This document shows, one piece after another, positions 1 through 64,000 of a DNA stretch of 64,000 bases. Below the pieces are notes generated by a model that was not told the DNA's origin, made no database searches, and worked only from the letters and a program-made list of their open reading frames with translations. Every line of letters starts with the position of its first letter. The first letter of the stretch is position 1. This DNA comes from Lewinella sp. LCG006 (lineage in GTDB: Bacteria; Bacteroidota; Bacteroidia; Chitinophagales; Saprospiraceae). Both the position numbers and the translations under genes were made by a program. The stretch spans positions 4,372,501 through 4,436,500 of the forward strand of contig NZ_CP160680.1 of assembly GCF_040784935.1 (NCBI RefSeq). Reading direction: 5' to 3'.

Positions 1-215
1 AACAATGGCGACTGGAAGGCTGGAATGCGGAAGATGTTGGGCAGGAATTAAGGATCCAGATTTACCAAATGAATGGCCAGCAAGTACGCACACTGTCTAC
101 ACAGATAAGTGAAACAGTGGATCTTCAACTGTCTAAACCATTACCGGCGGGCGTTTACCTGGTAGAAGCCAAGAGTGCCAAGCAGGTCTATCTGGGGAGA
201 ATAGTGATTCAATAA
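1..215 (+). CDS. C-terminal end of a T9SS-sorted secreted protein (partial)
   Basis: The window opens inside a reading frame that stops at 213-215. The visible ~70 residues have the pattern of a T9SS type A sorting domain: alternating short beta strands, a central MNGQQV segment, a PLPAGVYLVEA segment (the usual L..G.Y...) and a strand-ending I-V-I-Q tail. Such domains direct export across the outer membrane and are then cleaved, with the cargo left on the surface or released. The cargo domain lies outside the window, so its function is unknown. Only 6 nt separate it from the CusB-like gene, so the two are probably cotranscribed. Confidence 0.8.
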   Translation, partial: QWRLEGWNAEDVGQELRIQIYQMNGQQVRTLSTQISETVDLQLSKPLPAGVYLVEAKSAKQVYLGRIVIQ

Positions 216-221
216 CAGCCT

Positions 222-1475
222 ATGAATAGGAGAAAAGAAGGAATTTATCTGTTAGCGATTTTAGCGGCGCTAGGGATCGGCTACTGCTGGGGTAACCTCG
301 GTGGATCAGCTAAGGAACGGGAGATGTCGTTTGTGAACTGTAGCCCTACGGAATTGGGCTACAGCTGCAGCATGCATCCCCAGGTGCGGGTGACAACCGA
401 CGGCGATTGTCCCTTTTGCCAAATGCCCCTGGTACGCGAGGTTGTGCTTCCTGGTGCTGCGAAGGAAGGGGTAGTACTTACAGCAGAGGCTGCTGCCCTC
501 GCCAATATCCAGACCAGCACCGTACTTTCTTCGTCGGGTAGGGCTTCCACGACCTTGAGAGCTGTTGGCAAAATAGTACCCGATCACAACCGTATTTTTA
601 CCCAGGTCGCCAATTTGCCGGGGCGGATTGAAAAGCTGTACGCCCAACGCCCCGGACAGTGGATCAGCAAGGGCCAGCCCATCGCGCGCATCTACAGCAA
701 AGAACTCATTTCGGCCGTAGAAGCCTTTCGGAGGCCCAATACGCCGGAAAGTTTGCGGCTGTCGGCCCAAAACAACCTGCGCGAGTGGCAAGTTGCTCAA
801 AGTGTTTTTGATGAGCTGGTGAATGCGGAGGATTACCATCAGGCGGTAGATATTTATGCTACGGCCTCGGGTTTGGTGAAAAGCCTGGAAGCGCACGTCG
901 GAGAGCAAGCCGTCAATACCATCATGGGGGCACCCACTACACTTTATACTATGGTCGATTTGTCAACGGTATGGGTAGAGGTTGCGGTGGAGGAAGCAGC
1001 TATTCGCCATGTACGCACGGGGCAGAAAGTTCAGATCAATGTCGATGCTTTTCCAGAGGAAACCTTCGGGGGAGAAATCATTAGCCTTGCGGCTCAGATG
1101 GAAGAATCAAGCCGCACCTTGTCGGCATTGGTAAGTTTAGCCAATCCAAAGCTGTCTTTGCGGCCAGGAATGTTGGCCAGGGTGACGATAGCATCTACTC
1201 CGAGTAAAGCCTCAGCGGTTTTGCTGGTTCCCCGTTCGGCTGTTCTTTGGACAGGTAAGCGCTCCGTCGTTTTTGTTAAAAAAGAAACCCATGGAGCACC
1301 TGTTTACCAATTGCGGGAGATACAAGCCGGGAACACCAAAGGAGAAGAGGTGGAGGTCCTGGAGGGCTTGGCAGAGGGAGAAGAAATCGTTACCAATGGT
1401 ATATTTACACTTGATGCTGCTGCTCAGTTACAGGGTGCGCCCAGTATGATGAATCGTCAACCGCGAGCGTTATAA
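222..1475 (+). CDS. cusB: CusB/CzcB-type periplasmic adaptor of a heavy-metal RND efflux pump
   Basis: This 417-residue protein has an N-terminal membrane anchor (about 8-26), then a small heavy-metal-binding domain (about 46-72) with the paired motifs CSMHP and GDCPFCQMPL, then the barrel-sandwich/beta-barrel arrangement of RND adaptors (lipoyl-like half-motifs near PGRIEKLYAQ and GQWISKGQ, and a late GLAEGEEIVTNGIF segment). Family knowledge: such adaptors link an inner-membrane CusA/CzcA pump to a TolC-like channel and export Cu, Ag, Zn or Co. No pump or channel gene follows, so they must lie upstream or elsewhere. The metal-domain CxxC is FCQM instead of the common ICGM. Metal specificity cannot be read from sequence. 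Confidence 0.88.
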   Translation: MNRRKEGIYLLAILAALGIGYCWGNLGGSAKEREMSFVNCSPTELGYSCSMHPQVRVTTDGDCPFCQMPLVREVVLPGAAKEGVVLTAEAAALANIQTSTVLSSSGRASTTLRAVGKIVPDHNRIFTQVANLPGRIEKLYAQRPGQWISKGQPIARIYSKELISAVEAFRRPNTPESLRLSAQNNLREWQVAQSVFDELVNAEDYHQAVDIYATASGLVKSLEAHVGEQAVNTIMGAPTTLYTMVDLSTVWVEVAVEEAAIRHVRTGQKVQINVDAFPEETFGGEIISLAAQMEESSRTLSALVSLANPKLSLRPGMLARVTIASTPSKASAVLLVPRSAVLWTGKRSVVFVKKETHGAPVYQLREIQAGNTKGEEVEVLEGLAEGEEIVTNGIFTLDAAAQLQGAPSMMNRQPRAL

Positions 1476-1579
1476 GTACTTTTTTCCTGCTCAAGCAGTG
1501 ATTGTTCCCGTTCAGGAGAAAGGATTTTGAAGGTAAACATTATCCCCTTAAGTTTATAGATAAATAGCGACACGAAGAG

Positions 1580-2329
1580 ATGGCGAAAATTATTCAGACG
1601 GGTTTGGGGGTAATCATCCTCTTAATGATCATCATTCAGTTCAATGCTTGTAAGCATGATCCCTTTATTGTTGAGGATGATATGATGCCGATTGATACGA
1701 CGGATAATCCAGTGGATACCACCACTATGGGCACGCCTTGTGATCCGGATAAAGTGTATTTCGCATTAGATATTCAGCCGATCCTCACCTCCAATTGTGC
1801 TTTCAGTGGTTGCCACGATGCCGCTTCTGCACAAGACGGCGTGGTGCTTACGAGCTACGAGCGGGTCATGCAAACTGCCGACGTGAGGGCTTTTGATTTG
1901 GACGGTAGTGACCTATACGAAGTGATCACGGATAACGACCCGGATAAAAGAATGCCGCCACCTCCACGAGCTGGTCTTACCAGTGGCCAGATTAACTTGA
2001 TCGCGACCTGGATTCTTCAAGGTGCTGAAAATCTGGAATGCGATCCCGATGCTGGCGTTTGTAATACCGATAATGTGAGCTACGCAACGACCATTGTACC
2101 CATCTTGCAGAATACCTGCCTGGGTTGCCACAGTGGTAGTGCACCCTCGGGAGGAATCAACTTATCTACGCATGCTGGTGTCCAAACCGTAGCACTCAAT
2201 GGCCGACTGGTAGGAGCTGTTAGCCATGATTCGGCTTATTCGCCAATGCCGCAGGGAGGGCAAAAGCTTTCAGATTGTAAAATTGATCAGATTCGCGCCT
2301 GGGTAGATGCCGGTGCTCCTAACAACTAG
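1580..2329 (+). CDS. Diheme c-type cytochrome lipoprotein
   Basis: This 249-residue protein starts with a lipoprotein signal (hydrophobic stretch 8-20, lipobox FNAC with Cys24), so it is probably attached to a periplasm-facing membrane. It has two heme c sites. The first, C73-AFSG-CH79, has four residues between the cysteines (CX4CH) instead of two. The second, C180-LG-CH184, is canonical. Possible axial methionines sit in RMPPPP (about 125) and SPMPQG. The two halves look like a duplicated cytochrome module. It is followed by a single-heme relative 4 nt downstream, and both end in AGAPNN. An electron-transfer role is inferred; partner unknown. Confidence 0.85.
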   Translation: MAKIIQTGLGVIILLMIIIQFNACKHDPFIVEDDMMPIDTTDNPVDTTTMGTPCDPDKVYFALDIQPILTSNCAFSGCHDAASAQDGVVLTSYERVMQTADVRAFDLDGSDLYEVITDNDPDKRMPPPPRAGLTSGQINLIATWILQGAENLECDPDAGVCNTDNVSYATTIVPILQNTCLGCHSGSAPSGGINLSTHAGVQTVALNGRLVGAVSHDSAYSPMPQGGQKLSDCKIDQIRAWVDAGAPNN

Positions 2330-2333
2330 AAAA

Positions 2334-2702
2334 ATGTTAAAGTCATCATCATTACTGTTCTTACTGAGCCTGACTTGGTTGGCCACCGCTTGTTACTACG
2401 ATGTGGAGGAAGAACTTTACCCCACACTGGAATGCCTGACTGATAATGTCAATTACAGCGAGGAGGTACTGTCCATCATTACAACCAATTGCTACAGTTG
2501 CCATAATGCTGCTTCCAATTTTGGCAATATCACCCTGGAAGGGTATGCCGCACTAAAAGTTCAGGTAGACAATGGGAAGCTGCTCAAAGTCATCCGCCAT
2601 GAAGCAGGGGTTTCCCCTATGCCGAAAAATCAACCACAAATGGTTGCCTGCGATATTGCAAAGATTGAAGCTTGGGTCGCCGCTGGCGCTCCTAATAATT
2701 AA
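2334..2702 (+). CDS. Monoheme c-type cytochrome lipoprotein
   Basis: This 122-residue protein has a lipoprotein signal peptide (lipobox ATAC, Cys20) and one canonical heme site, CYSCH (residues 53-57), with a SPMPKN segment that could supply the methionine ligand. The ATG at 2334 is preferred because it gives a clean signal peptide and lies just after the upstream stop; an in-frame ATG at 2307 would overlap the previous gene and add nine residues before the signal. The sequence resembles the second half of the upstream diheme protein, including the same AGAPNN end, so the pair probably arose by duplication. Confidence 0.85.
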   Translation: MLKSSSLLFLLSLTWLATACYYDVEEELYPTLECLTDNVNYSEEVLSIITTNCYSCHNAASNFGNITLEGYAALKVQVDNGKLLKVIRHEAGVSPMPKNQPQMVACDIAKIEAWVAAGAPNN

Positions 2703-2714
2703 CTCAAACTATCT

Positions 2715-3128
2715 ATGAAAAATATCATTAAATATGGCCTTTTGTTGGCTGTGATCGGTGCTGTGATCGGTGTTTATATGTGGAACAAACCCCACGAAAA
2801 TATGGATCACGCCAAGACGGATGTCGAAATCTCAGCAGGTGAATTGTTTAAGGCTTTCGCCGAAAATGAAGCTCAAGCCAACGAGGACTATCTTGATAAA
2901 GTAATTGCCGTTGCCGGAAAGGTGCGCGAAGTAAGTAAATCGCCAGAAGGCATCGTGAAGGTAACGCTTGATAGTGGCGACGAAATGTTCGGTGTCATCT
3001 GTCAGCTCGACGAACTCAGCGATCATCAGCGTACTGATTTTCAGCCTGGAGAATCGGTAACCTTTAAAGGAAAATGTACCGGAATGCTCATGGATGTCGT
3101 CCTGGTACGTTGTGTAGAAGTAAAATAA
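2715..3128 (+). CDS. Membrane-anchored OB-fold (tRNA_anti-like) protein
   Basis: This 137-residue protein has one N-terminal membrane segment (about 6-22) followed by a ~100-residue domain resembling the tRNA_anti-like OB-fold family of Bacteroidota (FAENEAQANEDYLDKVIAV, then V.G.V near AVAGKVREV, ending in CTGMLMDVVLVRC). Proteins of this kind are exported small beta-barrels of unknown ligand. It sits 12 nt after the cytochrome genes and is followed by a strong hairpin, so it closes a cytochrome/OB-fold transcript. YceI and DUF5777 genes follow. I infer a shared periplasmic redox or metal role. Confidence 0.65.
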   Translation: MKNIIKYGLLLAVIGAVIGVYMWNKPHENMDHAKTDVEISAGELFKAFAENEAQANEDYLDKVIAVAGKVREVSKSPEGIVKVTLDSGDEMFGVICQLDELSDHQRTDFQPGESVTFKGKCTGMLMDVVLVRCVEVK

Positions 3129-3129
3129 C

Positions 3130-3185
3130 GTGAGGCTTGCCTTTTTGTGTACCTAAAAGTCACAAAATGAGAAGGCAAGCCTCAC
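3130..3185 (+). terminator. Long-stem hairpin after the OB-fold gene
   Basis: A perfect 14-bp inverted repeat (GTGAGGCTTGCCTT at 3130-3143 and its complement at 3172-3185) begins 2 nt after the stop codon. The loop is about 28 nt and there is no strong T run, so it may serve as terminator or as an mRNA 3' stabiliser. Confidence 0.6.
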
Positions 3186-3323
3186 TGTACGAGGTACTTA
3201 GTATAGGGTATAGGGATTTTTGATAGACTCAGATTTGACGACATACCAAAGTGCCAAGTACCTTTTACCCGTACAATAAAATTTCCCCAAACTGCCGTGT
3301 AAACGGAAAAAATCATCAAACCA

Positions 3324-3878
3324 ATGCAAAAGTTCTTTTTTCTTTTAGCCACTATGCTCCTTATTGGAGGTACTGTAAATGCGCAAAAGTATTTTACCCG
3401 CGAAGGTAAAGTCACTTTTACTTCGGAAGCTCCCGTGGAAAAAATCGAAGCAGTTAATCAATCTGCAACGGCTATCCTGGATACCGAGAGCAGCCGGATG
3501 GAATTTGCCATCTTGATTAAAGCTTTTCAGTTCGAAAAAGCTTTGATGCAGGAGCATTTTAACGAAAACTACATGGAAAGTAGCACCTTTCCGAAGGCTA
3601 CTTTCAAAGGACAGATCGACGACGCCAGCAAGGTGAATTGGGGTAAAGACGGCAGCTACCCCGTTACCGTGAGCGGAGATATGACGATCCACGGAGTAGC
3701 CCAAAAACTAACCGCCCCGGGTACGATTACCATCAAAGGGGGCGCTATTGCTGCAAAGTCTACTTTTACGGTAGCAGTGGCAGATTACGAAATTGAAATT
3801 CCTTCAGTGGTTGCCGAAAACATCGCTAAGGAAGTAACGATCGCTGTCGATGTACAACTTGCTCAACTGAACAAGTAA
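3324..3878 (+). CDS. YceI family periplasmic protein
   Basis: This 184-residue protein has a cleavable signal peptide (about 1-20, ending VNAQ) and the YceI lipocalin-like barrel pattern: GKVTFTSEAP, FQFEKALMQEHFNENYM, FPKATFKG, a central VTVSGDMTIHGVAQ segment and a closing F.V...DY.I..P. YceI proteins bind isoprenoid-type lipids in a beta-barrel and are exported to the periplasm. The gene lies between two hairpins and so may have its own transcript, next to the DUF5777 gene. YceI and DUF5777 genes tend to sit together near metal-efflux or cytochrome genes in this phylum, but the ligand is unknown. Confidence 0.85.
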   Translation: MQKFFFLLATMLLIGGTVNAQKYFTREGKVTFTSEAPVEKIEAVNQSATAILDTESSRMEFAILIKAFQFEKALMQEHFNENYMESSTFPKATFKGQIDDASKVNWGKDGSYPVTVSGDMTIHGVAQKLTAPGTITIKGGAIAAKSTFTVAVADYEIEIPSVVAENIAKEVTIAVDVQLAQLNK

Positions 3879-3887
3879 TGTCGTACC

Positions 3888-3932
3888 AGGGGCTACCAGG
3901 ATAATTACACTCGGTAGCCCCTATTTTAATTT
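3888..3932 (+). terminator. Rho-independent terminator after the yceI-like gene
   Basis: Stem AGGGGCTACC (3888-3897) pairs with GGTAGCCCCT (3913-3922) and is followed by the T-rich run ATTTTAATTTT. The stem is perfect over 10 bp. It lies 10 nt past the stop codon and ends just before the DUF5777 start at 3939. Confidence 0.8.
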
Positions 3933-3938
3933 TATATC

Positions 3939-4817
3939 ATGAAGAACTGGATAATACTTCTTGTTTTCTGTTGCTTTGGATGGTCTGCTTACAGCCAGGA
4001 TGATCTGCTCGATTTGCTGGGGGAAGAAGAAACAACCGATTACGCCACTGCTGCTTTTAAAACCAATCGGGTTATCAACCTCCATAGTTTAGAGAGCACT
4101 TCGGCAGGTGTACTCGATATCAAAATATCTCACCGCTTTGGGATGCTCAACAGAGGGGCTTATGACCTTTTTGGGCTAGACAATGCAACCATTCGTATCG
4201 GTGCTGATTATGGTATCACCAACCGCCTGACGGTGGGTTTTGGTCGCAGCAGCTATGAAAAAACCTTGGACGGATTTGTGAAGTACAAATTTCTCCGCCA
4301 AAGCTCAGGAAAAAGAGTAATGCCCATTACTGCCGCCTTATTTGCCAGTACCGCGGTACAGGGCTTGCGTTGGGCCAACCCCGATCGGGAAAATTATTTC
4401 TCCTCTCGCCTTACCTATACTTACCAGTTGATTTTTGGTCGTAAATTCAGTGATAATTTTAGTCTCCAGTTTTCGCCTACCGTGGTGCACCGCAACCTCG
4501 TCAAGTACAGCATAGAAGCCAACGACGTATATGCTGCCGCAATGGCTACCCGCATCAAGCTGACCAAGCGAATGGCGATCAATGCCGAATACGTCTATTT
4601 ATTACCGGATCAGCTTGTCCCCGGCTACCGGAATAGCCTCAGCATTGGTTTCGACATCGAAACTGGCGGGCACGTTTTTCAGCTCCATTTTACCAATAGT
4701 ACCTCCATGATTGAAAAAGGCTTCATCACCGAAACCAGTGGTGATTGGCTTGATGGAGGTATTCATTTTGGCTTCAATGTGAGTCGGGTGTTTACGGTAC
4801 GTAAGCCGCGGCATTAG
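3939..4817 (+). CDS. DUF5777-like beta-barrel outer-membrane protein
   Basis: This 292-residue protein has a signal peptide (about 1-19, ending AYSQ), a short acidic linker, and then many amphipathic beta strands with an aromatic/arginine pattern (TNRVINLHSLE, HRFGMLNRG, FGLDNATIRIGADYG, YTYQLIFGRKF, HVFQLHFTN, MIEKGFI, GGIHFGFNVSRVF). This matches the DUF5777 barrel family of Bacteroidota as I remember it. It is expected to sit in the outer membrane. The final residues (VRKPRH) do not form the usual C-terminal aromatic. Function unknown. It is convergent with the PAP2 gene, with only 2 nt between the stops. Confidence 0.75.
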   Translation: MKNWIILLVFCCFGWSAYSQDDLLDLLGEEETTDYATAAFKTNRVINLHSLESTSAGVLDIKISHRFGMLNRGAYDLFGLDNATIRIGADYGITNRLTVGFGRSSYEKTLDGFVKYKFLRQSSGKRVMPITAALFASTAVQGLRWANPDRENYFSSRLTYTYQLIFGRKFSDNFSLQFSPTVVHRNLVKYSIEANDVYAAAMATRIKLTKRMAINAEYVYLLPDQLVPGYRNSLSIGFDIETGGHVFQLHFTNSTSMIEKGFITETSGDWLDGGIHFGFNVSRVFTVRKPRH

Positions 4818-4819
4818 GT

Positions 4820-5623
4820 TTAAAAATCATAATTCAAGTACAAGCCTCCCATACCGGGAGCGATCGATAAATTTTTTCTTTTAGGCTGTATTTTATGAAG
4901 GGTAGGAACGAGGTAACCAACTGCACCTCCTACCAGGTACCCAACCAGCACATCGCTAGGGTAGTGCCTACCTGCTCTAATCCGCAAGTAGCCCGTGAGC
5001 GCCGGCAAGGCAGCAGCCATTCCCCATACGTAGGGTTTTAGTTTACTTTGTGGATAGTAATCGGCAAAGACACGGGCCACGAAAAAGCTTGCTGTAGCGG
5101 TACTACTCGTATGGCCGGAGAAAAAAGAAGACCGATCATTGCTGTTGAGGATCTGCGTGCTGGGAAAATTTTCCTCAAAAATATAGGGCCTTGGACGTAG
5201 TGCTGCTACCTTCACCAAATCGGTAATTCCCTGGTTGATCAGCATGGTTTCGATATAAAGGAAGCCAATGGTGCTAATATCCCGGCGGCTTTCTTTACCC
5301 GCTAGCAAAAGTACGGGCAAGCCCAGTGCGGTGAACAGGGTCTGGTCACTTAAATTCTTAGCTGTTGAAGAATTATAACCCAAACCCATTTTGTCAAATC
5401 CAGTTAAATTCGGCTGTTTTGCTTCACTAGCGGTTATTGAAGGTATACGCTCGTGGAGAAAAAAAGCACCAACGGTTCCCACCAATCCACTCCCCGAATA
5501 AATGATCTCTCGCTTAAGGGAAAGATAATACGGTCCTCTTTCATTTTGTGCGGTCAAACCCGTGGCTTGTAAATAAATGCAAAGCCATAAAACGTAAAAT
5601 TTTCTGTAACCCATGGTAGCCAA
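4820..5623 (-). CDS. PAP2 superfamily membrane phosphatase
   Basis: This 267-residue protein has a signal peptide and the three PAP2 catalytic motifs in order: K138-VAALRPRP (KX6RP), SFFSGH171 (PSGH-like) and R216-AGRHYPSD224 (SRX5HX3D-like). Family members dephosphorylate lipid or small-molecule phosphates such as undecaprenyl pyrophosphate or phosphatidate on the outer leaflet or in the periplasm. Two in-frame ATGs (5623 and 5614) could start it. A glycosyltransferase that would use a polyprenyl-phosphate donor is encoded upstream on the same strand, which fits lipid-carrier recycling, but a repeat element lies between them. Confidence 0.85.
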   Translation of the reverse strand: MATMGYRKFYVLWLCIYLQATGLTAQNERGPYYLSLKREIIYSGSGLVGTVGAFFLHERIPSITASEAKQPNLTGFDKMGLGYNSSTAKNLSDQTLFTALGLPVLLLAGKESRRDISTIGFLYIETMLINQGITDLVKVAALRPRPYIFEENFPSTQILNSNDRSSFFSGHTSSTATASFFVARVFADYYPQSKLKPYVWGMAAALPALTGYLRIRAGRHYPSDVLVGYLVGGAVGYLVPTLHKIQPKRKNLSIAPGMGGLYLNYDF

Positions 5624-5645
5624 TATCTGTGTAAGAAATTATCTG

Positions 5646-5777
5646 CTAGATGAAATCGTTTGGGGTTGAATGCTTAAGACGTGGCTTGGACTTCAGTCCG
5701 AGCGGGAAGATATTGCGATTGTGGCCGGACTGAAGTCCAGCCTACGCTTTTCCAACCAAACGATTTCATCTAGCGCC
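5646..5777. mobile_element. MITE-like foldback element (132 bp) with flanking 12-bp direct repeats
   Basis: Terminal inverted repeats are perfect over 19 bp: GCTAGATGAAATCGTTTGG (5645-5663) and its complement (5756-5774). A second internal pair, TGGACTTCAGTCCG and CGGACTGAAGTCCA, is nested inside. The 12-mer AGAAATTATCTG flanks the unit as a direct repeat (5634-5645 and 5778-5789), as expected of a target-site duplication. There is no coding capacity. It could instead be a REP-like palindrome cluster; the inner GGACTTCAGTCC core resembles such palindromes. Confidence 0.65.
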
Positions 5778-5843
5778 AGAAATTATCTGTGATTGATAAT
5801 TTACTATAAATATCGGAATTGATTCTGTAGAAACATTGGAGTG

Positions 5844-7313
5844 CTACTGCCTCTGATAATTTCGGCACTCAAAAACCCAAAACTTGCGCTGAATATCGCC
5901 ATTGTCGGCTTCTATAATGATAGGGGCTAATTGAATGACGGTGTCAAAATGTTCCGTTAGTAGAGAAGGGATTTCCGCCAGCGTATCAGCAGATTTCATC
6001 CGCTTATCGGAATCCAGGTAGAAGGCATCTTGGCCTTTGAGGAAATCCAACTGCGGGTTAACGACCTCAAACTGAAAGCCTGGCTCTCCGATGACATTTC
6101 CGGCGTAGACCGGCTCATCGAGATAAAAATTCAGGATAGCTGTCGTTTTGTACCCATCATTGGAAAAAACAAAATGATCAGGGTGTGCTGCTTGTAAAGT
6201 TGCTACTTCAGTGGCCAGTTGTTCCCAACCAAACCAGGTGTCGTCGGATTTAAGAATGATCGGATAATAGATGACTTGGTAGAGCGCTACCAGGTGCAAG
6301 GCCAGTGCAAACCCCAGCTGGTAATTTAAGATGCGCTTGCCTAAATAATGGCCTGCTAGAATGATGGCCGCGATGTAGCCCGGCATCATCCAGTTGAGTT
6401 TTACCCAATAGAAAAAAGAAACAGCAAAGAAAAAGCCCAGCAGTGGCAGGGAGAAAGCCAGCAGGAAGAGTTGCTTGCCATCGGGCAAACGCCATTTGCC
6501 AAAAATTTCTTGTCCGACCTTCGTAAGCGTAATGAGTAGGCCGATAAAAAGTGGAGGTAAGAGGATCAGAATCTGGGTACCCAGATTGCCTAAAAGGTAT
6601 TTGGATCGGAAGGATAGCTTCATGATGGTGCTCGCCCGATCGGAAGATTGGAAGAGGAGCGAAACCCACTCGTTTTGGGCATTCCACAGTAGTACCGGCG
6701 TACAACCTATCACAAAAGAAAGCAACAACCAAAGCATTGATCGGGAAAGAAGCAGGTGGCGGTATTGGGAAGAAAGGAGCAGGAAGAAGAAGACCCCAAA
6801 GAGGAGAAACAGCGCGGTGTATTTACTGTCAAAGGAAAGCCCCATCAAGAGGCCTGCCAAGGCCCAAAGGCCTTCTTTTTGTTCGAAAACAGCTTTACAA
6901 AACACCAGCAAAGTCAGCGTCCAAAAGAACATCAATGGGATGTCTGGCGTCGTATTGATGGATAAAATCGTTACAAACAAGGTGCTGCCAAAAAACAAGG
7001 TCGCCTTTAGGGCCCGCTCTTTTTCGAGAAAGTATTTGCTGAGGTGGAAAAAACTTATTAGCGTACCCAGCGTTACGAGAAAATCAGTGATTTTGATGGC
7101 CACAACACTCTTGCCAAAGAGCAAAGAAAAGAAATGTAGCATGTAAGCAACCATCGGAGGGTGGTCGAAATACGATAAGGCCAAATGCTCAGAATAATAG
7201 TAATAATAGGCATCCTGGGGCATCAAGCCCATGGTTTGCGTAAGCAACAACCGAAGCAAATACAAGCCAATAAAAGCAATAAGTATCCCTTTGTTTTTTA
7301 ATGCTAGTTCCAT
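5844..7313 (-). CDS. ArnT/PMT-like glycosyltransferase (GT39-type, polytopic)
   Basis: This protein of ~489 residues has about ten hydrophobic segments and the GT39/PMT_2 pattern: an acidic motif in the first periplasmic loop with PQDAYYYYYSEHLALSYFD, then HPPMVAYMLHFF, then repeated leucine-rich helices and a soluble C-terminal domain. Enzymes of this group transfer sugars from polyprenyl-phosphate donors to lipid or protein acceptors at the periplasmic face. The ATG at 7313 (MELALKN) is chosen; a longer frame from 7427 would leave only 2 nt before the divergent glucosidase gene, with no room for promoters. Acceptor unknown. Confidence 0.8.
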   Translation of the reverse strand: MELALKNKGILIAFIGLYLLRLLLTQTMGLMPQDAYYYYYSEHLALSYFDHPPMVAYMLHFFSLLFGKSVVAIKITDFLVTLGTLISFFHLSKYFLEKERALKATLFFGSTLFVTILSINTTPDIPLMFFWTLTLLVFCKAVFEQKEGLWALAGLLMGLSFDSKYTALFLLFGVFFFLLLSSQYRHLLLSRSMLWLLLSFVIGCTPVLLWNAQNEWVSLLFQSSDRASTIMKLSFRSKYLLGNLGTQILILLPPLFIGLLITLTKVGQEIFGKWRLPDGKQLFLLAFSLPLLGFFFAVSFFYWVKLNWMMPGYIAAIILAGHYLGKRILNYQLGFALALHLVALYQVIYYPIILKSDDTWFGWEQLATEVATLQAAHPDHFVFSNDGYKTTAILNFYLDEPVYAGNVIGEPGFQFEVVNPQLDFLKGQDAFYLDSDKRMKSADTLAEIPSLLTEHFDTVIQLAPIIIEADNGDIQRKFWVFECRNYQRQ

Positions 7314-7429
7314 ACTGTCCCTTAAAAATGAGTACAAAGAGACGAAGAAAAATTGGAGAAACCTTGGGGGATTGAAAAAAAACGCCGTGAAGGGAAAATT
7401 GGTAACTTTAGTTTTTATACAGAACAACC

Positions 7430-10063
7430 ATGAACACTGCAGAGCACAAACGACTCAAAGAAAACTATTCCGGTACCAAAGATTGGCTTAAATGGGGGCC
7501 TTATCTGAGCGAACGCCAGTGGGGTACCGTACGCGAAGATTACAGTCCGCGAGGCGATGCCTGGAATTATTTCCCTCATGAGCAGGCCCGCAGCAGAGCT
7601 TACCGTTGGGGCGAAGATGGCCTGGCGGGTTTTTCTGATCGCTATTGTAATATCTGCTTTAGCATCGCACTCTGGAACGGAAAAGATGACATTCTCAAAG
7701 AACGCTTGTACGGCCTCACTGGCCCACAGGGCAACCATGGTGAAGATGTCAAAGAGCTTTACTACTACCTGGATAATACCCCCTCGCACGCGTACCAAAA
7801 GCAGTTGTACAAATACCCTCAGCAGCAATTCCCTTATGAGCAACTCCTTGCCGAAAATGCGAAACGTGGCTTAAAAGACCTGGAGTACGAGCTTTTGGAC
7901 ACGGGCATTTTTGCCAACAACGAATACTTTGATGTCTTTACCGAATACGCCAAAGCCGATAGTGAAGATATGCTGATCAAAATCACTGTGAGTAACCGCG
8001 CCGATCAGCCTGCTCAGTTAGACTTGTTGCCAACCCTGGTGATGCGCAATCACTGGAGCTTTAGTGGCATGGAAAAGAAGCCGGTCATCAAGAAGCAAAG
8101 CCAGAATGGCCAGTCGTTTGTCAGTATTGATCACGAATATGTGGGCGGCAGGTATTACCTCTATTTTGAGCCAGCACAGCGGCTATTGTTTACAGAAAAT
8201 GAAACCAATACGGAAGTTGTTTCTAAAATACCCAACGACCATCCACGTAAAAAAGACCTTTTTCACGAGGCGGTAGTCTGTCAGGATTTTTCCCTTGCTA
8301 CCAGTAAAGAAGAAGGGACTAAATTTGCCCCTCACTATGTCCTTGAGCTGTCGGCTGGCGAAACGAAAACCGTCTGTTTACGACTTTCTCACCAACCTCA
8401 CGACCAACCCTTTGGAGCTGCATTCGAGGAAGCTTTCACCCAGCGGAAAAAGGAGAGTGACCAGTTTTATGAACAGTTGACCAAAGGGCTGGATGCCGAA
8501 GAAGCCGCTATTCAAAGGCAAGCTTTTGCGGGCTTATTGTGGACAAAACAGTACTACAATTACGATGTGGAACGCTGGCTGGAAGGAGATGACAAAATCG
8601 CTAAATCTCCTCCCGAGCGCCTGGCTGGCCGTAATAGCAACTGGAAAACCTTGCGAATTCATGATATCCTTTCCATGCCCGATGCCTGGGAATATCCCTG
8701 GTTTGCCGCCTGGGACTCCGCTTTTCATTGCCTTACTTTCGCGATGATCGACCCCGAATTCGCTAAGCAGCAGCTACTGCTCTTTACCAAAGAGTGGTAC
8801 ATGGCACCCAATGGGCAGATACCGGCCTACGAGTGGTCGTTTAGTGATGTCAATCCACCCGTACAAGCTTGGGCAGCCATCAATATTTACCAAATAGAAC
8901 AAAAGCAGACCGGTAAGGGAGATGTGAAATTTCTCAAACGCATGTTCAACAAATTAGCGCTCAATTTTACCTGGTGGGTCAATCAATTAGATCGTAGTCA
9001 AAATAATGTTTTTGAAGGAGGCTTCTTAGGTTTAGATAACATTGGGGTCTTTGATCGTAGCAATGACATTCCTGGTGGCGGCACCTTAGAGCAGGTCGAT
9101 GGTACCTCCTGGATGGCTTTATATTGCCTGAATATGCTGGAGATGAGCCTCGAAATAGCCTTGTACGACGATACTTACGAAGACATGGCTACCAAGTATT
9201 TTGGTCACTTTGTCTTCATTGCTGAGGCACTTAATATCATCAGTCAGGAATACGCAAGTACTTGGGACGAGCGGGAAGGATTTTTCTACGATAAGCTCAT
9301 TTTACCCAGTGAGGAGGTGGTACCCATCAAAATACGCTCTATCGCAGGCTTGTTGTCCTTGGCCGCAGTGTTGACCATCAAGCGAGAAACCCTTAAGGCA
9401 TTGCCACGCTTCCAGCAAAGTGTCATTTGGTTTAGGGAACATCGCATGGAAAACCTCAAGTATCCGGTTATCCAGAGTTACGCCGAAGGCGATGATCTGC
9501 TACTTTCTCTGGTTCCTAAAAAGCGGATGGAAATTTTGATGGCAGCACTGTTGGACGAAAAGGAATTTCTCAGTCCTTACGGTATTCGTTCCTTGTCGAA
9601 AATACACGAAACGCCTTATCATCTCAATATTCAGGGGGTAGATTACTCCATTGATTACGAACCCGCCGAAGCCAGTGTTCACCTTTTTGGTGGCAACTCC
9701 AATTGGCGCGGGCCGGTATGGTTTCCAATGAATTACCTTTTTATTCAGGCCATTCAGGAGTATTACCACTATTGCGGAGATGAACTCCAATTTGCCTTGC
9801 CTACGGGTAGCGAGAATTTGCTGACCCTTGACCAGATTCGTAAAGCGCTCAGCCAACGATTAATCAATATCTTTCTTCCCGATGAGCATGGTCATCGTCC
9901 CGTTAATGGCCTTTATACGGAGGCTTATGAGCAGGAACATTTCCGCGATTTAATTCTTTTTTACGAATATTTTCACGGCGAAAACGGGAGAGGAGCAGGT
10001 GCTTCTCACCAAACCGGGTGGACGGCGCTTGTCGCAAATTTAATTGCAGAAACTAAGCAGTAA
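7430..10063 (+). CDS. GH63-like (MGH1-type) glucosidase
   Basis: This 877-residue protein lacks a signal peptide and so is probably cytoplasmic. The N-terminal ~330 residues form a beta-rich domain (WLKWGPYLSERQWGTVRED, WNYFPHEQARSRAYRWGEDG). The rest is an (alpha/alpha)6 barrel with GH63/MGH1 landmarks: WEYPWFAAWDSAFH (about 420-433), PNGQIPAYEWSFSDVNPP, and GGNSNWRGPVWFPMNYL near the C-terminus. Relatives hydrolyse alpha-glucosidic bonds in oligosaccharides; bacterial substrates include glucosylglycerate, mannosylglycerate and alpha-galactosides, and cannot be told apart here. It is divergent from the glycosyltransferase and probably monocistronic. Confidence 0.85.
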   Translation: MNTAEHKRLKENYSGTKDWLKWGPYLSERQWGTVREDYSPRGDAWNYFPHEQARSRAYRWGEDGLAGFSDRYCNICFSIALWNGKDDILKERLYGLTGPQGNHGEDVKELYYYLDNTPSHAYQKQLYKYPQQQFPYEQLLAENAKRGLKDLEYELLDTGIFANNEYFDVFTEYAKADSEDMLIKITVSNRADQPAQLDLLPTLVMRNHWSFSGMEKKPVIKKQSQNGQSFVSIDHEYVGGRYYLYFEPAQRLLFTENETNTEVVSKIPNDHPRKKDLFHEAVVCQDFSLATSKEEGTKFAPHYVLELSAGETKTVCLRLSHQPHDQPFGAAFEEAFTQRKKESDQFYEQLTKGLDAEEAAIQRQAFAGLLWTKQYYNYDVERWLEGDDKIAKSPPERLAGRNSNWKTLRIHDILSMPDAWEYPWFAAWDSAFHCLTFAMIDPEFAKQQLLLFTKEWYMAPNGQIPAYEWSFSDVNPPVQAWAAINIYQIEQKQTGKGDVKFLKRMFNKLALNFTWWVNQLDRSQNNVFEGGFLGLDNIGVFDRSNDIPGGGTLEQVDGTSWMALYCLNMLEMSLEIALYDDTYEDMATKYFGHFVFIAEALNIISQEYASTWDEREGFFYDKLILPSEEVVPIKIRSIAGLLSLAAVLTIKRETLKALPRFQQSVIWFREHRMENLKYPVIQSYAEGDDLLLSLVPKKRMEILMAALLDEKEFLSPYGIRSLSKIHETPYHLNIQGVDYSIDYEPAEASVHLFGGNSNWRGPVWFPMNYLFIQAIQEYYHYCGDELQFALPTGSENLLTLDQIRKALSQRLINIFLPDEHGHRPVNGLYTEAYEQEHFRDLILFYEYFHGENGRGAGASHQTGWTALVANLIAETKQ

Positions 10064-10124
10064 ATTAATTTGGCAAAAGCCTGATAAAGAAAGAAGCGAA
10101 GCTAATAAAACAAGATAGGCCCCG

Positions 10125-10143
10125 CCTGCCTGCAGCAGGCAGG
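10125..10143 (+). terminator. Palindrome downstream of the glucosidase gene
   Basis: CCTGCCTGC-A-GCAGGCAGG is a perfect 9+1+9 palindrome 62 nt after the glucosidase stop. The same CCTGCCTGC / GCAGGCAGG hairpin core recurs inside the foldback repeats near 19.86 kb and 41.88 kb, so it may be a repeat module and not a dedicated terminator. The remaining ~120 nt before the IS element hold only AT-rich sequence with a few short inverted motifs. Confidence 0.45.
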
Positions 10144-10267
10144 GATTTAACGGATTTGACAGATTGACAAGGTTTTAAAATCGGTGATAATCTTGTTCCA
10201 TCCCTTGTTCGGCGTTGGCTTTGCCTACGTCGGGGTGTAAACTAAAGACGCATTGACGTAGGTGCAA

Positions 10268-11661
10268 CCTTAATGTCGTCAACTTAAGGTATATTAGAAT
10301 AAAGCTAAAGATGAATCGGACCAAAAAAATACTGTCTATTTTGGAAGAAGAGCTACGAAATGAAGAATTTGCTAGGTGCCACAAGGTCAACGCCAAGGCC
10401 TTTAGTCGAAATAGGGTGCTGACGATGGCGACAACGATATTGATATTGGTCAACAACGTGAGTAAAAGTCTGGGAGTTGAGATCAGTAAATTTTTACAGC
10501 GTTTTGGCAAATCAGTCGTGAGTAAACAAGCTTTTAGCAAAGCGCGATACAAGCTAAAGGTATCAGCCTTTAAGCACCTCAATAAGTTACTTGTCAGTAA
10601 TTTTTATAGTATAGGTAACTATCATTTATACAAAGAAAAGTATTTACTGTTATCCAGCGATGGCACGGATTTTCATCTTCCTTGGACGGAAGAAATAGTA
10701 GCAGAATTTAGTATGATGGACAATGGAATGAGTGATCAACCTAAATGCTTGGCTAGGTGCATAAAAGTATGGGATGTGCTTAATAGGTTGAGCGTGCAGA
10801 CACAATTATATGAGTATGAAGCAGCAGAAATAAATATGTTTGCACAAAACTGGGAGGAGATAAAAAAATGGTTGTTACCCAAAATCGAAGCTCCTGTGAT
10901 ATTGTTGGCAGACATGGCCTATCCTGCATTCTGGCTGTTTAACAAATTGAATAACAGTGGTGTATCTTTTTTATTTAGATGCAAAAAAGATTATTGTACT
11001 GAAGTCAAAGCATTTATTGCATCTGATGAGGATCATGCCAACTTGCGTTTAGATATGACTAAATATGGACGCAAAAAGAAGCTAAAGTGGATGGGGTTTA
11101 TCCAAGAGTTTTCTGATTTTCCTGATTTTATAGATGTAAGGATTTATAGAGCCAAAGCAGAATCTGGTAAAGAGGCATATCTGATTACCTCCTTATCGGA
11201 GGAAGAGGTATCAAATGATGAGTTATCTGATCTGTACAACCAAAGATGGGGGGTAGAAACCTCAATTGATTTTGACAAAAACAAAACAGAAATAGAAAAC
11301 TTTGCAGCAAAGTATCCAGAAGGCATCCGCCAGGAATGGCAGGCAGCAACACTAGCCTCCAACATTGCCCAACTTTTGATCAATGACGCTCAGGAAGAAT
11401 TGGACAAAGAGCAACTCGGAAAGAATAATAAGTATCACTATCAAATCAATAAATCCGTAGCCCTAGGATTGATTAAAAATGAGCTCCCTAAATTTATGAT
11501 GGGGCAGGAAGACTACGAACAGTTCTACAAAAGAATGATCGGATTGATCCGAAGATATAAAGAGCCAGTCAGGCCCGGAAGGAGCTATGCACGAAAGCGA
11601 AAACATAAGCACAAATACCCAATGAATATGCGTAGGGTGTCTTAAGTTGACGACATTAAGG
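10268..11661 (+). mobile_element. Complete IS4-family insertion sequence (1,394 bp)
   Basis: The element is bounded by perfect 21-bp terminal inverted repeats (10268-10288 and 11641-11661; outer end CCTTAATGTCGTCAACTTAAG). It is flanked by the 5-bp direct repeat TGCAA (10263-10267 and 11662-11666), a target-site duplication. It carries a single transposase gene whose stop lies within the right repeat. Removing the element and one TGCAA copy restores GTAGGT-GCA-ACCTAC, so it inserted into the loop of a small palindrome. It looks intact and recently inserted. Confidence 0.93.
10311..11645 (+). CDS. IS4-family DDE transposase
   Basis: This 444-residue protein shows the DDE catalytic triad in IS4 context: D117 in SSDGTDFHLP, D201 in LLADMAYPAFW, and E316 inside the IS4 signature Y-x2-R-x3-E-x6-K (YNQRWGVETSIDFDK). 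It has a basic C-terminal tail (YARKRKHKHKYP). It cuts and joins the ends of its own element. The start ATG at 10311 lies 22 nt inside the left repeat, and the stop (11643-11645) falls in the right repeat. No frameshift or truncation is seen. Codon use is more AT-rich than in the flanking genes, in keeping with foreign origin. Confidence 0.93.
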   Translation: MNRTKKILSILEEELRNEEFARCHKVNAKAFSRNRVLTMATTILILVNNVSKSLGVEISKFLQRFGKSVVSKQAFSKARYKLKVSAFKHLNKLLVSNFYSIGNYHLYKEKYLLLSSDGTDFHLPWTEEIVAEFSMMDNGMSDQPKCLARCIKVWDVLNRLSVQTQLYEYEAAEINMFAQNWEEIKKWLLPKIEAPVILLADMAYPAFWLFNKLNNSGVSFLFRCKKDYCTEVKAFIASDEDHANLRLDMTKYGRKKKLKWMGFIQEFSDFPDFIDVRIYRAKAESGKEAYLITSLSEEEVSNDELSDLYNQRWGVETSIDFDKNKTEIENFAAKYPEGIRQEWQAATLASNIAQLLINDAQEELDKEQLGKNNKYHYQINKSVALGLIKNELPKFMMGQEDYEQFYKRMIGLIRRYKEPVRPGRSYARKRKHKHKYPMNMRRVS

Positions 11662-11679
11662 TGCAACCTACGCCGAAGG

Positions 11680-11808
11680 TTAGAATTTATAACTATATCC
11701 CAATCTCACGACCTGTATTTTGTAATAATCATCGTTGGTACAGCTAAAGCCTTGCCCTTGGATGGTAATCGCATAAGAAAGAGAGATACAAAGGATTTGG
11801 AGGGTAGA
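11680..11808 (-). pseudogene. C-terminal remnant of an outer-membrane beta-barrel gene
   Basis: On the minus strand a 42-codon open stretch ends with strands typical of a barrel C-terminus: ISLSYAITIQGQGF, then DDYYKIQVVRLGYSYKF and a stop. The final aromatic residue and the alternating pattern are the outer-membrane signature. The frame is closed by a stop just upstream (11809-11811), and no matching N-terminal region follows, so this is probably the broken end of a lost gene next to the IS insertion. The rest of 11667-11952 shows nothing else apart from the arsR promoter. Confidence 0.4.
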
Positions 11809-11903
11809 TCATGAAAGGATGGTCTTGAGCAAGAAAAATAAGTGATGGATCATGTTCAGTAGTTAACACAAAGTTAAACTAAGAAATTGGAGAAAATTTG
11901 GAG

Positions 11904-11936
11904 TTGGTAAAATTATTCATCGTAATATTGCAATAT
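11904..11936 (+). promoter_or_regulatory. arsR promoter with overlapping operator dyad
   Basis: A TTG at 11904-11906 and TAATATTG at 11923-11930 resemble the Bacteroidota -33 and -7 elements (TTG / TAnnTTTG, one mismatch, spacer 16). The -7 element overlaps a perfect 12-bp palindrome, ATATTGCAATAT (11925-11936), 16 nt before the arsR start. An AT-rich dyad over the promoter is the usual place for an ArsR/SmtB operator, so autorepression is likely. The assignment is inferred from position. Confidence 0.55.
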
Positions 11937-11952
11937 ATAATTCAAAATAAAA

Positions 11953-12285
11953 ATGGGCCTCACCAAAACCGAAAATTTCACCGATCAGCAAAACGAACTG
12001 GCAACCATCGCCAAGGCAATCGGGCATCCCGGTAGGGTCGCAATTTTGCAACACCTGCTCAAGGTGGATGCTTGTATTTGCGGTGACCTGGTCGCCGAAA
12101 TACCTCTTGCGCAGCCGACTATTTCACGGCACCTACAGGAACTCAAGGCGGTGGGGATTATCAAAGGGAGTATCACGGGTACCAGCGTTAATTACTGCAT
12201 TGATGCTGCTCGCTGGCGCGAAATACAAGCACTGCTCAATGGCCTCTTCAATACTTATGTATCCGATCAGGATTGTAATTGTTAA
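11953..12285 (+). CDS. arsR: ArsR/SmtB family metalloregulator
   Basis: This 110-residue winged-helix protein has the ArsR core: AIGHPGRVAILQHLL, a metal motif with Cys41 and Cys43 (DACICGDLV, like ELCVCDL of arsenic sensors), recognition helix QPTISRHLQELKAVGII, and wing GTSVNYCID. A further C-terminal pair, CNC (108-110), could join in metalloid binding. ArsR repressors leave DNA when As(III) or Sb(III) binds. It is the first gene of an operon with a phosphatase/arsenate reductase-like protein (18 nt away) and an Acr3 exporter. Confidence 0.92.
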   Translation: MGLTKTENFTDQQNELATIAKAIGHPGRVAILQHLLKVDACICGDLVAEIPLAQPTISRHLQELKAVGIIKGSITGTSVNYCIDAARWREIQALLNGLFNTYVSDQDCNC

Positions 12286-12303
12286 CCACTACAAATAATA
12301 CTT

Positions 12304-12963
12304 GTGCAACACGAGACAAAACCATCCTCGTTGGGTGCTCCATTGTTGGAGAGCGTGCAGCGACTAACGGAGGAGTTGCTCGCCGAGGCGGCACTGATCC
12401 CTAAGGCGAGGAAAGAACTATTAAACCAGTTAACCAATTATTTGGTGCAAAAAAACGAGGCCAAGCAGCCCATCTCCCTTAATTTCATCTGCACCCACAA
12501 TTCCCGCCGCAGTCATCTCGGACAAATCTGGGCTGCCACCGCTGCTGCTTATTTTGGGATGACAGATGTCACGACTTATTCTGGAGGTACGGAAAGCACC
12601 GCCTTCAATCCCCGGGCCGTCGCAGCGCTGGAACGAGCGGGGTTCCAGATTGAAAATCCAGGTGGGGAAAATCCCCATTACCGCGTTCATTACGCGCTAG
12701 ATACACCTCCGCTGGTCTGCTTTTCTAAAACCTTTGACGACCCCTCCAATCCTCAAAGTCACTTTGCCGCCATCATGACCTGCTCCGATGCCGATGAAAA
12801 CTGCCCCTTCATTCCCGGTGTAGATCTTCGCCTCCCCCTCACCTACGAAGACCCCAAAATAGCTGACGATACCCCCGAAGAAGCCGCTCGCTACGAAGAA
12901 CGCCTCCGCCAAATCGGTCGCGAGATACTGTATGCATTTCAAGGAGCCCATGTGGCAACTTGA
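12304..12963 (+). CDS. LMW phosphatase / arsenate reductase-like protein
   Basis: This 219-residue protein has the P-loop CX5R of low-molecular-weight tyrosine phosphatases and thioredoxin-type arsenate reductases (ICTHNSRRSHLGQIW; Cys63, Arg69), preceded by a ~55-residue helical extension. The D-P segment near the end (LTYEDPKIADDTPEEAARY) matches the general-acid region. The start is GTG (12304); no ATG occurs before the catalytic loop. In an arsR-acr3 operon the likely job is reducing As(V) to As(III) or handling an organic arsenical, but the CTHNSRRS loop differs from the CTGNSCRS form of ArsC and lacks its second cysteine there. The electron donor is unclear. Confidence 0.75.
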   Translation: MQHETKPSSLGAPLLESVQRLTEELLAEAALIPKARKELLNQLTNYLVQKNEAKQPISLNFICTHNSRRSHLGQIWAATAAAYFGMTDVTTYSGGTESTAFNPRAVAALERAGFQIENPGGENPHYRVHYALDTPPLVCFSKTFDDPSNPQSHFAAIMTCSDADENCPFIPGVDLRLPLTYEDPKIADDTPEEAARYEERLRQIGREILYAFQGAHVAT

Positions 12964-13168
12964 GGTCGGAAGTCGGAATTTTTAAACCACACTCCGCACC
13001 TAAACAAGGTGTAAAGGTTGGAAAAGTGTAAGGGTGTAAAAGTACCATCAACTGCTCAAGGTCGGAAGTCGGAAGTGGGAATTTTAAACCGCACTCCGCA
13101 CCTAAAAAGGTGTAAAAGTGTAAGGGTGTAAAAGTACCATCAACCATCAACCATCAACAATCAACCAA
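12964..13168. repeat. Two-copy tandem repeat (~96 bp) inside the ars operon
   Basis: Two imperfect units start at 12964 and 13060, each holding GGTCGGAAGTCGGAA, AAACCGCACTCCGCACCT, a GTGTAAGGGTGTAAAAGT run and a closing ACCATCAAC, which is itself repeated four times before the acr3 start. The reverse complement of the same unit forms a three-copy array at 27113-27456. It has no convincing reading frame. It fills the whole space between the phosphatase stop and the acr3 start. Confidence 0.85.
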
Positions 13169-13169
13169 T

Positions 13170-14213
13170 ATGCGCAAACGCCTATCCTTCCTCGATCGCT
13201 ACCTCACAGTCTGGATCTTTCTGGCCATGGCTATTGGCGTAGCCCTAGGATATTTGCTTCCGAAAACGGCGGATTTTGTCAATCAATTCTCCATTGGTAC
13301 GACCAATATCCCCATTGCCATTGGTCTCATCCTGATGATGTATCCGCCATTGGCAAAAGTCAATTACAAAATGCTGCCGCAGGTTTTTAGCAATGTCAAA
13401 ATTCTCAGCTTATCTCTGCTGCTCAATTGGATCATTGGCCCAGTACTTATGTTTGCGTTGGCGATTATCTTCCTGCGCGATTACCCAGAATACATGACGG
13501 GGCTCATTTTGATCGGCTTAGCGCGTTGTATTGCCATGGTGATTGTCTGGAACGACCTTGCTGAAGGCAGCCGTGAATACGGTGCTGGCCTGGTAGCGCT
13601 CAATAGTATTTTTCAGGTCTTTTTTTACAGTTTTTATGCTTGGTTGTTCATCACCGTGCTCCCTCCTTATTTTGGTTTCGAGGGAGCCATCGTCGATATT
13701 TCTATTGGCACCGTTGCCGAGAGCGTGGCCATTTACCTGGGCATTCCCTTTCTGGCGGGACTACTCAGTCGCATACTACTCGTTCGCGCAAAAGGGGAGG
13801 AATGGTACCAGCAAAAATTCATTCCGGCCATCTCTCCCATTACCCTGATCGCGCTGCTTTTTACCATTGTCGTCATGTTTAGCCTCAAGGGAGAATTGAT
13901 CGTGGCTATCCCGCTAGATGTGCTGCGCATAGCCCTTCCATTGCTTATCTATTTTGGCTTGATTTTTCTCATCAGCTTCTTCATCGGCAAAGCTTTGGGT
14001 GCCGATTATCCCCGCAATACCGCTATTGCTTTCACGGCCACGGGCAATAATTTTGAGTTAGCCATCGCTGTAGCCATCGCCGTTTTTGGGCTCAATTCCG
14101 GAGAAGCCTTCACTGGAGTCATTGGCCCTCTGGTCGAAGTGCCTGCCCTGATTGCTTTGGTCAATGTTGCCTTTTGGTTGCGAAGAAAATACTACCCCCA
14201 GTTGGGCGAGTAG
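13170..14213 (+). CDS. acr3: Acr3-family arsenite exporter
   Basis: This 347-residue polytopic protein (about ten membrane segments) matches Acr3: N-terminal [37 protein letters not shown], conserved Cys120 in [17 protein letters not shown], and [19 protein letters not shown] in the C-terminal half. Acr3 pumps As(III) out of the cell using the proton gradient and needs the TM4 cysteine. With arsR and the reductase-like gene it forms a resistance operon, although a 205-bp tandem repeat separates it from its upstream neighbour and may affect cotranscription. Confidence 0.94.
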
Positions 14214-14257
14214 TTTGTTTTGGGGCTGTGCCTTCGTGCTTCTGCGGCTAGAGAAAG

Positions 14258-14668
14258 TTACAAAAAACGACCTTTCCACTCCGGGCGTGGCATCATGCAG
14301 CTTTCTTGTTTGCCAAACCAGCGGTAACGGTTGGCGGCTACCCAGCGGTAGATGGCATCACGCCAGCTACGAGGTACGTATTTGAAGATGCTTACCCAGC
14401 CCCAAAATCCCGCCAAGCGCGGAGCTACTCGCAGCGGTACCTCCGAATGGGTGTAGGCCTGTCCGTTTTCAATCAGCACCACCGTATCCATTCCTTCTGT
14501 ATCAAGGCCATATTCCTCCATCAAAGCACGCCCCTCCTCCGATTGCAAACTCGCAAACTGGAAGATGCCCTCCGGGTCACGCACCAGTATGAACTGCACA
14601 AAGCCGTTGCAGAGGTTACAGACGCCGTCAAAGAGTAAAATTGGAAGGGAATGGGGCATGTTGATCAT
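14258..14668 (-). CDS. DCC-family thiol-disulfide oxidoreductase (DUF393)
   Basis: This 136-residue protein has the DCC signature near the N-terminus (LLFDGVCNLCNGFVQFIL) with a CNLC thioredoxin-like pair, followed by FASLQSEEGRALM and the late VPRSWRDAIYRWVAANRYRWFG pattern typical of YuxK-type proteins. They are small predicted redox proteins of unknown substrate. Either M1 or M4 can start it. It is convergent with acr3 (44 nt between stops), so no link to arsenic resistance is implied. Confidence 0.85.
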   Translation of the reverse strand: MINMPHSLPILLFDGVCNLCNGFVQFILVRDPEGIFQFASLQSEEGRALMEEYGLDTEGMDTVVLIENGQAYTHSEVPLRVAPRLAGFWGWVSIFKYVPRSWRDAIYRWVAANRYRWFGKQESCMMPRPEWKGRFL

Positions 14669-14776
14669 TTTTTATGCGTTAAAAGGTAATTGTTCCGGGT
14701 CTACTATTCAACAAATTTCTTGGGCTACGGTTTTGGTCGTCACTAGCTTACAAAAGAACAGATTACGCTACTTATC

Positions 14777-14887
14777 TTATTTATTTTCAACATATTGATA
14801 AATCCTCATGCTCTTAATAGCATCGGTTATCATTTCATTATACATCTCGTCGACTAATTTATTAACCGTACTTGTCAGTTTAATCAT
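14777..14887 (-). CDS. Possible small ORF or gene remnant (36 aa)
   Basis: On the minus strand, just past the T9SS gene, an open frame runs from an ATG at 14887 to a stop at 14777, encoding a 36-residue helical peptide (MIKLTSTVNKLVDEMYNEM...). The same frame is open further upstream into the end of the T9SS gene (TSLGFALGNSRINNV), so it may be the tail of a degraded gene. No family recognised. Weakly supported. Confidence 0.25.
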   Translation of the reverse strand: MIKLTSTVNKLVDEMYNEMITDAIKSMRIYQYVENK

Positions 14888-14912
14888 ATTTGGAACATTG
14901 TTGATACGGGAG

Positions 14913-15845
14913 TTACCTAATGCAAACCCAAGGGAGGTTTTGTATTGGCATATTGTATCCTTCTATTTTAAAAAAGTATAAGCCAGAAGGATATTCATCC
15001 ATGATATTATCCAGTAAAATTCGATGTTCGCCAGCAGAAAAATGATTGCTTTGACTCAACAAAAGTCTTCCTGAAACATCATATACCCTTAGGGATATTT
15101 GGTTTTCAACTTCTATATCCACAAAAACATAACTATCACTTCCTCTTCCTGGGTTAGGAAATATAGTCGCCCAACTATTATCAGCTAATGATGGGAAAGT
15201 GGGTTTAGTGTAAATAATAAGTTCGGGTAAATATTCTTCTTGAAGTGGAAAAATTTCACTTGCGTATGCGTGTAAATGGATTTGTTGGTCAGGTAAGGTG
15301 TCTACCCCATTTTCCAAGAAAAACATGATCGAATTATCTTCTTTTCTCCAATGGTCTAGATTAACTATTTCGCTAACGACTATAGATAGGTCGGGAGTTC
15401 TTAAGAGGTCTCCCTTGTAATCTCTAGACCAAACTCCATTGATTAACCAATTAACGCTGTTTACCGTTCGTGCTCTTTCTTCTATATTCAGAGGGGTGTA
15501 ATCCAGTGCAGGAGCATTATTGTTTAATTCTCCGTATATCCTGATTGGATAGGTAATAAAATTACCACTTGCGGCTGAGAATTGAATGAATGCAGAATCA
15601 ATGATTCCACCTTTCTCTAAATTTAAACCAGTGAATCTCACTGCACTAGACGAGGGAATCGTTGTGGTGGTGTTCTGAACAAAACATTCTCCTAATAATA
15701 AATTAGTAGCCTCAATGTTTGGGATCAAATACTCGGAACAGCTATATCCATCATCGTAAGAGCTTACCACTTTGTAGGAAAAAGACACCTGAGCGGTTAA
15801 ACTAGCCGTCAAGAAATAAAAGATAAAGACAAAGTGAATTCTCAT
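14913..15845 (-). CDS. Secreted protein with T9SS type A C-terminal domain
   Basis: This 310-residue protein has a signal peptide (about 1-18, ending LTAQ) and a ~200-residue beta-rich domain (AVRFTGLNLEKGGIIDSAFI, YPIRIYGELNN, WLINGVWSRDYKGDLL, PDLSIVVSEIVN) resembling DNRLRE-type carbohydrate- or surface-binding domains. It ends in a T9SS sorting domain (ATIFPNPGRGSDSYVFVDIE, SLRVYDVSGRLL, YPSGLYFFKIEG). It is expected to be exported through T9SS to the cell surface. The DNA is more AT-rich than its neighbours, suggesting recent acquisition. Only 4 nt separate it from a small exported ORF upstream. Confidence 0.8.
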   Translation of the reverse strand: MRIHFVFIFYFLTASLTAQVSFSYKVVSSYDDGYSCSEYLIPNIEATNLLLGECFVQNTTTTIPSSSAVRFTGLNLEKGGIIDSAFIQFSAASGNFITYPIRIYGELNNNAPALDYTPLNIEERARTVNSVNWLINGVWSRDYKGDLLRTPDLSIVVSEIVNLDHWRKEDNSIMFFLENGVDTLPDQQIHLHAYASEIFPLQEEYLPELIIYTKPTFPSLADNSWATIFPNPGRGSDSYVFVDIEVENQISLRVYDVSGRLLLSQSNHFSAGEHRILLDNIMDEYPSGLYFFKIEGYNMPIQNLPWVCIR

Positions 15846-15849
15846 TTTA

Positions 15850-16098
15850 CTATGTTTTTAACATTAACCAAAATATCCATACAACAAGGCCAATACTATC
15901 TCTCAAGAGGTTTAAATCTTGAATATTTTCACTTTCGTGAAAAACAGTTAACTGGTGCAAGATGAGAGAATCTGTTAACTGCGCAGTAGCGGTATTAAAG
16001 CAAACAAAAAATGAAAAACTTAATAGTAAGAGCAAATGAGTGAGCCGATTTTTAGGAGCTACGCTTCTTGAGTCACCGTGAAGAAGTAAAATGCGCAT
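15850..16098 (-). CDS. Small exported hypothetical protein
   Basis: An 82-residue frame has a convincing signal-peptide core (LTHLLLLLSFSFFVCFNTATAQ at about 19-40) and a short tail ending WIFWLMLKT. It lies 4 nt upstream of the T9SS cargo gene on the same strand, so it may be translated first in a two-gene transcript, or may be the 5' end of a decayed gene. No family recognised. The following 16099-16386 is AT-rich and shows nothing I can name. Confidence 0.4.
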   Translation of the reverse strand: MRILLLHGDSRSVAPKNRLTHLLLLLSFSFFVCFNTATAQLTDSLILHQLTVFHESENIQDLNLLRDSIGLVVWIFWLMLKT

Positions 16099-16386
16099 TA
16101 ACTAAAGGTTTTGTGTAAGAACAGGACAAGCAGGAAACACCTCTCTTTCTACTAAAGAAGCGATACTATTCCAATCGATGTACTTGTAACGTTAAGAAAT
16201 ACAATTCTCTGTATAAATCATTGAATTGTTAACCGAATAGATATGGGAAAAAGCCGATCTCGAAAAAAGATACTCCCTAAACTTCTGATTACCTTTGTGT
16301 ACTCCAAGCAATGAAGTTATCCAATCAAGTTGAAAGGCATCTGAAAGATTCCTTCCAACTGTTGTCGAAACCACCCCTTCCTACGT

Positions 16387-18570
16387 ATGCGAAGTACCAT
16401 TTCCTCGTTTTCGTTTGTCCTGCTTAGCCTGCTGCTGTTGGCTACACAATCCGGCTTTGGCCAAAACAGTCCGCAAGCGCGGCAAGCAGAAGACTTGTAC
16501 GAGCAAATCATGGCAGCCGATGGTTTCAATGAAGCCTTGGGCTACGAAATCCTGGGGGAGATTTATCCAGAATATGAGGTGCTGCAGCAGGCCGACCGCT
16601 TGTACGAGCAAGCCATGGCTAGTGATAACCCAGAGGAAATCACGCAGCTTGCCAGCCAATTAGCGAGGGGGCAGTATCGTCCGCTGCGCCAAATGCAAGC
16701 CCTTATTCAGCGGCTACGAAGCTTTCCTCCTTCGGATACCATTAATCGGATGTTGGCCGCCGTTTTATTGGATTACAATTACCTACAGGAGGGTGATCAA
16801 CCTTTGAGTGCTGAAGTATTTCAACTCCTTGGTGCTCCCGACTCGCTCCGTCTTGCCGATCCACTCGACTGGGCCGACCCAGGTTTGGCGCTCGAAGCGT
16901 TGCTGCGCAATTATCGTAGCCCTTTACCCGAGCATGCCGATCCAGTAACTTTAGAAAAACGCCTTACTGGGCTGCGTCACTGCCTTGAATTGCTGCATTT
17001 CCTCCGACGGGCACGTACTACCGAAGCCGATCGGCTAGCCTTGGCTGCTACTGTTCCTGCCCTGGCGCATCGCGCCATGGCTATCTGTTTACTGCTGCAC
17101 CAACAAACTCCTACAGCTGGATGGTGGGAAGAAGCCTTTTTGCTGGCCGAACAAGCCAAGTCTACTTTGCTATCTGACCAACTCCAGGGTTACACGGCCG
17201 ATCGTGGTGACCTTAATTGGCCGCCATTGGGCCAACAACTACGGCTGGCCCGGCAATTGGCGACCCAATCGGGTAGTTTTTTTGAGCAGCCCCAACGCTT
17301 GCGTGAACTTGTCGATCAGCAGCTGCCCCAACTCAGTGATTGGCCACCAGCACCATCCGTACAACTTTCGCTGGCCGCAGTGCAAGCGCAACTGCGCGAA
17401 CAGAAAACTTTGCTCATCAGCTATTTCTTGTTGGGAGACGAAGGCATCGTCTTTCACCTCGATGGTGAGCAAGTACAGATTGATCATTTTTATTGGAATA
17501 AGGAAACCCAAACAGCCCTGCAGCATTTTCAATCGGAGATGAATGGACAAGATTTTCTCCGGGAGCCTACTGCGGCTTACCAGCGCTATACCAAAGCTGC
17601 ATATTGGTTGTATGAAAACGTTTTGCTCCGTCCTGTACTCCGCCACCATCGGCAGTCTGCACCACAAAAACTGCTCTTGCTGCCCGATGGAGCACTTTGG
17701 GATCTACCGTTCAGTGCTTTACTCAGCCGTCAGGCGCCGGAAGGTGAGCCATCCTATAGCCCTGGGCAGCTGGATTACCTGGTTGAAGATTACGAGTTGA
17801 TCTCTGCTCCTTCTGCGCTTGCCTGGTTAGGTAAGAGCAACTCGGCTTTGCCTCTCCATGTAGCGGCTTTGGCTCCGGAATTTGATGGCAATGCGCTGGC
17901 TAATCGAGCCGCTTGTGTCAGCCCATTACCCGCCCTCCACCATAGTATGGAGGAGGTAGAGGCCATCATCAACCGCGTCAGCGGGCAGCTCTTTTTAGGC
18001 AACGATGCTCGGCTACAGGCACTTACGGGTAGCCGCGATAAATTTACGGTTTGGCACCTAGCCACCCATGCTTGTCGCAACCAGGATGATCCCAGCCTCT
18101 CGGCCTTGATCTTGCAAGACGGCAGTCTCACCGCCACCCAAATAGCTGACTTGCCGCTGCAATTGCAGTTGGTGGTACTAAGCGCTTGTGAAACACAGTC
18201 GGGTCCTTACCGCCCCGGTGAAGGGGTACTCAGCCTTGGCAGGGCTTTTCTACAAGGCGGAGCTCAGGCCCTCATCGGTAGCCTTTGGCCGGTTTCCGAT
18301 GCCGCTACGGCGGAACTCATGCCCCTTTTTTATGATGCGCTAGCGGCAGGCCAATCCAGTAGTGCCGCTTTACAGCAAGCCCAGCTCAGTTACCTCGCCC
18401 AACAAGATCGGCTCAGTGCCCACCCTCATTACTGGGCCAGCTTTGTCCTCGTTGGTCAGGATCAGCGATTTTCAAGGGGTAGCTGGACATCTTATGGTAG
18501 GTATGTGTTGGGAGGAATCTTTTTGGTTTTTCTTATCTTTGTACTCGTTCCTCGTAGGAGTACTCGCTAA
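16387..18570 (+). CDS. Exported, membrane-anchored CHAT-domain (caspase-like) protein
   Basis: This 727-residue protein has a signal peptide (about 1-26), a helical region (about 27-300) of the kind that precedes CHAT domains (AFLLAEQAKSTLLSDQLQ), then a CHAT domain (about 400-695). The catalytic pair is present: His561 in WHLATHACRN and Cys601 in VLSACETQSGP. The family motifs GEGVLSLGRAFLQGGAQALIGSLWPV and HPHYWASFVLVG follow. A single C-terminal membrane helix (about 706-722) ends in basic residues, so the CHAT domain should face the periplasm. CHAT domains are caspase/separase-like peptidases or degenerate scaffolds. Two exported genes follow on the same strand. The substrate is unknown. 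Confidence 0.88.
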   Translation: MRSTISSFSFVLLSLLLLATQSGFGQNSPQARQAEDLYEQIMAADGFNEALGYEILGEIYPEYEVLQQADRLYEQAMASDNPEEITQLASQLARGQYRPLRQMQALIQRLRSFPPSDTINRMLAAVLLDYNYLQEGDQPLSAEVFQLLGAPDSLRLADPLDWADPGLALEALLRNYRSPLPEHADPVTLEKRLTGLRHCLELLHFLRRARTTEADRLALAATVPALAHRAMAICLLLHQQTPTAGWWEEAFLLAEQAKSTLLSDQLQGYTADRGDLNWPPLGQQLRLARQLATQSGSFFEQPQRLRELVDQQLPQLSDWPPAPSVQLSLAAVQAQLREQKTLLISYFLLGDEGIVFHLDGEQVQIDHFYWNKETQTALQHFQSEMNGQDFLREPTAAYQRYTKAAYWLYENVLLRPVLRHHRQSAPQKLLLLPDGALWDLPFSALLSRQAPEGEPSYSPGQLDYLVEDYELISAPSALAWLGKSNSALPLHVAALAPEFDGNALANRAACVSPLPALHHSMEEVEAIINRVSGQLFLGNDARLQALTGSRDKFTVWHLATHACRNQDDPSLSALILQDGSLTATQIADLPLQLQLVVLSACETQSGPYRPGEGVLSLGRAFLQGGAQALIGSLWPVSDAATAELMPLFYDALAAGQSSSAALQQAQLSYLAQQDRLSAHPHYWASFVLVGQDQRFSRGSWTSYGRYVLGGIFLVFLIFVLVPRRSTR

Positions 18571-18589
18571 AGCTCGCGGTAGTGATAAC

Positions 18590-18713
18590 CGCGATCCCGA
18601 TTTGTCGGGAGAGCACCACCACGAATCCCGAGTATTCGGTATGAGTACCCTCGCGATCCCGATTTGTGGGGAGAGTACTACCATGAATCCCGAGTATTCG
18701 GGATGAGTACCCC
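18590..18713. repeat. Two-copy 62-bp tandem repeat after the CHAT gene
   Basis: Units starting at 18590 and 18652 share CGCGATCCCGATTTGT, GGGAGAGYACYACCA, GAATCCCGAGTATTCGG and ATGAGTACCC. Each holds small hairpins (CCCGA..TCGGG; CCCGAGTATTCGGG). A related but single arrangement lies at 62169-62320 between two ABC genes. It starts 20 nt after the CHAT stop and runs into a foldback element. Confidence 0.85.
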
Positions 18714-18729
18714 TACGAGCGCAGCGAGC

Positions 18730-18892
18730 TATACCCGGCACTAAGTGGTTTGGGAATATTATCGCAACGTCATTTTTTGCTCTGCCAAGGCGAAAAACGT
18801 AGGCGAAGCCTAAGCTTCGGCGAGGCTTTTTAACGCAGTCAGAGCAAAAAAGGACAAGTGAGAATGTCCCAGACCACTTAGTAACGGGTATA
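18730..18892. mobile_element. 163-bp foldback element, copy A (MITE-like)
   Basis: The unit begins TATACCCGGCACTAAGTGGT and ends with the near-complement ACCACTTAGTAACGGGTATA; inner arms TGGGAATATT and AATGTCCCA also pair. The core holds a second hairpin (TAGGCGAAGCCTA, AAGCTTCGGCGAGGC). A second copy of the same length lies at 43477-43639 with only a handful of substitutions. Both ends carry TATACCCG, so a TA target duplication next to TACCCG ends (as in IS630/mariner-type MITEs) is possible. It ends 27 nt before the next gene and could supply or block its promoter. Confidence 0.85.
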
Positions 18893-18919
18893 AAACAATT
18901 TTTAATAAACACATTCACC

Positions 18920-19738
18920 TTGTCCTCTTTCTTCTCCAGCCAGCGATTAATGTTGGTCGTGCTACTCCTGCTCGGATGCCAGCAGTTGGCCAGCTCGCAA
19001 TCACGGATTGGTGTCCTCAATTTTCGTTGTGGGGGACTACAGCCTACATTTAGAGATTATCTTCTAGGCCCAACGGGGGCTGATGCTTCAGATTGTAAAG
19101 CACTCCAGGATGCGGTGATGGCGGCACTTTATGCAGATGAGCGGGTGCAGTTGATCGCCCATTCCGAACAGGAAGCGGTAGCTGCTGAGCGGGATCTACA
19201 ACGCGACGAAGACTTTCTGGAAGGGTATGTGGTAGACCAGTGGGCGGTGCAAGGTGTTGAGTATTTTCTTACCGGTTATATTTCCATCAGTGGACAAAAA
19301 ATCAACCTGACGTTTCTCCGAGCAGCCGACCAAAGGCCTGTTATTCAGGAGGAGTTGTCCTTCAATGCGGGGCTTTTAAGCAAACCGGAAGATCGTAAGG
19401 CATTGGTGCTTACAGGGCTTCAGCGGATGCTTACCAAGTTGTTTCCAGCAGAAATACCACTGGTGAAAGTGCTCAGTGGTTCTAAGAGCAAAGCGCGAAC
19501 GATCCTCATTGCGGGAGGTACCAAGCAAGGCTTTCGTCGTCATCAGGAATTGTCGGTAAAGACCATGGTCATAGAAAACAATCAGGGCGAAGTTCGGACA
19601 CGCGCCGTTCGCATTGCCAGTATTGTTGTGGAAGAGGTGGAGAGTGAGCATTTTAGTCGCTGCGTGATCATGTCTGGTGGTCGGGAAATCCGCGAAGCAC
19701 TGGATAATGGGCAGGAGGTGTTTGTTGAGGTATTGTAG
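18920..19738 (+). CDS. Exported CsgG/FlgT-like protein paired with the CHAT gene
   Basis: This protein of ~272 residues has a signal peptide (ending ASSQ) from a TTG start at 18920; an ATG at 18950 would shorten the signal. The N-terminal half resembles a CsgG/LpoB-type fold (RIGVLNFRC near the mature start, DAVMAALYADERVQLI, then QGVEYFLTGYISISG). The C-terminal ~110 residues match the end of the 20054-20995 protein: FP..I.L..VLSG.K, G..QG, and GG.E...AL..G..VF. The roles of CsgG-like proteins range from secretion pores to lipoprotein activators; none can be assigned here. A foldback repeat sits right upstream. Confidence 0.7.
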   Translation: MSSFFSSQRLMLVVLLLLGCQQLASSQSRIGVLNFRCGGLQPTFRDYLLGPTGADASDCKALQDAVMAALYADERVQLIAHSEQEAVAAERDLQRDEDFLEGYVVDQWAVQGVEYFLTGYISISGQKINLTFLRAADQRPVIQEELSFNAGLLSKPEDRKALVLTGLQRMLTKLFPAEIPLVKVLSGSKSKARTILIAGGTKQGFRRHQELSVKTMVIENNQGEVRTRAVRIASIVVEEVESEHFSRCVIMSGGREIREALDNGQEVFVEVL

Positions 19739-19782
19739 CGTACGGAGGGAATCAGAGGACGCTTTCAGGATGCTCCAAATAA

Positions 19783-19999
19783 TAGAGTTGTTCTGCTGGG
19801 GGCTGTTTTAGCGAAAGCGCTAAAATTTTCTTCTGGGCAAGGCAGATTTTGCAGCCGAACCTGCCTGCAAGGCCAGCTTGCTGGCAGGCAGGTGCGGGCA
19901 CCACGTAGTAGCCGCGAAGCGAATTCGGCGAAAAATCTAACGCAGCTCAGGATAAAATTTTTCGCTTGCAGCAAAACTTGTCCCAGCAGAACAACTCTA
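19783..19999. repeat. Foldback repeat (217 bp) with 18-bp arms
   Basis: TAGAGTTGTTCTGCTGGG (19783-19800) is the exact complement of 19982-19999. Nested inside are TTTAGCG-AAAG-CGCTAAA and the CCTGCCTGC / GCAGGCAGG hairpin. The core segment GCTAAAATTTTCT recurs in the 41.9-kb foldback repeat, but the outer arms differ. No coding capacity is credible. Confidence 0.75.
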
Positions 20000-20004
20000 A
20001 TAAG

Positions 20005-20039
20005 TGACGGATCAAAAATGGAATAAGTTATTTCCGTCA
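20005..20039. repeat. Short hairpin, deletion derivative of the 41.9-kb repeat
   Basis: TGACGGATCAAAAATGG joined to AATAAGTTATTTCCGTCA makes a short hairpin. Both halves match the left and right ends of the 152-bp element at 41846-41997, including the ATTACT that follows, so this looks like the same element with its middle removed. It ends 14 nt before the next start codon. Confidence 0.7.
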
Positions 20040-20053
20040 AATTACTAAGTAGA

Positions 20054-20995
20054 ATGGTTAGATCATCGTTAATTTTCCTTTGCTGTTTCCTGATGTCAAG
20101 GTGGGTATCCGGCCAGGACAACCAGTTGCTGGACACCTTCAGCAGGGATAAAATTCCGGTACTGGTGGAACCAATGCTCTTTCCTGGCGATGTGCCGAGG
20201 GGTGTGGTAGATAGGGTTCAGCAAATTGCTTTTCTTTCCTTGGAACGCCATTGGCACTACCAGGTCATCAATCATTCCCAGAAGGAAAACAAAGGGGAAA
20301 TTGATCCTGAATACATTTTTCAGCTTAGCATGGATCCACTGGTGGATGATTTGAGCCAGAGCGACGGGGTAGATTCTCTGGGGAGACTTACCCGCACCAA
20401 CTACTCGCTCGCCGGAGGGCTTAGTTTCAATTTGCGGGTCACCAATATTGTCACTGGTGAGCTTAAATACAGCCGCGAAGTGAAATGCGTTGCGCGTGCT
20501 CATGGTCGTAAGAATTTCCAGGCGCGGAATTTCGTCTTTGACTACGGAAGAAACCCCGACTGGAAATTCGTCAAAACGTATCCATTCCCCAGTTCTCCGC
20601 AGGAGGAAGCTGCGATTATTCAGGAACAAAAAAACAAACTTCTACTAGACGCTTTGGACGCTTTTCCCGGTGTTTGGAACAAAGCTCTTTCCGAGATTTT
20701 TCCCTGCCCCATTCACTTGACGGAGGTACTGGCAGGTAAGAAGAAAAAACCAGCCCAGATCAAAATCGACGCTGGTGAGGATCAAGGCATCAGCAAAGGT
20801 AGCCCACTTGAACTCTATACCTACAATGTGTACCAAGCGATGGGCCAAACCTTTGTCAGGGAACAAAAACTGGCGACTTTCTATCCTACCGAAATTTACG
20901 AGCACCAAACCAATGGTTATATCTACGGTGGCCGCAAGGAAGTAGGCCAAGCACTGGAACAGGGAAAGACCGTCTTTTTAAGGTTTAAGGACTAG
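20054..20995 (+). CDS. Exported protein, C-terminal paralogue of the 18920 gene product
   Basis: This 313-residue protein has a signal peptide (about 1-20, ending VSGQ). Its N-terminal part has a CsgG/LpoB-like look (RVQQIAFLSLERHWHYQVI, then GGLSFNLRVTNIVTGELKYS). The last ~105 residues align with the neighbouring protein at 18920-19738: IFPCPIHLTEVLAGKKKK, GEDQGISKG, REQKLATF, and GGRKEVGQALEQGKTVFL. It carries the extra basic KKKK. It is encoded downstream of the CHAT gene and its paralogue with the same orientation, so the three probably act together in the periplasm or at the outer membrane. Function unknown. Confidence 0.7.
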   Translation: MVRSSLIFLCCFLMSRWVSGQDNQLLDTFSRDKIPVLVEPMLFPGDVPRGVVDRVQQIAFLSLERHWHYQVINHSQKENKGEIDPEYIFQLSMDPLVDDLSQSDGVDSLGRLTRTNYSLAGGLSFNLRVTNIVTGELKYSREVKCVARAHGRKNFQARNFVFDYGRNPDWKFVKTYPFPSSPQEEAAIIQEQKNKLLLDALDAFPGVWNKALSEIFPCPIHLTEVLAGKKKKPAQIKIDAGEDQGISKGSPLELYTYNVYQAMGQTFVREQKLATFYPTEIYEHQTNGYIYGGRKEVGQALEQGKTVFLRFKD

Positions 20996-21045
20996 GCCGT
21001 ACTTCGTTGAAGAGGTTTATCTCTCCTTATCTTGATACACGATGA

Positions 21046-21079
21046 TAAAAAAAAGGTCGCCCCGCTCAGCGAGGCGACA
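21046..21079 (-). terminator. Rho-independent terminator of the susCD transcript
   Basis: Read on the minus strand, GTCGCC pairs with GGCGAC around an inner CGCTGAGCG hairpin and is followed by eight T. It lies about 65 nt after the susD-like stop. Confidence 0.85.
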
Positions 21080-21143
21080 TCCTATTCACCATATGCCATT
21101 ACTTGGCACAAAACATACTTCTTTCGTGTGATTTATCTACACG

Positions 21144-22571
21144 TTAATCACCATCCCACCAAACTTTGGAGGTGAGGGTAACGCCTGCTGGTACATTGGC
21201 AGCGTTGTTGTTCACTTCGGTGTCGGTGTAGATCATCCGGGTAGGGATTTGATTGTAGTCGGCATTCTGTGCTGGTTGAAGATCATCGGGAAAGCCCGTT
21301 CGACGAAAGTCGTTGTAAGCTTCAAAGGAACTTAAGAGAAATCCTGCGATGTACTTCTGTTCGATTAAATCCCCAAGCTCAGTGAGTGGGTTGGCGGCCA
21401 GATAGTCGTCGATTTCGCTGCTGGTGATCACCGTTTCAAACTCTCCATTTCCTGATAATTGCTCCATGTGGGTACGAATAGCCAATTCATAGGTCGTGGC
21501 AGCTTCGGCCGTCTGGCTTGTTCGCCACTGGGCTTCGGCTTTGATGAAAAGCTGTTCTACGTAGGTCATCATCGGAATATCAAGATCGGCATCCAGGTAA
21601 TAGGCGCCGATGTTGGAAATTTCAGCTAGCGTCTGGGTTGGAACACCGCCGTTGGCATGCCCCAGGTAGATGCCGTCGGTGCCATTTACATCAGCCATGA
21701 TGGGTAAACGAGGATCATTAAGCCCCTGAAGTTTACTTACAAAGAAATTGCTCATCTGCATAGTATTGGCAAATTTAGCGACCCACTGGTTCCATGGTGC
21801 TTCTTGCCCCGGATCATCATTGTACTCAAAGCGGGCTTCCTCCGCTGGGCTCGTCATGGCTTTGTCCAGCGCGGCCAGCGCCAAGTTCGACAAGTTTTGA
21901 TCGTCAGCACCAGGCGCATTCGTCAAGCGCATATAATACCGAGCCTTCAGCGCGTAGGCAAAGCGAATCCAGGCCGCAGGATCACCGCCAAGCAGTAAAT
22001 CGCCACCACCGATAGAAATGGGACTTTCCTTACCCAGGGCAGCGATTCCCTCGTCCAGTATTTGCTGGATACCTTCGTAGACCGTCGATTGATCATCAAA
22101 GGCCGGTTTGCCATTGTTTTCCCGTAGCAGCGCTTCCGTAAACGGAATGTCTCCCCACCAATCGGTCAACAGAGCGTAGTTGTGAGCCATCAAAATCTTG
22201 GCTACGCCAACGTGATGTTCCTGACCAACTTCTTCGCCCAATTCAATCATTTTCTTGGCGTTAATTAAGACACTGGCGTAGGAAGAAAAAGCCCATTCAT
22301 TGTTACAATCCGAGGTGTTAACCCGGTAAGTGTCGTTGGAGGGTGCTGTCGTATTGTTGGCAATGTGCTGCATCCATTGGGCACCGTAGCGGCTCCAATT
22401 GCCTCCCCCCACGAGGTTGTAGGCGGTGGTGGCGGTCATGTCTGCCAGCAGTAAATCCAGATCACCCGGATTTTCAGGTTGGTTGGGGTTAGTATTGATA
22501 TCGAGGTAATCGTCACAAGCTACCAGGGACAAACCCAGCGCGAGGAGGAAGAGAAATTTTAGCTGTTTCAT
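21144..22571 (-). CDS. SusD/RagB-like nutrient-binding lipoprotein
   Basis: This 475-residue lipoprotein (lipobox LVAC, Cys19, followed by acidic DDYLDINTNPNQP) has the SusD-like_2 pattern: LLLADMTATTAYNLV, an early helix with GAQWMQHIANN, LTDWWGDIPFTEALL, AWIRFAYALKARYYMRL, and a C-terminal YNDFRRTGFPD segment. SusD proteins form the surface lid on a SusC transporter and bind the ligand. It lies 10 nt after the SusC gene. No glycoside hydrolase or peptidase neighbours reveal the substrate. Confidence 0.93.
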   Translation of the reverse strand: MKQLKFLFLLALGLSLVACDDYLDINTNPNQPENPGDLDLLLADMTATTAYNLVGGGNWSRYGAQWMQHIANNTTAPSNDTYRVNTSDCNNEWAFSSYASVLINAKKMIELGEEVGQEHHVGVAKILMAHNYALLTDWWGDIPFTEALLRENNGKPAFDDQSTVYEGIQQILDEGIAALGKESPISIGGGDLLLGGDPAAWIRFAYALKARYYMRLTNAPGADDQNLSNLALAALDKAMTSPAEEARFEYNDDPGQEAPWNQWVAKFANTMQMSNFFVSKLQGLNDPRLPIMADVNGTDGIYLGHANGGVPTQTLAEISNIGAYYLDADLDIPMMTYVEQLFIKAEAQWRTSQTAEAATTYELAIRTHMEQLSGNGEFETVITSSEIDDYLAANPLTELGDLIEQKYIAGFLLSSFEAYNDFRRTGFPDDLQPAQNADYNQIPTRMIYTDTEVNNNAANVPAGVTLTSKVWWDGD

Positions 22572-22581
22572 TGTTCTTGTT

Positions 22582-25500
22582 TTAGAAGGTTACGTTCAGT
22601 GCTACGTTATAGCCCACGGTACCCGGCGTGATGAAATTGTAAAAACCTTGCCCGTTGGCCGAACCGTAGAGGCTGGATTCTGGATCAGCACCCGTAAAAT
22701 TGGGCGCATTGAGGTAGAGGTTTCTACCCGTAAATGCGATGTTCAAGTCATCAATCAATGTCTTGCCTAGCAGTGATTTAGGTAAACTGTAAGACAAGGT
22801 CACCTCGCGCAAACGAACGAAACTGCCGTCCTCTACCAGGTCTTCCATGGCCCGGCCGAAGTTTACGCGCCAGTAATTTTCATCGTAAGGCACTTCAATA
22901 TTATTGGGGGAACCATCCGCCAATACACCGTTGGGGAAAACGAAGGAATTTTCCCCGGTACGATCTTCGGTTTGCTTGGTGACGCCGTAGAAATTGAGAT
23001 AGAAATTGTCCAGGTTAAGAATGTCTCCACCCTGGCGGATGTCCAGCAAGCCGAAGAGGGAGAATTTTCCTGTTTTCTCGTTGCCAAAATGGAACGTCGT
23101 ACGAAGACCCGCAAACCAATCGGGCTGGGTATTCCCAATCACACCTAGGTTAGCAGCAGCACGTAAAGGCAGTCCGTAAGTGCCCGAATTGGGGTCACTA
23201 TCAATCAATACCTGCCCGGCATCATTGCGCTCATATTGAGAACCCCAGATCACTCCGTAGCCCTGATCGCGGACAATGTAAATTCCAGGATTGGTGAATC
23301 CACCCAGACGAATATTATCCACGCCATCCGTAAGGGAAATGACGCGATTGGTGTTTTTGGTAAAAGTGCCGCCAATGTCCCATTGGAAGAAATTGGTTTT
23401 TATGGGAGTCACTTCTAGAAGGAATTCTACGCCTTCATTCTGCATAGAACCTGCGTTGACCAGTCGGGATACTGCTCCCGAAGATCCGGCGACTGGTGCC
23501 TGGAAAATTTGGTCGTTGGTCGTACGGTCGTAGTAAGTGCCTTCCACATGGATTCTGCTGTTGAAGAAATAAGCTTCCACCCCAAATTCAATTTCCTCAG
23601 TTTGCTCAGGTTTCAGTTCAGGATTGCCGATGATATTGCTGATGGTAAAACCATTGGTACCATTGAAAGGAAAGAGAATACTTCCCCGCTGGCCATCACC
23701 AATACTTGATTGTGCATACAGGTTGGTCTGGGTAGCGTAAACGGGTGCATCATTGCCCACCTGGGCATAGCCCGCACGTACTTTGAGGAAGGATAGCACT
23801 TTGTTGCCTTGCAAACCAGGGATGGCATCGGTAAGCACAAAACTACCTGACACACTGGGGTAGAAATAGCTGCGATTGTCCTTGGGTAGGGTACTCGACC
23901 AGTCGTTACGGCCCGTCAAGGTAAGATAAAGGAAGCTCTTGTAACCAATGGTCGCCGAAGCGTAAGCCCCAATTAGCCGCCGCTGGCTATTGCTCTGGCT
24001 GGTGGTGATAGTGGCGGCATTCGACAGGTCAAAGAAGTTGGGCACGGCCAGGTTGACGCCTTGCGTGAAAATTCGGTCAGTGGCTCGGTCATTGATTTGA
24101 TTGCCCACCAACACATCCAGGTTGATGTCATTGAACTGGCGGTTGTAGTTGAGCGTGATATCGTTATTGAATTGGCGGCTATTGATATTGTCTTCGTAAA
24201 TCCGCCCCGTGGGGAAGGTCCCAATCGTTCCGATCACTTCGCGGTACAGTCGTCGATCAAAGTATACATCAGCACCGAAGCGGTTGGTGAGGCGCAAGCC
24301 GTCCATCAACTCGTAGCTGAGGCTGAAATTAGGCAAGAAACGATTGACGTTACTGGTGAGTCGATTATTGTCGACGGTAAAGTAGGGGTTGTTTCTAGCC
24401 GTACGGAAAAGACGCTGGGTACCATCCTCATTGAGGTAATCTTGCGGGTTGTCGCCCTGAAGGTTATAGGTAATGGGCGCTGCGTACACTGTCCACATGT
24501 AGGATTGCCGGCCATTTCCTTCGGTGACCGTGGTAACATCGGTATTGGTATAGGTAATCCCCGCGCCAATTCGGAGTCGGTCACTCAATTGGGTATTGAA
24601 CTTGGCTAGCAAGCTATGGCGATCCATGTCGTTGTTGCGAACGATACCTTCCTCAATACGATTGGCATAAGAGAGATAATAATCGCTGGTAGCGTTTCCT
24701 CCAGAAATCGATAATGCATTGTCGAAATTTGATCCTTGGCGGAAGAAATCTTCGGCATTGTTGTAGACGGTGACGGGGTTGCCATTGGGGTCGTAATTTC
24801 CATCTGCATCCACGCGCAGAGTATCTACAAGAGGGCCCCAGCTGGTAGCAATCTGTTGTGCAGGGTCAGCACCATTAAAGTAAGTACCATTAAGTCCTTG
24901 TGCGTACTTGTTTTGCAACTCCGGCAACCTTGCTTCGCTGAAGCCATAGTTGGAGCTGAAAGTAATTTTGGGCTTACTTCCCTGGCTACCACTTTTGGTG
25001 GTAATAAGCACGACGCCATTGGCCGCGCGCGAACCGTACAAGGCGGTAGCTGCTGCCCCTTTCAGGATAGTCATGGTCTCTACATTGTTAGGGTCAATGT
25101 CTACGGCACGGTTGGTCGTTCCACCAAAAAACAAGGGAGAATCACCGTTGCCGCCACCATTAGCATCGTTTTGGCCACCACCAAAAATTTGGGAATTGTC
25201 GACGGGTACACCATCAATCACAAAAAGGGGTTGGTTGTCTCCCAGGAAAGAAGAGTTGCCGCGGATGATGATTCGTGCCGATGATCCGGCCTGCCCTCCT
25301 GAAGAAGTAGTTTGAACACCCGATACCCTGCCGCCGATGGCGTTGATAATGTTGGTTTCTCGGTTCTGGGCCAGGGCATCGCCCCCAACTTCTTCAACCG
25401 CATAAGTAAGCGCTTTTCGCTCTCGTTCAATCCCGAGCGCGGTGACCACTGCTGTTTCCAGCGTAATGCCTTCTGATAAGACAATATCCATTACCGTACT

Positions 25501-25755
25501 TGTTCCAAGGGGTACTTCTTTGGGATCGAACCCCGTGTAGCTGTAGATAAGGGCTTCGGCACCTGCTGGCACCCGAATTTCGTAGGCACCATTCAGATCC
25601 GTTACGGTTCCGGTGCTGGTACCTTTTACTAAAACACTGGCACCAATCATAGGAGTGCCATCAGATTCTGTCACGGTTCCTGTGACAGTACGTTGGGCCT
25701 GGAGTACCAAAAAGGAACTGCAAAACAGGCCAAAAAGCAATAGAATTCGTTTCAT
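22582..25755 (-). CDS. SusC/RagA-type TonB-linked outer-membrane transporter
   Basis: This 1,057-residue protein has a signal peptide (ending VLQAQ), an N-terminal carboxypeptidase-like regulatory domain (about 22-100; TVTGTVTESDGTPMIGASVL), a TonB plug (ETNIINAIGGRVSGVQ, RIIIRGNSSFLGDNQPLFVI) and a 22-strand barrel ending GYNVALNVTF. It imports oligomers together with the SusD lid, powered by TonB. There is no adjacent ECF sigma/anti-sigma pair or SusR-like sensor. The nearest regulator is the LuxR-type protein upstream on the same strand. Substrate unknown. Confidence 0.94.
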   Translation of the reverse strand: MKRILLLFGLFCSSFLVLQAQRTVTGTVTESDGTPMIGASVLVKGTSTGTVTDLNGAYEIRVPAGAEALIYSYTGFDPKEVPLGTSTVMDIVLSEGITLETAVVTALGIERERKALTYAVEEVGGDALAQNRETNIINAIGGRVSGVQTTSSGGQAGSSARIIIRGNSSFLGDNQPLFVIDGVPVDNSQIFGGGQNDANGGGNGDSPLFFGGTTNRAVDIDPNNVETMTILKGAAATALYGSRAANGVVLITTKSGSQGSKPKITFSSNYGFSEARLPELQNKYAQGLNGTYFNGADPAQQIATSWGPLVDTLRVDADGNYDPNGNPVTVYNNAEDFFRQGSNFDNALSISGGNATSDYYLSYANRIEEGIVRNNDMDRHSLLAKFNTQLSDRLRIGAGITYTNTDVTTVTEGNGRQSYMWTVYAAPITYNLQGDNPQDYLNEDGTQRLFRTARNNPYFTVDNNRLTSNVNRFLPNFSLSYELMDGLRLTNRFGADVYFDRRLYREVIGTIGTFPTGRIYEDNINSRQFNNDITLNYNRQFNDINLDVLVGNQINDRATDRIFTQGVNLAVPNFFDLSNAATITTSQSNSQRRLIGAYASATIGYKSFLYLTLTGRNDWSSTLPKDNRSYFYPSVSGSFVLTDAIPGLQGNKVLSFLKVRAGYAQVGNDAPVYATQTNLYAQSSIGDGQRGSILFPFNGTNGFTISNIIGNPELKPEQTEEIEFGVEAYFFNSRIHVEGTYYDRTTNDQIFQAPVAGSSGAVSRLVNAGSMQNEGVEFLLEVTPIKTNFFQWDIGGTFTKNTNRVISLTDGVDNIRLGGFTNPGIYIVRDQGYGVIWGSQYERNDAGQVLIDSDPNSGTYGLPLRAAANLGVIGNTQPDWFAGLRTTFHFGNEKTGKFSLFGLLDIRQGGDILNLDNFYLNFYGVTKQTEDRTGENSFVFPNGVLADGSPNNIEVPYDENYWRVNFGRAMEDLVEDGSFVRLREVTLSYSLPKSLLGKTLIDDLNIAFTGRNLYLNAPNFTGADPESSLYGSANGQGFYNFITPGTVGYNVALNVTF

Positions 25756-25982
25756 AAAAAGTGAGTTTTATTAAAACATCTCATAAGAATCCCTCCCAAA
25801 AGATCACAGCGGACCCAGAGGTATATTATCTGACCGTAAAAACAAATGTTTACCCTTGCTCCTGGTGCTTATCGCAACAGAAGGCTAGATGACCATGTGC
25901 TTGATCATGCCAAAGGGTAGAAAAAAATTATAAGTGTGGAGCGTCAGCGTTTTCCGGCCAATTCTGATGATTCAGAAAAGTT

Positions 25983-26003
25983 GCCGGATCACAAGGATCC
26001 GGC
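25983..26003 (-). terminator. Hairpin after the LuxR-type gene
   Basis: GCCGGATC-N5-GATCCGGC is a perfect 8-bp stem. On the minus strand it follows the LuxR-type stop by ~65 nt and is trailed by AACTTTTC, a weak T run. The rest of 25756-26068 is the leader of the SusC gene, in which I see no clear motif. Confidence 0.6.
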
Positions 26004-26068
26004 AGCCAACTACTAGTATGAAAAAAACGCTCAATAGTATGAAATTATAGCTCGGCAATACAAGAGGA

Positions 26069-26692
26069 TTATCCGCCTTGATGACCGAGTTCATAGGCGC
26101 GAGCCACCGCTTCGTGGCGGGACTTTACGTCTAATTTCTTGTAAATGTTTTTTAGGTGAAAACGTACCGTATTCTGGCTTACAAATAAGCTTTCAGCGAT
26201 CTCACGGTAATTCTTTCCCTGGCAGAGCAAATGGTAAACTTCCTGTTCCCTTTCCGAAAGATTGTCGCTCCGACGCTGCGCTCGAAAAGAATCCATAATG
26301 CGTTTGGTAGCATCCTTACTCAGGGGTGTTTCACCCTGTGCAAGCTGTCGAATGGCCGTTTGTACGACTGCCGGAAAACTATCGGAGGAAATAAAGCCCG
26401 CTGCTCCAGAACGAAGCACGGCAAAGAAATGCTCATCAGTAAGATTAGTTGCTAAAACCAATATTTTAGCATCAGCCTGAGCAGCCTGCGTTTTGTCAAA
26501 CAAATGGAGGCTATCGTCCTTAGGCATCAAGCCCAAGAGTATTACTTCAATAGGTGGACCATCAACTTCTTGCGGTATGGCATTGGCTGTAGCAAAAGCA
26601 CCTACGCATTGTGCGTCGGGCATTTTGTCCACAACTGCTTGCCAGGCCGTACGCAAAGAGCGACTGGCCGTAACAATCGCTACGGTTATCAT
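26069..26692 (-). CDS. LuxR/NarL-type regulator with a degenerate receiver domain
   Basis: This 207-residue protein has a receiver-like domain (about 1-115) and a LuxR HTH (about 140-203; LSEREQEVYHLLCQGKNY, VSQNTVRFHLKNIYKKL). The receiver lacks the phosphorylation site: the beta-3 strand reads VILLGLMP where an Asp is expected, and the acidic pair after beta-1 is replaced (VTASRSL). Thr/Ala and Lys-like positions are also altered. It probably works without phosphorelay. It is encoded upstream of susCD on the same strand but is separated by a hairpin, so it may or may not control that pair. No partner kinase is seen. Confidence 0.85.
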   Translation of the reverse strand: MITVAIVTASRSLRTAWQAVVDKMPDAQCVGAFATANAIPQEVDGPPIEVILLGLMPKDDSLHLFDKTQAAQADAKILVLATNLTDEHFFAVLRSGAAGFISSDSFPAVVQTAIRQLAQGETPLSKDATKRIMDSFRAQRRSDNLSEREQEVYHLLCQGKNYREIAESLFVSQNTVRFHLKNIYKKLDVKSRHEAVARAYELGHQGG

Positions 26693-27112
26693 TTAAACAG
26701 TTTGTCGGGTGATGTAACACTACCGCCGATGGACGTGCTACTCAAAATTAGTCAAAAATGCTCCTAGTGTTGACTAATATAAACGTGAATAGTCTTGGAA
26801 TCAGGAAGGCTATTTATCCCTCCAAATTTTCCGCGGCTATTCCCAAACAATGACGAATCATACGGTCAATGGGTTGCAGCTATTGGATACTTACTGTTGG
26901 ATACTTTCGTCTTGTTATGCTATGCGAGACCCCTTAAATAAGGTGTCCCAAAAATCCGCATTATTCATCTGGGCTCCAAGGTAGCCGGATTTGTGCGCCC
27001 AAACAACCACACACCTGGGTAGCTTTGGTGAATGGGGCACGAGTTGCAGTGAAAGAGCCGGAACTGGTAAGGTGGATGACATTATGGGAGCTTGGTTTGC
27101 TGGTTAGAAGGT
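26693..27112. other. Gene-free stretch
   Basis: No credible reading frame, RNA or strong hairpin is visible in this ~420-nt interval. Short frames here use TTG or GTG starts and have no recognisable content. It leads into a tandem repeat array. Confidence 0.5.
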
Positions 27113-27456
27113 ACTTTTACACCCTTCCACTTTTCCAACCCTTACACCTTTTCAGTTGCGGAGTGCGGTTTAAAAATTCCGACTTCCCACTTCTGACTTC
27201 CGACCTTGAGCAGTTGATGGTTGATGGTTGATGGTAACCCTTACACCCTTCCACTTTTCCAACCCTTACACCTTTCTGGGTGCGGAGTGCGGTTTAAAAT
27301 TCCGACTTCCCACTTCCGACTTCCGACCTTGAGCAGTTGATGGTTGATGGTTGTTGGTAACCCTTACACCCTTCCACTTTTTCAACCCTTACACCTTTTC
27401 AGGTGCGGAGTGCGGTTTGAAAATTCCGACTTCCCACTTCCCACTTCCGACCTTAA
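27113..27456. repeat. Three-copy tandem repeat (~124 bp unit)
   Basis: Equivalent points of the units lie at 27121, 27245 and 27368. Each unit contains ACCCTTCCACTTTTCCAACC, GCGGAGTGCGGTTT, AATTCCGACTTCCCACTTC, GACCTTGAGCAGTTGATGG and a short TGATGGT run. It is the reverse complement of the unit found at 12964-13168. The array ends ~60 nt before the alcohol dehydrogenase start. Small frames inside it are repeat artefacts. Confidence 0.9.
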
Positions 27457-27519
27457 AAATACTTGGTTGGTTTTGAAAAACTTATTAGAGTATCTTGTGT
27501 GAAGCAAAATCATACCTAC

Positions 27520-28560
27520 ATGCGAGCATTGATTTACGAGCAATTTCAGGGGGAGCTAAGCATTCAGCAAGTTGCTGATCCTGATCCTTCCGACGGGGGA
27601 GTCGTGGTGAAGATATTGGCAACAGGCCTTTGTAGGAGCGACTGGCACGGGTGGATGGGGCACGACCCTGACATCAAGCTTCCACACGTGCCTGGGCATG
27701 AATTGGCGGGGACGGTAGTGGCTCTTGGTAAAAAAGTTAGTGGATTGAAAATAGGCGACCGTGTGACGGTTCCATTTGTGTCGGGCTGTGGCCATTGCGG
27801 ACAGTGTATTGCTGGTAACCACCAGGTTTGCGATCACCAATTCCAGCCTGGCTTCACACATTGGGGATCTTTTGCGGAGTATGTAGCCCTCGATTATGCG
27901 ACTATTAATGTTGTGAAATTACCAGAGGAAATTGCTGATACGACTGCGGCGACATTGGGTTGCCGATTCATTACCGCCTTTCGGGCAATTGTTGACCAGG
28001 GGAAGGTGTCTGGTGGACAGCATGTCGCTATCCATGGTTGTGGTGGAGTGGGTTTATCGGCCATCATGATAGCAACCGCATTGGGAGCCCAGGTGACGGC
28101 GATAGATATTGACCCCGCTACTTTGTTATTGGCGCAAGAACTTGGTGCCACTACGACCATCAATGCCTTACAAAATGACCGCGTCGTTGAGGAGATCAAA
28201 ATGACAACAGGTGGCGGTGCCCATGTTTCCTTGGATGCACTGGGTAGTGCTATAACCTGCTTTAATTCGATCGCCTGCCTGCGCAAGCGTGGTAAACATA
28301 TTCAGGTAGGTTTAATGACGGGCGACCATCAACACCCCAAAATACCTATGGATAGGGTGTTGGCTGATGAATTGGAAATTATTGGTAGCCACGGTATGCA
28401 AGCCTTCCGTTATGCGGAGATGCTGACGATGATTAAACAAGGCCGTTTGCAACCTGAAAAACTTATCGAAAAAACAATTACTTTAGAAGAGGTCATTGTG
28501 GCTTTACCCGAGATGAATAATTTCAAAAACAAAGGTGTGATAGTGATTAATAAGTTTTGA
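27520..28560 (+). CDS. Zinc-dependent alcohol dehydrogenase (MDR family)
   Basis: This 346-residue cytoplasmic enzyme has the catalytic-zinc residues ([10 protein letters not shown] and [10 protein letters not shown]), the structural-zinc cysteines in [16 protein letters not shown], and the Rossmann motif [14 protein letters not shown] with a following acidic residue (IDIDPATL) that favours NAD(H). It oxidises alcohols or reduces aldehydes; substrate unknown. The ATG at 27520 (MRALIYEQF) is chosen; a TTG 57 nt earlier would start inside the repeat edge and add an untypical leader. Confidence 0.9.
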
Positions 28561-28659
28561 TTGAGCTATCTTTATATCCTGTATTGAAGGACAATAAATC
28601 TCTAAAAACAACAACCCGTCGATTCTCATACCAAAGCCATCCGCACCGCCATTATTAGT

Positions 28660-29493
28660 TTGGTTTCCAATCTGCTCCTGGCGATCGCCAAAGGAGTAGC
28701 TGGAGTGTTGGGTAATTCCTTCGCGCTGATAGCTGATGCTATTGAATCTACGACCGACGTATTTTCTTCTTCGCTGGTATTGCTCGGCCTGAAGTATTCT
28801 ACCAAGCCACCCGATGAAAATCATCCCTATGGGCACGGAAAGATAGAACCCGTAGTGACGTTTATCGTTGTAGGTTTTCTGATTGTCTCGGCCACGATCA
28901 TTGTCACTCAAGCAATTCACAATATCCGGGAGCCTCATGATATTCCCAAGCCCTTTACCTTGATTGTTCTGGGAGCGATCATTTTGGTCAAAGAAATTTC
29001 TTATCGCTATGTTCACCGCAAGGGGCAAGAAGTACAGAGTACCTCCCTGCAGGCCGATGCCTGGCACCACCGCAGCGACGCCATCACTTCATTAATTGCT
29101 TTTTTGGGGATCACCTGGGCCCTTTGGATGGGGCCTGGCTACGAATGTGCCGATGATTGGGCCGCTATTGTAGCGGCGGGCTTTATCGTCTTCAATGCTT
29201 ATCTGATCTTGCGCCCGGCGCTGGGTGAGATTATGGATGAACAATTCTATGATGATATGATTCAGCAAATTCACGACATTGCCGCGAATGTAGAAGGAGC
29301 CATCGAAATTGAAAAGTGTTTTATCCGCAAATCAGGAATGACTTACCATGCCGACATTCACCTCGTTGTAGATGGTGACATCAGCGTAAGAACCGGCCAC
29401 GATATTGCACACCAGCTTAAAGACCACATTCGAGCAGCTATGCCAGAAATGGCGGATGTGTTGGTGCACGTGGAGCCTTGGGAAGGGGAGTAG
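28660..29493 (+). CDS. Cation diffusion facilitator (CDF) metal transporter, 5' end uncertain
   Basis: The frame encodes ~277 residues of a CDF transporter: TM2 site ALIADAIESTTDVFSS, HPYGHGKIEPVVTF, the zinc site DAWHHRSDAITS in TM5, and a cytoplasmic domain with HADIHLVVDGDISVRTGHDI. CDFs export Zn, Fe, Mn or Co by proton antiport. No ATG exists: the frame is open back to a stop at 28603-28605, and the first usable start is the TTG at 28660, which cuts into TM1. The residues just upstream (SHTKAIRTAIISL) look like genuine CDF N-terminus. A one-base shift near 28620 would link them to KDNKSLKTTT in another frame. Confidence 0.85.
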   Translation: MVSNLLLAIAKGVAGVLGNSFALIADAIESTTDVFSSSLVLLGLKYSTKPPDENHPYGHGKIEPVVTFIVVGFLIVSATIIVTQAIHNIREPHDIPKPFTLIVLGAIILVKEISYRYVHRKGQEVQSTSLQADAWHHRSDAITSLIAFLGITWALWMGPGYECADDWAAIVAAGFIVFNAYLILRPALGEIMDEQFYDDMIQQIHDIAANVEGAIEIEKCFIRKSGMTYHADIHLVVDGDISVRTGHDIAHQLKDHIRAAMPEMADVLVHVEPWEGE

Positions 29494-29566
29494 GAAGGAG
29501 GATAGTTCTGTCAAGTAGTGAACCTTATACAGAAAAGCTTATTTCTATTATTAAACTTCTTCTAGT

Positions 29567-30457
29567 ATGAAACGCAGATCCTTCCTTCAATCTTCGGCCT
29601 TGCTGGCTGGAGCAACTTTAGTTCCACAACAAGCATGGCTTCGTAACTTCTTATTGCCAGCGGGTGAGTTGACGGCTATTCGGCGCAACATCAGTTTTTA
29701 TACGGAGCGAGGTGGTACCATCGTAACCTTATTGACCCCTGAACACAGCGTAGTGGTTGATACCCAGTTTCCGGAGCAAGCGGGCAATTTGTTGGCATTG
29801 ATGAAAAATACCAATGCTAAGCCCTTGGATTTATTGGTGAATACGCATCATCACGGTGACCATACCTCGGGAAATATTGCCTTTAAAGGAATGGTGAACA
29901 CCCACGTAGCACACGCCAATTCACTGGCCAATCAGGAAAGGGTGGCGAAAGAGAACGATAAATTGGCGGAGACCTTACTACCCGGCACTACCTACACCGA
30001 TAAATGGTCGCAGCGCATAGGCGACGAAACGGTGAGCCTCCACTATTTCGGTCCCGGCCATACGAATGGGGACTCGATGGTGCATTTTGAAGAAGCCAAC
30101 GTGGTACATACGGGTGACTTGATGTTTAACCGACGCTTCCCCTACATTGATAAGTCAGCCGGTGCGGACATCGGCAATTGGATTGAAGTACTCCGACAGG
30201 CACGTCGGACTTTTGATAAAGATACTTTCTACGTCTTTGGCCACAGTGGAGAGGGCTACCCCGTGACGGGTACTGCAGCCGACCTGAAAGCCATGTCGCA
30301 CTTCCTGAAAATGTCACTGCGCTACGTCAAAAAAGCCAAGCGCCAAGGAACAACGCTGGAACAATTGCTGGAAAAAACGACCACCATCCCCGGTGCTCCG
30401 GAATACAAAGGCGGCGGCATTGAACGCGTGTTGAACGCGGCTTGGGAGGAGATTTAG
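29567..30457 (+). CDS. Exported MBL-fold metallo-hydrolase
   Basis: This 296-residue protein has a Tat-like leader (KRRSFLQSSALLAGATLV) and the metallo-beta-lactamase fold with its zinc ligands: NTHHHGDHTSGN (about 95-106), FGPGHTNGDSM, VVHTGDLMFNRRFP and YVFGHSGEG. The layout resembles periplasmic SoxH/QH-type or class-B-like hydrolases, and not RNA-processing MBL enzymes. A folded, metal-loaded export route fits the twin arginine. Substrate unknown. It is convergent with a serine hydrolase across a repeat-rich spacer. Confidence 0.88.
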   Translation: MKRRSFLQSSALLAGATLVPQQAWLRNFLLPAGELTAIRRNISFYTERGGTIVTLLTPEHSVVVDTQFPEQAGNLLALMKNTNAKPLDLLVNTHHHGDHTSGNIAFKGMVNTHVAHANSLANQERVAKENDKLAETLLPGTTYTDKWSQRIGDETVSLHYFGPGHTNGDSMVHFEEANVVHTGDLMFNRRFPYIDKSAGADIGNWIEVLRQARRTFDKDTFYVFGHSGEGYPVTGTAADLKAMSHFLKMSLRYVKKAKRQGTTLEQLLEKTTTIPGAPEYKGGGIERVLNAAWEEI

Positions 30458-30460
30458 AGT

Positions 30461-30557
30461 GTAAAAGTTGGGTAGGTGTAAGGGTGTAAAGGTTGTAGCT
30501 AACTAACTTTTACACCCTTACACCCTTACACCCTTACACCTTTAAACCCTTACAACC
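30461..30557. terminator. Repeat-built hairpin between convergent genes
   Basis: The spacer is made of GTGTAAAAGTT and GTGTAAGGGTGTAAAGG on the left and complementary AACTTTTACACC and CTTACACCCTTACACC units (about four) on the right, so it can fold in either strand. It would act as a bidirectional terminator for the MBL and serine hydrolase genes. The same words occur in the 13-kb, 27-kb and 60.2-kb repeats. Confidence 0.6.
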
Positions 30558-31628
30558 CTACCTCTCCGCAAAAGAAAACAAACTCACCGACAGTTGAAAC
30601 GCATCTCGCCAGGCGTGGGCGGTGTTGGAGAGGACAATGATAACCGCATTCTTTTCCGGGAGTAGCATCAATTGCCCGGCAGCACCTGTTTGTTCACCGC
30701 TGTGGCCGATGACGGGACCTACAGTTGGATTGTCGCCATAAAGGAAGAGCCCCATGCCGTAGGGGTTGTTTTTACCACGATCAACATCCGGGTAGGTTTG
30801 CATCAATGTGAGGGAACTCGTGGATAGCAAGGTGCCGTTAAGGAGGGCCTGACCAAATTTTAGCATATCGGTGGTGTTGGAATAGATGCCGCCACCGGGA
30901 ACGCGATTGCTGAGGTTGTTGGCCTTGGAAACTTTAATTTTTCCCTTTTGGGTACGATAAAAGAAGGCTGATTTGTTGGGGTACAATTGATCAAAGACTT
31001 CCACACCGCTGTGTTCCATTCCTGCTTTATCGAAAATATTTTCCTGGATGTAATGATTGAAAGATTGGCCACTGGCGACTTCTATCACTCGCCCAAGTAG
31101 TACGTAGCCGTAAGTGGTGTAATAGTATTGGGTGCCGGGCTCGAAAAGCAATGCTCGGTCCTGAAAAACAGTAATGGCTTTGGCGAGGGTGGGGTATTCC
31201 TGCGTAGTTTCAGTCTCTTTGCTGGATAGGTAACCGCCGATGCCGGAAGTATGGTGGAGCAGCTGCCTGGCGGTGATTTTTTGTGCAGCAAAAGCGGGAT
31301 AATCAGGAAGATAATGGATAATTGGGAGATCGAGATCAAGGAGACCCTTTTCGTACAATTGTAAAGCTGCCACCGCTGTGAATGTCTTGGAAATGGAGGC
31401 GATACGCTGTCGGGTATCTACATCACAGGGTGTTTGTTGGTCTTCACTACAATAGCCATCTGCTCCTAGCCAGGTGATCTCATCTGCAACAGCGATGCCT
31501 GCATTGAGGCCCGCAAATTGCTGGTTTGCAATAGTGTTAGCGAGGAGTTCATCGGCCGTGGGAGGCGCTTGGGCCGAAAGGCTATAGCTAGCAAGAAAGA
31601 AGAGGAGGGTAGTGATGGGGTATTTCAT
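30558..31628 (-). CDS. Exported serine hydrolase (class C beta-lactamase/DD-peptidase fold)
   Basis: This 356-residue protein has a signal peptide (about 1-19, ending LSAQ), the SxxK motif S78-ISK81, the tyrosine motif in YYYTTYGYVLLG (Y-x-N is altered to Y-T-T/Y-G-Y) and the third motif as HSGEQTGAAG. These define the beta-lactamase-related family, whose members are esterases, D-aminopeptidases or PBP-like enzymes more often than true beta-lactamases. It is expected in the periplasm or on the surface. No ampR or lytic gene is adjacent. Confidence 0.87.
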   Translation of the reverse strand: MKYPITTLLFFLASYSLSAQAPPTADELLANTIANQQFAGLNAGIAVADEITWLGADGYCSEDQQTPCDVDTRQRIASISKTFTAVAALQLYEKGLLDLDLPIIHYLPDYPAFAAQKITARQLLHHTSGIGGYLSSKETETTQEYPTLAKAITVFQDRALLFEPGTQYYYTTYGYVLLGRVIEVASGQSFNHYIQENIFDKAGMEHSGVEVFDQLYPNKSAFFYRTQKGKIKVSKANNLSNRVPGGGIYSNTTDMLKFGQALLNGTLLSTSSLTLMQTYPDVDRGKNNPYGMGLFLYGDNPTVGPVIGHSGEQTGAAGQLMLLPEKNAVIIVLSNTAHAWRDAFQLSVSLFSFAER

Positions 31629-31728
31629 CGGCTAAGGTTGATTTGGGAGTTTCTGTTTCGAACAAAAATAGTTGGAAGTATACAGGTGATCAATTCATTA
31701 GGGACCATTTGTGGTGAACCTACGCTCC

Positions 31729-32535
31729 TTAGGGACGAAATTGCAACCTTCGCATCAAGTCATCTTTGTAAGCGGGTGTTATGGGCACCTCCATTTGGGT
31801 TAAAACCACCGTTGAGGGGCTCTTCCACTCCAAAAAATGATGGGGATTGATCAGGTGAGAGCGGTGCACGCGCAAAAGGAAAGGTACTGCCTCCAGCATT
31901 TTAGTGAGGGTGCTACGAAGGAGCTTTTTGCGCAAAGCGTCATTTTCTAGATAATAAACAGTAACGTAGTTGTTGGCAGCAGAGATGGCGATGAGATGAC
32001 CCGGTCGAAGCCGCAAAATGTCCAACTTATTGGAGCCACTCAATTGTATCCAATCAGAAGCGCTGACTACTGTAGGAGATGCTGGCACGGTAAATGCTGT
32101 TGCTTTACGTGCGGCAAACCGTCGGGCAAGTACCAACAAGGGAAGTAAAATAACGAGCGTGGGGATATAAATCTCTAAGACAAAACGAGGAAAGCCATAA
32201 TCTCCCCGAACCCAATCCGTAATGTAATAGCGATATGAGGAGGGAAGACAAATAATAGAGAAGAGCAGGAGGATGACCATCTCCAGCAACCCATTCCAGT
32301 ACCCTAATCGACGATAAAGCCAGTTTTGAACAGGAATACAAAGCAGGTAAGAGAAGACCGTAACAAATCCGTACCCAACCATGAGTTGTATCCTGACTTT
32401 TAAGCTAAGCTCCGCCACATCAAAAGGACCAATAATGGCCAGAAAGAGGTACAGCCACGCACCCATCAGGATCGCGATCAGGAGCTGGTGGCGGTAGTTG
32501 GTGGAAGGAGAGGTTTTATCGATCATTGAGACCAA
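31729..32535 (-). CDS. Membrane-anchored LytTR transcription regulator
   Basis: This 268-residue protein has four N-terminal membrane helices (about 17-34, 48-68, 79-98, 118-140), a short linker and a C-terminal LytTR DNA-binding domain (about 165-265; LIAISAANNYVTVYYLEN, LRSTLTKMLEAVPFLLRVHRSHLINP). LytTR domains bind direct repeats. Membrane-tethered forms are common in Bacteroidota and sense unknown signals without a kinase. M1 (32535) or M4 (32526) can start it. The upstream DNA holds three iterated dyads, a likely autoregulatory site. Confidence 0.88.
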   Translation of the reverse strand: MVSMIDKTSPSTNYRHQLLIAILMGAWLYLFLAIIGPFDVAELSLKVRIQLMVGYGFVTVFSYLLCIPVQNWLYRRLGYWNGLLEMVILLLFSIICLPSSYRYYITDWVRGDYGFPRFVLEIYIPTLVILLPLLVLARRFAARKATAFTVPASPTVVSASDWIQLSGSNKLDILRLRPGHLIAISAANNYVTVYYLENDALRKKLLRSTLTKMLEAVPFLLRVHRSHLINPHHFLEWKSPSTVVLTQMEVPITPAYKDDLMRRLQFRP

Positions 32536-32537
32536 TT

Positions 32538-32628
32538 ATACACAAATAAGGGGTGATTTGTGCAAAATACATACACAAATAAGGGGTGATTTGTGTAAAA
32601 TCTATACACAAATCAGGGGTGACTCATT
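32538..32628 (-). promoter_or_regulatory. 33-bp iterated dyads upstream of the LytTR gene
   Basis: ATACACAAATAAGGGGTGATTTGTG occurs at 32538-32562 and 32571-32595 with a diverged third copy at 32604-32628 (period 33 bp, about three helical turns). Each full copy is a dyad CACAAAT-N8-ATTTGTG. The third copy overlaps the 3' end of the VOC gene. Position right before the LytTR start suggests operators for this regulator or another factor. Confidence 0.65.
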
Positions 32629-32999
32629 TTTTCGGTAATGGTATTCGGGAATGCCGGATTGTAAATGAGGCCAATAACATTGTCCCACGGGTCGCGAACG
32701 GTAGCTACAAGCAGGGGACCGCCGACACTGTGAGGTGATTCGTGGGTGGTAGCTCCCAGGTTCAGTAAATGTTGATAAACAGCTTCAATATCCTCTACAC
32801 CCCAATAGGAGAGTACATTGTCGGGCTGGCCAGTAGTGGCCTTTTCTGCGGGCAATAAGCCCAGCTCGAAACCACCAATATTGAAGCCAACATAGAAGGG
32901 CTCATCGAAATAAGGAGCAGTAGAAAAAGCTTTGCTGTACCAGGCTTTAGCTGCTGCTAAATCGGGTACTTGATAGATGGTGGTACGTAATCCGAGCAT
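32613..32999 (-). CDS. VOC family protein (glyoxalase/bleomycin-resistance fold)
   Basis: A protein of ~128 residues shows the VOC beta-alpha-beta-beta-beta pattern: LRTTIYQVPDLAAAKAWYSKAF, EPFYVGFNIGGFELGLLP, GVEDIEAVYQHLLNLGA, VRDPWDNVIGLIYNP. Such proteins are metal-dependent lyases, dioxygenases or drug-binding proteins; metal ligands cannot be fixed by eye. The start MLGLRTTIY (32999) is favoured over a frame start at 33020. The gene ends inside the third copy of the LytTR-upstream iteron, so this small gene and the regulator may be cotranscribed. Confidence 0.82.
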   Translation of the reverse strand: MLGLRTTIYQVPDLAAAKAWYSKAFSTAPYFDEPFYVGFNIGGFELGLLPAEKATTGQPDNVLSYWGVEDIEAVYQHLLNLGATTHESPHSVGGPLLVATVRDPWDNVIGLIYNPAFPNTITEKMSHP

Positions 33000-33160
33000 A
33001 AGCAGGTGGATTAATTTCACGTAAGATACACGAATAATCGCTAAAAAAACTTCGCGCCTACGCGGCTAATAACCTTCGTGTACTTCCGTGATTTAGCGCT
33101 TTCGTGGCTAAAAAAAACTGTTTAGTGGCCAATTTATTCTACAAGGGAAGAACCTACCGT

Positions 33161-33472
33161 CTAAAACATATCCAGCAACAACAGTGCCTCGTCACTCATC
33201 TTACTCTTGTCCCAGGGGGGATCAAACACGACCCGGAGGTCGATATCCGTTACGCCCTCTACGGCGATCACCTTCTCCTGTACTTCCATAGGCATGGAGT
33301 CGGCCACCGGGCACATGGGGCTGGTGAGGGTCATCTCGATGAGTACCTTACCGGCATCGTCGATCTCAATGGTGTAGATAAGGCCCAGCTCGTAGATATC
33401 GGCGGGGATTTCCGGATCCATTACGGTTTTTATGGCGGCAATGATGTTTTCTTTGATAGCCTCTTTATCCAT
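33161..33472 (-). CDS. sufT: DUF59/MIP18-type Fe-S assembly factor of the SUF operon
   Basis: This 103-residue protein matches the DUF59 family (MDPEIPADIYELGLIYTIEI, then MTLTSPMCPVADSMP with the conserved cysteine). SufT/PaaD-like proteins help mature or transfer Fe-S clusters. It is the last gene of the suf operon and overlaps the end of sufE by 8 nt, which suggests translational coupling. The symbol follows common usage for a SUF-linked DUF59 protein. Confidence 0.88.
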   Translation of the reverse strand: MDKEAIKENIIAAIKTVMDPEIPADIYELGLIYTIEIDDAGKVLIEMTLTSPMCPVADSMPMEVQEKVIAVEGVTDIDLRVVFDPPWDKSKMSDEALLLLDMF

Positions 33473-33899
33473 TGCTTTGATCGTTTTGAGCGGCCATGGC
33501 CATTCCGTAAAGTTTCATTTGCTTGACCATACTACGCAGGCCGTTGGAACGGGTAGGGGAGAGGTGTTCGTGCAAGCCTATTTTATCAACAAAGTAGAGG
33601 TCTGCCTGGGCTACCTCCTGTGGGCTTTGCGCCGAAAGTACGCGTACCAGCAAACCAATGATGCCTTTGGTGATGATGGCATCGCTATCGGCGGTAAAGG
33701 CAACTTGGCCCGCATCCTGTTCTGCGTGCAACCAAACCCGGCTTTGGCAGCCTTTGATCAGGTGTTGCTCGTCTTTGTACTTTTCATCAATCAGGGGCAG
33801 GTCTTTGCCCAGGCTGATGAGGTATTCGTATTTGTCCATCCAATCATCAAAAAAGGAAAACTCTTCGATGATTTCGTCTTGTATTTCGTTGATCGTCAT
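33465..33899 (-). CDS. sufE: SufE cysteine desulfuration protein
   Basis: This 144-residue protein follows the SufE pattern: N-terminal IQDEIIEEFSFFDDWMDKYE, then the active cysteine loop LIKGCQSRVWL, and the helix FTADSDAIITKGIIGLLV. SufE takes the persulfide from SufS and passes it to SufB. The gene lies 10 nt after sufS and overlaps sufT. Confidence 0.94.
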   Translation of the reverse strand: MTINEIQDEIIEEFSFFDDWMDKYEYLISLGKDLPLIDEKYKDEQHLIKGCQSRVWLHAEQDAGQVAFTADSDAIITKGIIGLLVRVLSAQSPQEVAQADLYFVDKIGLHEHLSPTRSNGLRSMVKQMKLYGMAMAAQNDQSNG

Positions 33900-33909
33900 T
33901 GTTGCTCTT

Positions 33910-35151
33910 TTAACGTAACATATTCGCCGCCCGCTTCACACCAGCAACGAGTTTGTCTACGTCTTCCATGGTATTGTAGACCGCAAAAGAAGCCCGTACC
34001 GTACCTGGAATTTCGAAGCGATCCATCAGGGGCTGGGTACAGTGGTGGCCCGTACGAACGGCAATGCCCAGCTTGTCGAGGATCGTCCCCAAATCGTAGG
34101 GGTGGGTGCCTTCGATGAGGAAGGAGATCACACTGGCCTTGTTTTCTGCGGTACCGACAATCCTTAAACCGTCGATGGCCAGGAGTTGTTTTGTTGCCGC
34201 CTCCAGTAATTGTTGCTCGTGGGCGCTGATATTTTCTTGCCCGATCTGCTCGATGTATTCCAGGGCTACGCCCAAACCTACGGCCCCGGAAATATCGGGA
34301 GTACCTGCTTCAAATTTGAAGGGCAGTTCGTTGTAGGTGGTTTTCTCAAAAGAAACCGTAGCAATCATCTCGCCACCGCCCTGGTAAGGAGGCATCGCAT
34401 CCAACCATTTTTTCTTGCCGTAAAGGATACCAATACCTGTAGGTCCAAAGACTTTATGACCAGAAAAGGTATAAAAATCTACATCCAGTGCCTGTACATC
34501 CACCTTCATGTGAGGCGTAGCCTGGGCACCGTCCAGCAGTACCGGAATACCACGTTCGTGCGCCAAGTCGATGATTTCTTTAGCAGGATTAATGGTCCCC
34601 AAGGCATTGGAAACGTGGACAATCGATACGATTTTGGTGCGCTCGCTGAGAAGTTTTTTGTACTCCTCCATGATCAATTCTCCACGATCGTTGATGGGGA
34701 TCACTTTCAGGATGGCCCCACTGTATTCGCAGGCCAACTGCCAGGGAACGATGTTCGAATGGTGCTCCATCGCGGAGATAATCACCTCGTCTCCTTCCCG
34801 TAGGAATTTGCGCCCAAACGAAGAAGCAACCAGATTGATGCCATCGGTGCATCCCTTGACAAAGATTACCTCTTGGGTACTGCCTGCATTAAGGAAGTGG
34901 CGTGCCCGTTCGCGGCCCAGCTCAAAAGCATCGGTAGCTTGTTGGCTCAGTTCATAAACACCCCGATGTACGTTGGCATTCTGATGGCGGTAGTAATAGT
35001 CTAAAGCATCTAATACCTGCTGTGGCTTCTGACTGGAAGCGGCACTGTCGAGAAAAACCAGTGGCTTGCCTCGCATCTCGCCTTCAAGAAGGGGGAAATC
35101 AGCACGGATACGTGCGATATCTAAAGCCGGAGCGGTGATGATGTTAGACAT
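33910..35151 (-). CDS. sufS: SufS group-II cysteine desulfurase
   Basis: This ~413-residue PLP enzyme has the family landmarks: DSAASSQKP near the N-terminus, NVHRGVYELSQQAT, EHHSNIVPWQ, the PLP lysine in TFSGHKVFGPTGIG, and the catalytic cysteine loop RTGHHCTQPLM. It releases sulfur from cysteine for cluster assembly. The ATG at 35151 (MSNIITAP) is preferred; eight more residues are possible from 35175. A ~136-nt spacer with small inverted repeats (CACATAG / CTATGTG) separates it from sufD. Confidence 0.95.
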   Translation of the reverse strand: MSNIITAPALDIARIRADFPLLEGEMRGKPLVFLDSAASSQKPQQVLDALDYYYRHQNANVHRGVYELSQQATDAFELGRERARHFLNAGSTQEVIFVKGCTDGINLVASSFGRKFLREGDEVIISAMEHHSNIVPWQLACEYSGAILKVIPINDRGELIMEEYKKLLSERTKIVSIVHVSNALGTINPAKEIIDLAHERGIPVLLDGAQATPHMKVDVQALDVDFYTFSGHKVFGPTGIGILYGKKKWLDAMPPYQGGGEMIATVSFEKTTYNELPFKFEAGTPDISGAVGLGVALEYIEQIGQENISAHEQQLLEAATKQLLAIDGLRIVGTAENKASVISFLIEGTHPYDLGTILDKLGIAVRTGHHCTQPLMDRFEIPGTVRASFAVYNTMEDVDKLVAGVKRAANMLR

Positions 35152-35287
35152 GAACTTAACTTTTTTATTCACCATCTGTCACATAGGTTATATCACTATG
35201 TGTCTATGCGGTAAACTATTGTATAACCACCTAGCCACATAGTTGTTTGACTTTTCGCCTTATCTATGCATCTATGTGGTAAAAAAA

Positions 35288-36628
35288 CTATCCCAACAAT
35301 TTCGCCACCAACATCTCCATCGCGTAAGCCTGTACCGCTTCGTTGGGCATCGTTTCAATCACCTCGCCGAGGAAAGCTTGCTGTAACAATTGCCGCGCTT
35401 GCGCTTCTGATAATCCGCGACTACGGAGGAAGAATACGCTGGTCTCGTCGAGTTGGCCAATGGTGGCACCGTGGCTACACCGAACGTCATCCGCAAAGAT
35501 TTCGAGCTGAGGCTTGGCGTCCATGATGGCATTCTTGGAGAGTACCAGGCTGCTGTTTTGCTGGAAAGCATTGGTTTTCTGGGCATCCTGGCGTACCATT
35601 ACTTTACCATTGAATACGCCACGGGCATAATCCGTGAGGATACCTTTATACAATTCGTTGCTCTGGCAATGCGGTACAGCGTGGTCGATAAAAGTTTGGT
35701 TATCAATGTGCTGCTGCTGGTCGCCGAGGTAAACACCGTAATAGTTGGTGTTGGTATTAGAACCGAGTAGGGTAGTAGCAAGGTTGTTACGAACTACTTT
35801 TCCACCCAAGTCGAGGCTGTAATTACTGTAAGTGCTATCGCGTCCCTGGCGTACCAAAGTATTGTGTATTAGCAGCGCCTGTCCATTCTCCATTTGGAGT
35901 TTGTAGTGATGGCAGTGGGCGTTGTCTTCTACACTGATCCAGTTGGCTACGTTTGTGAAGTAGCTGCCAGTAGCTGGTGTTGCCTGAAAACGCTCGATAA
36001 AAGAAAGCGTGCTTCCGCTACGTACCCGCACAAACAGCTGGGGATTGCTTAGGTGAGCTTCCTCGTTGGGGGTGTTCAAGTAAAGGCAATAGATCGGCAG
36101 GTCTACCTGGGCATTGCGCTCGGTCTCGATGTAGAGGCCATGTTGGGCGAAAGCCCGGTTGAGCGGCAAAAAGGTATTGTGTTCGGTACCTCCTGCTTGC
36201 GCTACTTGATCTTCAATCCAGGTACGCTTCTCATTGTTTTCAAGAGCAGTGCTGATATGCTCAACGCTTACACCCTTAGGGAGCGTGCTGGCCGAGAGAG
36301 CTTCCTGAAAAACGCCATTCACAAAGACGAAAGTCGCTGCTGTAAGCTCAGGAATCTGGTAAGCTGCTATCGTTTTAGCATCCACTGTAGGAGCACTGGT
36401 TGCCTGAAAGCGGTTTTCCATCATCCGCGCGATGGGCGCACCGGAATATTTCCAGTCTTCCTCCCGACGGGTAGGGAAATCTTGTCCTTCCAACTGCTCG
36501 TAAGCAGCCAGGCGAAACTGAGCTAGAGGGTGTTCGCTATGCCCGTTGAGCCCTTGCCGATAAGTCTGGAACAATTGCTTGTACCAGTCTTTGGTGGCAG
36601 TATCTTGATCTTGCAAAATTGCTGACAT
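35288..36628 (-). CDS. sufD: SufD, Fe-S cluster scaffold component
   Basis: This 446-residue protein has the SufB/SufD core: helical N-terminus (REEDWKYSG), right-handed beta-helix and the conserved C-terminal block (VLSKNAIMDAKPQLEIFADDVRCSHGATIGQLDETSVFFLRSRG, given here by its landmarks DVRCSHGATIG and FFLRSRGL). SufD pairs with SufB and SufC2 and is needed for iron entry. It follows sufC by 21 nt. Confidence 0.94.
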   Translation of the reverse strand: MSAILQDQDTATKDWYKQLFQTYRQGLNGHSEHPLAQFRLAAYEQLEGQDFPTRREEDWKYSGAPIARMMENRFQATSAPTVDAKTIAAYQIPELTAATFVFVNGVFQEALSASTLPKGVSVEHISTALENNEKRTWIEDQVAQAGGTEHNTFLPLNRAFAQHGLYIETERNAQVDLPIYCLYLNTPNEEAHLSNPQLFVRVRSGSTLSFIERFQATPATGSYFTNVANWISVEDNAHCHHYKLQMENGQALLIHNTLVRQGRDSTYSNYSLDLGGKVVRNNLATTLLGSNTNTNYYGVYLGDQQQHIDNQTFIDHAVPHCQSNELYKGILTDYARGVFNGKVMVRQDAQKTNAFQQNSSLVLSKNAIMDAKPQLEIFADDVRCSHGATIGQLDETSVFFLRSRGLSEAQARQLLQQAFLGEVIETMPNEAVQAYAMEMLVAKLLG

Positions 36629-36649
36629 GTGTATCGCTTTTGGGCTTAA

Positions 36650-37408
36650 TTAAACGGTAGCTGATTGCTCAGCTTTGATCCAGTCGTATCCTTTTTCCTC
36701 AAGTTCGAGGGCCAGGCTCTTGTCGCCAGACTTTACGATGCGTCCTTCAAAGAGGACGTGAACGTAATCCGGAACGATGTAATTAAGCAGACGCTGGTAG
36801 TGCGTCACGATGATGAAAGAACGATCAGGACTGCGCAATTGATTGACGGCGTCCGCAACAATCTTCAAGGCGTCGATGTCAAGACCACTATCGGTTTCGT
36901 CAAGAACAGCCAGCTTTGGCTCTAAAAGAGCCATTTGCAGCATTTCGTTACGCTTCTTTTCCCCACCAGAAAAACCTTCGTTCAAAGAACGCTTGAGGAA
37001 AGACTCGTCAATGCCTAACATCTTAGCTTTAGCGCGAAGGAGTTTCAATACTTCCACGGGCTTCAACTCTTCTTCACCGCGTGCTACGCGAACCGCATTC
37101 ACGGAGCTTTTGAGGAAAGTAGCGTTGCTTACACCTGGAATTTCTACAGGGTACTGGAAAGCAAGAAACATACCTGCGTGTGCTCTCTCTTCTACTTCCA
37201 TTTCGAGCAAATCTTCACCGAGGTAATCAATCGAACCACCGGTTACTTCGTATTCTTCGCGGCCTGCTAGTACATTAGCCAGGGTGCTTTTGCCAGAACC
37301 GTTAGGGCCCATGATGGCGTGAATTTCACCGGGCTTAATATCCAGATTAATACCCCGGAGGATAGCCTTGTCTTCAATGGATGCTTGGAGATCCTTAATC
37401 GTGAGCAT
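36650..37408 (-). CDS. sufC: SufC ATPase of the SUF complex
   Basis: This 252-residue ABC-type ATPase has Walker [17 protein letters not shown], the SufC-type signature [12 protein letters not shown], Walker [17 protein letters not shown] and H-loop IVTHYQRLL. SufC drives conformational change of the SufBD scaffold in the cytoplasm. It lies between sufB and sufD with short gaps (36 and 21 nt). Confidence 0.96.
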
Positions 37409-37444
37409 GAATGCTTATTTTAAGATGCTAATATTAGAGTTTGA

Positions 37445-38890
37445 TTAACCTACGCTGCCTTCCAAACTGATGGCAAGTAGTTTTTGCGCTTCAGCGGCGA
37501 ATTCCATGGGAAGTTCGTTGAAAACTTCTTTACAGTAACCATTAACGATCATGTTGATGGCGTCTTCTTCGCTGAGGCCGCGTTGCTTGAGGTAGAACAT
37601 TTGGTCTTCCCCGATTTTTGAGGTCGTCGCTTCGTGTTCCACTTTAGCGGTGCTGTTCTCAATTTCCAGATAAGGGAAGGTGTGTGCACCACAACGGTCA
37701 CCCATCAGGAGCGAATCACACTGAGAGAAATTGTGTGCATTTTCAGCACGTTTGCCCACTTTCACCAATCCGCGGTAAGAGTTGTGCGAACGTCCCGCAG
37801 AGATACCTTTAGAGATGATGGTACTCTTGGTGTTTTTACCAATGTGAATCATCTTGGTACCGGTATCGGCCTGTTGCTTGTTGTTCGTAACGGCTACAGA
37901 GTAAAATTCGCCGATAGAGTTGTCGCCTTTGAGGATACAACTTGGGTACTTCCAAGTAATGGCAGAACCGGTTTCCACCTGTGTCCAGCTGATCTTGGAA
38001 TTTCTTCCTTGGCAAATCCCACGCTTGGTAACGAAGTTGTAAATACCACCTTTGCCTTCACTGTCACCGGGGTACCAGTTTTGTACCGTAGAGTACTTGA
38101 TCTCGGCATTATCCAGTGCTACGAGTTCTACCACTGCGGCGTGTAGCTGGTTCTCATCGCGCATCGGTGCGGTACAACCTTCCAGGTAGCTTACATAACT
38201 GCTGTCTTCCGCTACGATGAGTGTACGTTCAAACTGTCCGGTATTAGCCGCATTGATACGAAAATAAGTAGACAATTCCATCGGGCAACGTACGCCTTTC
38301 GGGATGTAAACAAAGGAACCATCACTAAATACGGCAGAATTCAGTGCCGCGAAGAAGTTATCCGTGTGAGGAACCACAGTTCCCAGGTATTTCTTGATCA
38401 GTTCGGGGTGGTTGTGTACTGCTTCGCTGAATGAACAGAAAATAATACCTAGCTCACCAAGCTTTTCGGTATAAGTCGTCTTTACCGAAACACTGTCAAT
38501 AACTGCGTCAACAGCTACCCCTGCCAGGAATTTTTGCTCTTCCAGGGGAATACCCAACTTGTTGAAGGTCGCTAGCAATTCCGGGTCTACTTCGTCCAGA
38601 CTTTCGTACTGTGGCTTCGTTTTTGGAGCGGCATAGTAGCTGATAGATTGATAATCTACCTTCTTGTAATCAACATTAGGCCATTCCGGTTCGGTCATGG
38701 TTTGCCAGTGGCGGAAGGCCTGCAAGCGCCATTCGGTTAGAAACTCAGGTTCGTTCTTTTTTGCAGAAATCATGCGTACGACCTCTTCATTCAACCCAAC
38801 CGGAAAGATATCCGTTTCGATGTCACTGGTGAAGCCGTATTTGTATTCACTTTGGGTGTGTTGCTCCAAAGTCTGCATTGAATCGCTCAT
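37445..38890 (-). CDS. sufB: SufB, Fe-S cluster scaffold
   Basis: This 481-residue protein has the SufB landmarks: FGIGT-like middle ([16 protein letters not shown]), [60 protein letters not shown] and the C-terminal [13 protein letters not shown] with [17 protein letters not shown]. It is the scaffold on which the cluster is built. It is the first gene of the operon. A TTTAGA-N5-TCTAAA dyad lies 21 nt upstream of its start, suggesting control by iron or redox state. Confidence 0.96.
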
Positions 38891-38910
38891 ATGGTGGCGG
38901 TACTTTAGGA

Positions 38911-38927
38911 TTTAGACTAAATCTAAA
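38911..38927 (-). promoter_or_regulatory. Candidate iron-regulator operator upstream of sufB
   Basis: TTTAGA-CTAAA-TCTAAA is a perfect 6+5+6 dyad, 20 nt before the sufB start. It resembles the AT-rich dyads used by DtxR/MntR-type iron regulators. No such regulator is encoded in the window. The remaining interval up to 39332 holds an AT-rich leader and one further dyad at 39124-39138. Confidence 0.5.
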
Positions 38928-39123
38928 TAAGATATTATGCCATTAAGACAAAACAGGGATGAGAAAGTTCAGTAACTGACACAGTTTTTACCCTTTAGCG
39001 CTGCAAAGATAAGAAAGGAAGAGGGAAGAAAAACCCTGAGGAAGGAAAATATTACGTACAAGTTATAAAACAACAGTTTTTTTTTGATCACCACAAGCCC
39101 AAAATCAGGAATACCTAAACTAT

Positions 39124-39138
39124 ACCTAATGGTTAGGT
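39124..39138. promoter_or_regulatory. Second dyad between sufB and the SDR gene
   Basis: ACCTAA-TGG-TTAGGT is a perfect 6+3+6 inverted repeat, 195 nt before the SDR start and 234 nt before sufB. The TTAGGT / ACCTAA halves resemble DtxR/IdeR half-sites, but the sequence also sits next to the repeated word TTTTGAACCATA found elsewhere in the window, so it could be repeat debris. Confidence 0.3.
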
Positions 39139-39332
39139 AGTGGGGCGGGATAGGGTTTTGAACCATATCAGGGATGATAAGGAAATGTAAGGGGGGATAC
39201 CAATAGGGTAAGTTTACTAACAGTTGCTCCCCTCGTTAGAAATTGAGCCTGAAATAAACTTTTCGTCAAGGAGTGCGGTTAGGATGGGACAGCGCCTGGG
39301 TATCAGTCTATGCGCTTCATCAAAAAAAGTCA

Positions 39333-40037
39333 ATGAAAAACGCCAAAATAGCCCTGGTAACGGGCGCCAACCGTGGTTTAGGGAAAGAAGTATGTCGCCA
39401 GTTGGCTGAGCAAGGTTATCGGGTGATTCTCACCAGCAGAACCGAAGACAAAGGCCGTGCGGCCCTCGCGGACATTGCCCAAGATGGTTTGGATATCGTC
39501 TACCACCAGCTGGATGTCAACAACGATCAAAGCATTGCCACTATCAAGGAGTGGATCATCAATAATTATGGCCGCTTAGATGTGTTGGTCAACAACGCGG
39601 GCATCAACTACGATACCTGGCACAATGCCCTGAACGCAGATTTGGAAGAATGCCACGAAACCATCGAGGCCAACCTTTTCGGTCCCTGGCGTATGGCACA
39701 AGCTTTCGTCCCGATGATGCAGGCAAATGGCTTCGGTCGAGTCGTGAATGTCTCCAGTGGCGCCGGCGCCCTCAATGGTATGGACGGTGGTAAACCTGCC
39801 TATGCCATGTCAAAAGCCGCCCTCAATGTACTGACCATCAAACTGGCTCACCTTACAGCCAACGACAATATCCTCGTCAATGCCGTCTGCCCCGGCTGGG
39901 TACGCACCGACATGGGCGGCAAGGAAGCCACACGCTCTATCCCTGAAGGTGCCAAAGGCATCGTCTGGGCAGCTACCATCGCTGATGGTGGCCCCACCGG
40001 CGGCTTCTTCCGCGATGGGGAACGGATTGATTGGTAG
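39333..40037 (+). CDS. Short-chain dehydrogenase/reductase (carbonyl reductase-like)
   Basis: This 234-residue SDR has TGANRGLGKEVCRQ (cofactor loop), SRTEDKG after beta-2 (basic residue, NADPH preference), NNAGIN, the catalytic serine in NVSSGAGAL, Y-x3-K as YAMSKAAL, and CPGWVRTDMGG. It should reduce carbonyl compounds in the cytoplasm. The ATG at 39333 (MKNAKIALV) is chosen; an upstream frame start at 39273 adds an untypical leader. A hairpin follows. Confidence 0.88.
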   Translation: MKNAKIALVTGANRGLGKEVCRQLAEQGYRVILTSRTEDKGRAALADIAQDGLDIVYHQLDVNNDQSIATIKEWIINNYGRLDVLVNNAGINYDTWHNALNADLEECHETIEANLFGPWRMAQAFVPMMQANGFGRVVNVSSGAGALNGMDGGKPAYAMSKAALNVLTIKLAHLTANDNILVNAVCPGWVRTDMGGKEATRSIPEGAKGIVWAATIADGGPTGGFFRDGERIDW

Positions 40038-40044
40038 GTTTTTG

Positions 40045-40113
40045 GAACCATATAAGACACCTAAGACAACAAAGAAAAAAATCCTTATGTGTCTTAGGTG
40101 CCTGATGTGGTTC
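40045..40113 (+). terminator. Imperfect hairpin between SDR and EamA genes
   Basis: GAACCATATAAGACACCTAAGACA pairs imperfectly with TGTCTTAGGTGCCTGATGTGGTTC; the CACCTAAGACA / TGTCTTAGGTG core is perfect (given as separate halves of under 20 nt). Similar words (GAACCATA) appear at 39160, 45970 and 53700, so this is also a repeat family. Confidence 0.55.
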
Positions 40114-40178
40114 AAAGAAAAACCCCTCACCCGGTGCCAATTTACACCGTATCTTGGGCACTCACCCAATGGTACCTC

Positions 40179-41048
40179 ATGGCAGCCCCGTCTCATTTAA
40201 AAAACGTTCTCCTCCTTCATTTGGCCATTTTCTGCATTGCTACTTCGGGCCCGTTGGGGAGGCTGATCGCTATGCCTGCTACGGTGGTCATCTTTTGGCG
40301 GGCAGCATTGGCCAGTCTTGTGTTTATGGCACTGTTGAAGTTGCAGCGACAACAACTCTGGATTGATGATCGCAGAGATCGGTACTTGATTTTGGGTGGT
40401 GGTGTATTAATTGCGCTGCATTGGGTTACCTATTTCATTTCCCTGCAATTATCCAGTGTAGCTATCGGAATGCTCTCCTTGTTTACCTATCCGGTGATTA
40501 CGGCTGTATTGGAACCCCTTTTGCTGAAAACGCGCTTTCAGGCCACTCATCTGCTGTTGGGTGGCCTTACGCTTTTGGGCATCTATTTTCTGGTGCCGGA
40601 GTTTGATCTGGCCAATGGGCAGGTGCAGGCCATTGCCTGGGGAGTATTTTCGGCCAGTATTTATGCTTTGCGCAATATCCTGATGAAAAGGCAGGTCAGC
40701 CGCTACAGTGGCACCATCATCATGTACCACCACATGCTGGCGGTGAGTGTGGTTTTGCTGCCGTTTTTGTTTTGGGAGGGTACTGGTGATATTCAAACGG
40801 CCTGGCCGTATATAGCTTTGTTGGCAGTACTGACAACTGCTCTGGGGCACACCCTTTTTCTGCGGAGTTTTCGACATTTTTCTATTACTACGGCCAGTAT
40901 TATGAGCTGTGCGCAACCCGTATACGGGATTATTCTGGGCATCATTTTTCTAAATGAGCATCCTGGCTGGTCGACTTATCTGGGCGGAGGTATCATTCTT
41001 TTGGCCGTAGTCATTGAAAGTCTACGGGTGCGAAAAGAGGTAAGTTAA
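40179..41048 (+). CDS. EamA/DMT-family transporter
   Basis: A protein of ~289 residues with ten predicted membrane helices in two EamA repeats (GPLGRLIAMPATVVIFWRAA; LGHTLFLRSFRHFSITTAS, YGIILGIIFLNEHPGWSTYLGGGIIL). Such carriers export or import amino acids, nucleotides or other metabolites; substrate unknown. The ATG at 40179 (MAAPSHLKN) is preferred because the earlier frame start at 40098 lies in the hairpin and gives a polar leader. Confidence 0.87.
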   Translation: MAAPSHLKNVLLLHLAIFCIATSGPLGRLIAMPATVVIFWRAALASLVFMALLKLQRQQLWIDDRRDRYLILGGGVLIALHWVTYFISLQLSSVAIGMLSLFTYPVITAVLEPLLLKTRFQATHLLLGGLTLLGIYFLVPEFDLANGQVQAIAWGVFSASIYALRNILMKRQVSRYSGTIIMYHHMLAVSVVLLPFLFWEGTGDIQTAWPYIALLAVLTTALGHTLFLRSFRHFSITTASIMSCAQPVYGIILGIIFLNEHPGWSTYLGGGIILLAVVIESLRVRKEVS

Positions 41049-41063
41049 GGTGTTGTTTGTGAT

Positions 41064-41714
41064 CTACTCAGTAGCGCTACCCTCGTCCTGCCGTCCGTAA
41101 TGATTGAAAGTTTGCTGGTAAGAAGGGTTGAGAATGATAGTCATGTACTTTTCTCCTTTGGGGGTGCAGAGTTGTTGGATCAGCGGCCAGAGTTCTAACA
41201 CTACTTCATTGAGCCAGTAAGCTTTCGTGTTATCATGGACGGCTTTCAAAAGCGCTGAGGCATTCAGCTGCCACAGCCGGTCGGCGGTGATCGCGGGGGA
41301 TAAATTAGCCTTTAGCAGTCCTTCTTTCTGCGCTTTTATCAAAAGTCGACGGAAGTGATCCTGCACAAAATCCAGCACGTCCATGCGCAGGTCTTCGGCG
41401 AAAAGCGGAAGACGGCGTTCTACAATCTCTAGGTAGCGTCGTCTTTTCTGGTTTTCCGGGCGCTGTATGACGATCAAGCTGTAGAAGAGTTTATGCAAGG
41501 TATCCGTGGTCAATTGCCAGACCACTTCAAGCTCCGCTTTCAATGTTTGAAAGCAATACAAGCTAGCTACTTTTAGCAGGCGGGAAAAAGAATGATATTG
41601 TTGCACAAAGTCGCTGGGACTCAAATCCAGCTTTTGCTGTAAATAAGTTTCACTGACTTCCTCTGGTTTTCCGGCCGTTAACACGGAAATGACGACTTGA
41701 AGCTCGTTGGGCAT
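41064..41714 (-). CDS. TetR-like all-helical regulator (uncertain)
   Basis: A protein of ~216 residues is predicted all helical. The N-terminus may hold a diverged TetR HTH (EVSETYLQQKLDLSPSDFVQQYHSFSRLLK), followed by helices resembling a TetR ligand domain (LRMDVLDFVQDHFRRLLIKAQKEGLL). The HTH lacks the usual G-Y-T-T spacing, so the call is tentative. M16 of the longer frame (41759) is chosen as start. It is convergent with the EamA gene. Confidence 0.45.
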   Translation of the reverse strand: MPNELQVVISVLTAGKPEEVSETYLQQKLDLSPSDFVQQYHSFSRLLKVASLYCFQTLKAELEVVWQLTTDTLHKLFYSLIVIQRPENQKRRRYLEIVERRLPLFAEDLRMDVLDFVQDHFRRLLIKAQKEGLLKANLSPAITADRLWQLNASALLKAVHDNTKAYWLNEVVLELWPLIQQLCTPKGEKYMTIILNPSYQQTFNHYGRQDEGSATE

Positions 41715-41845
41715 AGTTGATATAGGTTGCTGAAGAGAAAAATTAGTGTATAGCTTCAAATCATAGAAACAACCATTTTACTGAAGGAATTAAGCAGGAC
41801 AGCATCAACTCAAACAAAGACGCTGCCCTACCTAGTGTACGTTGG

Positions 41846-41997
41846 TGACGGATCAAAAATAACTGATTCCATTCCTGCCTGCGTACCGCAGGTAGGCAGG
41901 TTTGATTCGCTAAAATTTTCTAAGCAAGCAACTAAAAGGAGCTTGCGTGAAAATATTCGCGAATCGTTGGGAAAAATGGAATCAGTTATTTCCGTCA
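41846..41997. repeat. 152-bp foldback repeat
   Basis: Left arm TGACGGATCAAAAATAACTG-ATTCCATT and right arm AATGGAATCAGTTATTTCCGTCA pair along ~22 bp with a small bulge. Inside are the CCTGCCTGCG / GCAGGTAGGCAGG hairpin and the GCTAAAATTTTCT core. A deleted version lies at 20005-20039 and a half copy at 43414-43476. A 60-codon frame across it is an artefact. Confidence 0.8.
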
Positions 41998-42016
41998 AAT
42001 TACTTGGCAAGTGACT

Positions 42017-42664
42017 TTACTTTTTTACCAAAATTTTCTTTTTCACCTCTTTCGAAGGGTAGGTGCCAAAAATATAATCCCACAAAGGATTTGACACACC
42101 AAACATGATGTCATCCTCACTGTAGTGATGAATGGCGTGGTTGACCCAAAAAACACGCAACCTGTTTTTGGGCATCGGGAAAATATGAACAGTGTAGTGA
42201 ATCATGAGGTAGAAAGCATAGCCGGCAAAAAAGCCCGCCAAAAAGGCAAAGCTATACTGCCCCATAATCAGCTTGAATAGCAATAACAAAACTACGGAGA
42301 TGAGAACCGTCAGCCAAGGGGGCATTGCCAAGCGCTGCTTGTCTTTTGGGTAGTCGTGGTGAATCCCATGGATTTTGTACGTGAAATTCACAAACCCTTC
42401 GGAAGCATTTTCGGGAGGATGGTAGACCCAACGGTGAATGCTATATTCCGTAAAGGTGAAGAACAGAAGGCCGCCAAAAAACAAAGTTACGAGTGTTAGC
42501 ACCGAAAGCTGGGTGTTGATACTCGCAAAATAAAGAAGACCAACTGCGGAAACAAGGAAAATTCCTACCGGGAAAGCAACGTGGGTTCGCGTAAGTTTGT
42601 TGAGCCAGGGACGCTCAAATAAATCAGGAGATTTCTCTTTTGAGATGTTGGGGGTAGATGACAT
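42017..42664 (-). CDS. Fatty acid hydroxylase / sterol desaturase superfamily membrane protein
   Basis: This 215-residue protein has four or so membrane helices and the di-iron histidine clusters of the superfamily: HRWVYHPP, HGIHHDYP, HYTVH and HAIHHYSEDDIMFG. The order fits fatty acid 2-hydroxylase-type enzymes acting on sphingolipid or fatty acyl chains, and Saprospiria-type bacteria make sphingolipids; the substrate is an inference. No partner genes adjoin. A foldback repeat lies just after the stop. Confidence 0.86.
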   Translation of the reverse strand: MSSTPNISKEKSPDLFERPWLNKLTRTHVAFPVGIFLVSAVGLLYFASINTQLSVLTLVTLFFGGLLFFTFTEYSIHRWVYHPPENASEGFVNFTYKIHGIHHDYPKDKQRLAMPPWLTVLISVVLLLLFKLIMGQYSFAFLAGFFAGYAFYLMIHYTVHIFPMPKNRLRVFWVNHAIHHYSEDDIMFGVSNPLWDYIFGTYPSKEVKKKILVKK

Positions 42665-42815
42665 TTTGCTAATAAATTTTGGTGGTTACACGGATAAATT
42701 TTAGCTGAGAAGGCATTTCTGCTGTCATTTTATTTGTACATAATGCCCTACGAACGAGAACATTTTCAAAGGCTGGAAAAGTTCATATTTTTACAAATTT
42801 TAGTCGAATAAATAA

Positions 42816-43012
42816 GCTGAATTGACCATTTATGCAGTGGCCGTTTTTCATGATGAAAACAGCAATGGGGAAATCGACAGGAATTTTGCGGGTATGCAGA
42901 AAGCGTCAGTGGGAGCTTCTAACATGACGGGATTTGGTCGGCCACCTTCGCCAAATGTATGTTTACCAAGGGGACGACGCAAAAAGTCGTTGATCTCCAG
43001 TTTATAAACTAA
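42816..43012 (+). pseudogene. Truncated, frameshifted DUF2141 gene remnant
   Basis: From 42816 the frame reads AELTIYAVAVFHDENSNGEI and on to VGASNMTGFGRP, a typical DUF2141 core (secreted small protein). After about 42944 the match moves to another frame (42947 onward): FAKCMFTKGTTQKVVDLQF ending I-N and a stop at 43010-43012, as expected for the DUF2141 C-terminus. The signal peptide and first half are missing; an in-frame stop lies at 42813-42815. The gene is therefore dead. Confidence 0.75.
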
Positions 43013-43038
43013 TCCTCATTTCAAAGTCGGAAGTGGGG

Positions 43039-43143
43039 TATGAAAAGTCGGAGGTATTTGATACCTCTAGCAGCACAACTCTACAAGTTGGCGATGAGTT
43101 CAAGATTGATCTTAAGGTACCGGTGAAAAAGAGCAAAGGCGTA
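43039..43143 (+). pseudogene. Possible C-terminal remnant of another exported protein
   Basis: The frame YEKSEVFDTSSSTTLQV... then GDEFKIDLKVPVKKSKG looks like the last two strands of a beta-barrel or YceI-like protein. No start or upstream body exists, and it runs into the poly-A side of the bTHX terminator. Likely debris of the same decayed region as the DUF2141 remnant. The family is uncertain. Confidence 0.3.
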
Positions 43144-43144
43144 A

Positions 43145-43184
43145 AAAAAAAATGGATAGGACGACCGCCCTATCCATTTTTTTT
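43145..43184 (-). terminator. Strong rho-independent terminator of the bTHX gene
   Basis: AAAAAATGGATAGG and CCTATCCATTTTTT form a perfect stem around ACGACCGC, with A and T runs on both sides, so it can work in both directions. It follows the bTHX stop by 3 nt on the minus strand. Confidence 0.9.
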
Positions 43185-43187
43185 TGA

Positions 43188-43301
43188 TTAAGCATCCTGC
43201 TTCTTAGGTGCAGTTGACGCTTTTTTATTCTTTGGTCTTGAATTACCAAAAGAACCGCGCCAACGTTTACCTTTCGTGGATTTCTTATCTCCTTTTCCCA
43301 T
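43188..43301 (-). CDS. 30S ribosomal protein bTHX
   Basis: A 37-residue, very basic protein is read on the minus strand from ATG at 43301 to a stop at 43188: it begins MGKGDKKSTKGKRWRGSFG and goes on NSRPKNKK before an alanine/lysine tail. The MGKGD.....GK.WRGS.G..RP pattern is that of the small ribosomal protein THX, which sits in the head of the 30S subunit. A strong terminator follows directly. It is shorter than usual gene-finder cut-offs and easily missed. Confidence 0.9.
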   Translation of the reverse strand: MGKGDKKSTKGKRWRGSFGNSRPKNKKASTAPKKQDA

Positions 43302-43413
43302 GGTTAACGAATTAAAGTTTGGTTATTAATGACCCTTCTTGATGGAGGAATATTGCAACATTTCGGAAGGACTGCAAAAGTAAAAAAAACGATAAAAATA
43401 GACCAGCGTAATT

Positions 43414-43476
43414 TGACGAAAATAACGGATTCCATTCCTGCCTGCGTATTGAAGGTAGACAGGTTTGTTCCGTTAC
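43414..43476. repeat. Half copy of the 152-bp foldback repeat
   Basis: TGACGAAAATAACGGATTCC, then ATTCCTGCCTGCG and a TAGACAGGTTTG segment match the left half of the 41.9-kb element. The match stops exactly where foldback copy B begins, so the larger unit was probably broken by that insertion or by an associated deletion. Confidence 0.7.
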
Positions 43477-43639
43477 TATACCCGGCACTAAGTGGTTTGG
43501 GAATATTATCGCAACGTCATTTTCTGCTCTGAGAAGGCGAAAAACGTAGGCGAAGCCTAAGCTTCGGCGAGGCTTTTTAACGCAGTCAGAGTAGAAAAGG
43601 ACAAGTGAGAATGTCCCAGACCACTTAGTAACGGGTATA
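43477..43639. mobile_element. 163-bp foldback element, copy B (MITE-like)
   Basis: It has the same length and ends as copy A at 18730-18892 (TATACCCGGCACTAAGTGGT ... cgggtata), differing at only a few positions, for example TTCTGCTCTGAGAAGG here against TTTTGCTCTGCCAAGG in copy A. It is abutted on the left by a half copy of another repeat. The remainder of 43302-43723 is AT-rich leader DNA. Confidence 0.85.
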
Positions 43640-43723
43640 ATAAGCCAAATACAAAAAATGTTGCCAACATGGTGTTCGAAAAAATAGCTAATTTAGCTCT
43701 CTATTCAAAATCAACCTACAACT

Positions 43724-44116
43724 ATGCTATCGATCCTCACCTTTACACAACTTGCACTGACTACCTTTTGGGCCATCGTTTTTGTTCAGTCCGGCCTGGA
43801 TAAAGTACTGGACCGAAAGGGTAACCTCTCCTGGTTGAAGGGGCATTTCAAGGACAGTCCACTAGCGGGAATGGTTCCGCTGTTGTTGAGCATACTCACC
43901 ATAGTAGAACTCACTGCGGGTATACTTTGCGTGATTGGAGTGGCGCAGATCCTCATCAGTGATGACCTTACCTTTGCGCAATACGGCATTCAGTTGTCCA
44001 CCGTCGCGCTGCTGATGTTGTTCTTTGGCCAACGTCTGAGCAAGGATTACGCTGGGGCCGCTGTTATTGCTACCTACTTTGCGGTGGCGCTCCTGAGCCT
44101 TTATTTGATTGGGTAG
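43724..44116 (+). CDS. DoxX-like four-helix membrane protein
   Basis: This 130-residue protein has four membrane helices and a DoxX-type start (FTQLALTTFWAIVFVQSGLDKVLDR) with the typical SGLDK motif and a later GAAVIATYFAVALLSLYL. DoxX-like proteins are inner-membrane subunits linked to oxidoreductases or thiol metabolism in some species, with no fixed activity. It is convergent with the AI-2E family gene, with 1 nt between the stops. Role unknown. Confidence 0.75.
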   Translation: MLSILTFTQLALTTFWAIVFVQSGLDKVLDRKGNLSWLKGHFKDSPLAGMVPLLLSILTIVELTAGILCVIGVAQILISDDLTFAQYGIQLSTVALLMLFFGQRLSKDYAGAAVIATYFAVALLSLYLIG

Positions 44117-44117
44117 C

Positions 44118-45143
44118 TTAGCTCACCTCCCCATTTTCGGAAAGAAGAATAGCAATTTGCCTCGTGGATTCGAAGCGGGCGCAGACAATGATGAGCATCA
44201 CCATGATGGGTACGCTGAGCACCATGCCCAATACACCCCAAATAGCTCCCCAGGCAATGAGGGACAGGATGACGACGAGTGGGCTGATATTAAGTGAGTT
44301 GCCCATCATTCTAGGTTCTAAAAAATTACCGACCAACACCTGGATGATTCCAACTCCAATCAATACCCACAACCCCGCCCAGGGGTCGCCTTCTTGTAAT
44401 ATGGCGATGATAGCCGGAAAAGTGGTCGCTATTAAGGAACCAATGCTAGGGATATAATTTAGCAAAAAGATGACGATGGCCCAAAGCAAGGGGGTATCTA
44501 CCCCCAAAATATTCATCACAATAAAGCTCAGCAGCGCCGTAAGGAAACTCGTAAGGGTTTTGATGGAGATATAATTACCAAAGGAAGCGTCGATCTTGTT
44601 GATCAGCTCCATCGTTTGTTGATAACGTTCTTCGTCCTTGAACAATAGGCGATGCTTGATTGAAAAAGTTGATTCCTCCATCAACAAAAAGATGACGTAG
44701 AGGACGATCATAAAGCCATCACTGAGCAATTGGCTCAGACCATTGACGACCGGCTCCAGGATTTGGGTAAAATCAAAACTGCCCGTGAAATTCTGGACGT
44801 AATCAATAAAGTCAAAATGGAAACGCTGTTCGAGGTAATCATTTAATACCGTGACATTGGCTTCGTAAATGACCAGCTTGTCGGCAAACGTGGCGATACT
44901 ACCTACCAATAGGCGAGAAACAAAGGTGAGTACCCCGAAAATGATCACAAACACCAGCGTATTCTGCAACCACCGGGGAAAGCGCCGTTTAATAAAACGG
45001 TTGCGTGCAATAAAGTCTCTAATATCTTTAACGAGGTACCAAATCAATAAAGCCACCACAAATGGTAATAAAAGCACCTTGGTGACGACTAGTATGTAGA
45101 CGATCGCAATGAGTAAAATAACGGTATGGGTGGTCTTGATCAT
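44118..45143 (-). CDS. AI-2E family (PerM-like) membrane transporter
   Basis: A protein of ~341 residues has about eight helices in the AI-2E/PerM pattern: N-terminal pair, long amphipathic middle (FADKLVIYEANVTVLNDYLE), then SIKTLTSFLTALLSFIV, LLWAIVIFLLNYIPSIGSLIA and the conserved LEPRMMGNSLNISPLVVILSLIAWG region (landmarks PRMMG and LNISPLVV). Members export varied small molecules or sodium. The ATG at 45143 (MIKTTHTV) is preferred; 45185 or 45230 would add a polar leader. Confidence 0.87.
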   Translation of the reverse strand: MIKTTHTVILLIAIVYILVVTKVLLLPFVVALLIWYLVKDIRDFIARNRFIKRRFPRWLQNTLVFVIIFGVLTFVSRLLVGSIATFADKLVIYEANVTVLNDYLEQRFHFDFIDYVQNFTGSFDFTQILEPVVNGLSQLLSDGFMIVLYVIFLLMEESTFSIKHRLLFKDEERYQQTMELINKIDASFGNYISIKTLTSFLTALLSFIVMNILGVDTPLLWAIVIFLLNYIPSIGSLIATTFPAIIAILQEGDPWAGLWVLIGVGIIQVLVGNFLEPRMMGNSLNISPLVVILSLIAWGAIWGVLGMVLSVPIMVMLIIVCARFESTRQIAILLSENGEVS

Positions 45144-45406
45144 AAGTTTGAAATGGCTTGTAGCGAAAGTACGTGAATTGAGCATAGTGGTCAAGGCTTT
45201 TTCAAGGCATCTTGACAATGTACCGTCCACTTGCGCACAACAAGTGTTCGATAGCGAACATATTTTTTTGTTGACCTAGGAACGGTATTGTGTTTATGTG
45301 ATTGATAATCAGTTTTTTGTGTTGTTTTTTGTTTTTCGGCATACCACTTGCCTCTAAATAACCGAACCCAGTTCCTCTTATCACCCAGAGGAAGATAAAA
45401 CCAAGA

Positions 45407-45817
45407 ATGATGAAATACCCGACTGTTTTTAGTATCCTTTGTACGCTTTTCTTTTTGAATTTTAGCAATGCCTGCCCGGAATGTGTTGCCAACGATACCT
45501 TTCTACTGAGCACGGAAGAGATTGTCCTCCGAGATGAACTCCTCCGCGAGTTGGTAGCGGATCAATTGGTAGGCCAGCATGAAGGTGTAAAAATTGAATT
45601 TGAATTTCACGACCTCTTTATCAATGAAGTTATTCCCACAGGTGAGCTGATGGAGAAATACCAGTCGTTGCTGAACATGCACGGGATTAAGGCTGGGCCA
45701 CAAAGGCAAATACACCTTTTCCCGAACGGAAAAATAGAGATCGGCGATTACGACGATTGGGGCCAACTACTCGGCGACCCTATTCGGCTGGGAAAGGCCG
45801 TTGCCAGCGCAGAATAA
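45407..45817 (+). CDS. Exported hypothetical protein
   Basis: This 136-residue protein has a signal peptide (about 1-22, ending FSNA) and begins the mature part with a CPEC pair. The rest is acidic and helical, then two short strands (VKIEFEFHDLF, RQIHLFPNGKIEIGDYDDW). No family recognised. The CPEC could bind metal or form a disulfide. It is divergent from the AI-2E gene with ~260 nt between, most of it AT-rich. Confidence 0.6.
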   Translation: MMKYPTVFSILCTLFFLNFSNACPECVANDTFLLSTEEIVLRDELLRELVADQLVGQHEGVKIEFEFHDLFINEVIPTGELMEKYQSLLNMHGIKAGPQRQIHLFPNGKIEIGDYDDWGQLLGDPIRLGKAVASAE

Positions 45818-45848
45818 AAACTCCTATTCACTCAAAATACTCCTCAAA

Positions 45849-45947
45849 ATGTATCCAAATACCCTCGAAGATAGGCCTTACCGCAAAGCGACCCCTAAAC
45901 CTGGTTTCATGCAAAGGCTACGCGTGATGTTTAGTTTTTTGTTTTGA
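45849..45947 (+). CDS. Possible small basic protein (32 aa)
   Basis: An ATG at 45849 opens a 32-codon frame (MYPNTLEDRPYRKATPKPGF, then MQRLRVMFSFLF) ending in a hydrophobic tail. It is 31 nt downstream of the exported hypothetical gene on the same strand. No family known; codon content is plausible but evidence is slight. Confidence 0.25.
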   Translation: MYPNTLEDRPYRKATPKPGFMQRLRVMFSFLF

Positions 45948-46024
45948 TTTTCTTTGAACCACCTAAGGATGTTTTTTTTGAACCATACGAGGGATTATAA
46001 GGGAATATAATTTTGCCCCCATTC

Positions 46025-46918
46025 TCAGCGATGCTGGGTATAGTCGTAAAAGGGTACGGCTTCAGCAAGTTGTGGGAAATTAATGTCTTGGGCATTGACG
46101 CGCTGCCAGGCGGCGAGAGCACTGCTGATTTGATCAGGTTGGCTAGCGCCTAGCACCACGGATGCTACCGCAGGAGAACGCAGGCAATACGCCAGTGCCA
46201 ATCCGGGAAGGTCTTCTTTATTCACCTGTTTTAGCATTTCGGCTTGCACGTTGGCGACTTGGTCTGCACTATGATCGAGGTACGACTGGGCTGGCCGACC
46301 AGCAAGAAGCCCTTTGGCCAGTGCTCCCCGGACCAGGATGCCATGACCAGCTTGCTGAAGGTGTCCCAATACAAATTCTTCGGGCCGGCGATCCAAGAGA
46401 CTATACTGCGACATGCAGCTTACCCCTTGAGACAAGGCCGTCCACTTACGAATGGTATTCGGACGGATGCTGGAGATACCATAAGCACGGATTTTTCCCT
46501 GATCTTTCAGCAACTCAAAGGCTTCCACCACTTCTTCCAGAGGATCTTCAATAGTGCCTCCGTGCAGCTGATAGAGGTCAATGTAATCCGTGCCCAAGCG
46601 TTCCAGGCTGGCTTCTACAGCAGTCATAATGTACGCTTTGCGTGGTACCCAATCCCAACCGCTGCCATCTGCCCGCCAACGATTACCCACCTTGGTAGCG
46701 ATAAAAACCTCCTGGCGGATCGTGGCCAAGGCTTTACCTACAATTCGTTCATTGTCTCCTTTGTCATAAAGATCAGCGGTGTCGAATAAGTTGATACCTC
46801 CCTCCAGGGCTGTTTGGATTATTTTCTGGCCCATCTCAACTGAAGGGAAGGACATGCCTCCGAGCGCAATTCGAGAAATATTCAAGGTAGAGGAGCCAAG
46901 CAGAGAAAAATCCATCAT
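46025..46918 (-). CDS. Aldo/keto reductase
   Basis: This 297-residue TIM-barrel enzyme has the AKR tetrad: Asp and Tyr in FDTADLYDKGDNE, Lys in VFIATKVGNRW, His in YQLHGGTIEDP, with the NADPH-binding end VVLGASQPDQISSAL. It should reduce carbonyl substrates with NADPH in the cytoplasm. It is divergent from the DUF427-egtBD group with 137 nt between. Confidence 0.9.
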   Translation of the reverse strand: MMDFSLLGSSTLNISRIALGGMSFPSVEMGQKIIQTALEGGINLFDTADLYDKGDNERIVGKALATIRQEVFIATKVGNRWRADGSGWDWVPRKAYIMTAVEASLERLGTDYIDLYQLHGGTIEDPLEEVVEAFELLKDQGKIRAYGISSIRPNTIRKWTALSQGVSCMSQYSLLDRRPEEFVLGHLQQAGHGILVRGALAKGLLAGRPAQSYLDHSADQVANVQAEMLKQVNKEDLPGLALAYCLRSPAVASVVLGASQPDQISSALAAWQRVNAQDINFPQLAEAVPFYDYTQHR

Positions 46919-47000
46919 GGTAGGTCAAATTAGCTTTGGGTTAAAAAAATGTCCGAAAACGGACTAAATTCTGGCATTATGCGCTTTCGTATTCAACAAC

Positions 47001-47028
47001 TTGGGCCAACGAATAGTTACTTCATTTG
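47001..47028 (+). promoter_or_regulatory. Candidate promoter of the DUF427-egtB-egtD group
   Basis: TTGGG at 47001 and TTCATTTG at 47021-47028 fit the Bacteroidota TTG / TAnnTTTG promoter with one mismatch and a ~17-nt gap. It ends 27 nt before the DUF427 start. Confidence 0.35.
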
Positions 47029-47055
47029 TAAATGCTAAACTAATCTTTTAATATA

Positions 47056-47349
47056 ATGAAGAAACTAGCCATCTGGAATGGGCAAGTGATTGCGGAAAGC
47101 AATGATTTAGTGCGCCTTGAAGGGAATTACTATTTTCCAGCGGATAGCCTGAAAAAAGAATTCCTCAAGGAGAGCAGTACGCATACTGTTTGTCCTTGGA
47201 AAGGTACAGCTTCCTATTATTCTTTGGAAGTTAATGGGGCTACCAACGCTGATGCTGTCTGGTATTATCCTACGCCCAAAGATGCTGCGAAGGAAATCAC
47301 GGATCGGGTTGCCTTCTGGAAAGGTGTGGAAATAAAAGATGCCGATTAA
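47056..47349 (+). CDS. DUF427 protein
   Basis: This 97-residue protein matches DUF427: KLAIWNGQVIAESNDLVRLEGNYYFPADSL, then the invariant HTVCPWKGTASYYSLEV and AVWYYPTPKDAAKEI...RVAFWKGVE (given by landmarks CPWKGTA and FWKGVE). It is a small cytoplasmic fold of unknown activity with one invariant cysteine. It lies 36 nt before egtB on the same strand, which makes a link to thiol/sulfoxide chemistry worth considering. Confidence 0.88.
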   Translation: MKKLAIWNGQVIAESNDLVRLEGNYYFPADSLKKEFLKESSTHTVCPWKGTASYYSLEVNGATNADAVWYYPTPKDAAKEITDRVAFWKGVEIKDAD

Positions 47350-47385
47350 GACTATATTTTTGCGCAGAAAAATCATCCAATAGAT

Positions 47386-48669
47386 ATGAAAACACCCCCT
47401 ACTATAACCCGTTCAAAACGTTATTTACTCCGCTATCAGCAGATCAGGCAGTGGAGTTTACAATTGTGTGCGCCATTAAACCCTGAAGACTATGTGGTAC
47501 AACCCACAGGCGATGTGAGTCCACCAAAATGGCACTTAGGGCATACCACCTGGTTTTTTGAAAATTTCATTCTTCGGGAACATCTCGCAAATTACGAGCT
47601 TTTCGATGAACGGCTAAACTGGTTTTTTAATAGCTACTACGAGAGCCAGGGGCCGCGAATTTTACGGACCAACCGAGGTAATATGACGCGGCCGTCTACA
47701 GCCACCATTCTTGCTTACCGCGAATACGTTGATGAGCACCTCATTCAATTGTTGGACCAACACCAGACGACAGAGCTGCCAACGGAATTGGCACAACTGC
47801 TGGAGATAGGCCTCCAACACGAGCAGCAACACCAGGAATTATTGGTGACGGATATTAAATATATTCTGGGCACCAACCCACTTTACCCCGCCTACGATCA
47901 AGCAGAGAAGAAGTTTGACCATCAAAGTTTTTCTAAAGAATGGCTCCCGATGGAAGCAGGCCTCTATCAAATTGGCTACCAAGGGTATGATTTTTGTTGG
48001 GACAATGAACTGAGTAGACACCAGGTTTACCTGAACCGTTTCGCGCTTTCCAAAAGGTTGGTGACCAATCGGGAGTATCTGACCTTTATGGAAGATGGCG
48101 CTTATGAACGTTTTGAGCTTTGGCAGATGGAGGGCATTGAATGGGCTCGGCAATTAGACATCAAAGCCCCGCTGTACTGGTACGAAAAGGAGGGGACTTG
48201 GTACCATTATACCTTGCAAGGGCTGAGCCCTATTGATTTGGATGCCCCCGTTACGCACGTCAGCTTTTTTGAAGCGGATGCTTATGCGCGTTGGGCGGGG
48301 CATCGACTGCCTACAGAACAAGAGTGGGAAGTGGTTTGTCAACAACAACATCAAGAGATTCCCGCCGAGGGCAATTTCGTGGAAAACCAAAACTGGCGCC
48401 CCATCGCTCCCATTGATGATGCAGATGACCAGTTGTTAGGTAATGTTTGGGAATGGACCAATAGTGCCTACCTACCTTACCCTCGGTATCCAAGACCTGA
48501 AGGAGCATTAGGCGAGTACAATGGTAAATTTATGATCAACCAGATGGTACTGCGCGGAGGCTCCTGTGCTACGCCCCGTTCCCACATTAGGGCTACTTAT
48601 CGTAACTTTTTCCAAACGGATAAACGTTGGCAGTTTACGGGCATCCGCCTGGCCAAAGACCTTGATTAA
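47386..48669 (+). CDS. egtB: EgtB-type sulfoxide synthase of ergothioneine biosynthesis
   Basis: This 427-residue protein has an N-terminal DinB-like domain (about 10-160) carrying the iron histidines (KWHLGHTTWFFE; LQHEQQHQE with H145, H149, E151) and a C-terminal formylglycine-generating-enzyme-like domain (HRLPTEQEWE, GNVWEWTNSAY, VLRGGSC, GIRLAKD). EgtB joins trimethylhistidine to a cysteine donor using O2. No egtA or egtC is nearby, which favours a type that uses cysteine directly. It precedes egtD by 60 nt. Confidence 0.93.
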   Translation: MKTPPTITRSKRYLLRYQQIRQWSLQLCAPLNPEDYVVQPTGDVSPPKWHLGHTTWFFENFILREHLANYELFDERLNWFFNSYYESQGPRILRTNRGNMTRPSTATILAYREYVDEHLIQLLDQHQTTELPTELAQLLEIGLQHEQQHQELLVTDIKYILGTNPLYPAYDQAEKKFDHQSFSKEWLPMEAGLYQIGYQGYDFCWDNELSRHQVYLNRFALSKRLVTNREYLTFMEDGAYERFELWQMEGIEWARQLDIKAPLYWYEKEGTWYHYTLQGLSPIDLDAPVTHVSFFEADAYARWAGHRLPTEQEWEVVCQQQHQEIPAEGNFVENQNWRPIAPIDDADDQLLGNVWEWTNSAYLPYPRYPRPEGALGEYNGKFMINQMVLRGGSCATPRSHIRATYRNFFQTDKRWQFTGIRLAKDLD

Positions 48670-48729
48670 TAAGGCCTAGCATTAACAGCAGGAGAAGCTA
48701 CTATCCGTCTCAATTAATATTTTCAACCC

Positions 48730-49707
48730 ATGAATTCTATTTCCAGTCCTGTAATTACTGAAACCAGCACATTTGCTATTGATGTAGAAGAAGGCCTTAG
48801 CAAGTATCCAAAGCAGCTGTCGAGTAAATATTTTTATGATGCTGCTGGTGATCAACTTTTTCAGGACATCATGGCCATGCCTGAGTATTACCTCACCAAC
48901 TGTGAGTACGATATATTTACGCAACAAAAAGCGGCCATTCTTGAAGCTTTTGGGGAAGCACCTTTTGAGTTGATTGAATTAGGTGCTGGTGATGGTACCA
49001 AGACTAAAATCTTACTGGACTATTTCCTGCAACAGGAAGCAGACTTTACCTACCGGCCTATTGATATTTCGGGCAATGTTTTGACGCAATTGACAGCTGC
49101 TTGCGCTGAACAGTTCCCAAAATTAAAGGTCGATCCTGTAAAAGGAGATTACACCGAGGCCCTGGCCCAGATCAAACAAGAAGACAATCACCGTCGTAAA
49201 GTTGTCCTTTTCCTGGGAGGTAATATTGGTAATTTTCCTTTGCCCAATGCCAAGGTGTTCATCAAAGAATTGGCGATCTGCCTTTCTGCTGGTGATTTGT
49301 TATTAACGGGTTTTGATCTAAAGAAAGACCCCAAAATCGTGCAACTAGCTTACGATGACCCAGCAGGTATCACTGCCGCTTTCAACCTCAACCTTCTCAC
49401 CCGGATCAACAAGGAATTAGGGGGAGCATTCGACGTGGACAAATTCATGCACTGGGAAACTTATAATCCACTAAGTGGTGAAGCACGTAGCTACATCGTA
49501 AGCAAAGAAGAGCAATTGGTACAAATTGAACAATTGCAACTGAGTGTGCATTTTGAGGCCTGGGAAGCCATCGCGGTAGAAGTTTCCGCCAAATACAGCG
49601 AACGCGACATTATTGAGCTGGCGGAAGAAACGGGCTTTACCGTCAATCAGAATTTTGTAGATCCCAAAGCCTATTTTATGGATAGCCTTTGGGAGTTAAA
49701 AGTTTAA
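48730..49707 (+). CDS. egtD: EgtD-type L-histidine N-alpha-methyltransferase
   Basis: This 325-residue SAM-dependent enzyme has the EgtD pattern: LSSKYFYDAAGDQLFQDI, MPEYYLTNCEYDI, SAM loop LIELGAGDGTKTKIL (about 81-95), FLGGNIGNF, and a late SGEARSYIVSKEEQ. It makes hercynine (N-alpha-trimethylhistidine), the substrate of EgtB. With egtB it gives the two core steps of ergothioneine synthesis; the final C-S lyase (EgtE) is not in the window. Confidence 0.93.
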   Translation: MNSISSPVITETSTFAIDVEEGLSKYPKQLSSKYFYDAAGDQLFQDIMAMPEYYLTNCEYDIFTQQKAAILEAFGEAPFELIELGAGDGTKTKILLDYFLQQEADFTYRPIDISGNVLTQLTAACAEQFPKLKVDPVKGDYTEALAQIKQEDNHRRKVVLFLGGNIGNFPLPNAKVFIKELAICLSAGDLLLTGFDLKKDPKIVQLAYDDPAGITAAFNLNLLTRINKELGGAFDVDKFMHWETYNPLSGEARSYIVSKEEQLVQIEQLQLSVHFEAWEAIAVEVSAKYSERDIIELAEETGFTVNQNFVDPKAYFMDSLWELKV

Positions 49708-49901
49708 CTGTGTATGACCCCTCAGCTGGTCTCTGGAAACAATTTTGGTTAGACAAAAAGAGGACTGACCAAATACGTAGAGACCGAACGCCAACCCGGT
49801 TACCTCCAATTCATTTCTGACTCCAGCAGTGTTCCAACAAACAATGGTACCTTGCGAATGATTTGTACGATTACCCCCTCGATCACCCAAAAAGCTGCTT
49901 T

Positions 49902-50786
49902 ATGGATTTTCTCCGCACCCCCGATGAACATTTTCAGGATCTACCCGGTTGGCTTTTTCAGCCGCACTATCTGGAGTGGGACGGAATGCGAATGCATTAT
50001 GTAGACGAGGGCGAAGGTGAAACTATTTTACTCCTCCACGGCGAGCCTAGTTGGTCGTACTTGTACCGCAAGATGATTCCGGGCTTGGCGAAGAACCAGC
50101 GAGTGATCGCCTTTGATTGGTTGGGTTTCGGACGCTCAGACAAGCCTAAAAATATCAGTGACTATTCTTTCGATTTCCACTTCAGGAGCTTCCATCACCT
50201 CCTCGAGCAGTTGCAACTCAAAGAGATTACGCTGGTGGTACAAGACTGGGGAGGCTTGTTGGGCCTGTCGATGGTAGGACAACGACCGGATCTTTTCAAG
50301 CGGCTGGTGATTATGAATACCTTTCTTCCTGACGGCACCGACCCCGTAAATAAAGCCTTCAATATCTGGCGGGCTTTTGCGCTGAATTCACCTGTTCTTC
50401 CCATTGGTAGGATCATTGCACAAGGTACGCATCGTCCGCTTGATCGTGCGATACGCAAGGCTTATGATGCCCCCTTCCCCAGCGCGAAATACAAAGCGGG
50501 AGCCAGAGCTTTTCCGGCGCTGGTACCGATGACGCCCGACGATCCCGCGGTCTCCTACATGAAAAAAGCCCGCAAGGTACTGAGCGAGTGGCAAAAGCCA
50601 TGTCTAGTAGCATTTTCCGACCAGGACCCCATCATTGGTGGTGCGCGTAGTTTCTTTGCTGACCTCGTTCCTACGGCGGAGGGTTTGCCCAATAAAAGGG
50701 TAAAAGACGCCGGCCACTTCCTACAGGAAGATGCCGGCGAAGAGATTGTAGAGCATATTCTGGCCTTTATCGGCAGACATGCTTAA
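49902..50786 (+). CDS. Haloalkane dehalogenase-like alpha/beta hydrolase
   Basis: A protein of ~294 residues matches the DhlA-type subfamily from its first residues (MDFLRTPDEHFQDLPGW). Catalytic features are present: HGEPSWSYLYRKM (oxyanion and halide side), nucleophile D115 followed by W116 in VVQDWGGLLGL, acid in FSDQDPIIG and His272 in KDAGHFLQED. Such enzymes split carbon-halogen bonds by hydrolysis. The M at 49902 is chosen over a frame start at 49863. Its stop overlaps the stop of the convergent hypothetical gene by 4 nt. True substrate unproven. Confidence 0.85.
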   Translation: MDFLRTPDEHFQDLPGWLFQPHYLEWDGMRMHYVDEGEGETILLLHGEPSWSYLYRKMIPGLAKNQRVIAFDWLGFGRSDKPKNISDYSFDFHFRSFHHLLEQLQLKEITLVVQDWGGLLGLSMVGQRPDLFKRLVIMNTFLPDGTDPVNKAFNIWRAFALNSPVLPIGRIIAQGTHRPLDRAIRKAYDAPFPSAKYKAGARAFPALVPMTPDDPAVSYMKKARKVLSEWQKPCLVAFSDQDPIIGGARSFFADLVPTAEGLPNKRVKDAGHFLQEDAGEEIVEHILAFIGRHA

Positions 50787-51391
50787 CCTTTGATCATTTT
50801 GAATAAACCATAGAGAATAGCGCCGTAAAAAACGGAATATCCGCCAGAGCTACCTGAAGAAGACATCGAAGCAAAGGTAAGTCCCAGTCCGACAACCAGT
50901 ATTACGGCACCAAGTATGCGGCCGCCATTGCTGCCGCTTTCTTCCGCTACCGCTTCTTCTTTCTGAGCTATCCTTCTTTCCATCCAGCCCATAACTGTTT
51001 GGTGATCAGCCCAAGGCCTGGCACATTCTACCATGATTTTCTCCATAGGTACACCGGCGTCCATTAATCGATAAACTTCTCTTTGCAAGGCATTGACCGC
51101 AGATTGTCGGCCAGCAACAATGACTTGCTCTCGGAGATTTTCCTCAAGTTGACCAGTCAATTGCTGCCGAATTTGTTCATCCGATTGACCTTCGTTCACC
51201 CAAGCTTCGACTTGTTCAGTATATTCTTTACGGACGTCCCTTTTTACCTCCCGATAAATACGGTCAACATCCCTTTGGTAGGCACCATTGTTTTTTAGAA
51301 AATCCTTGATTTCTTCGGTCGATTGAAGTGCGAGAAAGCGTTCTTTTGCCTGGACTTGCAAGTCGGCAAGCAATTCATTGCGATTTGCCAT
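50783..51391 (-). CDS. Hypothetical protein with coiled helices and C-terminal membrane segments
   Basis: This 202-residue protein is mostly charged helix (about 1-140, many Q, E, R; possible coiled coil at LTGQLEENLREQVIVAGRQS), then one or two hydrophobic segments (GGRILGAVILVVGLGLTFA and VFYGAILYGLFKMIKG) linked by a Ser/Gly stretch. No family recognised. It probably sits on the inner membrane with the helical part in the cytoplasm. Confidence 0.65.
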   Translation of the reverse strand: MANRNELLADLQVQAKERFLALQSTEEIKDFLKNNGAYQRDVDRIYREVKRDVRKEYTEQVEAWVNEGQSDEQIRQQLTGQLEENLREQVIVAGRQSAVNALQREVYRLMDAGVPMEKIMVECARPWADHQTVMGWMERRIAQKEEAVAEESGSNGGRILGAVILVVGLGLTFASMSSSGSSGGYSVFYGAILYGLFKMIKG

Positions 51392-51524
51392 TGAGAGAGC
51401 GTTTTATGGTTTTAGTTTTTTAACAATCGCAAAAATAAATTTTATACTCGGTTTTTCAAATAGATTTTCAAAAGGCTAGCACTCCATAACGTTGAATAGA
51501 AATGGAGTGCTGTCCTGATTTTTA

Positions 51525-52598
51525 TTAAATCACCACATGATTAACCACCATATTGTACTGTACCGCTTCTGTCAGGTCTTTCAAATTGAAGTGCCCATAA
51601 GGAGCAGATCCGTAAGATTTCTGCCCCGTTTGTCCTGGTAGCTGACAGGTATTCTTACCGTAAACGATACATCCATAACCGACAATTTGATCCGCGGTTG
51701 ACCAAATACTGTAGCGATAAGCACCTTCGTAAGCGGAGGAACTGTTGAGGTCAACCAGGTAATCAGAAACACCATAAGGGCCATACCATCCCCACATGTA
51801 GCCAGGATAGAAGCCATTGACATCGTCGCAAGTAGGTACGCCACTGGCGTAGTAGCAACTTACCAAACCCTGGTTGGCCCCGGCAATACCAACGAAGGCA
51901 TCTACGCTGCTGGTTAGTGAACTACCGACGTAGTAAGTGCCACCATCGTTAGGATCGTAGCCGTAGCCACCTTTTACGGCCTTGCGGCCCAGTGTCACAC
52001 CCATCGAGTGGCCAATAATATCCACTTTACTCGCACCAGTGTAGGCCTTAACCGCCTCGATAAACTTACGGATGCGCATTACATTTTCTTTGGAATGGTA
52101 GTTGTTGGCCGCACTGGAAGCATCCGCATCTCCCCAGGTAATGGCGTATAATTCTGCTTCAGTATAGCCCTGGCTGAGGAAATAATTCAAGGACTCCGTC
52201 CAGCCGCTTTGTCCAAATTGCGTACCCACTGCTTTGTCGGAATTGCCATGGATAAAGATCACGGGCTGTTTCGTCACGGGAGTACTGTTACTCGTCTTCC
52301 CACCATAGCTATCACCTACAATATCGGTACGAGAAAAATTATAACTACCATAACCATTCGCAGCTAGCCAGCTTTGGAAATGAGGCGTAAGCGTAGCACC
52401 AGTTGGTACTGATCGGCCTTCGGAAGGTGCGGACAATGCCCTTGTGTCGTAAGTGGAAAAGCTGCTTTCTTCCCAGTAAGGTTGCTCCGTACTCAAATCA
52501 GGGCCAGTTCGCTCATTCGTTTCTTCGGGCTTTTCGCAAGAGACGAGCATGAGCAGGAGAAAAGCTAAGCCAATTTGTAGTTGTTTAGTGTAAAACAT
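51525..52598 (-). CDS. Lipase-like alpha/beta hydrolase lipoprotein
   Basis: This 357-residue protein has a lipoprotein signal (LLLMLVSC, Cys21), an acidic/Ser-rich linker, and an alpha/beta hydrolase domain: VIFIHGNSDKAVGTQFG (oxyanion region), nucleophile in VDIIGHSMGVTLGRKA, and a late His in APYGHFNL. The pattern fits class-2 lipases and related extracellular esterases or polyester depolymerases. It is expected on the outer membrane. It is flanked by long spacers and probably monocistronic; the ~264 nt beyond its start hold nothing I can name. Confidence 0.83.
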   Translation of the reverse strand: MFYTKQLQIGLAFLLLMLVSCEKPEETNERTGPDLSTEQPYWEESSFSTYDTRALSAPSEGRSVPTGATLTPHFQSWLAANGYGSYNFSRTDIVGDSYGGKTSNSTPVTKQPVIFIHGNSDKAVGTQFGQSGWTESLNYFLSQGYTEAELYAITWGDADASSAANNYHSKENVMRIRKFIEAVKAYTGASKVDIIGHSMGVTLGRKAVKGGYGYDPNDGGTYYVGSSLTSSVDAFVGIAGANQGLVSCYYASGVPTCDDVNGFYPGYMWGWYGPYGVSDYLVDLNSSSAYEGAYRYSIWSTADQIVGYGCIVYGKNTCQLPGQTGQKSYGSAPYGHFNLKDLTEAVQYNMVVNHVVI

Positions 52599-52862
52599 GG
52601 ACGATTGGTTTGGTTAAGGAATAATCTTTCGTGCAATTTGTAATTGTAAAATATTATTCCAAATCGAAACCATCAGTCTCTTTGTCGCTGAAAAACAGGC
52701 ACTTAGGCAAAATAGAAAGGGTCGACTAGGTGTCGAATTTGCCTGGTGTTTTACTTGTAACTAGCTGGCATACAGGTATGTGGAGTGAGTGTAGGGCTAC
52801 CCTCGACTTGTATTTGTCATCATAGGCATTGAATGCTTGATAATATAGAATATGACACGGCT

Positions 52863-53633
52863 TTAACGCAATACCTGCGCCTCAACACCTCTCCATAATT
52901 GATCGAATTCAGCATAGCCGTTGGCTAAAAGGAAGAGTTGCTGGTCTTTGCGCAACAGAACGGTAGGATACCCACGCACGCCCCATTGGCGATTCAGCTG
53001 GAATTCTGCCTTCGTGGCAGCGATGATTTCCTCGCTATGAAAAAGATCTAAGAACACTTTTAAATCTAATCCAAGGCGACTACAAATGGGTGCATAAAAA
53101 GCATTGGTAGCGGGGTCTTGGTTTTGTACATAAAAGTGGTGTTGCACCAACTCAAAGAAACGATGTTCTATTGCAGGGTTCATCTTACGGGCGGCTACTA
53201 CTGCCCGGCAACTGGGCTCGGTATCATAATTGAAGGATTCCCGCTCGAAAAGCGAATAGCCAAAAGGCTGGCCGCTGCGCTGGGTGACTTCCTCCCAATG
53301 GTGCTTGAGGAAGTTTTTAAACTGCTCGTTCCAGGGATCGCCCCCACCAGGCCGTAGGCCACCGACCACTATCCTGAAAGGAATGCCTTCTTGCGCTGCG
53401 CGCTGCTCTAGTTGATGCAGGGCTGGAGAAATACCCCAGCACCAGGAACACATCGGGTCGCCCACGTAAATAATTTCTACCCCTTCTTTTTGCTCAACGG
53501 CAAGATTGTCGCTATCTACTTCAGGAATCGTACACAGACCAGTTTCCGGGTCGCAAAAGAAAGGTACATCAGCTTGGGCGTTACTCATGATCAGGCAAGA
53601 ATTAAAAAGTAGGATTAGTAAGAAAAACCTCAT
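52863..53633 (-). CDS. Exported DsbA-family thioredoxin-fold protein
   Basis: This 256-residue protein has a signal peptide (ending SNAQA), a short segment with two extra cysteines (FFCDPETGLCTIP), then a DsbA-like fold with active site C62-SW-C65 (DPMCSWCWGISPAL), and the helical insert (FKNFLKHHWEEVTQRSG) plus RGYPTVLL with the cis-proline. The CSWC type is close to FrnE/DsbA-like proteins with a C-W-G-I context. It likely acts on disulfides in the periplasm. It lies upstream of, but apart from, the DUF202-cytochrome group. Confidence 0.86.
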   Translation of the reverse strand: MRFFLLILLFNSCLIMSNAQADVPFFCDPETGLCTIPEVDSDNLAVEQKEGVEIIYVGDPMCSWCWGISPALHQLEQRAAQEGIPFRIVVGGLRPGGGDPWNEQFKNFLKHHWEEVTQRSGQPFGYSLFERESFNYDTEPSCRAVVAARKMNPAIEHRFFELVQHHFYVQNQDPATNAFYAPICSRLGLDLKVFLDLFHSEEIIAATKAEFQLNRQWGVRGYPTVLLRKDQQLFLLANGYAEFDQLWRGVEAQVLR

Positions 53634-53717
53634 GCCTTAATAAGATGATGGAGGGTGAAATTGTTTAACGCATATCTATTAAATGTCCTTTTACTACTTA
53701 TATGGTTCAAAAGTATA

Positions 53718-53981
53718 TTACTCGCCTTCTCTTGTTTCGATCTTTTTCAAAAAGGTCCGTACCCGGTAAAGTCGGTAAACACCAATCATTAAGACCAAAG
53801 GAGAGAGAATGACCAGTCCTATCCCGAGGCTGTGAATTTCCTGAAGGATTTCCAGCTTCATCACCGCAAAGCCACTGCTCAGAAACACCATGAAGGTTCT
53901 GAAGTAAGCCAGGAAGGTGCGCTCGTTGGCCATTTTGGTGCGTTCAAGTGCGAGTAGGTCGGTATTATTTAGATTTGCCAT
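53718..53981 (-). CDS. DUF202 small membrane protein
   Basis: This 87-residue protein has the DUF202 signature LALERTKMANERTFLAYFRT followed by two membrane helices (about 29-47 and 52-68). Members are inner-membrane proteins of unknown function (YidH-like). It is the last gene, 9 nt after the cytochrome gene, of the sterol desaturase-sulfite dehydrogenase-cytochrome operon. Confidence 0.88.
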   Translation of the reverse strand: MANLNNTDLLALERTKMANERTFLAYFRTFMVFLSSGFAVMKLEILQEIHSLGIGLVILSPLVLMIGVYRLYRVRTFLKKIETREGE

Positions 53982-53990
53982 TGTTGTATC

Positions 53991-54476
53991 TTAATCCAAT
54001 TCCAATATATACCATTCTATCGCCGCCACTTCGAGGTTAGCACGGCGGCCAATTTCTTCGGGCGCATAATTTTTTGCCAAATAGCTGATGATTGGCGCTT
54101 CGTTGGCTCCTAAATCCCAAAGACCTTGGGTAGACTGCATCCAGCGAATCATCTGGGTCCAGCCTTCTTGGGTAGCTTTGTTTTGGGTGACTAACTTGGC
54201 CGAATGGCAAGCGGTACAGGTAGCCCTGACCAGTTCAAAACCTTCGTCGTAGATCAAGCCTGTGGGGACATGAATACCATTGACAATCTCATCTTCCAGT
54301 GATGCGCTCTGATTGGGCTGGGCTGCCTTCTGCTGCTCAGTGATTTGAGGTGCCGGAGTAAATAAGGATGCCAATTGATCCCCAGCGAGTAGGTAAACAA
54401 AGAAGACTATACAAGCCGCTAAAGCGAGATGGAACAAGAGTAAAAGTGGCCGAAAATCTACGGGTTGTTTTTTCAT
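53991..54476 (-). CDS. Monoheme cytochrome c, probable electron acceptor of the sulfite dehydrogenase
   Basis: This 161-residue protein has one N-terminal membrane helix (about 12-31), a Pro/Gln-rich linker and a C-terminal heme domain with C87-TA-CH91 and candidate methionine ligands in WTQMIRWMQ. It overlaps the end of the molybdoenzyme gene by 4 nt, the arrangement seen for SorA-SorB type sulfite dehydrogenases, so it likely takes electrons from that enzyme in the periplasm. Confidence 0.85.
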   Translation of the reverse strand: MKKQPVDFRPLLLLFHLALAACIVFFVYLLAGDQLASLFTPAPQITEQQKAAQPNQSASLEDEIVNGIHVPTGLIYDEGFELVRATCTACHSAKLVTQNKATQEGWTQMIRWMQSTQGLWDLGANEAPIISYLAKNYAPEEIGRRANLEVAAIEWYILELD

Positions 54477-55801
54477 CCGCTCACAACTTTAATGGCAATC
54501 CGGTGGCAGGCATTATTGAGGTAACCACGTGGGTTCCAGCCGGGTACCAACATGGGTTGCGTAGTGCCTGTAGCATCCGTAGCACGTACCCATACCTCGT
54601 AATAACCGGCTTGGGGGAAGTTAACCTTAGCATTGAAATGCTGCCAGGCGTAGCGATTCGCTGGTGGCTCAATGACACAGGCCTGCCAGTTGGCACCAAA
54701 ATCAATGGAAAAATCTACCCTTGTAATCCGCTCCGTTGCCGTCCAGGCATGGCCACGAATCGGCAGTTGCTGTCCGAGGCGGATGGTAGCTCCCGTCTTC
54801 GGGAAAGTAAGTAAGGACTTGACGGGCATTTCTTCGATAATGCACATGTCTTTGTCTTCTACCTTGCTGCCAGGAGGCACGGGTTGGCATGGCATCCGGT
54901 AGGATTGCCCGGTCATTTTTTCACCATCGTGAACCTGATTGCGGATGACGATTTTAGAAAGCCATTTTCCCGAACATGAGGCCGGATAACCTCCGAATAC
55001 CAGGCGTAGTGGATAGCCATTGAGTAGTGGAATATCCTTGCCGTTCATGGCCCAGGCGATCAGACTTTCCTCTTCCAGGGCTTTCGCGATGGGTACTCCA
55101 CGGGAAATTACGACCTTATTAGGATCGCCAGACAAGTGGGTGTCTTGGCCGTAATAGCCGATATAAACCGCGTTGTTGCGAATGCCTACATCCTGCAAAA
55201 CGTCTTTAAGTCGAACCCCCGTCCAGTTGGCACAACCTACTGCGCCGGTCGACCACTGGTTGCCTTTGGCGGGAGGATTGAATTCTTTGCGGCCATTGCC
55301 ACCACATTCGAGCGTAAGCTGGTAGGTATAGTGCTTAAACTTGCTTTTTAGTTCGGCCAGCGTATAGGTCTTCTGCTGATTGGCAGATTCTCCCTCGATG
55401 GTCAATGTCCAGTTTTCCAGCTTGATGTCTGCAGGGGGAATGCCGTTGTTGCGAACAAAAAAGAGCTCATTAGGCGTCACCCTGTCATCCAACAGATGGG
55501 GAGGCGTTTCGGCGTTGACGGGCCGGTCATTTAATACGACTAGTCCAGGATGCTTGCCTGGTAGTTGGAAAGGTTCGTCGGAATGGGCCAAGCCGGCAGG
55601 AATCATCCCCATGGGGAAGTTTTTGGCAAAGACCATTTTACTCCCCAATGCTAAACTCATTGCTGCCAGGGCACTTTTATGGAGAAATCCGCGCCGGGAG
55701 TTCGGCATGCCTACTCTTCCCCACAGCTGGCGTTCTGCTTCGGTGGGGTCTTCGTCATACCATTCGTGTAAACCCTTTTTTTGGTGATCTTTAGTTGACA
55801 T
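54473..55801 (-). CDS. Sulfite-oxidase-family molybdoenzyme (SorA/SoxC-like)
   Basis: This 442-residue protein has a Tat leader (PNSRRGFLHKSALAAMSL, Arg36-Arg37), a molybdopterin domain with the Mo-binding cysteine C166 (LTLECGGNGR), a conserved GYPLRLVFGGYPAS region and a C-terminal Ig-like dimer domain (PIRGHAWTATERITRVDFS). Family members oxidise sulfite to sulfate in the periplasm. The ATG at 55801 (MSTKDHQ) is favoured; an upstream frame would overlap the preceding gene. No soxXYZ genes are present, so sulfite detoxification or taurine/sulfonate breakdown is more likely than full Sox oxidation. Confidence 0.9.
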   Translation of the reverse strand: MSTKDHQKKGLHEWYDEDPTEAERQLWGRVGMPNSRRGFLHKSALAAMSLALGSKMVFAKNFPMGMIPAGLAHSDEPFQLPGKHPGLVVLNDRPVNAETPPHLLDDRVTPNELFFVRNNGIPPADIKLENWTLTIEGESANQQKTYTLAELKSKFKHYTYQLTLECGGNGRKEFNPPAKGNQWSTGAVGCANWTGVRLKDVLQDVGIRNNAVYIGYYGQDTHLSGDPNKVVISRGVPIAKALEEESLIAWAMNGKDIPLLNGYPLRLVFGGYPASCSGKWLSKIVIRNQVHDGEKMTGQSYRMPCQPVPPGSKVEDKDMCIIEEMPVKSLLTFPKTGATIRLGQQLPIRGHAWTATERITRVDFSIDFGANWQACVIEPPANRYAWQHFNAKVNFPQAGYYEVWVRATDATGTTQPMLVPGWNPRGYLNNACHRIAIKVVSG

Positions 55802-55809
55802 TAAGTTGC

Positions 55810-56856
55810 TTACTTGTTGGGCGGTTCTTGTTCCGTTTTCCCAAAGCCATGAATTGATTGGGTAGCAAAACCATGAGGAAAAGACTCTACGCCAGGAAAA
55901 CCCAATCTGATATCCTGTCCGTTGTGCGGAATATAAGCTGTTTTGAAAATATAATCCCAAATCGCTAAAGTAATCCCAAAATTGACGCCAAAATGCCGCT
56001 CCTTAGGCAACTCATAAGCGTGGTGCCAAATGTGCATCTCCGGACTATTGAAGAGGTATTTCATCAAGTTACCCAATAGCAGACTTCCAGCTAAAGCTGA
56101 ACCCAGTACAATGCCCAAACTCGTAATTAGTGTAGGATTTTGAACCATACTGACATCCAGTAAACCTTGCGAGATGACAATACCCAAAAGGGCCCCTAAT
56201 ATTCCTCCCGTAAGATAACCACTCACGCTGATATTGGAGTGGTTGTAATGCCCCCAGGCGAGGGTGAAAATGTGGATGATAAAGAAATCATATAAGCCAA
56301 TCCCCAACAATGCTAGCGGAATATACTCTAGGGTTCGGTAAACAACGTTCTCCATCCAGTGGTACCGTAAATGGGCGGCAAAGCCCATCTCTTCTACCGA
56401 ATGGTGTACTTTATGAAACTCCCACAGCCGATCAGAACGGTGTAACAAGCGGTGAATCCACCACTGCACAAAATCACGGACCACAAAGCCAATCAGAAGA
56501 ATGGCCCATAGCGGAAAATCATTCAGTGGATTTTGTGCTTGAAGATCAAATCCTCCCGTTATGCTCTTGATACCATCATTGAAGAGGTTGACAACGACAT
56601 TGGAGGCAGCGCTGTAAATAATCAGTGAAAAAAAGAAGAAATTAAAAAACATGTAAAAAGCATCCAGCCAGAAATCTTTGCGCAAAATCGCTTGCTTTTT
56701 CCGCCAGGGAATGACAACCTCTAGCAGTAAAAAGAATACAGAGACGGCAATCAGCCAATAAAAGTAATTGCCCCAACCAGGGTGCGTGATTTCGTGCCAG
56801 AGATAATTGCCATAGCCCGTATAGCCCTGAATGAATAAATCCCAGTATTTTTCCAC
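55810..56856 (-). CDS. Sterol desaturase/fatty acid hydroxylase family membrane protein
   Basis: This 348-residue protein has six or so membrane helices and three histidine clusters: FVQWWIHRLLHRSD, EFHKVHHSVEEMG and MHIWHHAYELP. It should be a di-iron lipid hydroxylase or desaturase in the inner membrane. It lies 8 nt upstream of the sulfite dehydrogenase gene on the same strand and so heads that operon. A functional link between lipid oxidation and sulfite oxidation is not obvious. It is a second, longer member of the superfamily in this window (compare 42017-42664). Confidence 0.87.
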   Translation of the reverse strand: MEKYWDLFIQGYTGYGNYLWHEITHPGWGNYFYWLIAVSVFFLLLEVVIPWRKKQAILRKDFWLDAFYMFFNFFFFSLIIYSAASNVVVNLFNDGIKSITGGFDLQAQNPLNDFPLWAILLIGFVVRDFVQWWIHRLLHRSDRLWEFHKVHHSVEEMGFAAHLRYHWMENVVYRTLEYIPLALLGIGLYDFFIIHIFTLAWGHYNHSNISVSGYLTGGILGALLGIVISQGLLDVSMVQNPTLITSLGIVLGSALAGSLLLGNLMKYLFNSPEMHIWHHAYELPKERHFGVNFGITLAIWDYIFKTAYIPHNGQDIRLGFPGVESFPHGFATQSIHGFGKTEQEPPNK

Positions 56857-56935
56857 AGTTTTTTTATCTTGAATTTGATCGAAAACAAGTCTATTACCAA
56901 GAAAGATAAAATTAATAGACTTCTCTGATTTCTAC

Positions 56936-56951
56936 TGTGATGTGTATCACA
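56936..56951. promoter_or_regulatory. Perfect CRP-consensus dyad between divergent genes
   Basis: TGTGA-TGTGTA-TCACA matches the TGTGA-N6-TCACA consensus of CRP-type regulators exactly. It is 80 nt before the sterol desaturase start (minus strand) and 40 nt before the GNAT start (plus strand), a place from which it could control either. Confidence 0.6.
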
Positions 56952-56990
56952 TTTTAGAGGGAAAACACTAAAAGTAGCCAAACTATATCC

Positions 56991-57512
56991 ATGAATCCCC
57001 ACCTTACAATAAAATCTGTTCTGGAAACAGAGCTTCCACTACTACGTGATTTAGCGGAGGAAACCTTCGTGGGAGCATTTGGACCCGTAAACACGCCGGA
57101 GAATATGCACCAATACGTCTCCAATACTTTTGCTATGGAGCAGGTACGAGCCAGTTTTCAGCAAGAAGGAGCAACCTATTTTTTTGGCTGGAAGGACGGC
57201 GAGGCCATTGCCTACCTAAAGCTCAATGAAGGTGCTGCACAAACCGAAGGCGATCTGGAAAACGCGCTGGAAATAGAACGAATCTACGTCAAAGCTACCC
57301 ATCAAGGACAAAATATTGGACAACAACTTTTGGCTTTTGCCCTCCATAAAGCCCGGCAAACCCATAAGTCTTGGCTCTGGCTCGGCGTCTGGGATCAAAA
57401 TAAAGCAGCGATCCGGTTTTATGAGCGCCACGGATTCTCTACTTTTGGTCAGCACGAATTTTATCTCGGTAGCGATTTTCAAAATGACCTGCTGATGAGA
57501 CTAAAACTATAA
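56991..57512 (+). CDS. GNAT-family N-acetyltransferase
   Basis: This 173-residue protein has the GNAT fold: long beta-4 ALEIERIYVKATHQGQNIGQQLL with the acetyl-CoA loop Q-x-x-G-Q (QGQNIG), and LWLGVWDQNKAAIRFYERHGF near the C-terminus. It acetylates an unknown amine or protein in the cytoplasm. It lies 3 nt before the next gene, so the two are cotranscribed. Confidence 0.9.
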   Translation: MNPHLTIKSVLETELPLLRDLAEETFVGAFGPVNTPENMHQYVSNTFAMEQVRASFQQEGATYFFGWKDGEAIAYLKLNEGAAQTEGDLENALEIERIYVKATHQGQNIGQQLLAFALHKARQTHKSWLWLGVWDQNKAAIRFYERHGFSTFGQHEFYLGSDFQNDLLMRLKL

Positions 57513-57515
57513 TTT

Positions 57516-58163
57516 ATGTCGACTGCTATTATCATTGGTGCTGGCCCGGGCCTTGGGTTCGCCCTCGCCCAGAAATTTGGCCAAAAGGGTTTCGCTATCG
57601 CTTTATTAGCCAGGAGCGAAGATAACCTCAAGGCTTTTGCCCAAACGCTAAGTGAGCAAGGCATTACTACCAGTACCCACGCCGTCGATATCACGGATTT
57701 TTCGGCCTTACGGCAAACTTTACGCGCCATTGCGCAAAAAGACACGGTAGAAGTGGTGATCTACAATGCGGTAAAGAAGCAATTCAATAGCCCCTTGGAG
57801 CTGGATGTGGAAGAAATGGTAGATGCCTATCGTATGGACGTAGCTGGTGCACTGCTGAGTGTACAAACCATCCTTCCCTTTATGCAGGAAAATGACGAAG
57901 GGACTTTCCTCTTCACTGGAGGAGGTGCAGCTCTCCATCGCTGGATGCAAGCCCCAACCATTAGCATCGCTAAGGCAGGCATTCGCAGTCTGGCGTTCAT
58001 GCTGGCCGAAGAGTTGAAAGAGAGTCCTATCCAGGTGGGAACCATCACCATTTTTGGCACTATCAAAGAAAATACCGCCTTCGATCCCAACAAAATTGCA
58101 GCGGTCTATTATCAACACTACCAACAAGGGGTGCCGGAGGTGGAGGTGCAGTTTAAGGGGTAG
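57516..58163 (+). CDS. SDR-family protein lacking the catalytic Ser/Tyr
   Basis: This 215-residue Rossmann protein has the SDR cofactor loop (IIGAGPGLGFALAQ) and a basic residue after beta-2 (LARSEDN). In the active-site region FLFTGGGAALHRW replaces the usual serine and TISIAKAG has isoleucine where the Y-x3-K tyrosine should be; the lysine is kept. It may therefore not act as a normal dehydrogenase and could bind NAD(P) for another role. Paired tightly with the GNAT gene. Confidence 0.8.
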   Translation: MSTAIIIGAGPGLGFALAQKFGQKGFAIALLARSEDNLKAFAQTLSEQGITTSTHAVDITDFSALRQTLRAIAQKDTVEVVIYNAVKKQFNSPLELDVEEMVDAYRMDVAGALLSVQTILPFMQENDEGTFLFTGGGAALHRWMQAPTISIAKAGIRSLAFMLAEELKESPIQVGTITIFGTIKENTAFDPNKIAAVYYQHYQQGVPEVEVQFKG

Positions 58164-58255
58164 GGGTAGGTGCCTTGCAGTTCCCAGACTACGTGGAGAC
58201 ATCCCGTTGGTCTTCTGACCTGCTCCGTAGCTCAGAAAGTATAAATAATTAGCAC

Positions 58256-58286
58256 TTGCGTTTTTCAACTATATAGTTTAACTTTG
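58256..58286 (+). promoter_or_regulatory. Promoter of the tetR-like gene
   Basis: TTG at 58256-58258 and TAACTTTG at 58279-58286 match the Bacteroidota -33/-7 elements (TTG, TAnnTTTG) with a 20-nt gap. The 12-bp palindrome AACTATATAGTT (58267-58278) lies in the spacer, another possible operator. The start codon follows 10 nt after the -7 box, so the mRNA would be almost leaderless. Confidence 0.7.
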
Positions 58287-58293
58287 TGGTTAA
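58278..58293 (+). promoter_or_regulatory. Candidate TetR operator 1
   Basis: TTAAC-TTTGTG-GTTAA is a perfect 5+6+5 dyad covering the -7 box and start point of the tetR promoter. The same TTAAC-N6-GTTAA dyad occurs upstream of tolC at 58922-58937. A protein bound here would block transcription. Confidence 0.65.
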
Positions 58294-58295
58294 AT

Positions 58296-58904
58296 ATGGC
58301 AATAGACAAAGAAACATTGATCCTGGAAGTAGCGCGTAAACACTTTGTACAAAGAGGTTATGCAGCTACGCGCATGCAAGATATCGCTGACGAAGCAGAA
58401 AGCAACAAGGCTTTGCTTCATTACTATTTTCGGTCTAAGGAAAAACTGTACCACGAAATTACAGTACGTATCTTGGACACGATAATCCCCCGGTTTGCGC
58501 AGGCATTAACGATTGATGGTACTTTTTGGGAAAGACTCGAAGCCATGGTAGGTTCTTATGTGAATTTGCTCCAGGAACAACCTGATATTCCGTTTTTCAT
58601 CATGTCTGAAGTGAGTCAAAAACAGGAGCGGTTCATTGAAGAGCTCAAAAAAAGAAGCCAATATTTTCCTGCTTTACAAGGGTTTATTGTACTAATGCAC
58701 CAGGAAATGGAAGCAGGTAATATCCGTACTGTTCCTCCTATTCATTTAATGCTCAACATTATGGGAATGACGGTTTTTCCTTTCCTGGCCAAGCCATTTT
58801 TAACAACCGTATTTAATGTTTCTGATCAAGACTTTTCTTTGCTTATGGAAGAACGTAAAGACATTATTTTAAGCTTTTTGCGAGCTGCCTTAAAGCCAGG
58901 TTGA
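58296..58904 (+). CDS. TetR-family repressor of the adjacent export operon
   Basis: This 202-residue protein has a classical TetR HTH (ILEVARKHFVQRGYAATRM, then QDIADEAESNKALLHYYF and RSKEKLYHEI) and a helical ligand domain. The ATG at 58296 (MAIDKETLI) is preferred; a TTG 12 nt earlier is inside the promoter. It lies 50 nt upstream of the TolC-HlyD-ABC genes on the same strand. Matching dyads in front of itself and of tolC indicate that it represses both. The layout recalls E. coli CecR (YbiH) with ybhGFSR. Confidence 0.9.
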   Translation: MAIDKETLILEVARKHFVQRGYAATRMQDIADEAESNKALLHYYFRSKEKLYHEITVRILDTIIPRFAQALTIDGTFWERLEAMVGSYVNLLQEQPDIPFFIMSEVSQKQERFIEELKKRSQYFPALQGFIVLMHQEMEAGNIRTVPPIHLMLNIMGMTVFPFLAKPFLTTVFNVSDQDFSLLMEERKDIILSFLRAALKPG

Positions 58905-58921
58905 TTTTTTTTGGCCTAGTA

Positions 58922-58937
58922 TTAACCAAAAAGTTAA
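58922..58937 (+). promoter_or_regulatory. Candidate TetR operator 2, upstream of tolC
   Basis: TTAAC-CAAAAA-GTTAA has the same half-sites and spacing as the dyad over the tetR promoter. It ends 17 nt before the tolC-like start. Confidence 0.6.
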
Positions 58938-58954
58938 ATTAAATAATTAAACCT

Positions 58955-60241
58955 ATGCGTATAAAGATTTATTGCTGCCTTTTGCTCTCCTTCAGTGCCA
59001 GTTGGCTGGGGGGGCAGAGCAATGAAACGAGCAGTCTATCCCTAACCGATGCCTATCACCTACTGGAAGAACGCTATCCATTGTTACGAAACGGCGTCTT
59101 GCTCCAACAGATCGAAAAGAACCAGTGGGCACAGATTAATGCGGAAAGCAAGCCCGTAATTTCCCTGAAAGCGGATGGACGCTTACAGTCGGAAACCATC
59201 AACCTGGAGAGCGACAATCCTATGACGCCCTTGAACATCAGTCGTCCACTGGTCAGTGCGCAGACTTACCTGGATGCCTCTTATGTTTTACTGGATGGTG
59301 GATTTAAGGAAGCTCGTCAAAATTTGGTTGCAGCTCAAACCAAGGCAGAACTTCAACAGCAAGAAGTTGACCGCTTCCAGTTGCGCGAACGCATCAATCA
59401 ATTGTTTTTGGTCATCAGTGGGCTCCGGCAGCAGGAAGTATTATTCGATTTATCCAAGAAAGACCTCGAGGCACACCAAGAGCAGGTACGAGCAGGCGTA
59501 GAATACGGCGTGCTATTACCCACTGAATTAACCCAGCTTTTGGTTAAAGAACAAGAACTATTGGCGCAGCAGGATAACCTAAATTTCCAGATCGCTGGTG
59601 CTATTCAAAGTTTGGAACAATTACTAGACCTCCAACTCAGCCCTGATGTAACATTGATTTATCCCGAACTGGGTGCCGCCCAATTACCTCCTGCCATCCA
59701 ACGCCCCGAGCAGCAGCTTTTTCAGTTGAAGCAAGAAGCCATTCTAGCCCAGGTACAACTGACCGAAAGTGAGCGCAAACCCAAGCTTCAGGTTTTTGCC
59801 CAAGCAGGTGTTGGTTATCCCAATCCGCTGAACTTGCTCGACGGCAACGTCGCTCCTTATGGTATCGTAGGAGCCGGCTTTAGCTGGAAGCTCATCGACT
59901 GGGACAAAACCCGTTTGCAGAAAGAAACTTTTCAGCTCCAAGCTGTCCAGCTCCAAAATGCCCTTGCAACCTTTGAATTCAACCTGGATCAGGGAGAAGC
60001 TCAATACCATGCAGAAATGGATCGCATCCATGCGCAGATTATCCGCGATGAAACAATTGCCAACCTCCAAGCGGAGATTTTGGAACAGATGGCGGTACAG
60101 TTGGACGAGGGTGTTATCACATCCGCCGATTATGTCAACCAGCTAAATGCTGAATTGCGTGCCCGCCAAAATAAGGCTGTCCATGAAGTTCAGTTACTAC
60201 AAACGCAGTTGAATTTCTGGAATAGTAGGGGAGGGTTTTGA
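58955..60241 (+). CDS. TolC-family outer-membrane efflux channel
   Basis: This 428-residue protein has a signal peptide (about 1-22) and two long helical/coiled repeats typical of outer-membrane efflux proteins (LTDAYHLLEERYPLLRNGVL; REEL-like helix EARQNLVAAQTKAELQQQEV; YGVLLPTELTQLLVKEQELL; GIVGAGFSWKLIDWDKTRLQ). It should form the outer-membrane exit duct for the HlyD-ABC complex encoded downstream. First structural gene of the operon. Confidence 0.88.
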   Translation: MRIKIYCCLLLSFSASWLGGQSNETSSLSLTDAYHLLEERYPLLRNGVLLQQIEKNQWAQINAESKPVISLKADGRLQSETINLESDNPMTPLNISRPLVSAQTYLDASYVLLDGGFKEARQNLVAAQTKAELQQQEVDRFQLRERINQLFLVISGLRQQEVLFDLSKKDLEAHQEQVRAGVEYGVLLPTELTQLLVKEQELLAQQDNLNFQIAGAIQSLEQLLDLQLSPDVTLIYPELGAAQLPPAIQRPEQQLFQLKQEAILAQVQLTESERKPKLQVFAQAGVGYPNPLNLLDGNVAPYGIVGAGFSWKLIDWDKTRLQKETFQLQAVQLQNALATFEFNLDQGEAQYHAEMDRIHAQIIRDETIANLQAEILEQMAVQLDEGVITSADYVNQLNAELRARQNKAVHEVQLLQTQLNFWNSRGGF

Positions 60242-60242
60242 G

Positions 60243-60330
60243 GTTGGAAGGGTGGAAAAGTGTAAGGGTTACTAACTTTTACACCTTTACACTCACCCAA
60301 CGCTTACACCCTTACGCTTACACTTAACTA
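60243..60330. repeat. TTACACC/GTGTAAGG repeat spacer inside the efflux operon
   Basis: The ~95-nt spacer between tolC and the HlyD gene consists of AGGTTGGAAGGGTGGAAAAG, GTGTAAGGGTT and then TTTTACACC, TTTACACTC, CTTACACCCTTACGCTTACA. The halves are complementary. The same words make up the repeats near 13, 27 and 30.5 kb. It might attenuate or process the operon mRNA. Confidence 0.6.
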
Positions 60331-60337
60331 AAATAGC

Positions 60338-61258
60338 ATGAATAAAATATCTTTCCTCCTCCTCGCCCTCACCCTCGCGGCCTGCCAACCGGAAGCTCCT
60401 CGTTCTGATGCGTACGGAAATTTTGAGGCTACGACCATACTCATCAGCGCCGAAGCCAACGGCCAGCTTACTTCTTTCCTGGTGGAAGAAGGACAACAAA
60501 TCAAAGAGGGGCAATTTATTGGCCTTGTCGATACGACACTCCTTCATTTACAGCGAGAACAAGTACGTGCCCAAATCGGTACCTTACCCGCGAAATTGCA
60601 AAACAGCCTGGCCGAGATCGAAGTACTGGATCGTCAGCAAGATAACCTCGAGCGTGAGCGCGACCGGGTAGCACGACTGGTAGAGAAAAAAGCCGCCACG
60701 CCCAAGCAGCTCGACGACCTAAACGGGGAGCTCACCGTCATCCAGCAGCGCATCCAGGCCGTACGCAGCAATACCAACACCGCCAATGGTGCGATCCTCG
60801 CCGAGAAGCAGCCCATGCTGGCACAGATCGCCCTGCTGGATGAACAAATCCGTCGCGCCTACCTCTACAGTCCGGCTTCAGGAACGGTGCTTACCAAAAT
60901 GGCCGAGCCTGGTGAGATGGTGGGTATCGGCAGCCCCTTGTTTCGTTTGGGACAACTAGACACCATGCGCCTGCGTGCTTACACCAGCAGCCATCAGCTA
61001 CAAAACGTAAGCCTGGGCCAGAAGGTAGAAGTACTTATTGATGAAGGCCATGAGGCTTACCGCCAACTCAGCGGCACCATCAGTTGGATCGCCGACCAGG
61101 CCGAATTCACCCCCAAAACTATTCAGACCAAAGAGGATAGGGTCAATCTGGTTTACGCTTTTGAAGTACTGGTTCCCAACTCCGAGGGTAAGTTAAAAAT
61201 CGGCATGCCGGCAGAAGTCAACTTCACCTCCAGCAGTACCCAAGCCACAAATCAATAA
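60338..61258 (+). CDS. HlyD/MFP-type adaptor lipoprotein (YbhG-like)
   Basis: This 306-residue protein has a lipobox (LTLAAC, Cys16), a split lipoyl-like domain (GNFEATTILISAEANGQLTS; YLYSPASGTVLTKMAEPGE), a coiled-coil hairpin between them (LAEIEVLDRQQDNLERERDR) and a closing beta domain. It should bridge the ABC exporter to the TolC channel. The ABC gene follows after 3 nt. Confidence 0.9.
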   Translation: MNKISFLLLALTLAACQPEAPRSDAYGNFEATTILISAEANGQLTSFLVEEGQQIKEGQFIGLVDTTLLHLQREQVRAQIGTLPAKLQNSLAEIEVLDRQQDNLERERDRVARLVEKKAATPKQLDDLNGELTVIQQRIQAVRSNTNTANGAILAEKQPMLAQIALLDEQIRRAYLYSPASGTVLTKMAEPGEMVGIGSPLFRLGQLDTMRLRAYTSSHQLQNVSLGQKVEVLIDEGHEAYRQLSGTISWIADQAEFTPKTIQTKEDRVNLVYAFEVLVPNSEGKLKIGMPAEVNFTSSSTQATNQ

Positions 61259-61261
61259 GTT

Positions 61262-62167
61262 ATGGGAGCGGTAAAAATTGAGCAAATCAGCAAAAGCTTT
61301 GGGGAGCAGATAGCCCTACAGGATATCAACCTTAATATTGCGGCAGGCACCCTTTTTGGGCTCATCGGCCCCGATGGTGCGGGAAAATCAACCTTGTTTA
61401 AAATCCTTACCAGCTTGCTCCTACCAGACCATGGAAAAGCCACCGTTGCTGGCCTGGATACGGTTGCCGACTACCAGCAGATACGGCGAATTATTGGGTA
61501 TATGCCCGGTAAATTTTCCCTTTATCAGGATCTTACAGTGGAAGAAAACTTGCATTTCTTCGCGACGATTTTCGGAACAACGATTGAGGAAAACTACCAT
61601 CTCATCAAAGATATTTACGTACAGATTGAGCCTTTCCGTAAGCGAAGAGCAGGTAAACTCTCCGGCGGGATGAAGCAAAAACTGGCCCTGTGTTGTGCCC
61701 TGATCCACGAACCCGAAGTCCTTTTTTTGGATGAACCCACCACGGGGGTCGACGCCGTGAGTAGAGCAGAATTTTGGGATATGCTCCAACGCCTTAAAGA
61801 ACACGGTATCACCATCATCGTGAGTACGCCCTACATGGACGAAGCCTCCCGCTGTGAAGAGATTGCACTGATCCAGGAAGGCCAGATCCTCCAGGTAGAT
61901 ACCCCCGACAATATTCGGGAAAGTTACGAGCAGCCGCTTTATGCCGTCAAGGCAAAGTCCTTTTATCAGTTGCTGAAAGACCTCAGGGCAGCCCCATTTA
62001 CAAAAAGAGTTGCCCCTTTCGGTGAATACCTGCACCTGACCACCAGCGGTTATTTCCCCGAAAAAGCTATCTACAATATGCTCAAAGAAAAGCAACACGA
62101 ACAGATCGAAGTAAAACGCATCAAGGCCACCATTGAAGATGTATTTCTGGAACTGGCGGCGGGGTAG
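61262..62167 (+). CDS. ABC exporter ATPase, first half (YbhF N-domain-like)
   Basis: This 301-residue ATPase has Walker A GPDGAGKSTLFKIL, signature LSGGMKQKLALCCAL, Walker B VLFLDEPTTGVDAVSR and an H-loop region altered to IVSTPYMDEASRC (no histidine at the switch). The C-terminal ~80 residues are a small extra domain. In E. coli YbhF two such NBDs are fused; here this one and the gene at 62333 appear as separate halves. It drives export of an unknown substrate. Confidence 0.9.
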   Translation: MGAVKIEQISKSFGEQIALQDINLNIAAGTLFGLIGPDGAGKSTLFKILTSLLLPDHGKATVAGLDTVADYQQIRRIIGYMPGKFSLYQDLTVEENLHFFATIFGTTIEENYHLIKDIYVQIEPFRKRRAGKLSGGMKQKLALCCALIHEPEVLFLDEPTTGVDAVSRAEFWDMLQRLKEHGITIIVSTPYMDEASRCEEIALIQEGQILQVDTPDNIRESYEQPLYAVKAKSFYQLLKDLRAAPFTKRVAPFGEYLHLTTSGYFPEKAIYNMLKEKQHEQIEVKRIKATIEDVFLELAAG

Positions 62168-62168
62168 A

Positions 62169-62287
62169 GCGCGCTTCGCTTGCGGAGGTGTTCATCCCGA
62201 TACTCGGGAGAGTACCACCGTGAGTTCCGAGGATCGGAACGAACACTACCGCGAGCGTAAGCGAGCATCTCCACAAGCGAAGCGCGC
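62169..62287. repeat. Structured GC-rich repeat between the two ABC ATPase genes
   Basis: GCGCGCTTCGCTTGCGGAGG (from 62169) is complementary to the region ending at 62287 (CATCTCCACAAGCGAAGCGC). Inside are small hairpins CCCGATACTCGGG, GTTCCGAGGATCGGAAC and GCGAGCGTAAGCGAGC, and a further GTCCCGAGCATCGGGAC follows (62297-62313). It shares words (GGGAGAGTACCACC, CCCGAG) with the tandem repeat at 18590-18713. It separates two genes whose products must be made in equal amounts. Confidence 0.8.
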
Positions 62288-62332
62288 ACAACCGCGAGTC
62301 CCGAGCATCGGGACGAGCACAAAACACAACCA

Positions 62333-63055
62333 ATGTCCTACGCAATAGAAGCAAAAAATTTAACCAAGCGATTTGGAGATTTCACCGCCGTAGATGCGAT
62401 CTCTTTTTCGGTAGCACGTGGCGAAATCTTTGGTTTCCTAGGGGCCAATGGCGCGGGAAAAACCACGGCCATCAAAATGCTCATCGGACTGAGTCGCCCC
62501 TCTGACGGCGAGGCCTCCATTGCTGGTTTTGATGTCTACCAGGAGACGGAAAAGATCAAGGAAAACATCGGCTACATGAGCCAAAAATTCAGCCTCTATG
62601 AAGACCTGACGATTGCTGAGAACATCCGCTTTTACGGAGGCATCTACGGACTCAACCGGCGACAGATAGCCCTCAAAACGATTGAAATCACGGAAGAGCT
62701 GGGCTTAGAAGCATACGCCAAGCGACTGGTGGGTGACCTGCCCCTGGGGTGGAAACAACGCCTGGCTTTTGCGATCGCAGGGGTGCATGATCCCAAGATC
62801 ATCTTCCTCGACGAGCCTACGGGCGGTGTCGACCCTACTACCCGGCGGCAGTTCTGGGAGATGATCTATGCGGCAGCAGATCGCGGGGTGACCATTTTTG
62901 TGACCACCCATTATATGGACGAAGCAGAATACTGCAATCGTATCAGCATCATGGTCGACGGAAGAATCGAAGCTCTCGGCAGCCCTGCGGAATTAAAGCA
63001 ACAATTCCAGACAGATACGATGGATGACGTCTTTTTGCGCTTGGTGCGCAGCTAA
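62333..63055 (+). CDS. ABC exporter ATPase, second half (YbhF C-domain-like)
   Basis: This 240-residue ATPase has Walker A GANGAGKTTAIKML, Walker B IIFLDEPTGGVDPTTRR and H-loop VTTHYMDEAEYC. The signature is LPLGWKQRLAFA in place of LSGGQ, a change that as I recall is also present in the second domain of YbhF. With the upstream ATPase it likely forms a heterodimer in which only some sites are fully active. Confidence 0.9.
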   Translation: MSYAIEAKNLTKRFGDFTAVDAISFSVARGEIFGFLGANGAGKTTAIKMLIGLSRPSDGEASIAGFDVYQETEKIKENIGYMSQKFSLYEDLTIAENIRFYGGIYGLNRRQIALKTIEITEELGLEAYAKRLVGDLPLGWKQRLAFAIAGVHDPKIIFLDEPTGGVDPTTRRQFWEMIYAAADRGVTIFVTTHYMDEAEYCNRISIMVDGRIEALGSPAELKQQFQTDTMDDVFLRLVRS

Positions 63056-63101
63056 TAGTTCAGTAAAGACGCGATGCTTCGTGTCTCAAAAAATAATACT
63101 G

Positions 63102-64000
63102 ATGATAAAAATATTCATAGCCTTTGTGCGCAAAGAACTTTACCACATCCTGCGGGATCCCAGAACGCTGGCTATCCTGTTTGGTATGCCGGTGGCTTTG
63201 GTATTGATCTTTGGGTATACCGTCACCAACGAATTCAAAGATGCTTCGGTCGCAATTCTCAACGAGGCCAACGATGAGCTGAGCTACCAGCTCATCGAGC
63301 ACCTTACAGCATCGGGCAACCTCAAGTTGGTCACTACGGTGAATACGACTGCTGAGCTGGAACAGGCCTTCCGAGCAAACGAGGTCAAAATGGGCATTGT
63401 TATTCCTGCTGGTTTTGAAGATGATTTCTTTGGGCAACGCAAGGCCGATGTCCAACTCATCGCCGATGCTACTGAACCCAACTACGCCACGACGCTCACT
63501 AGCTACGCACAGCAGATGATCGCTACTTTCCAGCAAAATAAAAATGGTAGTAGCGGTGCACGCCCTTACCTGGTGAGTACTGAAACCCGCATGTTTTACA
63601 ACCCACAACTAGAAGGTGCCTACAATTTTGTTCCCGGTACTGTGGCCCTCATCCTCATGCTCATTTGTGCCATGATGACCTCCCTGACCATTGCCAAAGA
63701 GAAGGAGACCGGCACGATGGATCTGCTGCTGGTTTCTCCACTACCGCCGATTATCATTATTCTCGGCAAAGTCACCCCCTACGCGGTACTTTCCTTCATC
63801 GACGCCATCATCATTCTTTTTCTTGGTTACTATTTGTTCGATGTGCCAGTTCGCGGAAGCTTGGTGCTCTTGCTGGCTTTGGTACTGCTCTATCTGCTGG
63901 TAGCATTAGCCTTGGGCGTACTTATTTCTACCAAAGCCCCTACGCAGCAAGTTGCCATGATGACTTCCATGTTTACCTTGCTGATGCCTACGATGTTGCT
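63102..64000 (+). CDS. ABC-2 type permease (YbhS/YbhR-like), runs off the window
   Basis: From ATG 63102 the frame is open to the window end (about 299 residues seen). It starts MIKIFIAFVRKELYHILRDP, then one membrane helix (TLAILFGMPVALVLIFGYTV), a ~150-residue periplasmic domain, and further helices (YNFVPGTVALILMLICAMM; TIAKEKETGTMDLLLVSPL; LSFIDAIIILFLGYYLF). This is the ABC-2 permease pattern with a large periplasmic loop. A second permease gene is expected just beyond the window. Confidence 0.9.
   Translation, partial: MIKIFIAFVRKELYHILRDPRTLAILFGMPVALVLIFGYTVTNEFKDASVAILNEANDELSYQLIEHLTASGNLKLVTTVNTTAELEQAFRANEVKMGIVIPAGFEDDFFGQRKADVQLIADATEPNYATTLTSYAQQMIATFQQNKNGSSGARPYLVSTETRMFYNPQLEGAYNFVPGTVALILMLICAMMTSLTIAKEKETGTMDLLLVSPLPPIIIILGKVTPYAVLSFIDAIIILFLGYYLFDVPVRGSLVLLLALVLLYLLVALALGVLISTKAPTQQVAMMTSMFTLLMPTML

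Follow-up and report, generated by a model that had tools for sequence, protein, structure and literature searches.

Among the closest described systems is RUP (repeat unit of pneumococcus), which has been proposed to be mobilised by IS630-Spn1 (PMC2229807). RUP and the MITE analyzed here, which resides in a stretch of 64,000 nucleotides of the Lewinella sp. LCG006 genome (hereafter the window), are both short and non-coding, target TA and have TIRs matching a resident IS of the IS630 family. RUP differs in being 107 bp long and pneumococcal, and no core common to other TIR families has been described for it (PMC2229807), whereas the window's MITE has an interior that is conserved in other TIR families and in other phyla. 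Correia elements, ERIC, YAPL/RU-2 and other bacterial MITE-like repeats are also foldback sequences, 100-170 bp in length, mostly with TA ends, which form a stable RNA structure if transcribed (PMC2229807, PMC10969869). Correia, ERIC and YAPL/RU-2 repeats differ in both sequence and hosts, and have been described family by family, with no covarying core across different ends (PMC2229807, PMC10969869). QMITEs of Coxiella give rise to small RNAs (PMC5896051, PMC10969869). The likeness lies in a MITE whose transcript folds and yields RNAs (PMC5896051, PMC10969869), as the present element might do if expressed; no sequence relation is suggested.

The window's element, its copies and a partner IS

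The original prediction placed in the window two copies, equal in length and nearly identical, of a foldback element with imperfect TIRs and TA at both edges, and each of these features was found again. The copies (18730-18892 and 43477-43639, 163 bp each) are 97% identical, and are made up by a 159-bp element set between two TA dinucleotides (Table 1). The TIRs, 18 bp long, read TACCCGGCACTAAGTGGT and TACCCGTTACTAAGTGGT in both copies; in the 159-bp element the inverted repeat extends to 26 nt, with 88% complementarity. The element contains no gene and, being short, non-coding and bounded by TIRs, is classified as a MITE. Folded as single-stranded DNA, it reaches -49.7 kcal/mol, whereas shuffles have -18.2 +/- 2.8 (z = -11.2).

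Table 1. Position of the two MITE copies and of their components in the window
Feature	Position	Strand	Evidence
Left TA, target duplication, copy 1	18730..18731	.	TA beside nearly all full-length copies, at unrelated sites
159-bp MITE, copy 1	18732..18890	+ (= strand of conserved core)	genome search, TIR pattern, flanks
Left TIR TACCCGGCACTAAGTGGT, copy 1	18732..18749	+	16/18 match to the IS630 IS end TACCCGTCACTAAGTAGT
Right TIR TACCCGTTACTAAGTGGT, copy 1	18873..18890	-	TIR pattern search
Conserved structured core module, copy 1	18763..18860	+	covariance model R2: 93.3 bits, E 1.3e-22 (by construction, since the R2 source sequences include a core identical to that of copy 1)
Right TA, target duplication, copy 1	18891..18892	.	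flank reading
Left TA, copy 2	43477..43478	.	flank reading
159-bp MITE, copy 2	43479..43637	+	genome search, TIR pattern, flanks
Left TIR, copy 2	43479..43496	+	TIR pattern search
Right TIR, copy 2	43620..43637	-	TIR pattern search
Conserved structured core module, copy 2	43510..43607	+	R2: 89.4 bits, E 1.5e-21
Right TA, copy 2	43638..43639	.	flank reading

The window's own genome (G000; complete, single contig, 7.5 Mb) was searched with copy 1. About 17 full-length or near-full-length copies of the 163-bp unit were detected, nearly all with TA on both sides; six are 100% identical to copy 1 (copy 1 counted), and ~11 more are 80-100% identical to it over most of the length. Such a number of copies, six of them identical, residing at unrelated sites, is not due to chance. 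Flanked copies nearly all read TA-TACCCG...CGGGTA-TA. In one copy (L021) the left edge is altered. Another (L024) has the ends TAAACCCG...CGGGTTTA; because the changes are symmetrical about the element, they are part of its ends, which leaves TA alone as the duplication. Two further copies (L023 and L025) feature an extra internal block, TAGCTACGCTGATCGTCGCAAGCTCCTCTGAG, after the left TIR, and the block being common to both, the sub-variant itself must have spread.

The original prediction would have been refuted by only two copies in the genome, identically placed in distant relatives, and this was not observed: two is the number of copies in the window, not in the genome. As to placement, the gene located right of copy 2 (DoxX-like by look) has orthologues in the congeners G002 (79%), G001 and G003 (67-68%), and the element is missing upstream of all three. 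Placement is hence not identical in relatives, though lack of synteny in the left flank means that no textbook empty site is available. The MITE is found at ~90-92% identity, along with fragments of the IS630 IS at 97-99%, in G002; neither the MITE nor the IS630 IS is present in full in G001 and G003. Plasmid and phage sequences searched with the element gave no match at E 0.01.

An IS having the same ends as the MITE, sought on the strength of the predicted link to an IS630/mariner-type transposase, resides in G000. The TIR pattern search also revealed ends of a second series, in which TACCCGTCCCTAAGTGGT faces TACCCGTCACTAAGTAGT at a distance of 1,108 bp. The corresponding IS (ends TACCCGTCCCTAAGTGGTTTGGG / TACCCGTCACTAAGTAGTTTGGG) is flanked by TA and found in seven intact copies, 0-10 nt different from the first. 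The transposase is 351 aa long, matches DDE_3 (1.8e-29) and HTH_33, and scores above the cut-off with the NCBIfam IS630 model (8.4e-57). In an eighth copy (L066, G000:C1:7127900-7132600) the IS has been split by an insertion, in which two genes are similar to istA/istB of IS21, by protein look. Since G000 carries an IS with matching ends, TA flanks and a transposase of the IS630 family, the 159-bp element is an IS630-type MITE, in line with the predicted mode of mobilisation; as a MITE it is ordinary, a member of a kind already known. The transposase of the 1,108-bp IS most likely moves the MITE in trans, by cut-and-paste into TA, judging from the sequences. We infer movement in trans as for RUP and IS630-Spn1 (PMC2229807). 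An IS630 relative residing in G009 (58% identity) showed no TIR in common with the MITEs found there.

A core common to elements with different ends

Weaker matches in the genome search covered the middle of the element only, and belong to other foldback elements of 158-162 bp, which reside in G000 and have different ends. The window's MITE being family F1, these were sorted as F2 (TAGTCCGTCAAGGCAGG.., the end being read also as TAGTCC..), F3 (GACTTGTTC..) and F4 (GTGCTTTGGG..). Element length is 158-162 bp in all the five TIR families compared. Between these families interiors are 0.60-0.74 identical, against 0.53-0.55 when shuffled, most pairs of ends being near the shuffled level. The core pattern AAAAACGNAGGC-N6-36-GGCGAGGCTTTT matches 23 times in G000 and, among the relatives, 13 times in six genomes, the reversed control 0 times in G000 and relatives alike. 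In two places of G000 (G000:C1:107241-107288 and 3981967-3982014), and as pairs in L343 and L346, palindromes of 48 bp were found; they are two F2-type ends with no interior, micro-derivatives which lost the core.

Across GTDB species genomes the core pattern occurs in at least 120 stretches. Among the matches listed, these come from ~48 assemblies of Bacteroidota, Lachnospiraceae and other Bacillota, with one record each from Chlorobiota, Cyanobacteriota and Rhizobium lemnae. The cyanobacterial record is a MAG, possibly contaminated; R. lemnae, an isolate genome of another phylum, has a single core with short arms (L177), either a recent transfer or a distant relative. Extraction from the pattern stretches and earlier loci yielded 155 distinct elements, which fall into 72 flank clusters. 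Of 395 Bacteroidota genomes surveyed with a covariance model, 10 have the module, and such a patchy occurrence is typical of mobile DNA. The 5.4-Mb genome of a relative (G038) has 204 matches to the GAGCTTGTC-type end, which suggests that a core MITE of ~159 bp resides there in roughly 100 copies, and no autonomous partner was seen.

Core elements of Lachnospiraceae have the ends GGAACTGTAGGAAAATAA, and duplications which are either TAA/TAA or TTA/TTA. Lachnospiraceae A4 carries a 1,304-bp IS (ends GGAACTGTGCAAAAATAA / GGAATTGTGCAAAAATAA) flanked by TTA/TTA, and a second copy of it flanked by TAA/TAA, the ends and the TWA duplication being like those of the core elements. Its transposase belongs to the ISAzo13 family (8.7e-165), and matches the IS630 model at 2e-6, below the cut-off; IS630 and ISAzo13 are distantly related, hence two families of one broad group, and to call the transposases unrelated would overstate the difference. 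MITEs with ISAzo13 ends have the same core and the same element length as the window's MITE, and differ from it in TIR (GGAACTGT..AAATAA vs. TACCCG..) and in target duplication (3-bp TWA vs. TA). The covariance model detected the core in neither of the two ISs examined, the 1,108-bp IS630 and the 1,304-bp ISAzo13. A partner IS was found neither for F2, in G000, G002 or P. xiamenensis, nor for the GAGCTTGTC class, and looking within the GTDB loci for an IS bounded by paired ends yielded neighbouring MITEs only.

REP/BIME sequences (RAYT-type) are palindromes of 20-40 bp with neither TIR nor target duplication, and are moved by a Y1 transposase. A REP-type element had been the alternative in the original prediction, and G[T/C]AG is indeed found just 5' of the core hairpin in nearly every copy, as in GTAG-tagged REPs (PMC3733652), which would suit an imperfect hairpin tagged by GTAG and moved by a REP-associated tyrosine transposase. 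The length of 159 bp, the TA or TWA duplications and the TIRs in common with DDE insertion sequences all speak against it; moreover, the core was always enclosed by an inverted-repeat element where the ends were readable. Membership in REP/BIME was thus rejected, and this origin is regarded as extremely improbable. The 163-bp unit is very probably a 159-bp MITE plus its TA duplication, carrying a conserved interior module. The presence of the module in elements with differing ends, including those of gut Firmicutes, suggests that it is under selection in its own right. From these comparisons the interior ~100 nt is taken to be an older, separately conserved module, not MITE filler.

Structure, covariation and strand bias of the core

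The core forms a hairpin resembling a rod, in which the helices covary and the internal loop (CGYAGGC / GGCGAGG) is constant. In alignment A1, made of 27 sequences from relatives collected by BLAST and by the core pattern, 94% of pair cells are standard and 20 of the 27 pairs show double changes; the covariation score is 0.593, against 0.191 when shuffled and at most 0.162 with partners slid. Alignment A2 (56 diverse sequences) gave 92% paired cells, compensatory double changes at 20 out of 26 pairs, and a score of 0.542 vs. 0.164 shuffled. As the exact pattern by which most sequences were collected fixed the most conserved letters, the invariance of the latter results in part from the selection of sequences, and covariation counts only in helices outside the pattern; lower stem and inner stem were not fixed.

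Further variation was observed in a distant element (L304, in G334), in which the A/T helix is replaced by GCCC/GGGG and the loops are kept. The change bears on a reading of the core as a bidirectional transcription terminator (A5 - GC hairpin - T5), which would halt transcription across the insertion. An A-run and a T-run do lie on either side of a GC-rich hairpin, and three terminator-like sites were found on the minus strand vs. 0.6 expected. The plus strand has no terminator-like match, however, the L304 element has no T-run, and a terminator does not need the conserved mismatched loop. Nor are insertions between convergent genes enriched: among 100 placements outside predicted ORFs (genes being predicted crudely) 34 are divergent, 16 convergent and 50 co-directional, with no clear orientation preference. 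A terminator is a possible but poorly supported reading, and an improbable one.

A GU pair on one strand is an AC mismatch on the other, and a structure formed by one strand should show an excess of GU on that strand. Arms were aligned by Watson-Crick matches alone, and the core sequence, rather than a fold, decided the orientation. GU pairs in the stem arms outnumber AC 189 to 56 over 63 clusters (52 clusters to 4), and the direction is the same in the two phyla, with 136 vs. 35 in Bacteroidota and 43 vs. 19 in Bacillota. Sign-flip tests returned 0 in 20,000 with all clusters and 0.005 with those of Bacillota, values which are optimistic as the clusters are not fully independent. An earlier count, conserved loops included, was 228 vs. 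117. The bias is opposite in the inner stem (GU 6 vs. AC 17), through a frequent A-C at its base. The large excess of GU over AC in the arms indicates selection in favour of one of the strands, which would be expected of an RNA.

The strand bias weighs on two further explanations. A structure of single-stranded DNA, or a cruciform, aiding either transposition (end synapsis) or replication would agree with the strong folding of the element as single-stranded DNA (z = -11.2), with a rod joining both TIRs, and with the constant length. Yet a cruciform on both strands predicts no strand bias, and the arms are biased; in addition, full-length copies of the window's MITE family (F1) lie on both strands of G000 with no evident rule. 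Such a role of the DNA is judged unlikely. Similarly unlikely is that the core is the non-functional filler of an ordinary MITE lineage, spread by descent and horizontal transfer, in which TIRs diverged with transposases and palindrome repair (template switching) kept the arms complementary. The constant 158-162 bp across TIR families fits one descending lineage, the patchy distribution (10/395 Bacteroidota genomes) is on the same side, and compensation can be mimicked by palindrome correction. But palindrome repair would erase constant internal mismatches and cannot yield a strand-specific GU excess, and interiors more alike than ends (0.60-0.74 vs. 0.53-0.55 shuffled) are the opposite of what would be expected from drift. 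The transposase constrains the ends of an ordinary MITE, and the middle drifts. Here the situation is reversed: the ends change, and compensatory substitutions preserve the structure of the middle, which has a preferred strand; this is seen in two phyla and with two families of transposases.

Rfam 15 gave no family at gathering score in the window, and nothing of relevance at E<=1 in seven core loci. Searches of the open-access literature turned up neither a comparable RNA motif nor a core shared among MITEs, which is weak evidence of novelty. Judged from Rfam and open-access literature only, the shared structured module appears new, and there is a real chance that it is a new RNA family.

Proposed role of the core and other repeats in the window

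In the proposed scheme the terminal ~25-30 bp on each side would be what the transposase reads, and the interior ~100 nt, as its sequence suggests, a module working as RNA once the element is transcribed. Chances are about even that the core is an undescribed structured RNA module, a MITE cargo able to switch transposase systems (at least IS630 and ISAzo13) and phyla by changing only the terminal ~25-30 bp, because the RNA serves the element or the host. In read-through transcripts the rod may fold on itself and insulate, process or stabilise them, so that insertions would be tolerable. Such a cis-acting RNA rod is the leading guess, though a tentative one; that the core may work as a trans-acting small RNA is a more doubtful option, and its role may also be a different one altogether. 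If the RNA reading is true, these elements would be vehicles for functional RNA, and why bacterial MITEs persist would become testable through one ~100-nt module.

Repeats of other kinds were also observed in the window. Left of copy 1 (18590-18712), two tandem units of 61 nt, 92% identical and spaced by 62, are rich in CCCGAGTATTCGGG-type palindromes, and form a separate repeat just after the preceding gene. A dispersed repeat of ~50 bp (45960-46011), with no stable fold found, has ~20 or more matches, at 78-94%, in the congener G002. A foldback sequence of ~100 bp (41902-42005; RNA fold z -4.3), possibly another MITE-like element, has four matches at 91-97% in the congener G003.

Follow-up and report, generated by a model that had tools for sequence, protein, structure and literature searches.

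The locus

Genes for a sterol desaturase family protein (SD), a sulfite oxidase family protein (SOR), a cytochrome c (CYT), and a DUF202 protein follow one another on one strand at this locus (Table 1). The four genes and the gaps of 8, -4, and 9 nt between them, which had suggested a single transcript in the original prediction, were reproduced from the coordinates. A divergent GNAT gene lies 134 nt upstream of the operon. On the downstream side, 84 nt beyond the DUF202 gene and on the same strand, a DsbA-family gene could be co-transcribed with the four, although its membership is uncertain; in a single other locus, L007, a DsbA relative likewise adjoins the SOR operon, there on the opposite strand. 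A scan for minus-strand terminator-like sites returned none between the four genes. This proves little, because the region as a whole yielded no more sites than its shuffled counterpart (5 versus 5.8). The names lipid hydroxylase and sulfite dehydrogenase, as applied to SD and SOR, are putative and come from homology.

Table 1. Genes of the operon and the adjacent DsbA-family gene, with their supporting matches
Gene	Coordinates	Strand	Start	Evidence
SD, sterol desaturase family	55810..56856	minus	GTG	PF04116, 78.6 bits (cut-off 31)
SOR, sulfite oxidase family	54473..55801	minus	ATG	PF00174, 161.7 bits (cut-off 24); PF03404, 75.3 bits (cut-off 22.7)
CYT, cytochrome c	53991..54476	minus		one CxxCH; NCBIfam SorB equivalog NF052246, 26 bits (curated cut-off 93)
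DUF202 small membrane protein	53718..53981	minus		PF02656, 52.7 bits
DsbA-family thioredoxin-fold protein, signal-like N-terminus	52863..53633	minus		PF01323, 44.4 bits

The original prediction counted the DUF202 gene as part of the operon. A one-sequence query (E <= 1) detected it beside SOR in 0 of 122 other SOR loci; its standing as a conserved operon member is not supported, and we rejected it as a functional partner. It would be a local passenger, or an addition to the operon.

SOR and CYT

SOR is a molybdopterin enzyme of 442 aa with a molybdenum-ligand cysteine (Cys166); it is the only PF00174 match in the genome, and its SRRGFL signal predicts export via the Tat system. In an alignment with chicken sulfite oxidase, in which R138, C185, R190, W204, Y322, and R450 are the molybdenum-ligand cysteine and the residues of the sulfite pocket, R117, C166, R171, W183, and Y301 of SOR match, and these are invariant in 27 proteins of the family. 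Position 425, corresponding to chicken R450, is arginine in 7 of the 27, including the protein studied here, and lysine in 20. CYT is a 161-aa, one-haem cytochrome c with a hydrophobic N-terminus that is distantly SorB-like, and a relative of it adjoins SOR in 97 of 120 SOR loci. A search of PDB sequences with CYT returned nothing relevant. To judge by these features, SOR and CYT very likely form a SorAB-like pair that converts sulfite to sulfate, with CYT as the probable electron acceptor, and the operon would clear toxic sulfite. By itself, a sulfite dehydrogenase is ordinary.

The sterol desaturase family protein

SD is a membrane protein of 348 aa from the fatty acid hydroxylase/sterol desaturase family, in which the histidine motifs HRLLH, HKVHH, and HIWHH are all present. 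The nine motif histidines are invariant in 112 SD-clade sequences and in 20 paralogues, and the clade is predicted to consist of Bacteroidota di-iron membrane enzymes. Further conserved residues, among them His203, Glu169, and Asn270, are specific to the clade; His203 occurs in a fraction of 0.99 of the SD clade versus 0.00 of the paralogues.

AlphaFold models of two SD proteins have pLDDT values of 70.6 and 70.7, and Foldseek gave no match to either at E <= 0.001. With the second model, a short-form relative, VIA-align placed the hydroxylase domain of Scs7p first (weak Z of 5.2/5.0 over 172 residues, with the next row at 2.2), a ranking that comes solely from the program's second look at this model and would prove little alone. 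Searches of PDB sequences with SD alone or with a profile of 14 SD proteins found nothing relevant.

SD beside SOR in relatives

The original prediction was to be refuted if SD was not conserved next to SOR in relatives, and it passes this check: of the 33 family genomes with a strong SOR, apart from the one studied here, 11 have SD adjoining SOR or CYT. The other 22 have no SD next door, a number to which contig ends that hide some neighbours contribute. In a class-wide sample, SD adjoins SOR in 7 of 14, spanning five families (one genome, G080, is counted in both samples). Among loci from named Bacteroidota the figure is 14 of 41, versus 0 of 36 for loci not assigned to this phylum; SD is therefore dispensable for sulfite oxidation as such. 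In the named isolate Portibacter marinus (L138), SD lies immediately ahead of SOR. Across 120 SORs two gene orders are found, with SD upstream in 11 and downstream in 14, and on a quick tree of these SORs the SD-neighbour state changes at least 19 times. The frequency with which SD and SOR are neighbours in relatives clearly exceeds what chance would give. Together, its recurrence in the family and class samples and the number of changes on the tree support the shared purpose that had been proposed for SD, SOR, and CYT.

Presence in the genome gives a more uneven picture. Within the family, SD is found in 29 of 34 SOR genomes versus 49 of 66 others, which is not significant (p = 0.31), and within the class in 11 of 15 versus 43 of 280 (p = 2e-6); both p values ignore relatedness. 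Many genomes carry SD without SOR.

SD with rhodanese and other sulfur genes

Away from SOR, SD often lies directly behind a rhodanese gene. A rhodanese is found within two genes of SD in 42 of 98 SD loci (36 of these without SOR; the remaining 56 loci have none at this distance) versus 0 of 20 loci of other fatty acid hydroxylase genes. The position immediately before SD is favored: of the 69 same-strand neighbours there, 29 are rhodaneses, whereas among genes at least four positions away the figure is 12 of 571. The gene orders SOR-CYT-RHOD-SD and RHOD-SD-SOR-CYT were both seen, and in three genomes rhodanese and SD are fused in one protein. The partner rhodaneses are mostly exported, as far as can be inferred. 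In the window (the whole 64 kb stretch of DNA that was analysed), none of the 69 called genes encodes a rhodanese, including those beside SD; a congener, G062, has a rhodanese on each side of the operon. An independent-pairs test of SD versus rhodanese next to SOR gave 11 supported pairs, with averages of 4.3 changing the same way and 0.4 the other way; the median p of 0.125 is not significant by itself.

Other sulfur genes recur at the 98 SD loci, namely persulfide dioxygenase-rhodanese (8 loci), TauE (9), SQR-like (7), and Crp/Fnr (9), with the identities of the neighbour clusters checked on representatives. Persulfide dioxygenase, TauE, SQR, and Crp/Fnr were found at 0 of 20 loci of PF04116 paralogues, which come mostly from the same genomes; the sulfur link is therefore specific to the SD clade. 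By the standard for recurrent linkage set in this analysis, the SD clade is linked to the sulfide/persulfide oxidation set. The genome studied here encodes four persulfide dioxygenase-rhodanese genes and a type III SQR with DUF1641. Persulfide dioxygenase-rhodanese genes occur in 221 of 295 genomes of the class, and because they are so common, their co-occurrence with SD (47 of 54 SD genomes versus 174 of 241 others, p = 0.024, read by eye and with relatedness ignored) says little.

In the open-licence PMC literature, sterol desaturase together with rhodanese surfaces only for a green alga and for lichen fungi. We found nothing there that joins fatty acid hydroxylase to persulfide dioxygenase, the sterol desaturase family to sulfur in Bacteroidota, sulfite dehydrogenase to sterol desaturase in Bacteroidetes, or persulfide dioxygenase, sulfite oxidase, and rhodanese to one another in Bacteroidetes.

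A probable role in sulfide and persulfide catabolism

We consider it probable that the operon provides the last step of sulfide/persulfide catabolism, the oxidation of sulfite, and that SD is an accessory membrane enzyme of this pathway. Against this stand the lack of a rhodanese in the window, the non-significant association of SD and SOR within the family, and the many loci at which SOR has no SD, or SD no rhodanese, close by. To go by family and residues, SOR, exported via Tat with its molybdenum cofactor, would work in the periplasm, turn sulfite into sulfate there, and pass the electrons to membrane-anchored CYT. The sulfite would be supplied mainly by the cell's own route from SQR to persulfide dioxygenase, for which the genes are present and the flux is presumed. 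SD, whose clade is associated with rhodaneses and with this pathway, would be an inner-membrane enzyme with a substrate linked to sulfane-sulfur handling. What this substrate might be can be read in two ways, both of which are finer versions of this main explanation.

On the first reading, to which we give slightly less than an even chance, SD would simply hydroxylate lipids, as its characterised relatives do, and the product would shield the membrane, or anchor the rhodanese, at sites of reactive-sulfur handling; the link with sulfur would then be regulatory or structural and not chemical. The family assignment and histidine motifs, the weak fold match of an SD relative to the Scs7p domain, and the presence of SD in many SOR-free genomes all point this way, as does a weak similarity to the ornithine lipid hydroxylase OlsE (75.8 bits, with the cut-off of 475 not reached). 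The characterised relatives of SD act on lipids or other hydrocarbons, and none is known to act on sulfur. However, other PF04116 genes have no sulfur neighbours (0 of 20 loci), and direct fusions with rhodanese suggest a tie closer than shared regulation.

Those fusions, the gene orders that place rhodanese and SD together with SOR and CYT, and the clade-specific residues are also what speaks for the second reading, that SD itself oxygenates sulfur. As a di-iron enzyme of the membrane, it would produce sulfite from sulfane sulfur, either lipophilic or bound to rhodanese, and SOR would oxidise this sulfite further. We regard this as unlikely. No sulfur-oxidising member of the superfamily is known; with persulfide dioxygenase in 47 of the 54 SD genomes, the step is already covered; and the metal site of SD probably faces the cytoplasm, whereas the rhodanese appears mostly to be exported. 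In its fullest and equally doubtful form, SD would found a new branch of the superfamily, with sulfur in place of carbon as the element oxidised. Its substrate would be sulfane sulfur brought by an exported rhodanese, in some cases fused to it, or S8/polysulfide dissolved in the membrane; the sulfite formed would pass to SOR and CYT, which would take it to sulfate, with the electrons entering the respiratory chain.

The original prediction had placed SD in sulfonolipid metabolism, with SOR removing the sulfite released by sulfonolipid turnover. The genome does encode a cysteate fatty acyltransferase (628 bits to 28eh and 575 to SulA 7u7h, versus 222 to serine palmitoyltransferase), and within the family a match to this enzyme is mildly associated with SD (56 of 78 SD genomes versus 9 of 22 others, p = 0.011, relatedness ignored). 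The threshold used, E <= 1e-100, is loose enough to admit intermediate relatives, with identity as low as 40% in G074. However, such matches occur in almost every genome of the class (256 of 295), are unrelated to the presence of SOR within the family (p = 0.66, relatedness ignored), and are missing in 2 of 12 genomes with adjacent SD and SOR and in 9 of 29 genomes with both. A relative of the acyltransferase is found in 1 of 100 SD loci and, weakly, in 1 of 123 SOR loci, and by the standard set in this analysis, neither SD nor SOR shows linkage or strict co-occurrence with it; the neighbours of SD are rhodanese, persulfide dioxygenase, SQR, and TauE. Furthermore, sulfite is a precursor of sulfonolipids and is not known as a product of their breakdown, and in the open-licence PMC literature we found nothing joining sulfonolipid biosynthesis, cysteate, and hydroxylase. 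The turnover idea is thus not borne out, and we now consider it very improbable, because of distribution and neighbourhood and not because the gene is absent.

That the pairing of SD and SOR reflects hitch-hiking or inheritance from a few ancestral events, as the lack of a significant family-wide association and the over-representation of close relatives in the samples might suggest, is the least credible explanation; two gene orders, at least 19 changes on the quick SOR tree, and a spread over five families in the class sample speak against it.

In short, a whole clade of sterol desaturase family genes in Bacteroidota appears to have its place in sulfur metabolism. In that case, annotating SD-clade genes as lipid enzymes is misleading, and the oxidation of sulfide or sulfane sulfur in this phylum includes a membrane step not yet described. 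For biochemical work, the fusions of rhodanese and SD are a convenient starting point.

Comparison with known systems

SOR and CYT resemble the SorAB sulfite dehydrogenase (PDB 2blf, from Starkeya novella) in pairing a sulfite oxidase family molybdenum subunit with a one-haem cytochrome c, encoded by adjacent genes and both apparently exported. However, both proteins fall far under the cut-offs of the corresponding equivalogs (for SOR, 255.9 bits against the curated 600 of SorA, NF052245), and the hydrophobic N-terminus of CYT is long. At the site where SOR reads R-N-N, the chicken enzyme has R-N-H.

SD shares its Pfam model and histidine motifs with the fatty acid hydroxylase superfamily PF04116 (Scs7p/FA2H, C5 sterol desaturase, and OlsE), and Scs7p is the best, if weak, fold match of an SD relative. 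SD differs from this superfamily in scoring far under the OlsE cut-off, in its clade-specific residues, and in its rhodanese neighbours and fusions.

In Salmonella, yeiH is reported to be required for sulfite resistance (PMC12880088). Seven Pseudomonadota loci have a YeiH-family gene immediately ahead of SOR (family assigned by checking a representative of the cluster), which resembles the YeiE/YeiH system and speaks for a role of SOR in sulfite oxidation; the operon in the window, on the other hand, has no YeiH-family gene.

A further parallel is the route of heterotrophic and mitochondrial sulfide oxidation that runs from SQR through persulfide dioxygenase and rhodanese to sulfite oxidase (compare PMC12345210). 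The genome studied here has genes of these enzyme types, although they are scattered across it, and its relatives differ from that route in adding a sterol desaturase family membrane protein to the rhodanese and sulfite steps.

Organization and conservation of the operon

Gene calls confirm the tight arrangement on which the original prediction was built: the genes for a sterol desaturase/fatty acid hydroxylase family membrane protein (SD), a sulfite oxidase family molybdopterin enzyme (SOR), a one-haem cytochrome c (CYT) and DUF202 occur in that order on one strand, separated by 8, -4 and 9 nt. Downstream, 84 nt beyond DUF202, comes a DsbA-family gene. SOR is the only PF00174 match in the genome (7.5 Mb, one contig).

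Operon genes and nearby features, with positions in the window
Feature	Positions	Strand	Description
SD	55810-56856	minus	PF04116 protein
SOR	54473-55801	minus	PF00174 and PF03404 domains of sulfite oxidases
CYT	53991-54476	minus	One CxxCH; weak SorB similarity
DUF202	53718-53981	minus	Small membrane protein
Lipase	51525-52598	minus	Signal-like N-terminus; class-2 lipase domain, 211.7 bits; distant PhaZ7-like score, 103.4 bits (cut-off 450)
Ergothioneine biosynthesis genes	47386-49704	plus	EgtB, 552.7 bits (cut-off 360); EgtD, 293.1 bits (cut-off 290.9); ~4 kb past the operon end, behind a DUF427 gene

The idea that these genes form one unit with a shared purpose holds for SD, SOR and CYT. Among 100 genomes of the Saprospiraceae, SOR was matched in 37; the match is strong (>400 bits) in 33 genomes besides the window's own. 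Eleven of these 33 have SD adjoining SOR or its CYT; nine of these adjacencies are in fetched loci, one (G095) was established by coordinates, and one (G076) lies on a second contig that begins inside the end of a SOR. In 295 genomes of the class Bacteroidia, SD was found in 54 (E <= 1e-40), SOR in 15 (E <= 1e-60) and both in 11; SD is thus present in 11/15 SOR genomes versus 43/280 others (P = 2e-6, which ignores relatedness). Of the 14 class SOR genomes other than the window's, 7 (five families) have coordinates that place SD within 2.5 kb of SOR and on its strand: G080 (shared with the family sample), G100, G108, G161, G184, G290 and G389. Named genomes contain at least 592 confirmed SOR relatives, and the best 80 loci of these come, by record title, from Bacteroidota, Pseudomonadota, Campylobacterota, Nitrospirota, Calditrichota, Verrucomicrobiota and Myxococcota, with one lacking a phylum. 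With three of them dropped because SOR was missed in gene calling, SD stands beside SOR in 14 of 41 Bacteroidota loci (two in one MAG) and in 0 of 36 others.

In a set of 120 loci (111 distinct SORs; 25 with SD, 21 of them distinct), SD is upstream of SOR in 11 and downstream in 14, the gene caller having missed SD in the window's own locus. On a quick tree of these SORs the SD-neighbour state changes at least 19 times, losses included. A CYT relative adjoins SOR in 97 of the 120, a count lowered somewhat by contig ends and simple gene calling. In the family sample SD is common, and its presence is therefore not significantly associated with that of SOR (29/34 versus 49/66 of the 100 genomes, P = 0.31). 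DUF202 does not share in this conservation: it adjoins SOR in none of 122 other SOR loci.

The SD clade and sulfur genes

Of greater interest, the sterol desaturase clade of SD is tied to rhodaneses and sulfide oxidation genes independently of SOR. We retrieved 60 family loci of SD, most of them selected for lying apart from SOR, plus 40 class loci; SD was missed by gene calling in two (L161 and L200), and 98 were analysed. To identify rhodaneses we used a profile made from 19 short rhodanese ORFs in the family loci. The same-strand upstream neighbour of SD is a rhodanese-domain gene in 29 of 69 cases (13/39 in the family, 16/30 in the class), against a background of 12 in 571 genes at least four positions from SD. 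On either strand, a rhodanese occurs within two genes of SD in 42 of the 98 loci, 36 of them without SOR, and in the other 56 there is none. The same profile found no rhodanese in 20 control loci around other PF04116 genes, most of them in genomes that also supplied SD loci and one in the window's genome (P = 6.5e-5, relatedness ignored). Within five genes of SD we also detected persulfide dioxygenase-rhodanese (8 of 98 loci), TauE (9), Crp/Fnr (9), SQR-like (7), thioredoxin (6) and ArsR-like (5) genes. One representative of each of the first five clusters was checked, and none of these five has a match in the control loci; the ArsR-like cluster was identified by eye only. The SQR-like representative scores 246.9 bits against the type III SQR model (cut-off 525). 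No report of this link was found in the open-licence PMC papers searched.

In three proteins the association is a fusion, two rhodanese domains and SD in one chain: L141 (Crocinitomix, 601 aa, divergent from a SOR-CYT pair), L194 (G076, 618 aa, directly behind a CYT) and L318 (G325, 613 aa). The same gene set occurs unfused as SOR-CYT-rhodanese-SD (L097, L101, L139, L242 and L278) and as rhodanese-SD-SOR-CYT (L075 and L201), the latter locus, from a congener (G062), having a second rhodanese after CYT. No rhodanese was found in the window's 64 kb; its operon may have lost the rhodanese and gained DUF202.

Most upstream rhodaneses look exported, because the N-terminus is hydrophobic in 23 of 29 and, in several of these, includes a lipobox-like cysteine. 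The positive charge of SD loop 51-61 suggests that this loop faces the cytoplasm and the N-terminus is exported, a topology compatible with fusion to an exported rhodanese. All 112 SD-clade sequences (some genomes represented twice) and 20 paralogues share nine invariant motif histidines. His203, Glu169, Tyr173, Asn270, Trp51, Phe71 and Asn72 are clade-typical (frequencies of 0.99-1.00 versus 0.00-0.15 in paralogues). Of two structure models, both of middling quality, that of a short-form relative (pLDDT 70.7) has its best, weak match in the hydroxylase domain of Scs7p (Z 5.2 and 5.0; next row 2.2). The long form has an extra hydrophobic stretch of ~50 residues (213-263); it is common in the family, with few cases elsewhere (G184, G304 and G334), and two of the 11 family adjacencies (G052 and G076) involve the short form.

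Possible source of sulfite

The original prediction suggested that sulfite could come from sulfonolipid turnover. The genome encodes a cysteate fatty acyltransferase (features of SulA from PMC9304779), and so the organism may make sulfonolipids, as supposed. SD and an acyltransferase match also co-occur mildly (P = 0.011, ignoring relatedness), a point for a lipid role of SD. However, the distribution of this enzyme does not support sulfonolipid turnover as the source: the enzyme is matched in 256/295 class and 65/100 family genomes, unrelated to SOR presence in the family (P = 0.66, relatedness again ignored), absent from 2 of 12 SD-SOR-adjacent genomes (the 12 include the window's) and from 9 of the 29 genomes that have both SD and SOR. 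A relative lies within 1 of 100 SD loci; among 123 SOR loci there is 1, a weak match. A putative route from sulfide via persulfide and sulfite to sulfate can be traced in the genes of the window's genome. Four of these encode persulfide dioxygenase-rhodaneses with 62-63% identity to the query, and another, directly preceded by a DUF1641 gene, encodes a type III SQR that shares 73% identity with one of an SD locus. One stretch of this genome (C1:1400000-1416000, L316) holds two persulfide dioxygenase-rhodanese genes, two small rhodaneses, a ferredoxin-NrfD-like protein, a type that follows SD in L153, and, by eye, genes resembling cytochrome bd oxidase.

SOR and CYT as a probable sulfite dehydrogenase

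Among the best 80 loci of the at least 592 SOR relatives, a YeiH-family gene lies directly upstream of SOR in seven, all Gammaproteobacteria by title (one cluster representative checked: PF03601 match; TIGR00698 144 bits, below the cut-off of 232.6); in four loci the second gene upstream is of the TauD family. Sulfite resistance in Salmonella requires yeiH (PMC12880088); the YeiH-family neighbours therefore support sulfite as the SOR substrate.

In L098, L102, L109 and L113 (Alteromonas, Aliiglaciecola and Paraglaciecola; representatives checked), aldo-keto reductase, TauD-family dioxygenase and YeiH-family genes precede SOR-CYT, possibly a sulfonate-to-sulfite-to-sulfate cassette. Urocanase-like genes lie upstream of SOR-CYT on the same strand in L112, L124, L134 and L135 (Woeseiaceae and other proteobacterial MAGs), and histidine ammonia-lyase in L112, L124 and L135, the run being unbroken only in L135; in L134 and L135, inspection by eye also shows a GntR-like gene. 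These neighbours may reflect breakdown of ergothioneine or another thiol-histidine.

SOR carries a twin-arginine signal (R36 and R37), invariant in 27 aligned family members. Its C305 and C320 are both lysine in L027 and L028, and this joint loss suggests a disulfide in the exported enzyme. The Mo ligand C166 and R117, R171, W183 and Y301 match chicken sulfite oxidase and are invariant in 27/27; at position 425, that of the third arginine, 7 (the window's among them) have R and 20 have K. In sulfite oxidases these positions are the Mo ligand and residues of the sulfite pocket. SOR falls well below the equivalog cut-offs for SorA (255.9 versus 600 bits), SorT (199.7 versus 570) and SoxC (177.8 versus 420), as does CYT for SorB (26 versus 93). 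Thus, we do not file the pair as SorAB, although, with its active-site residues kept, SOR probably works like it.
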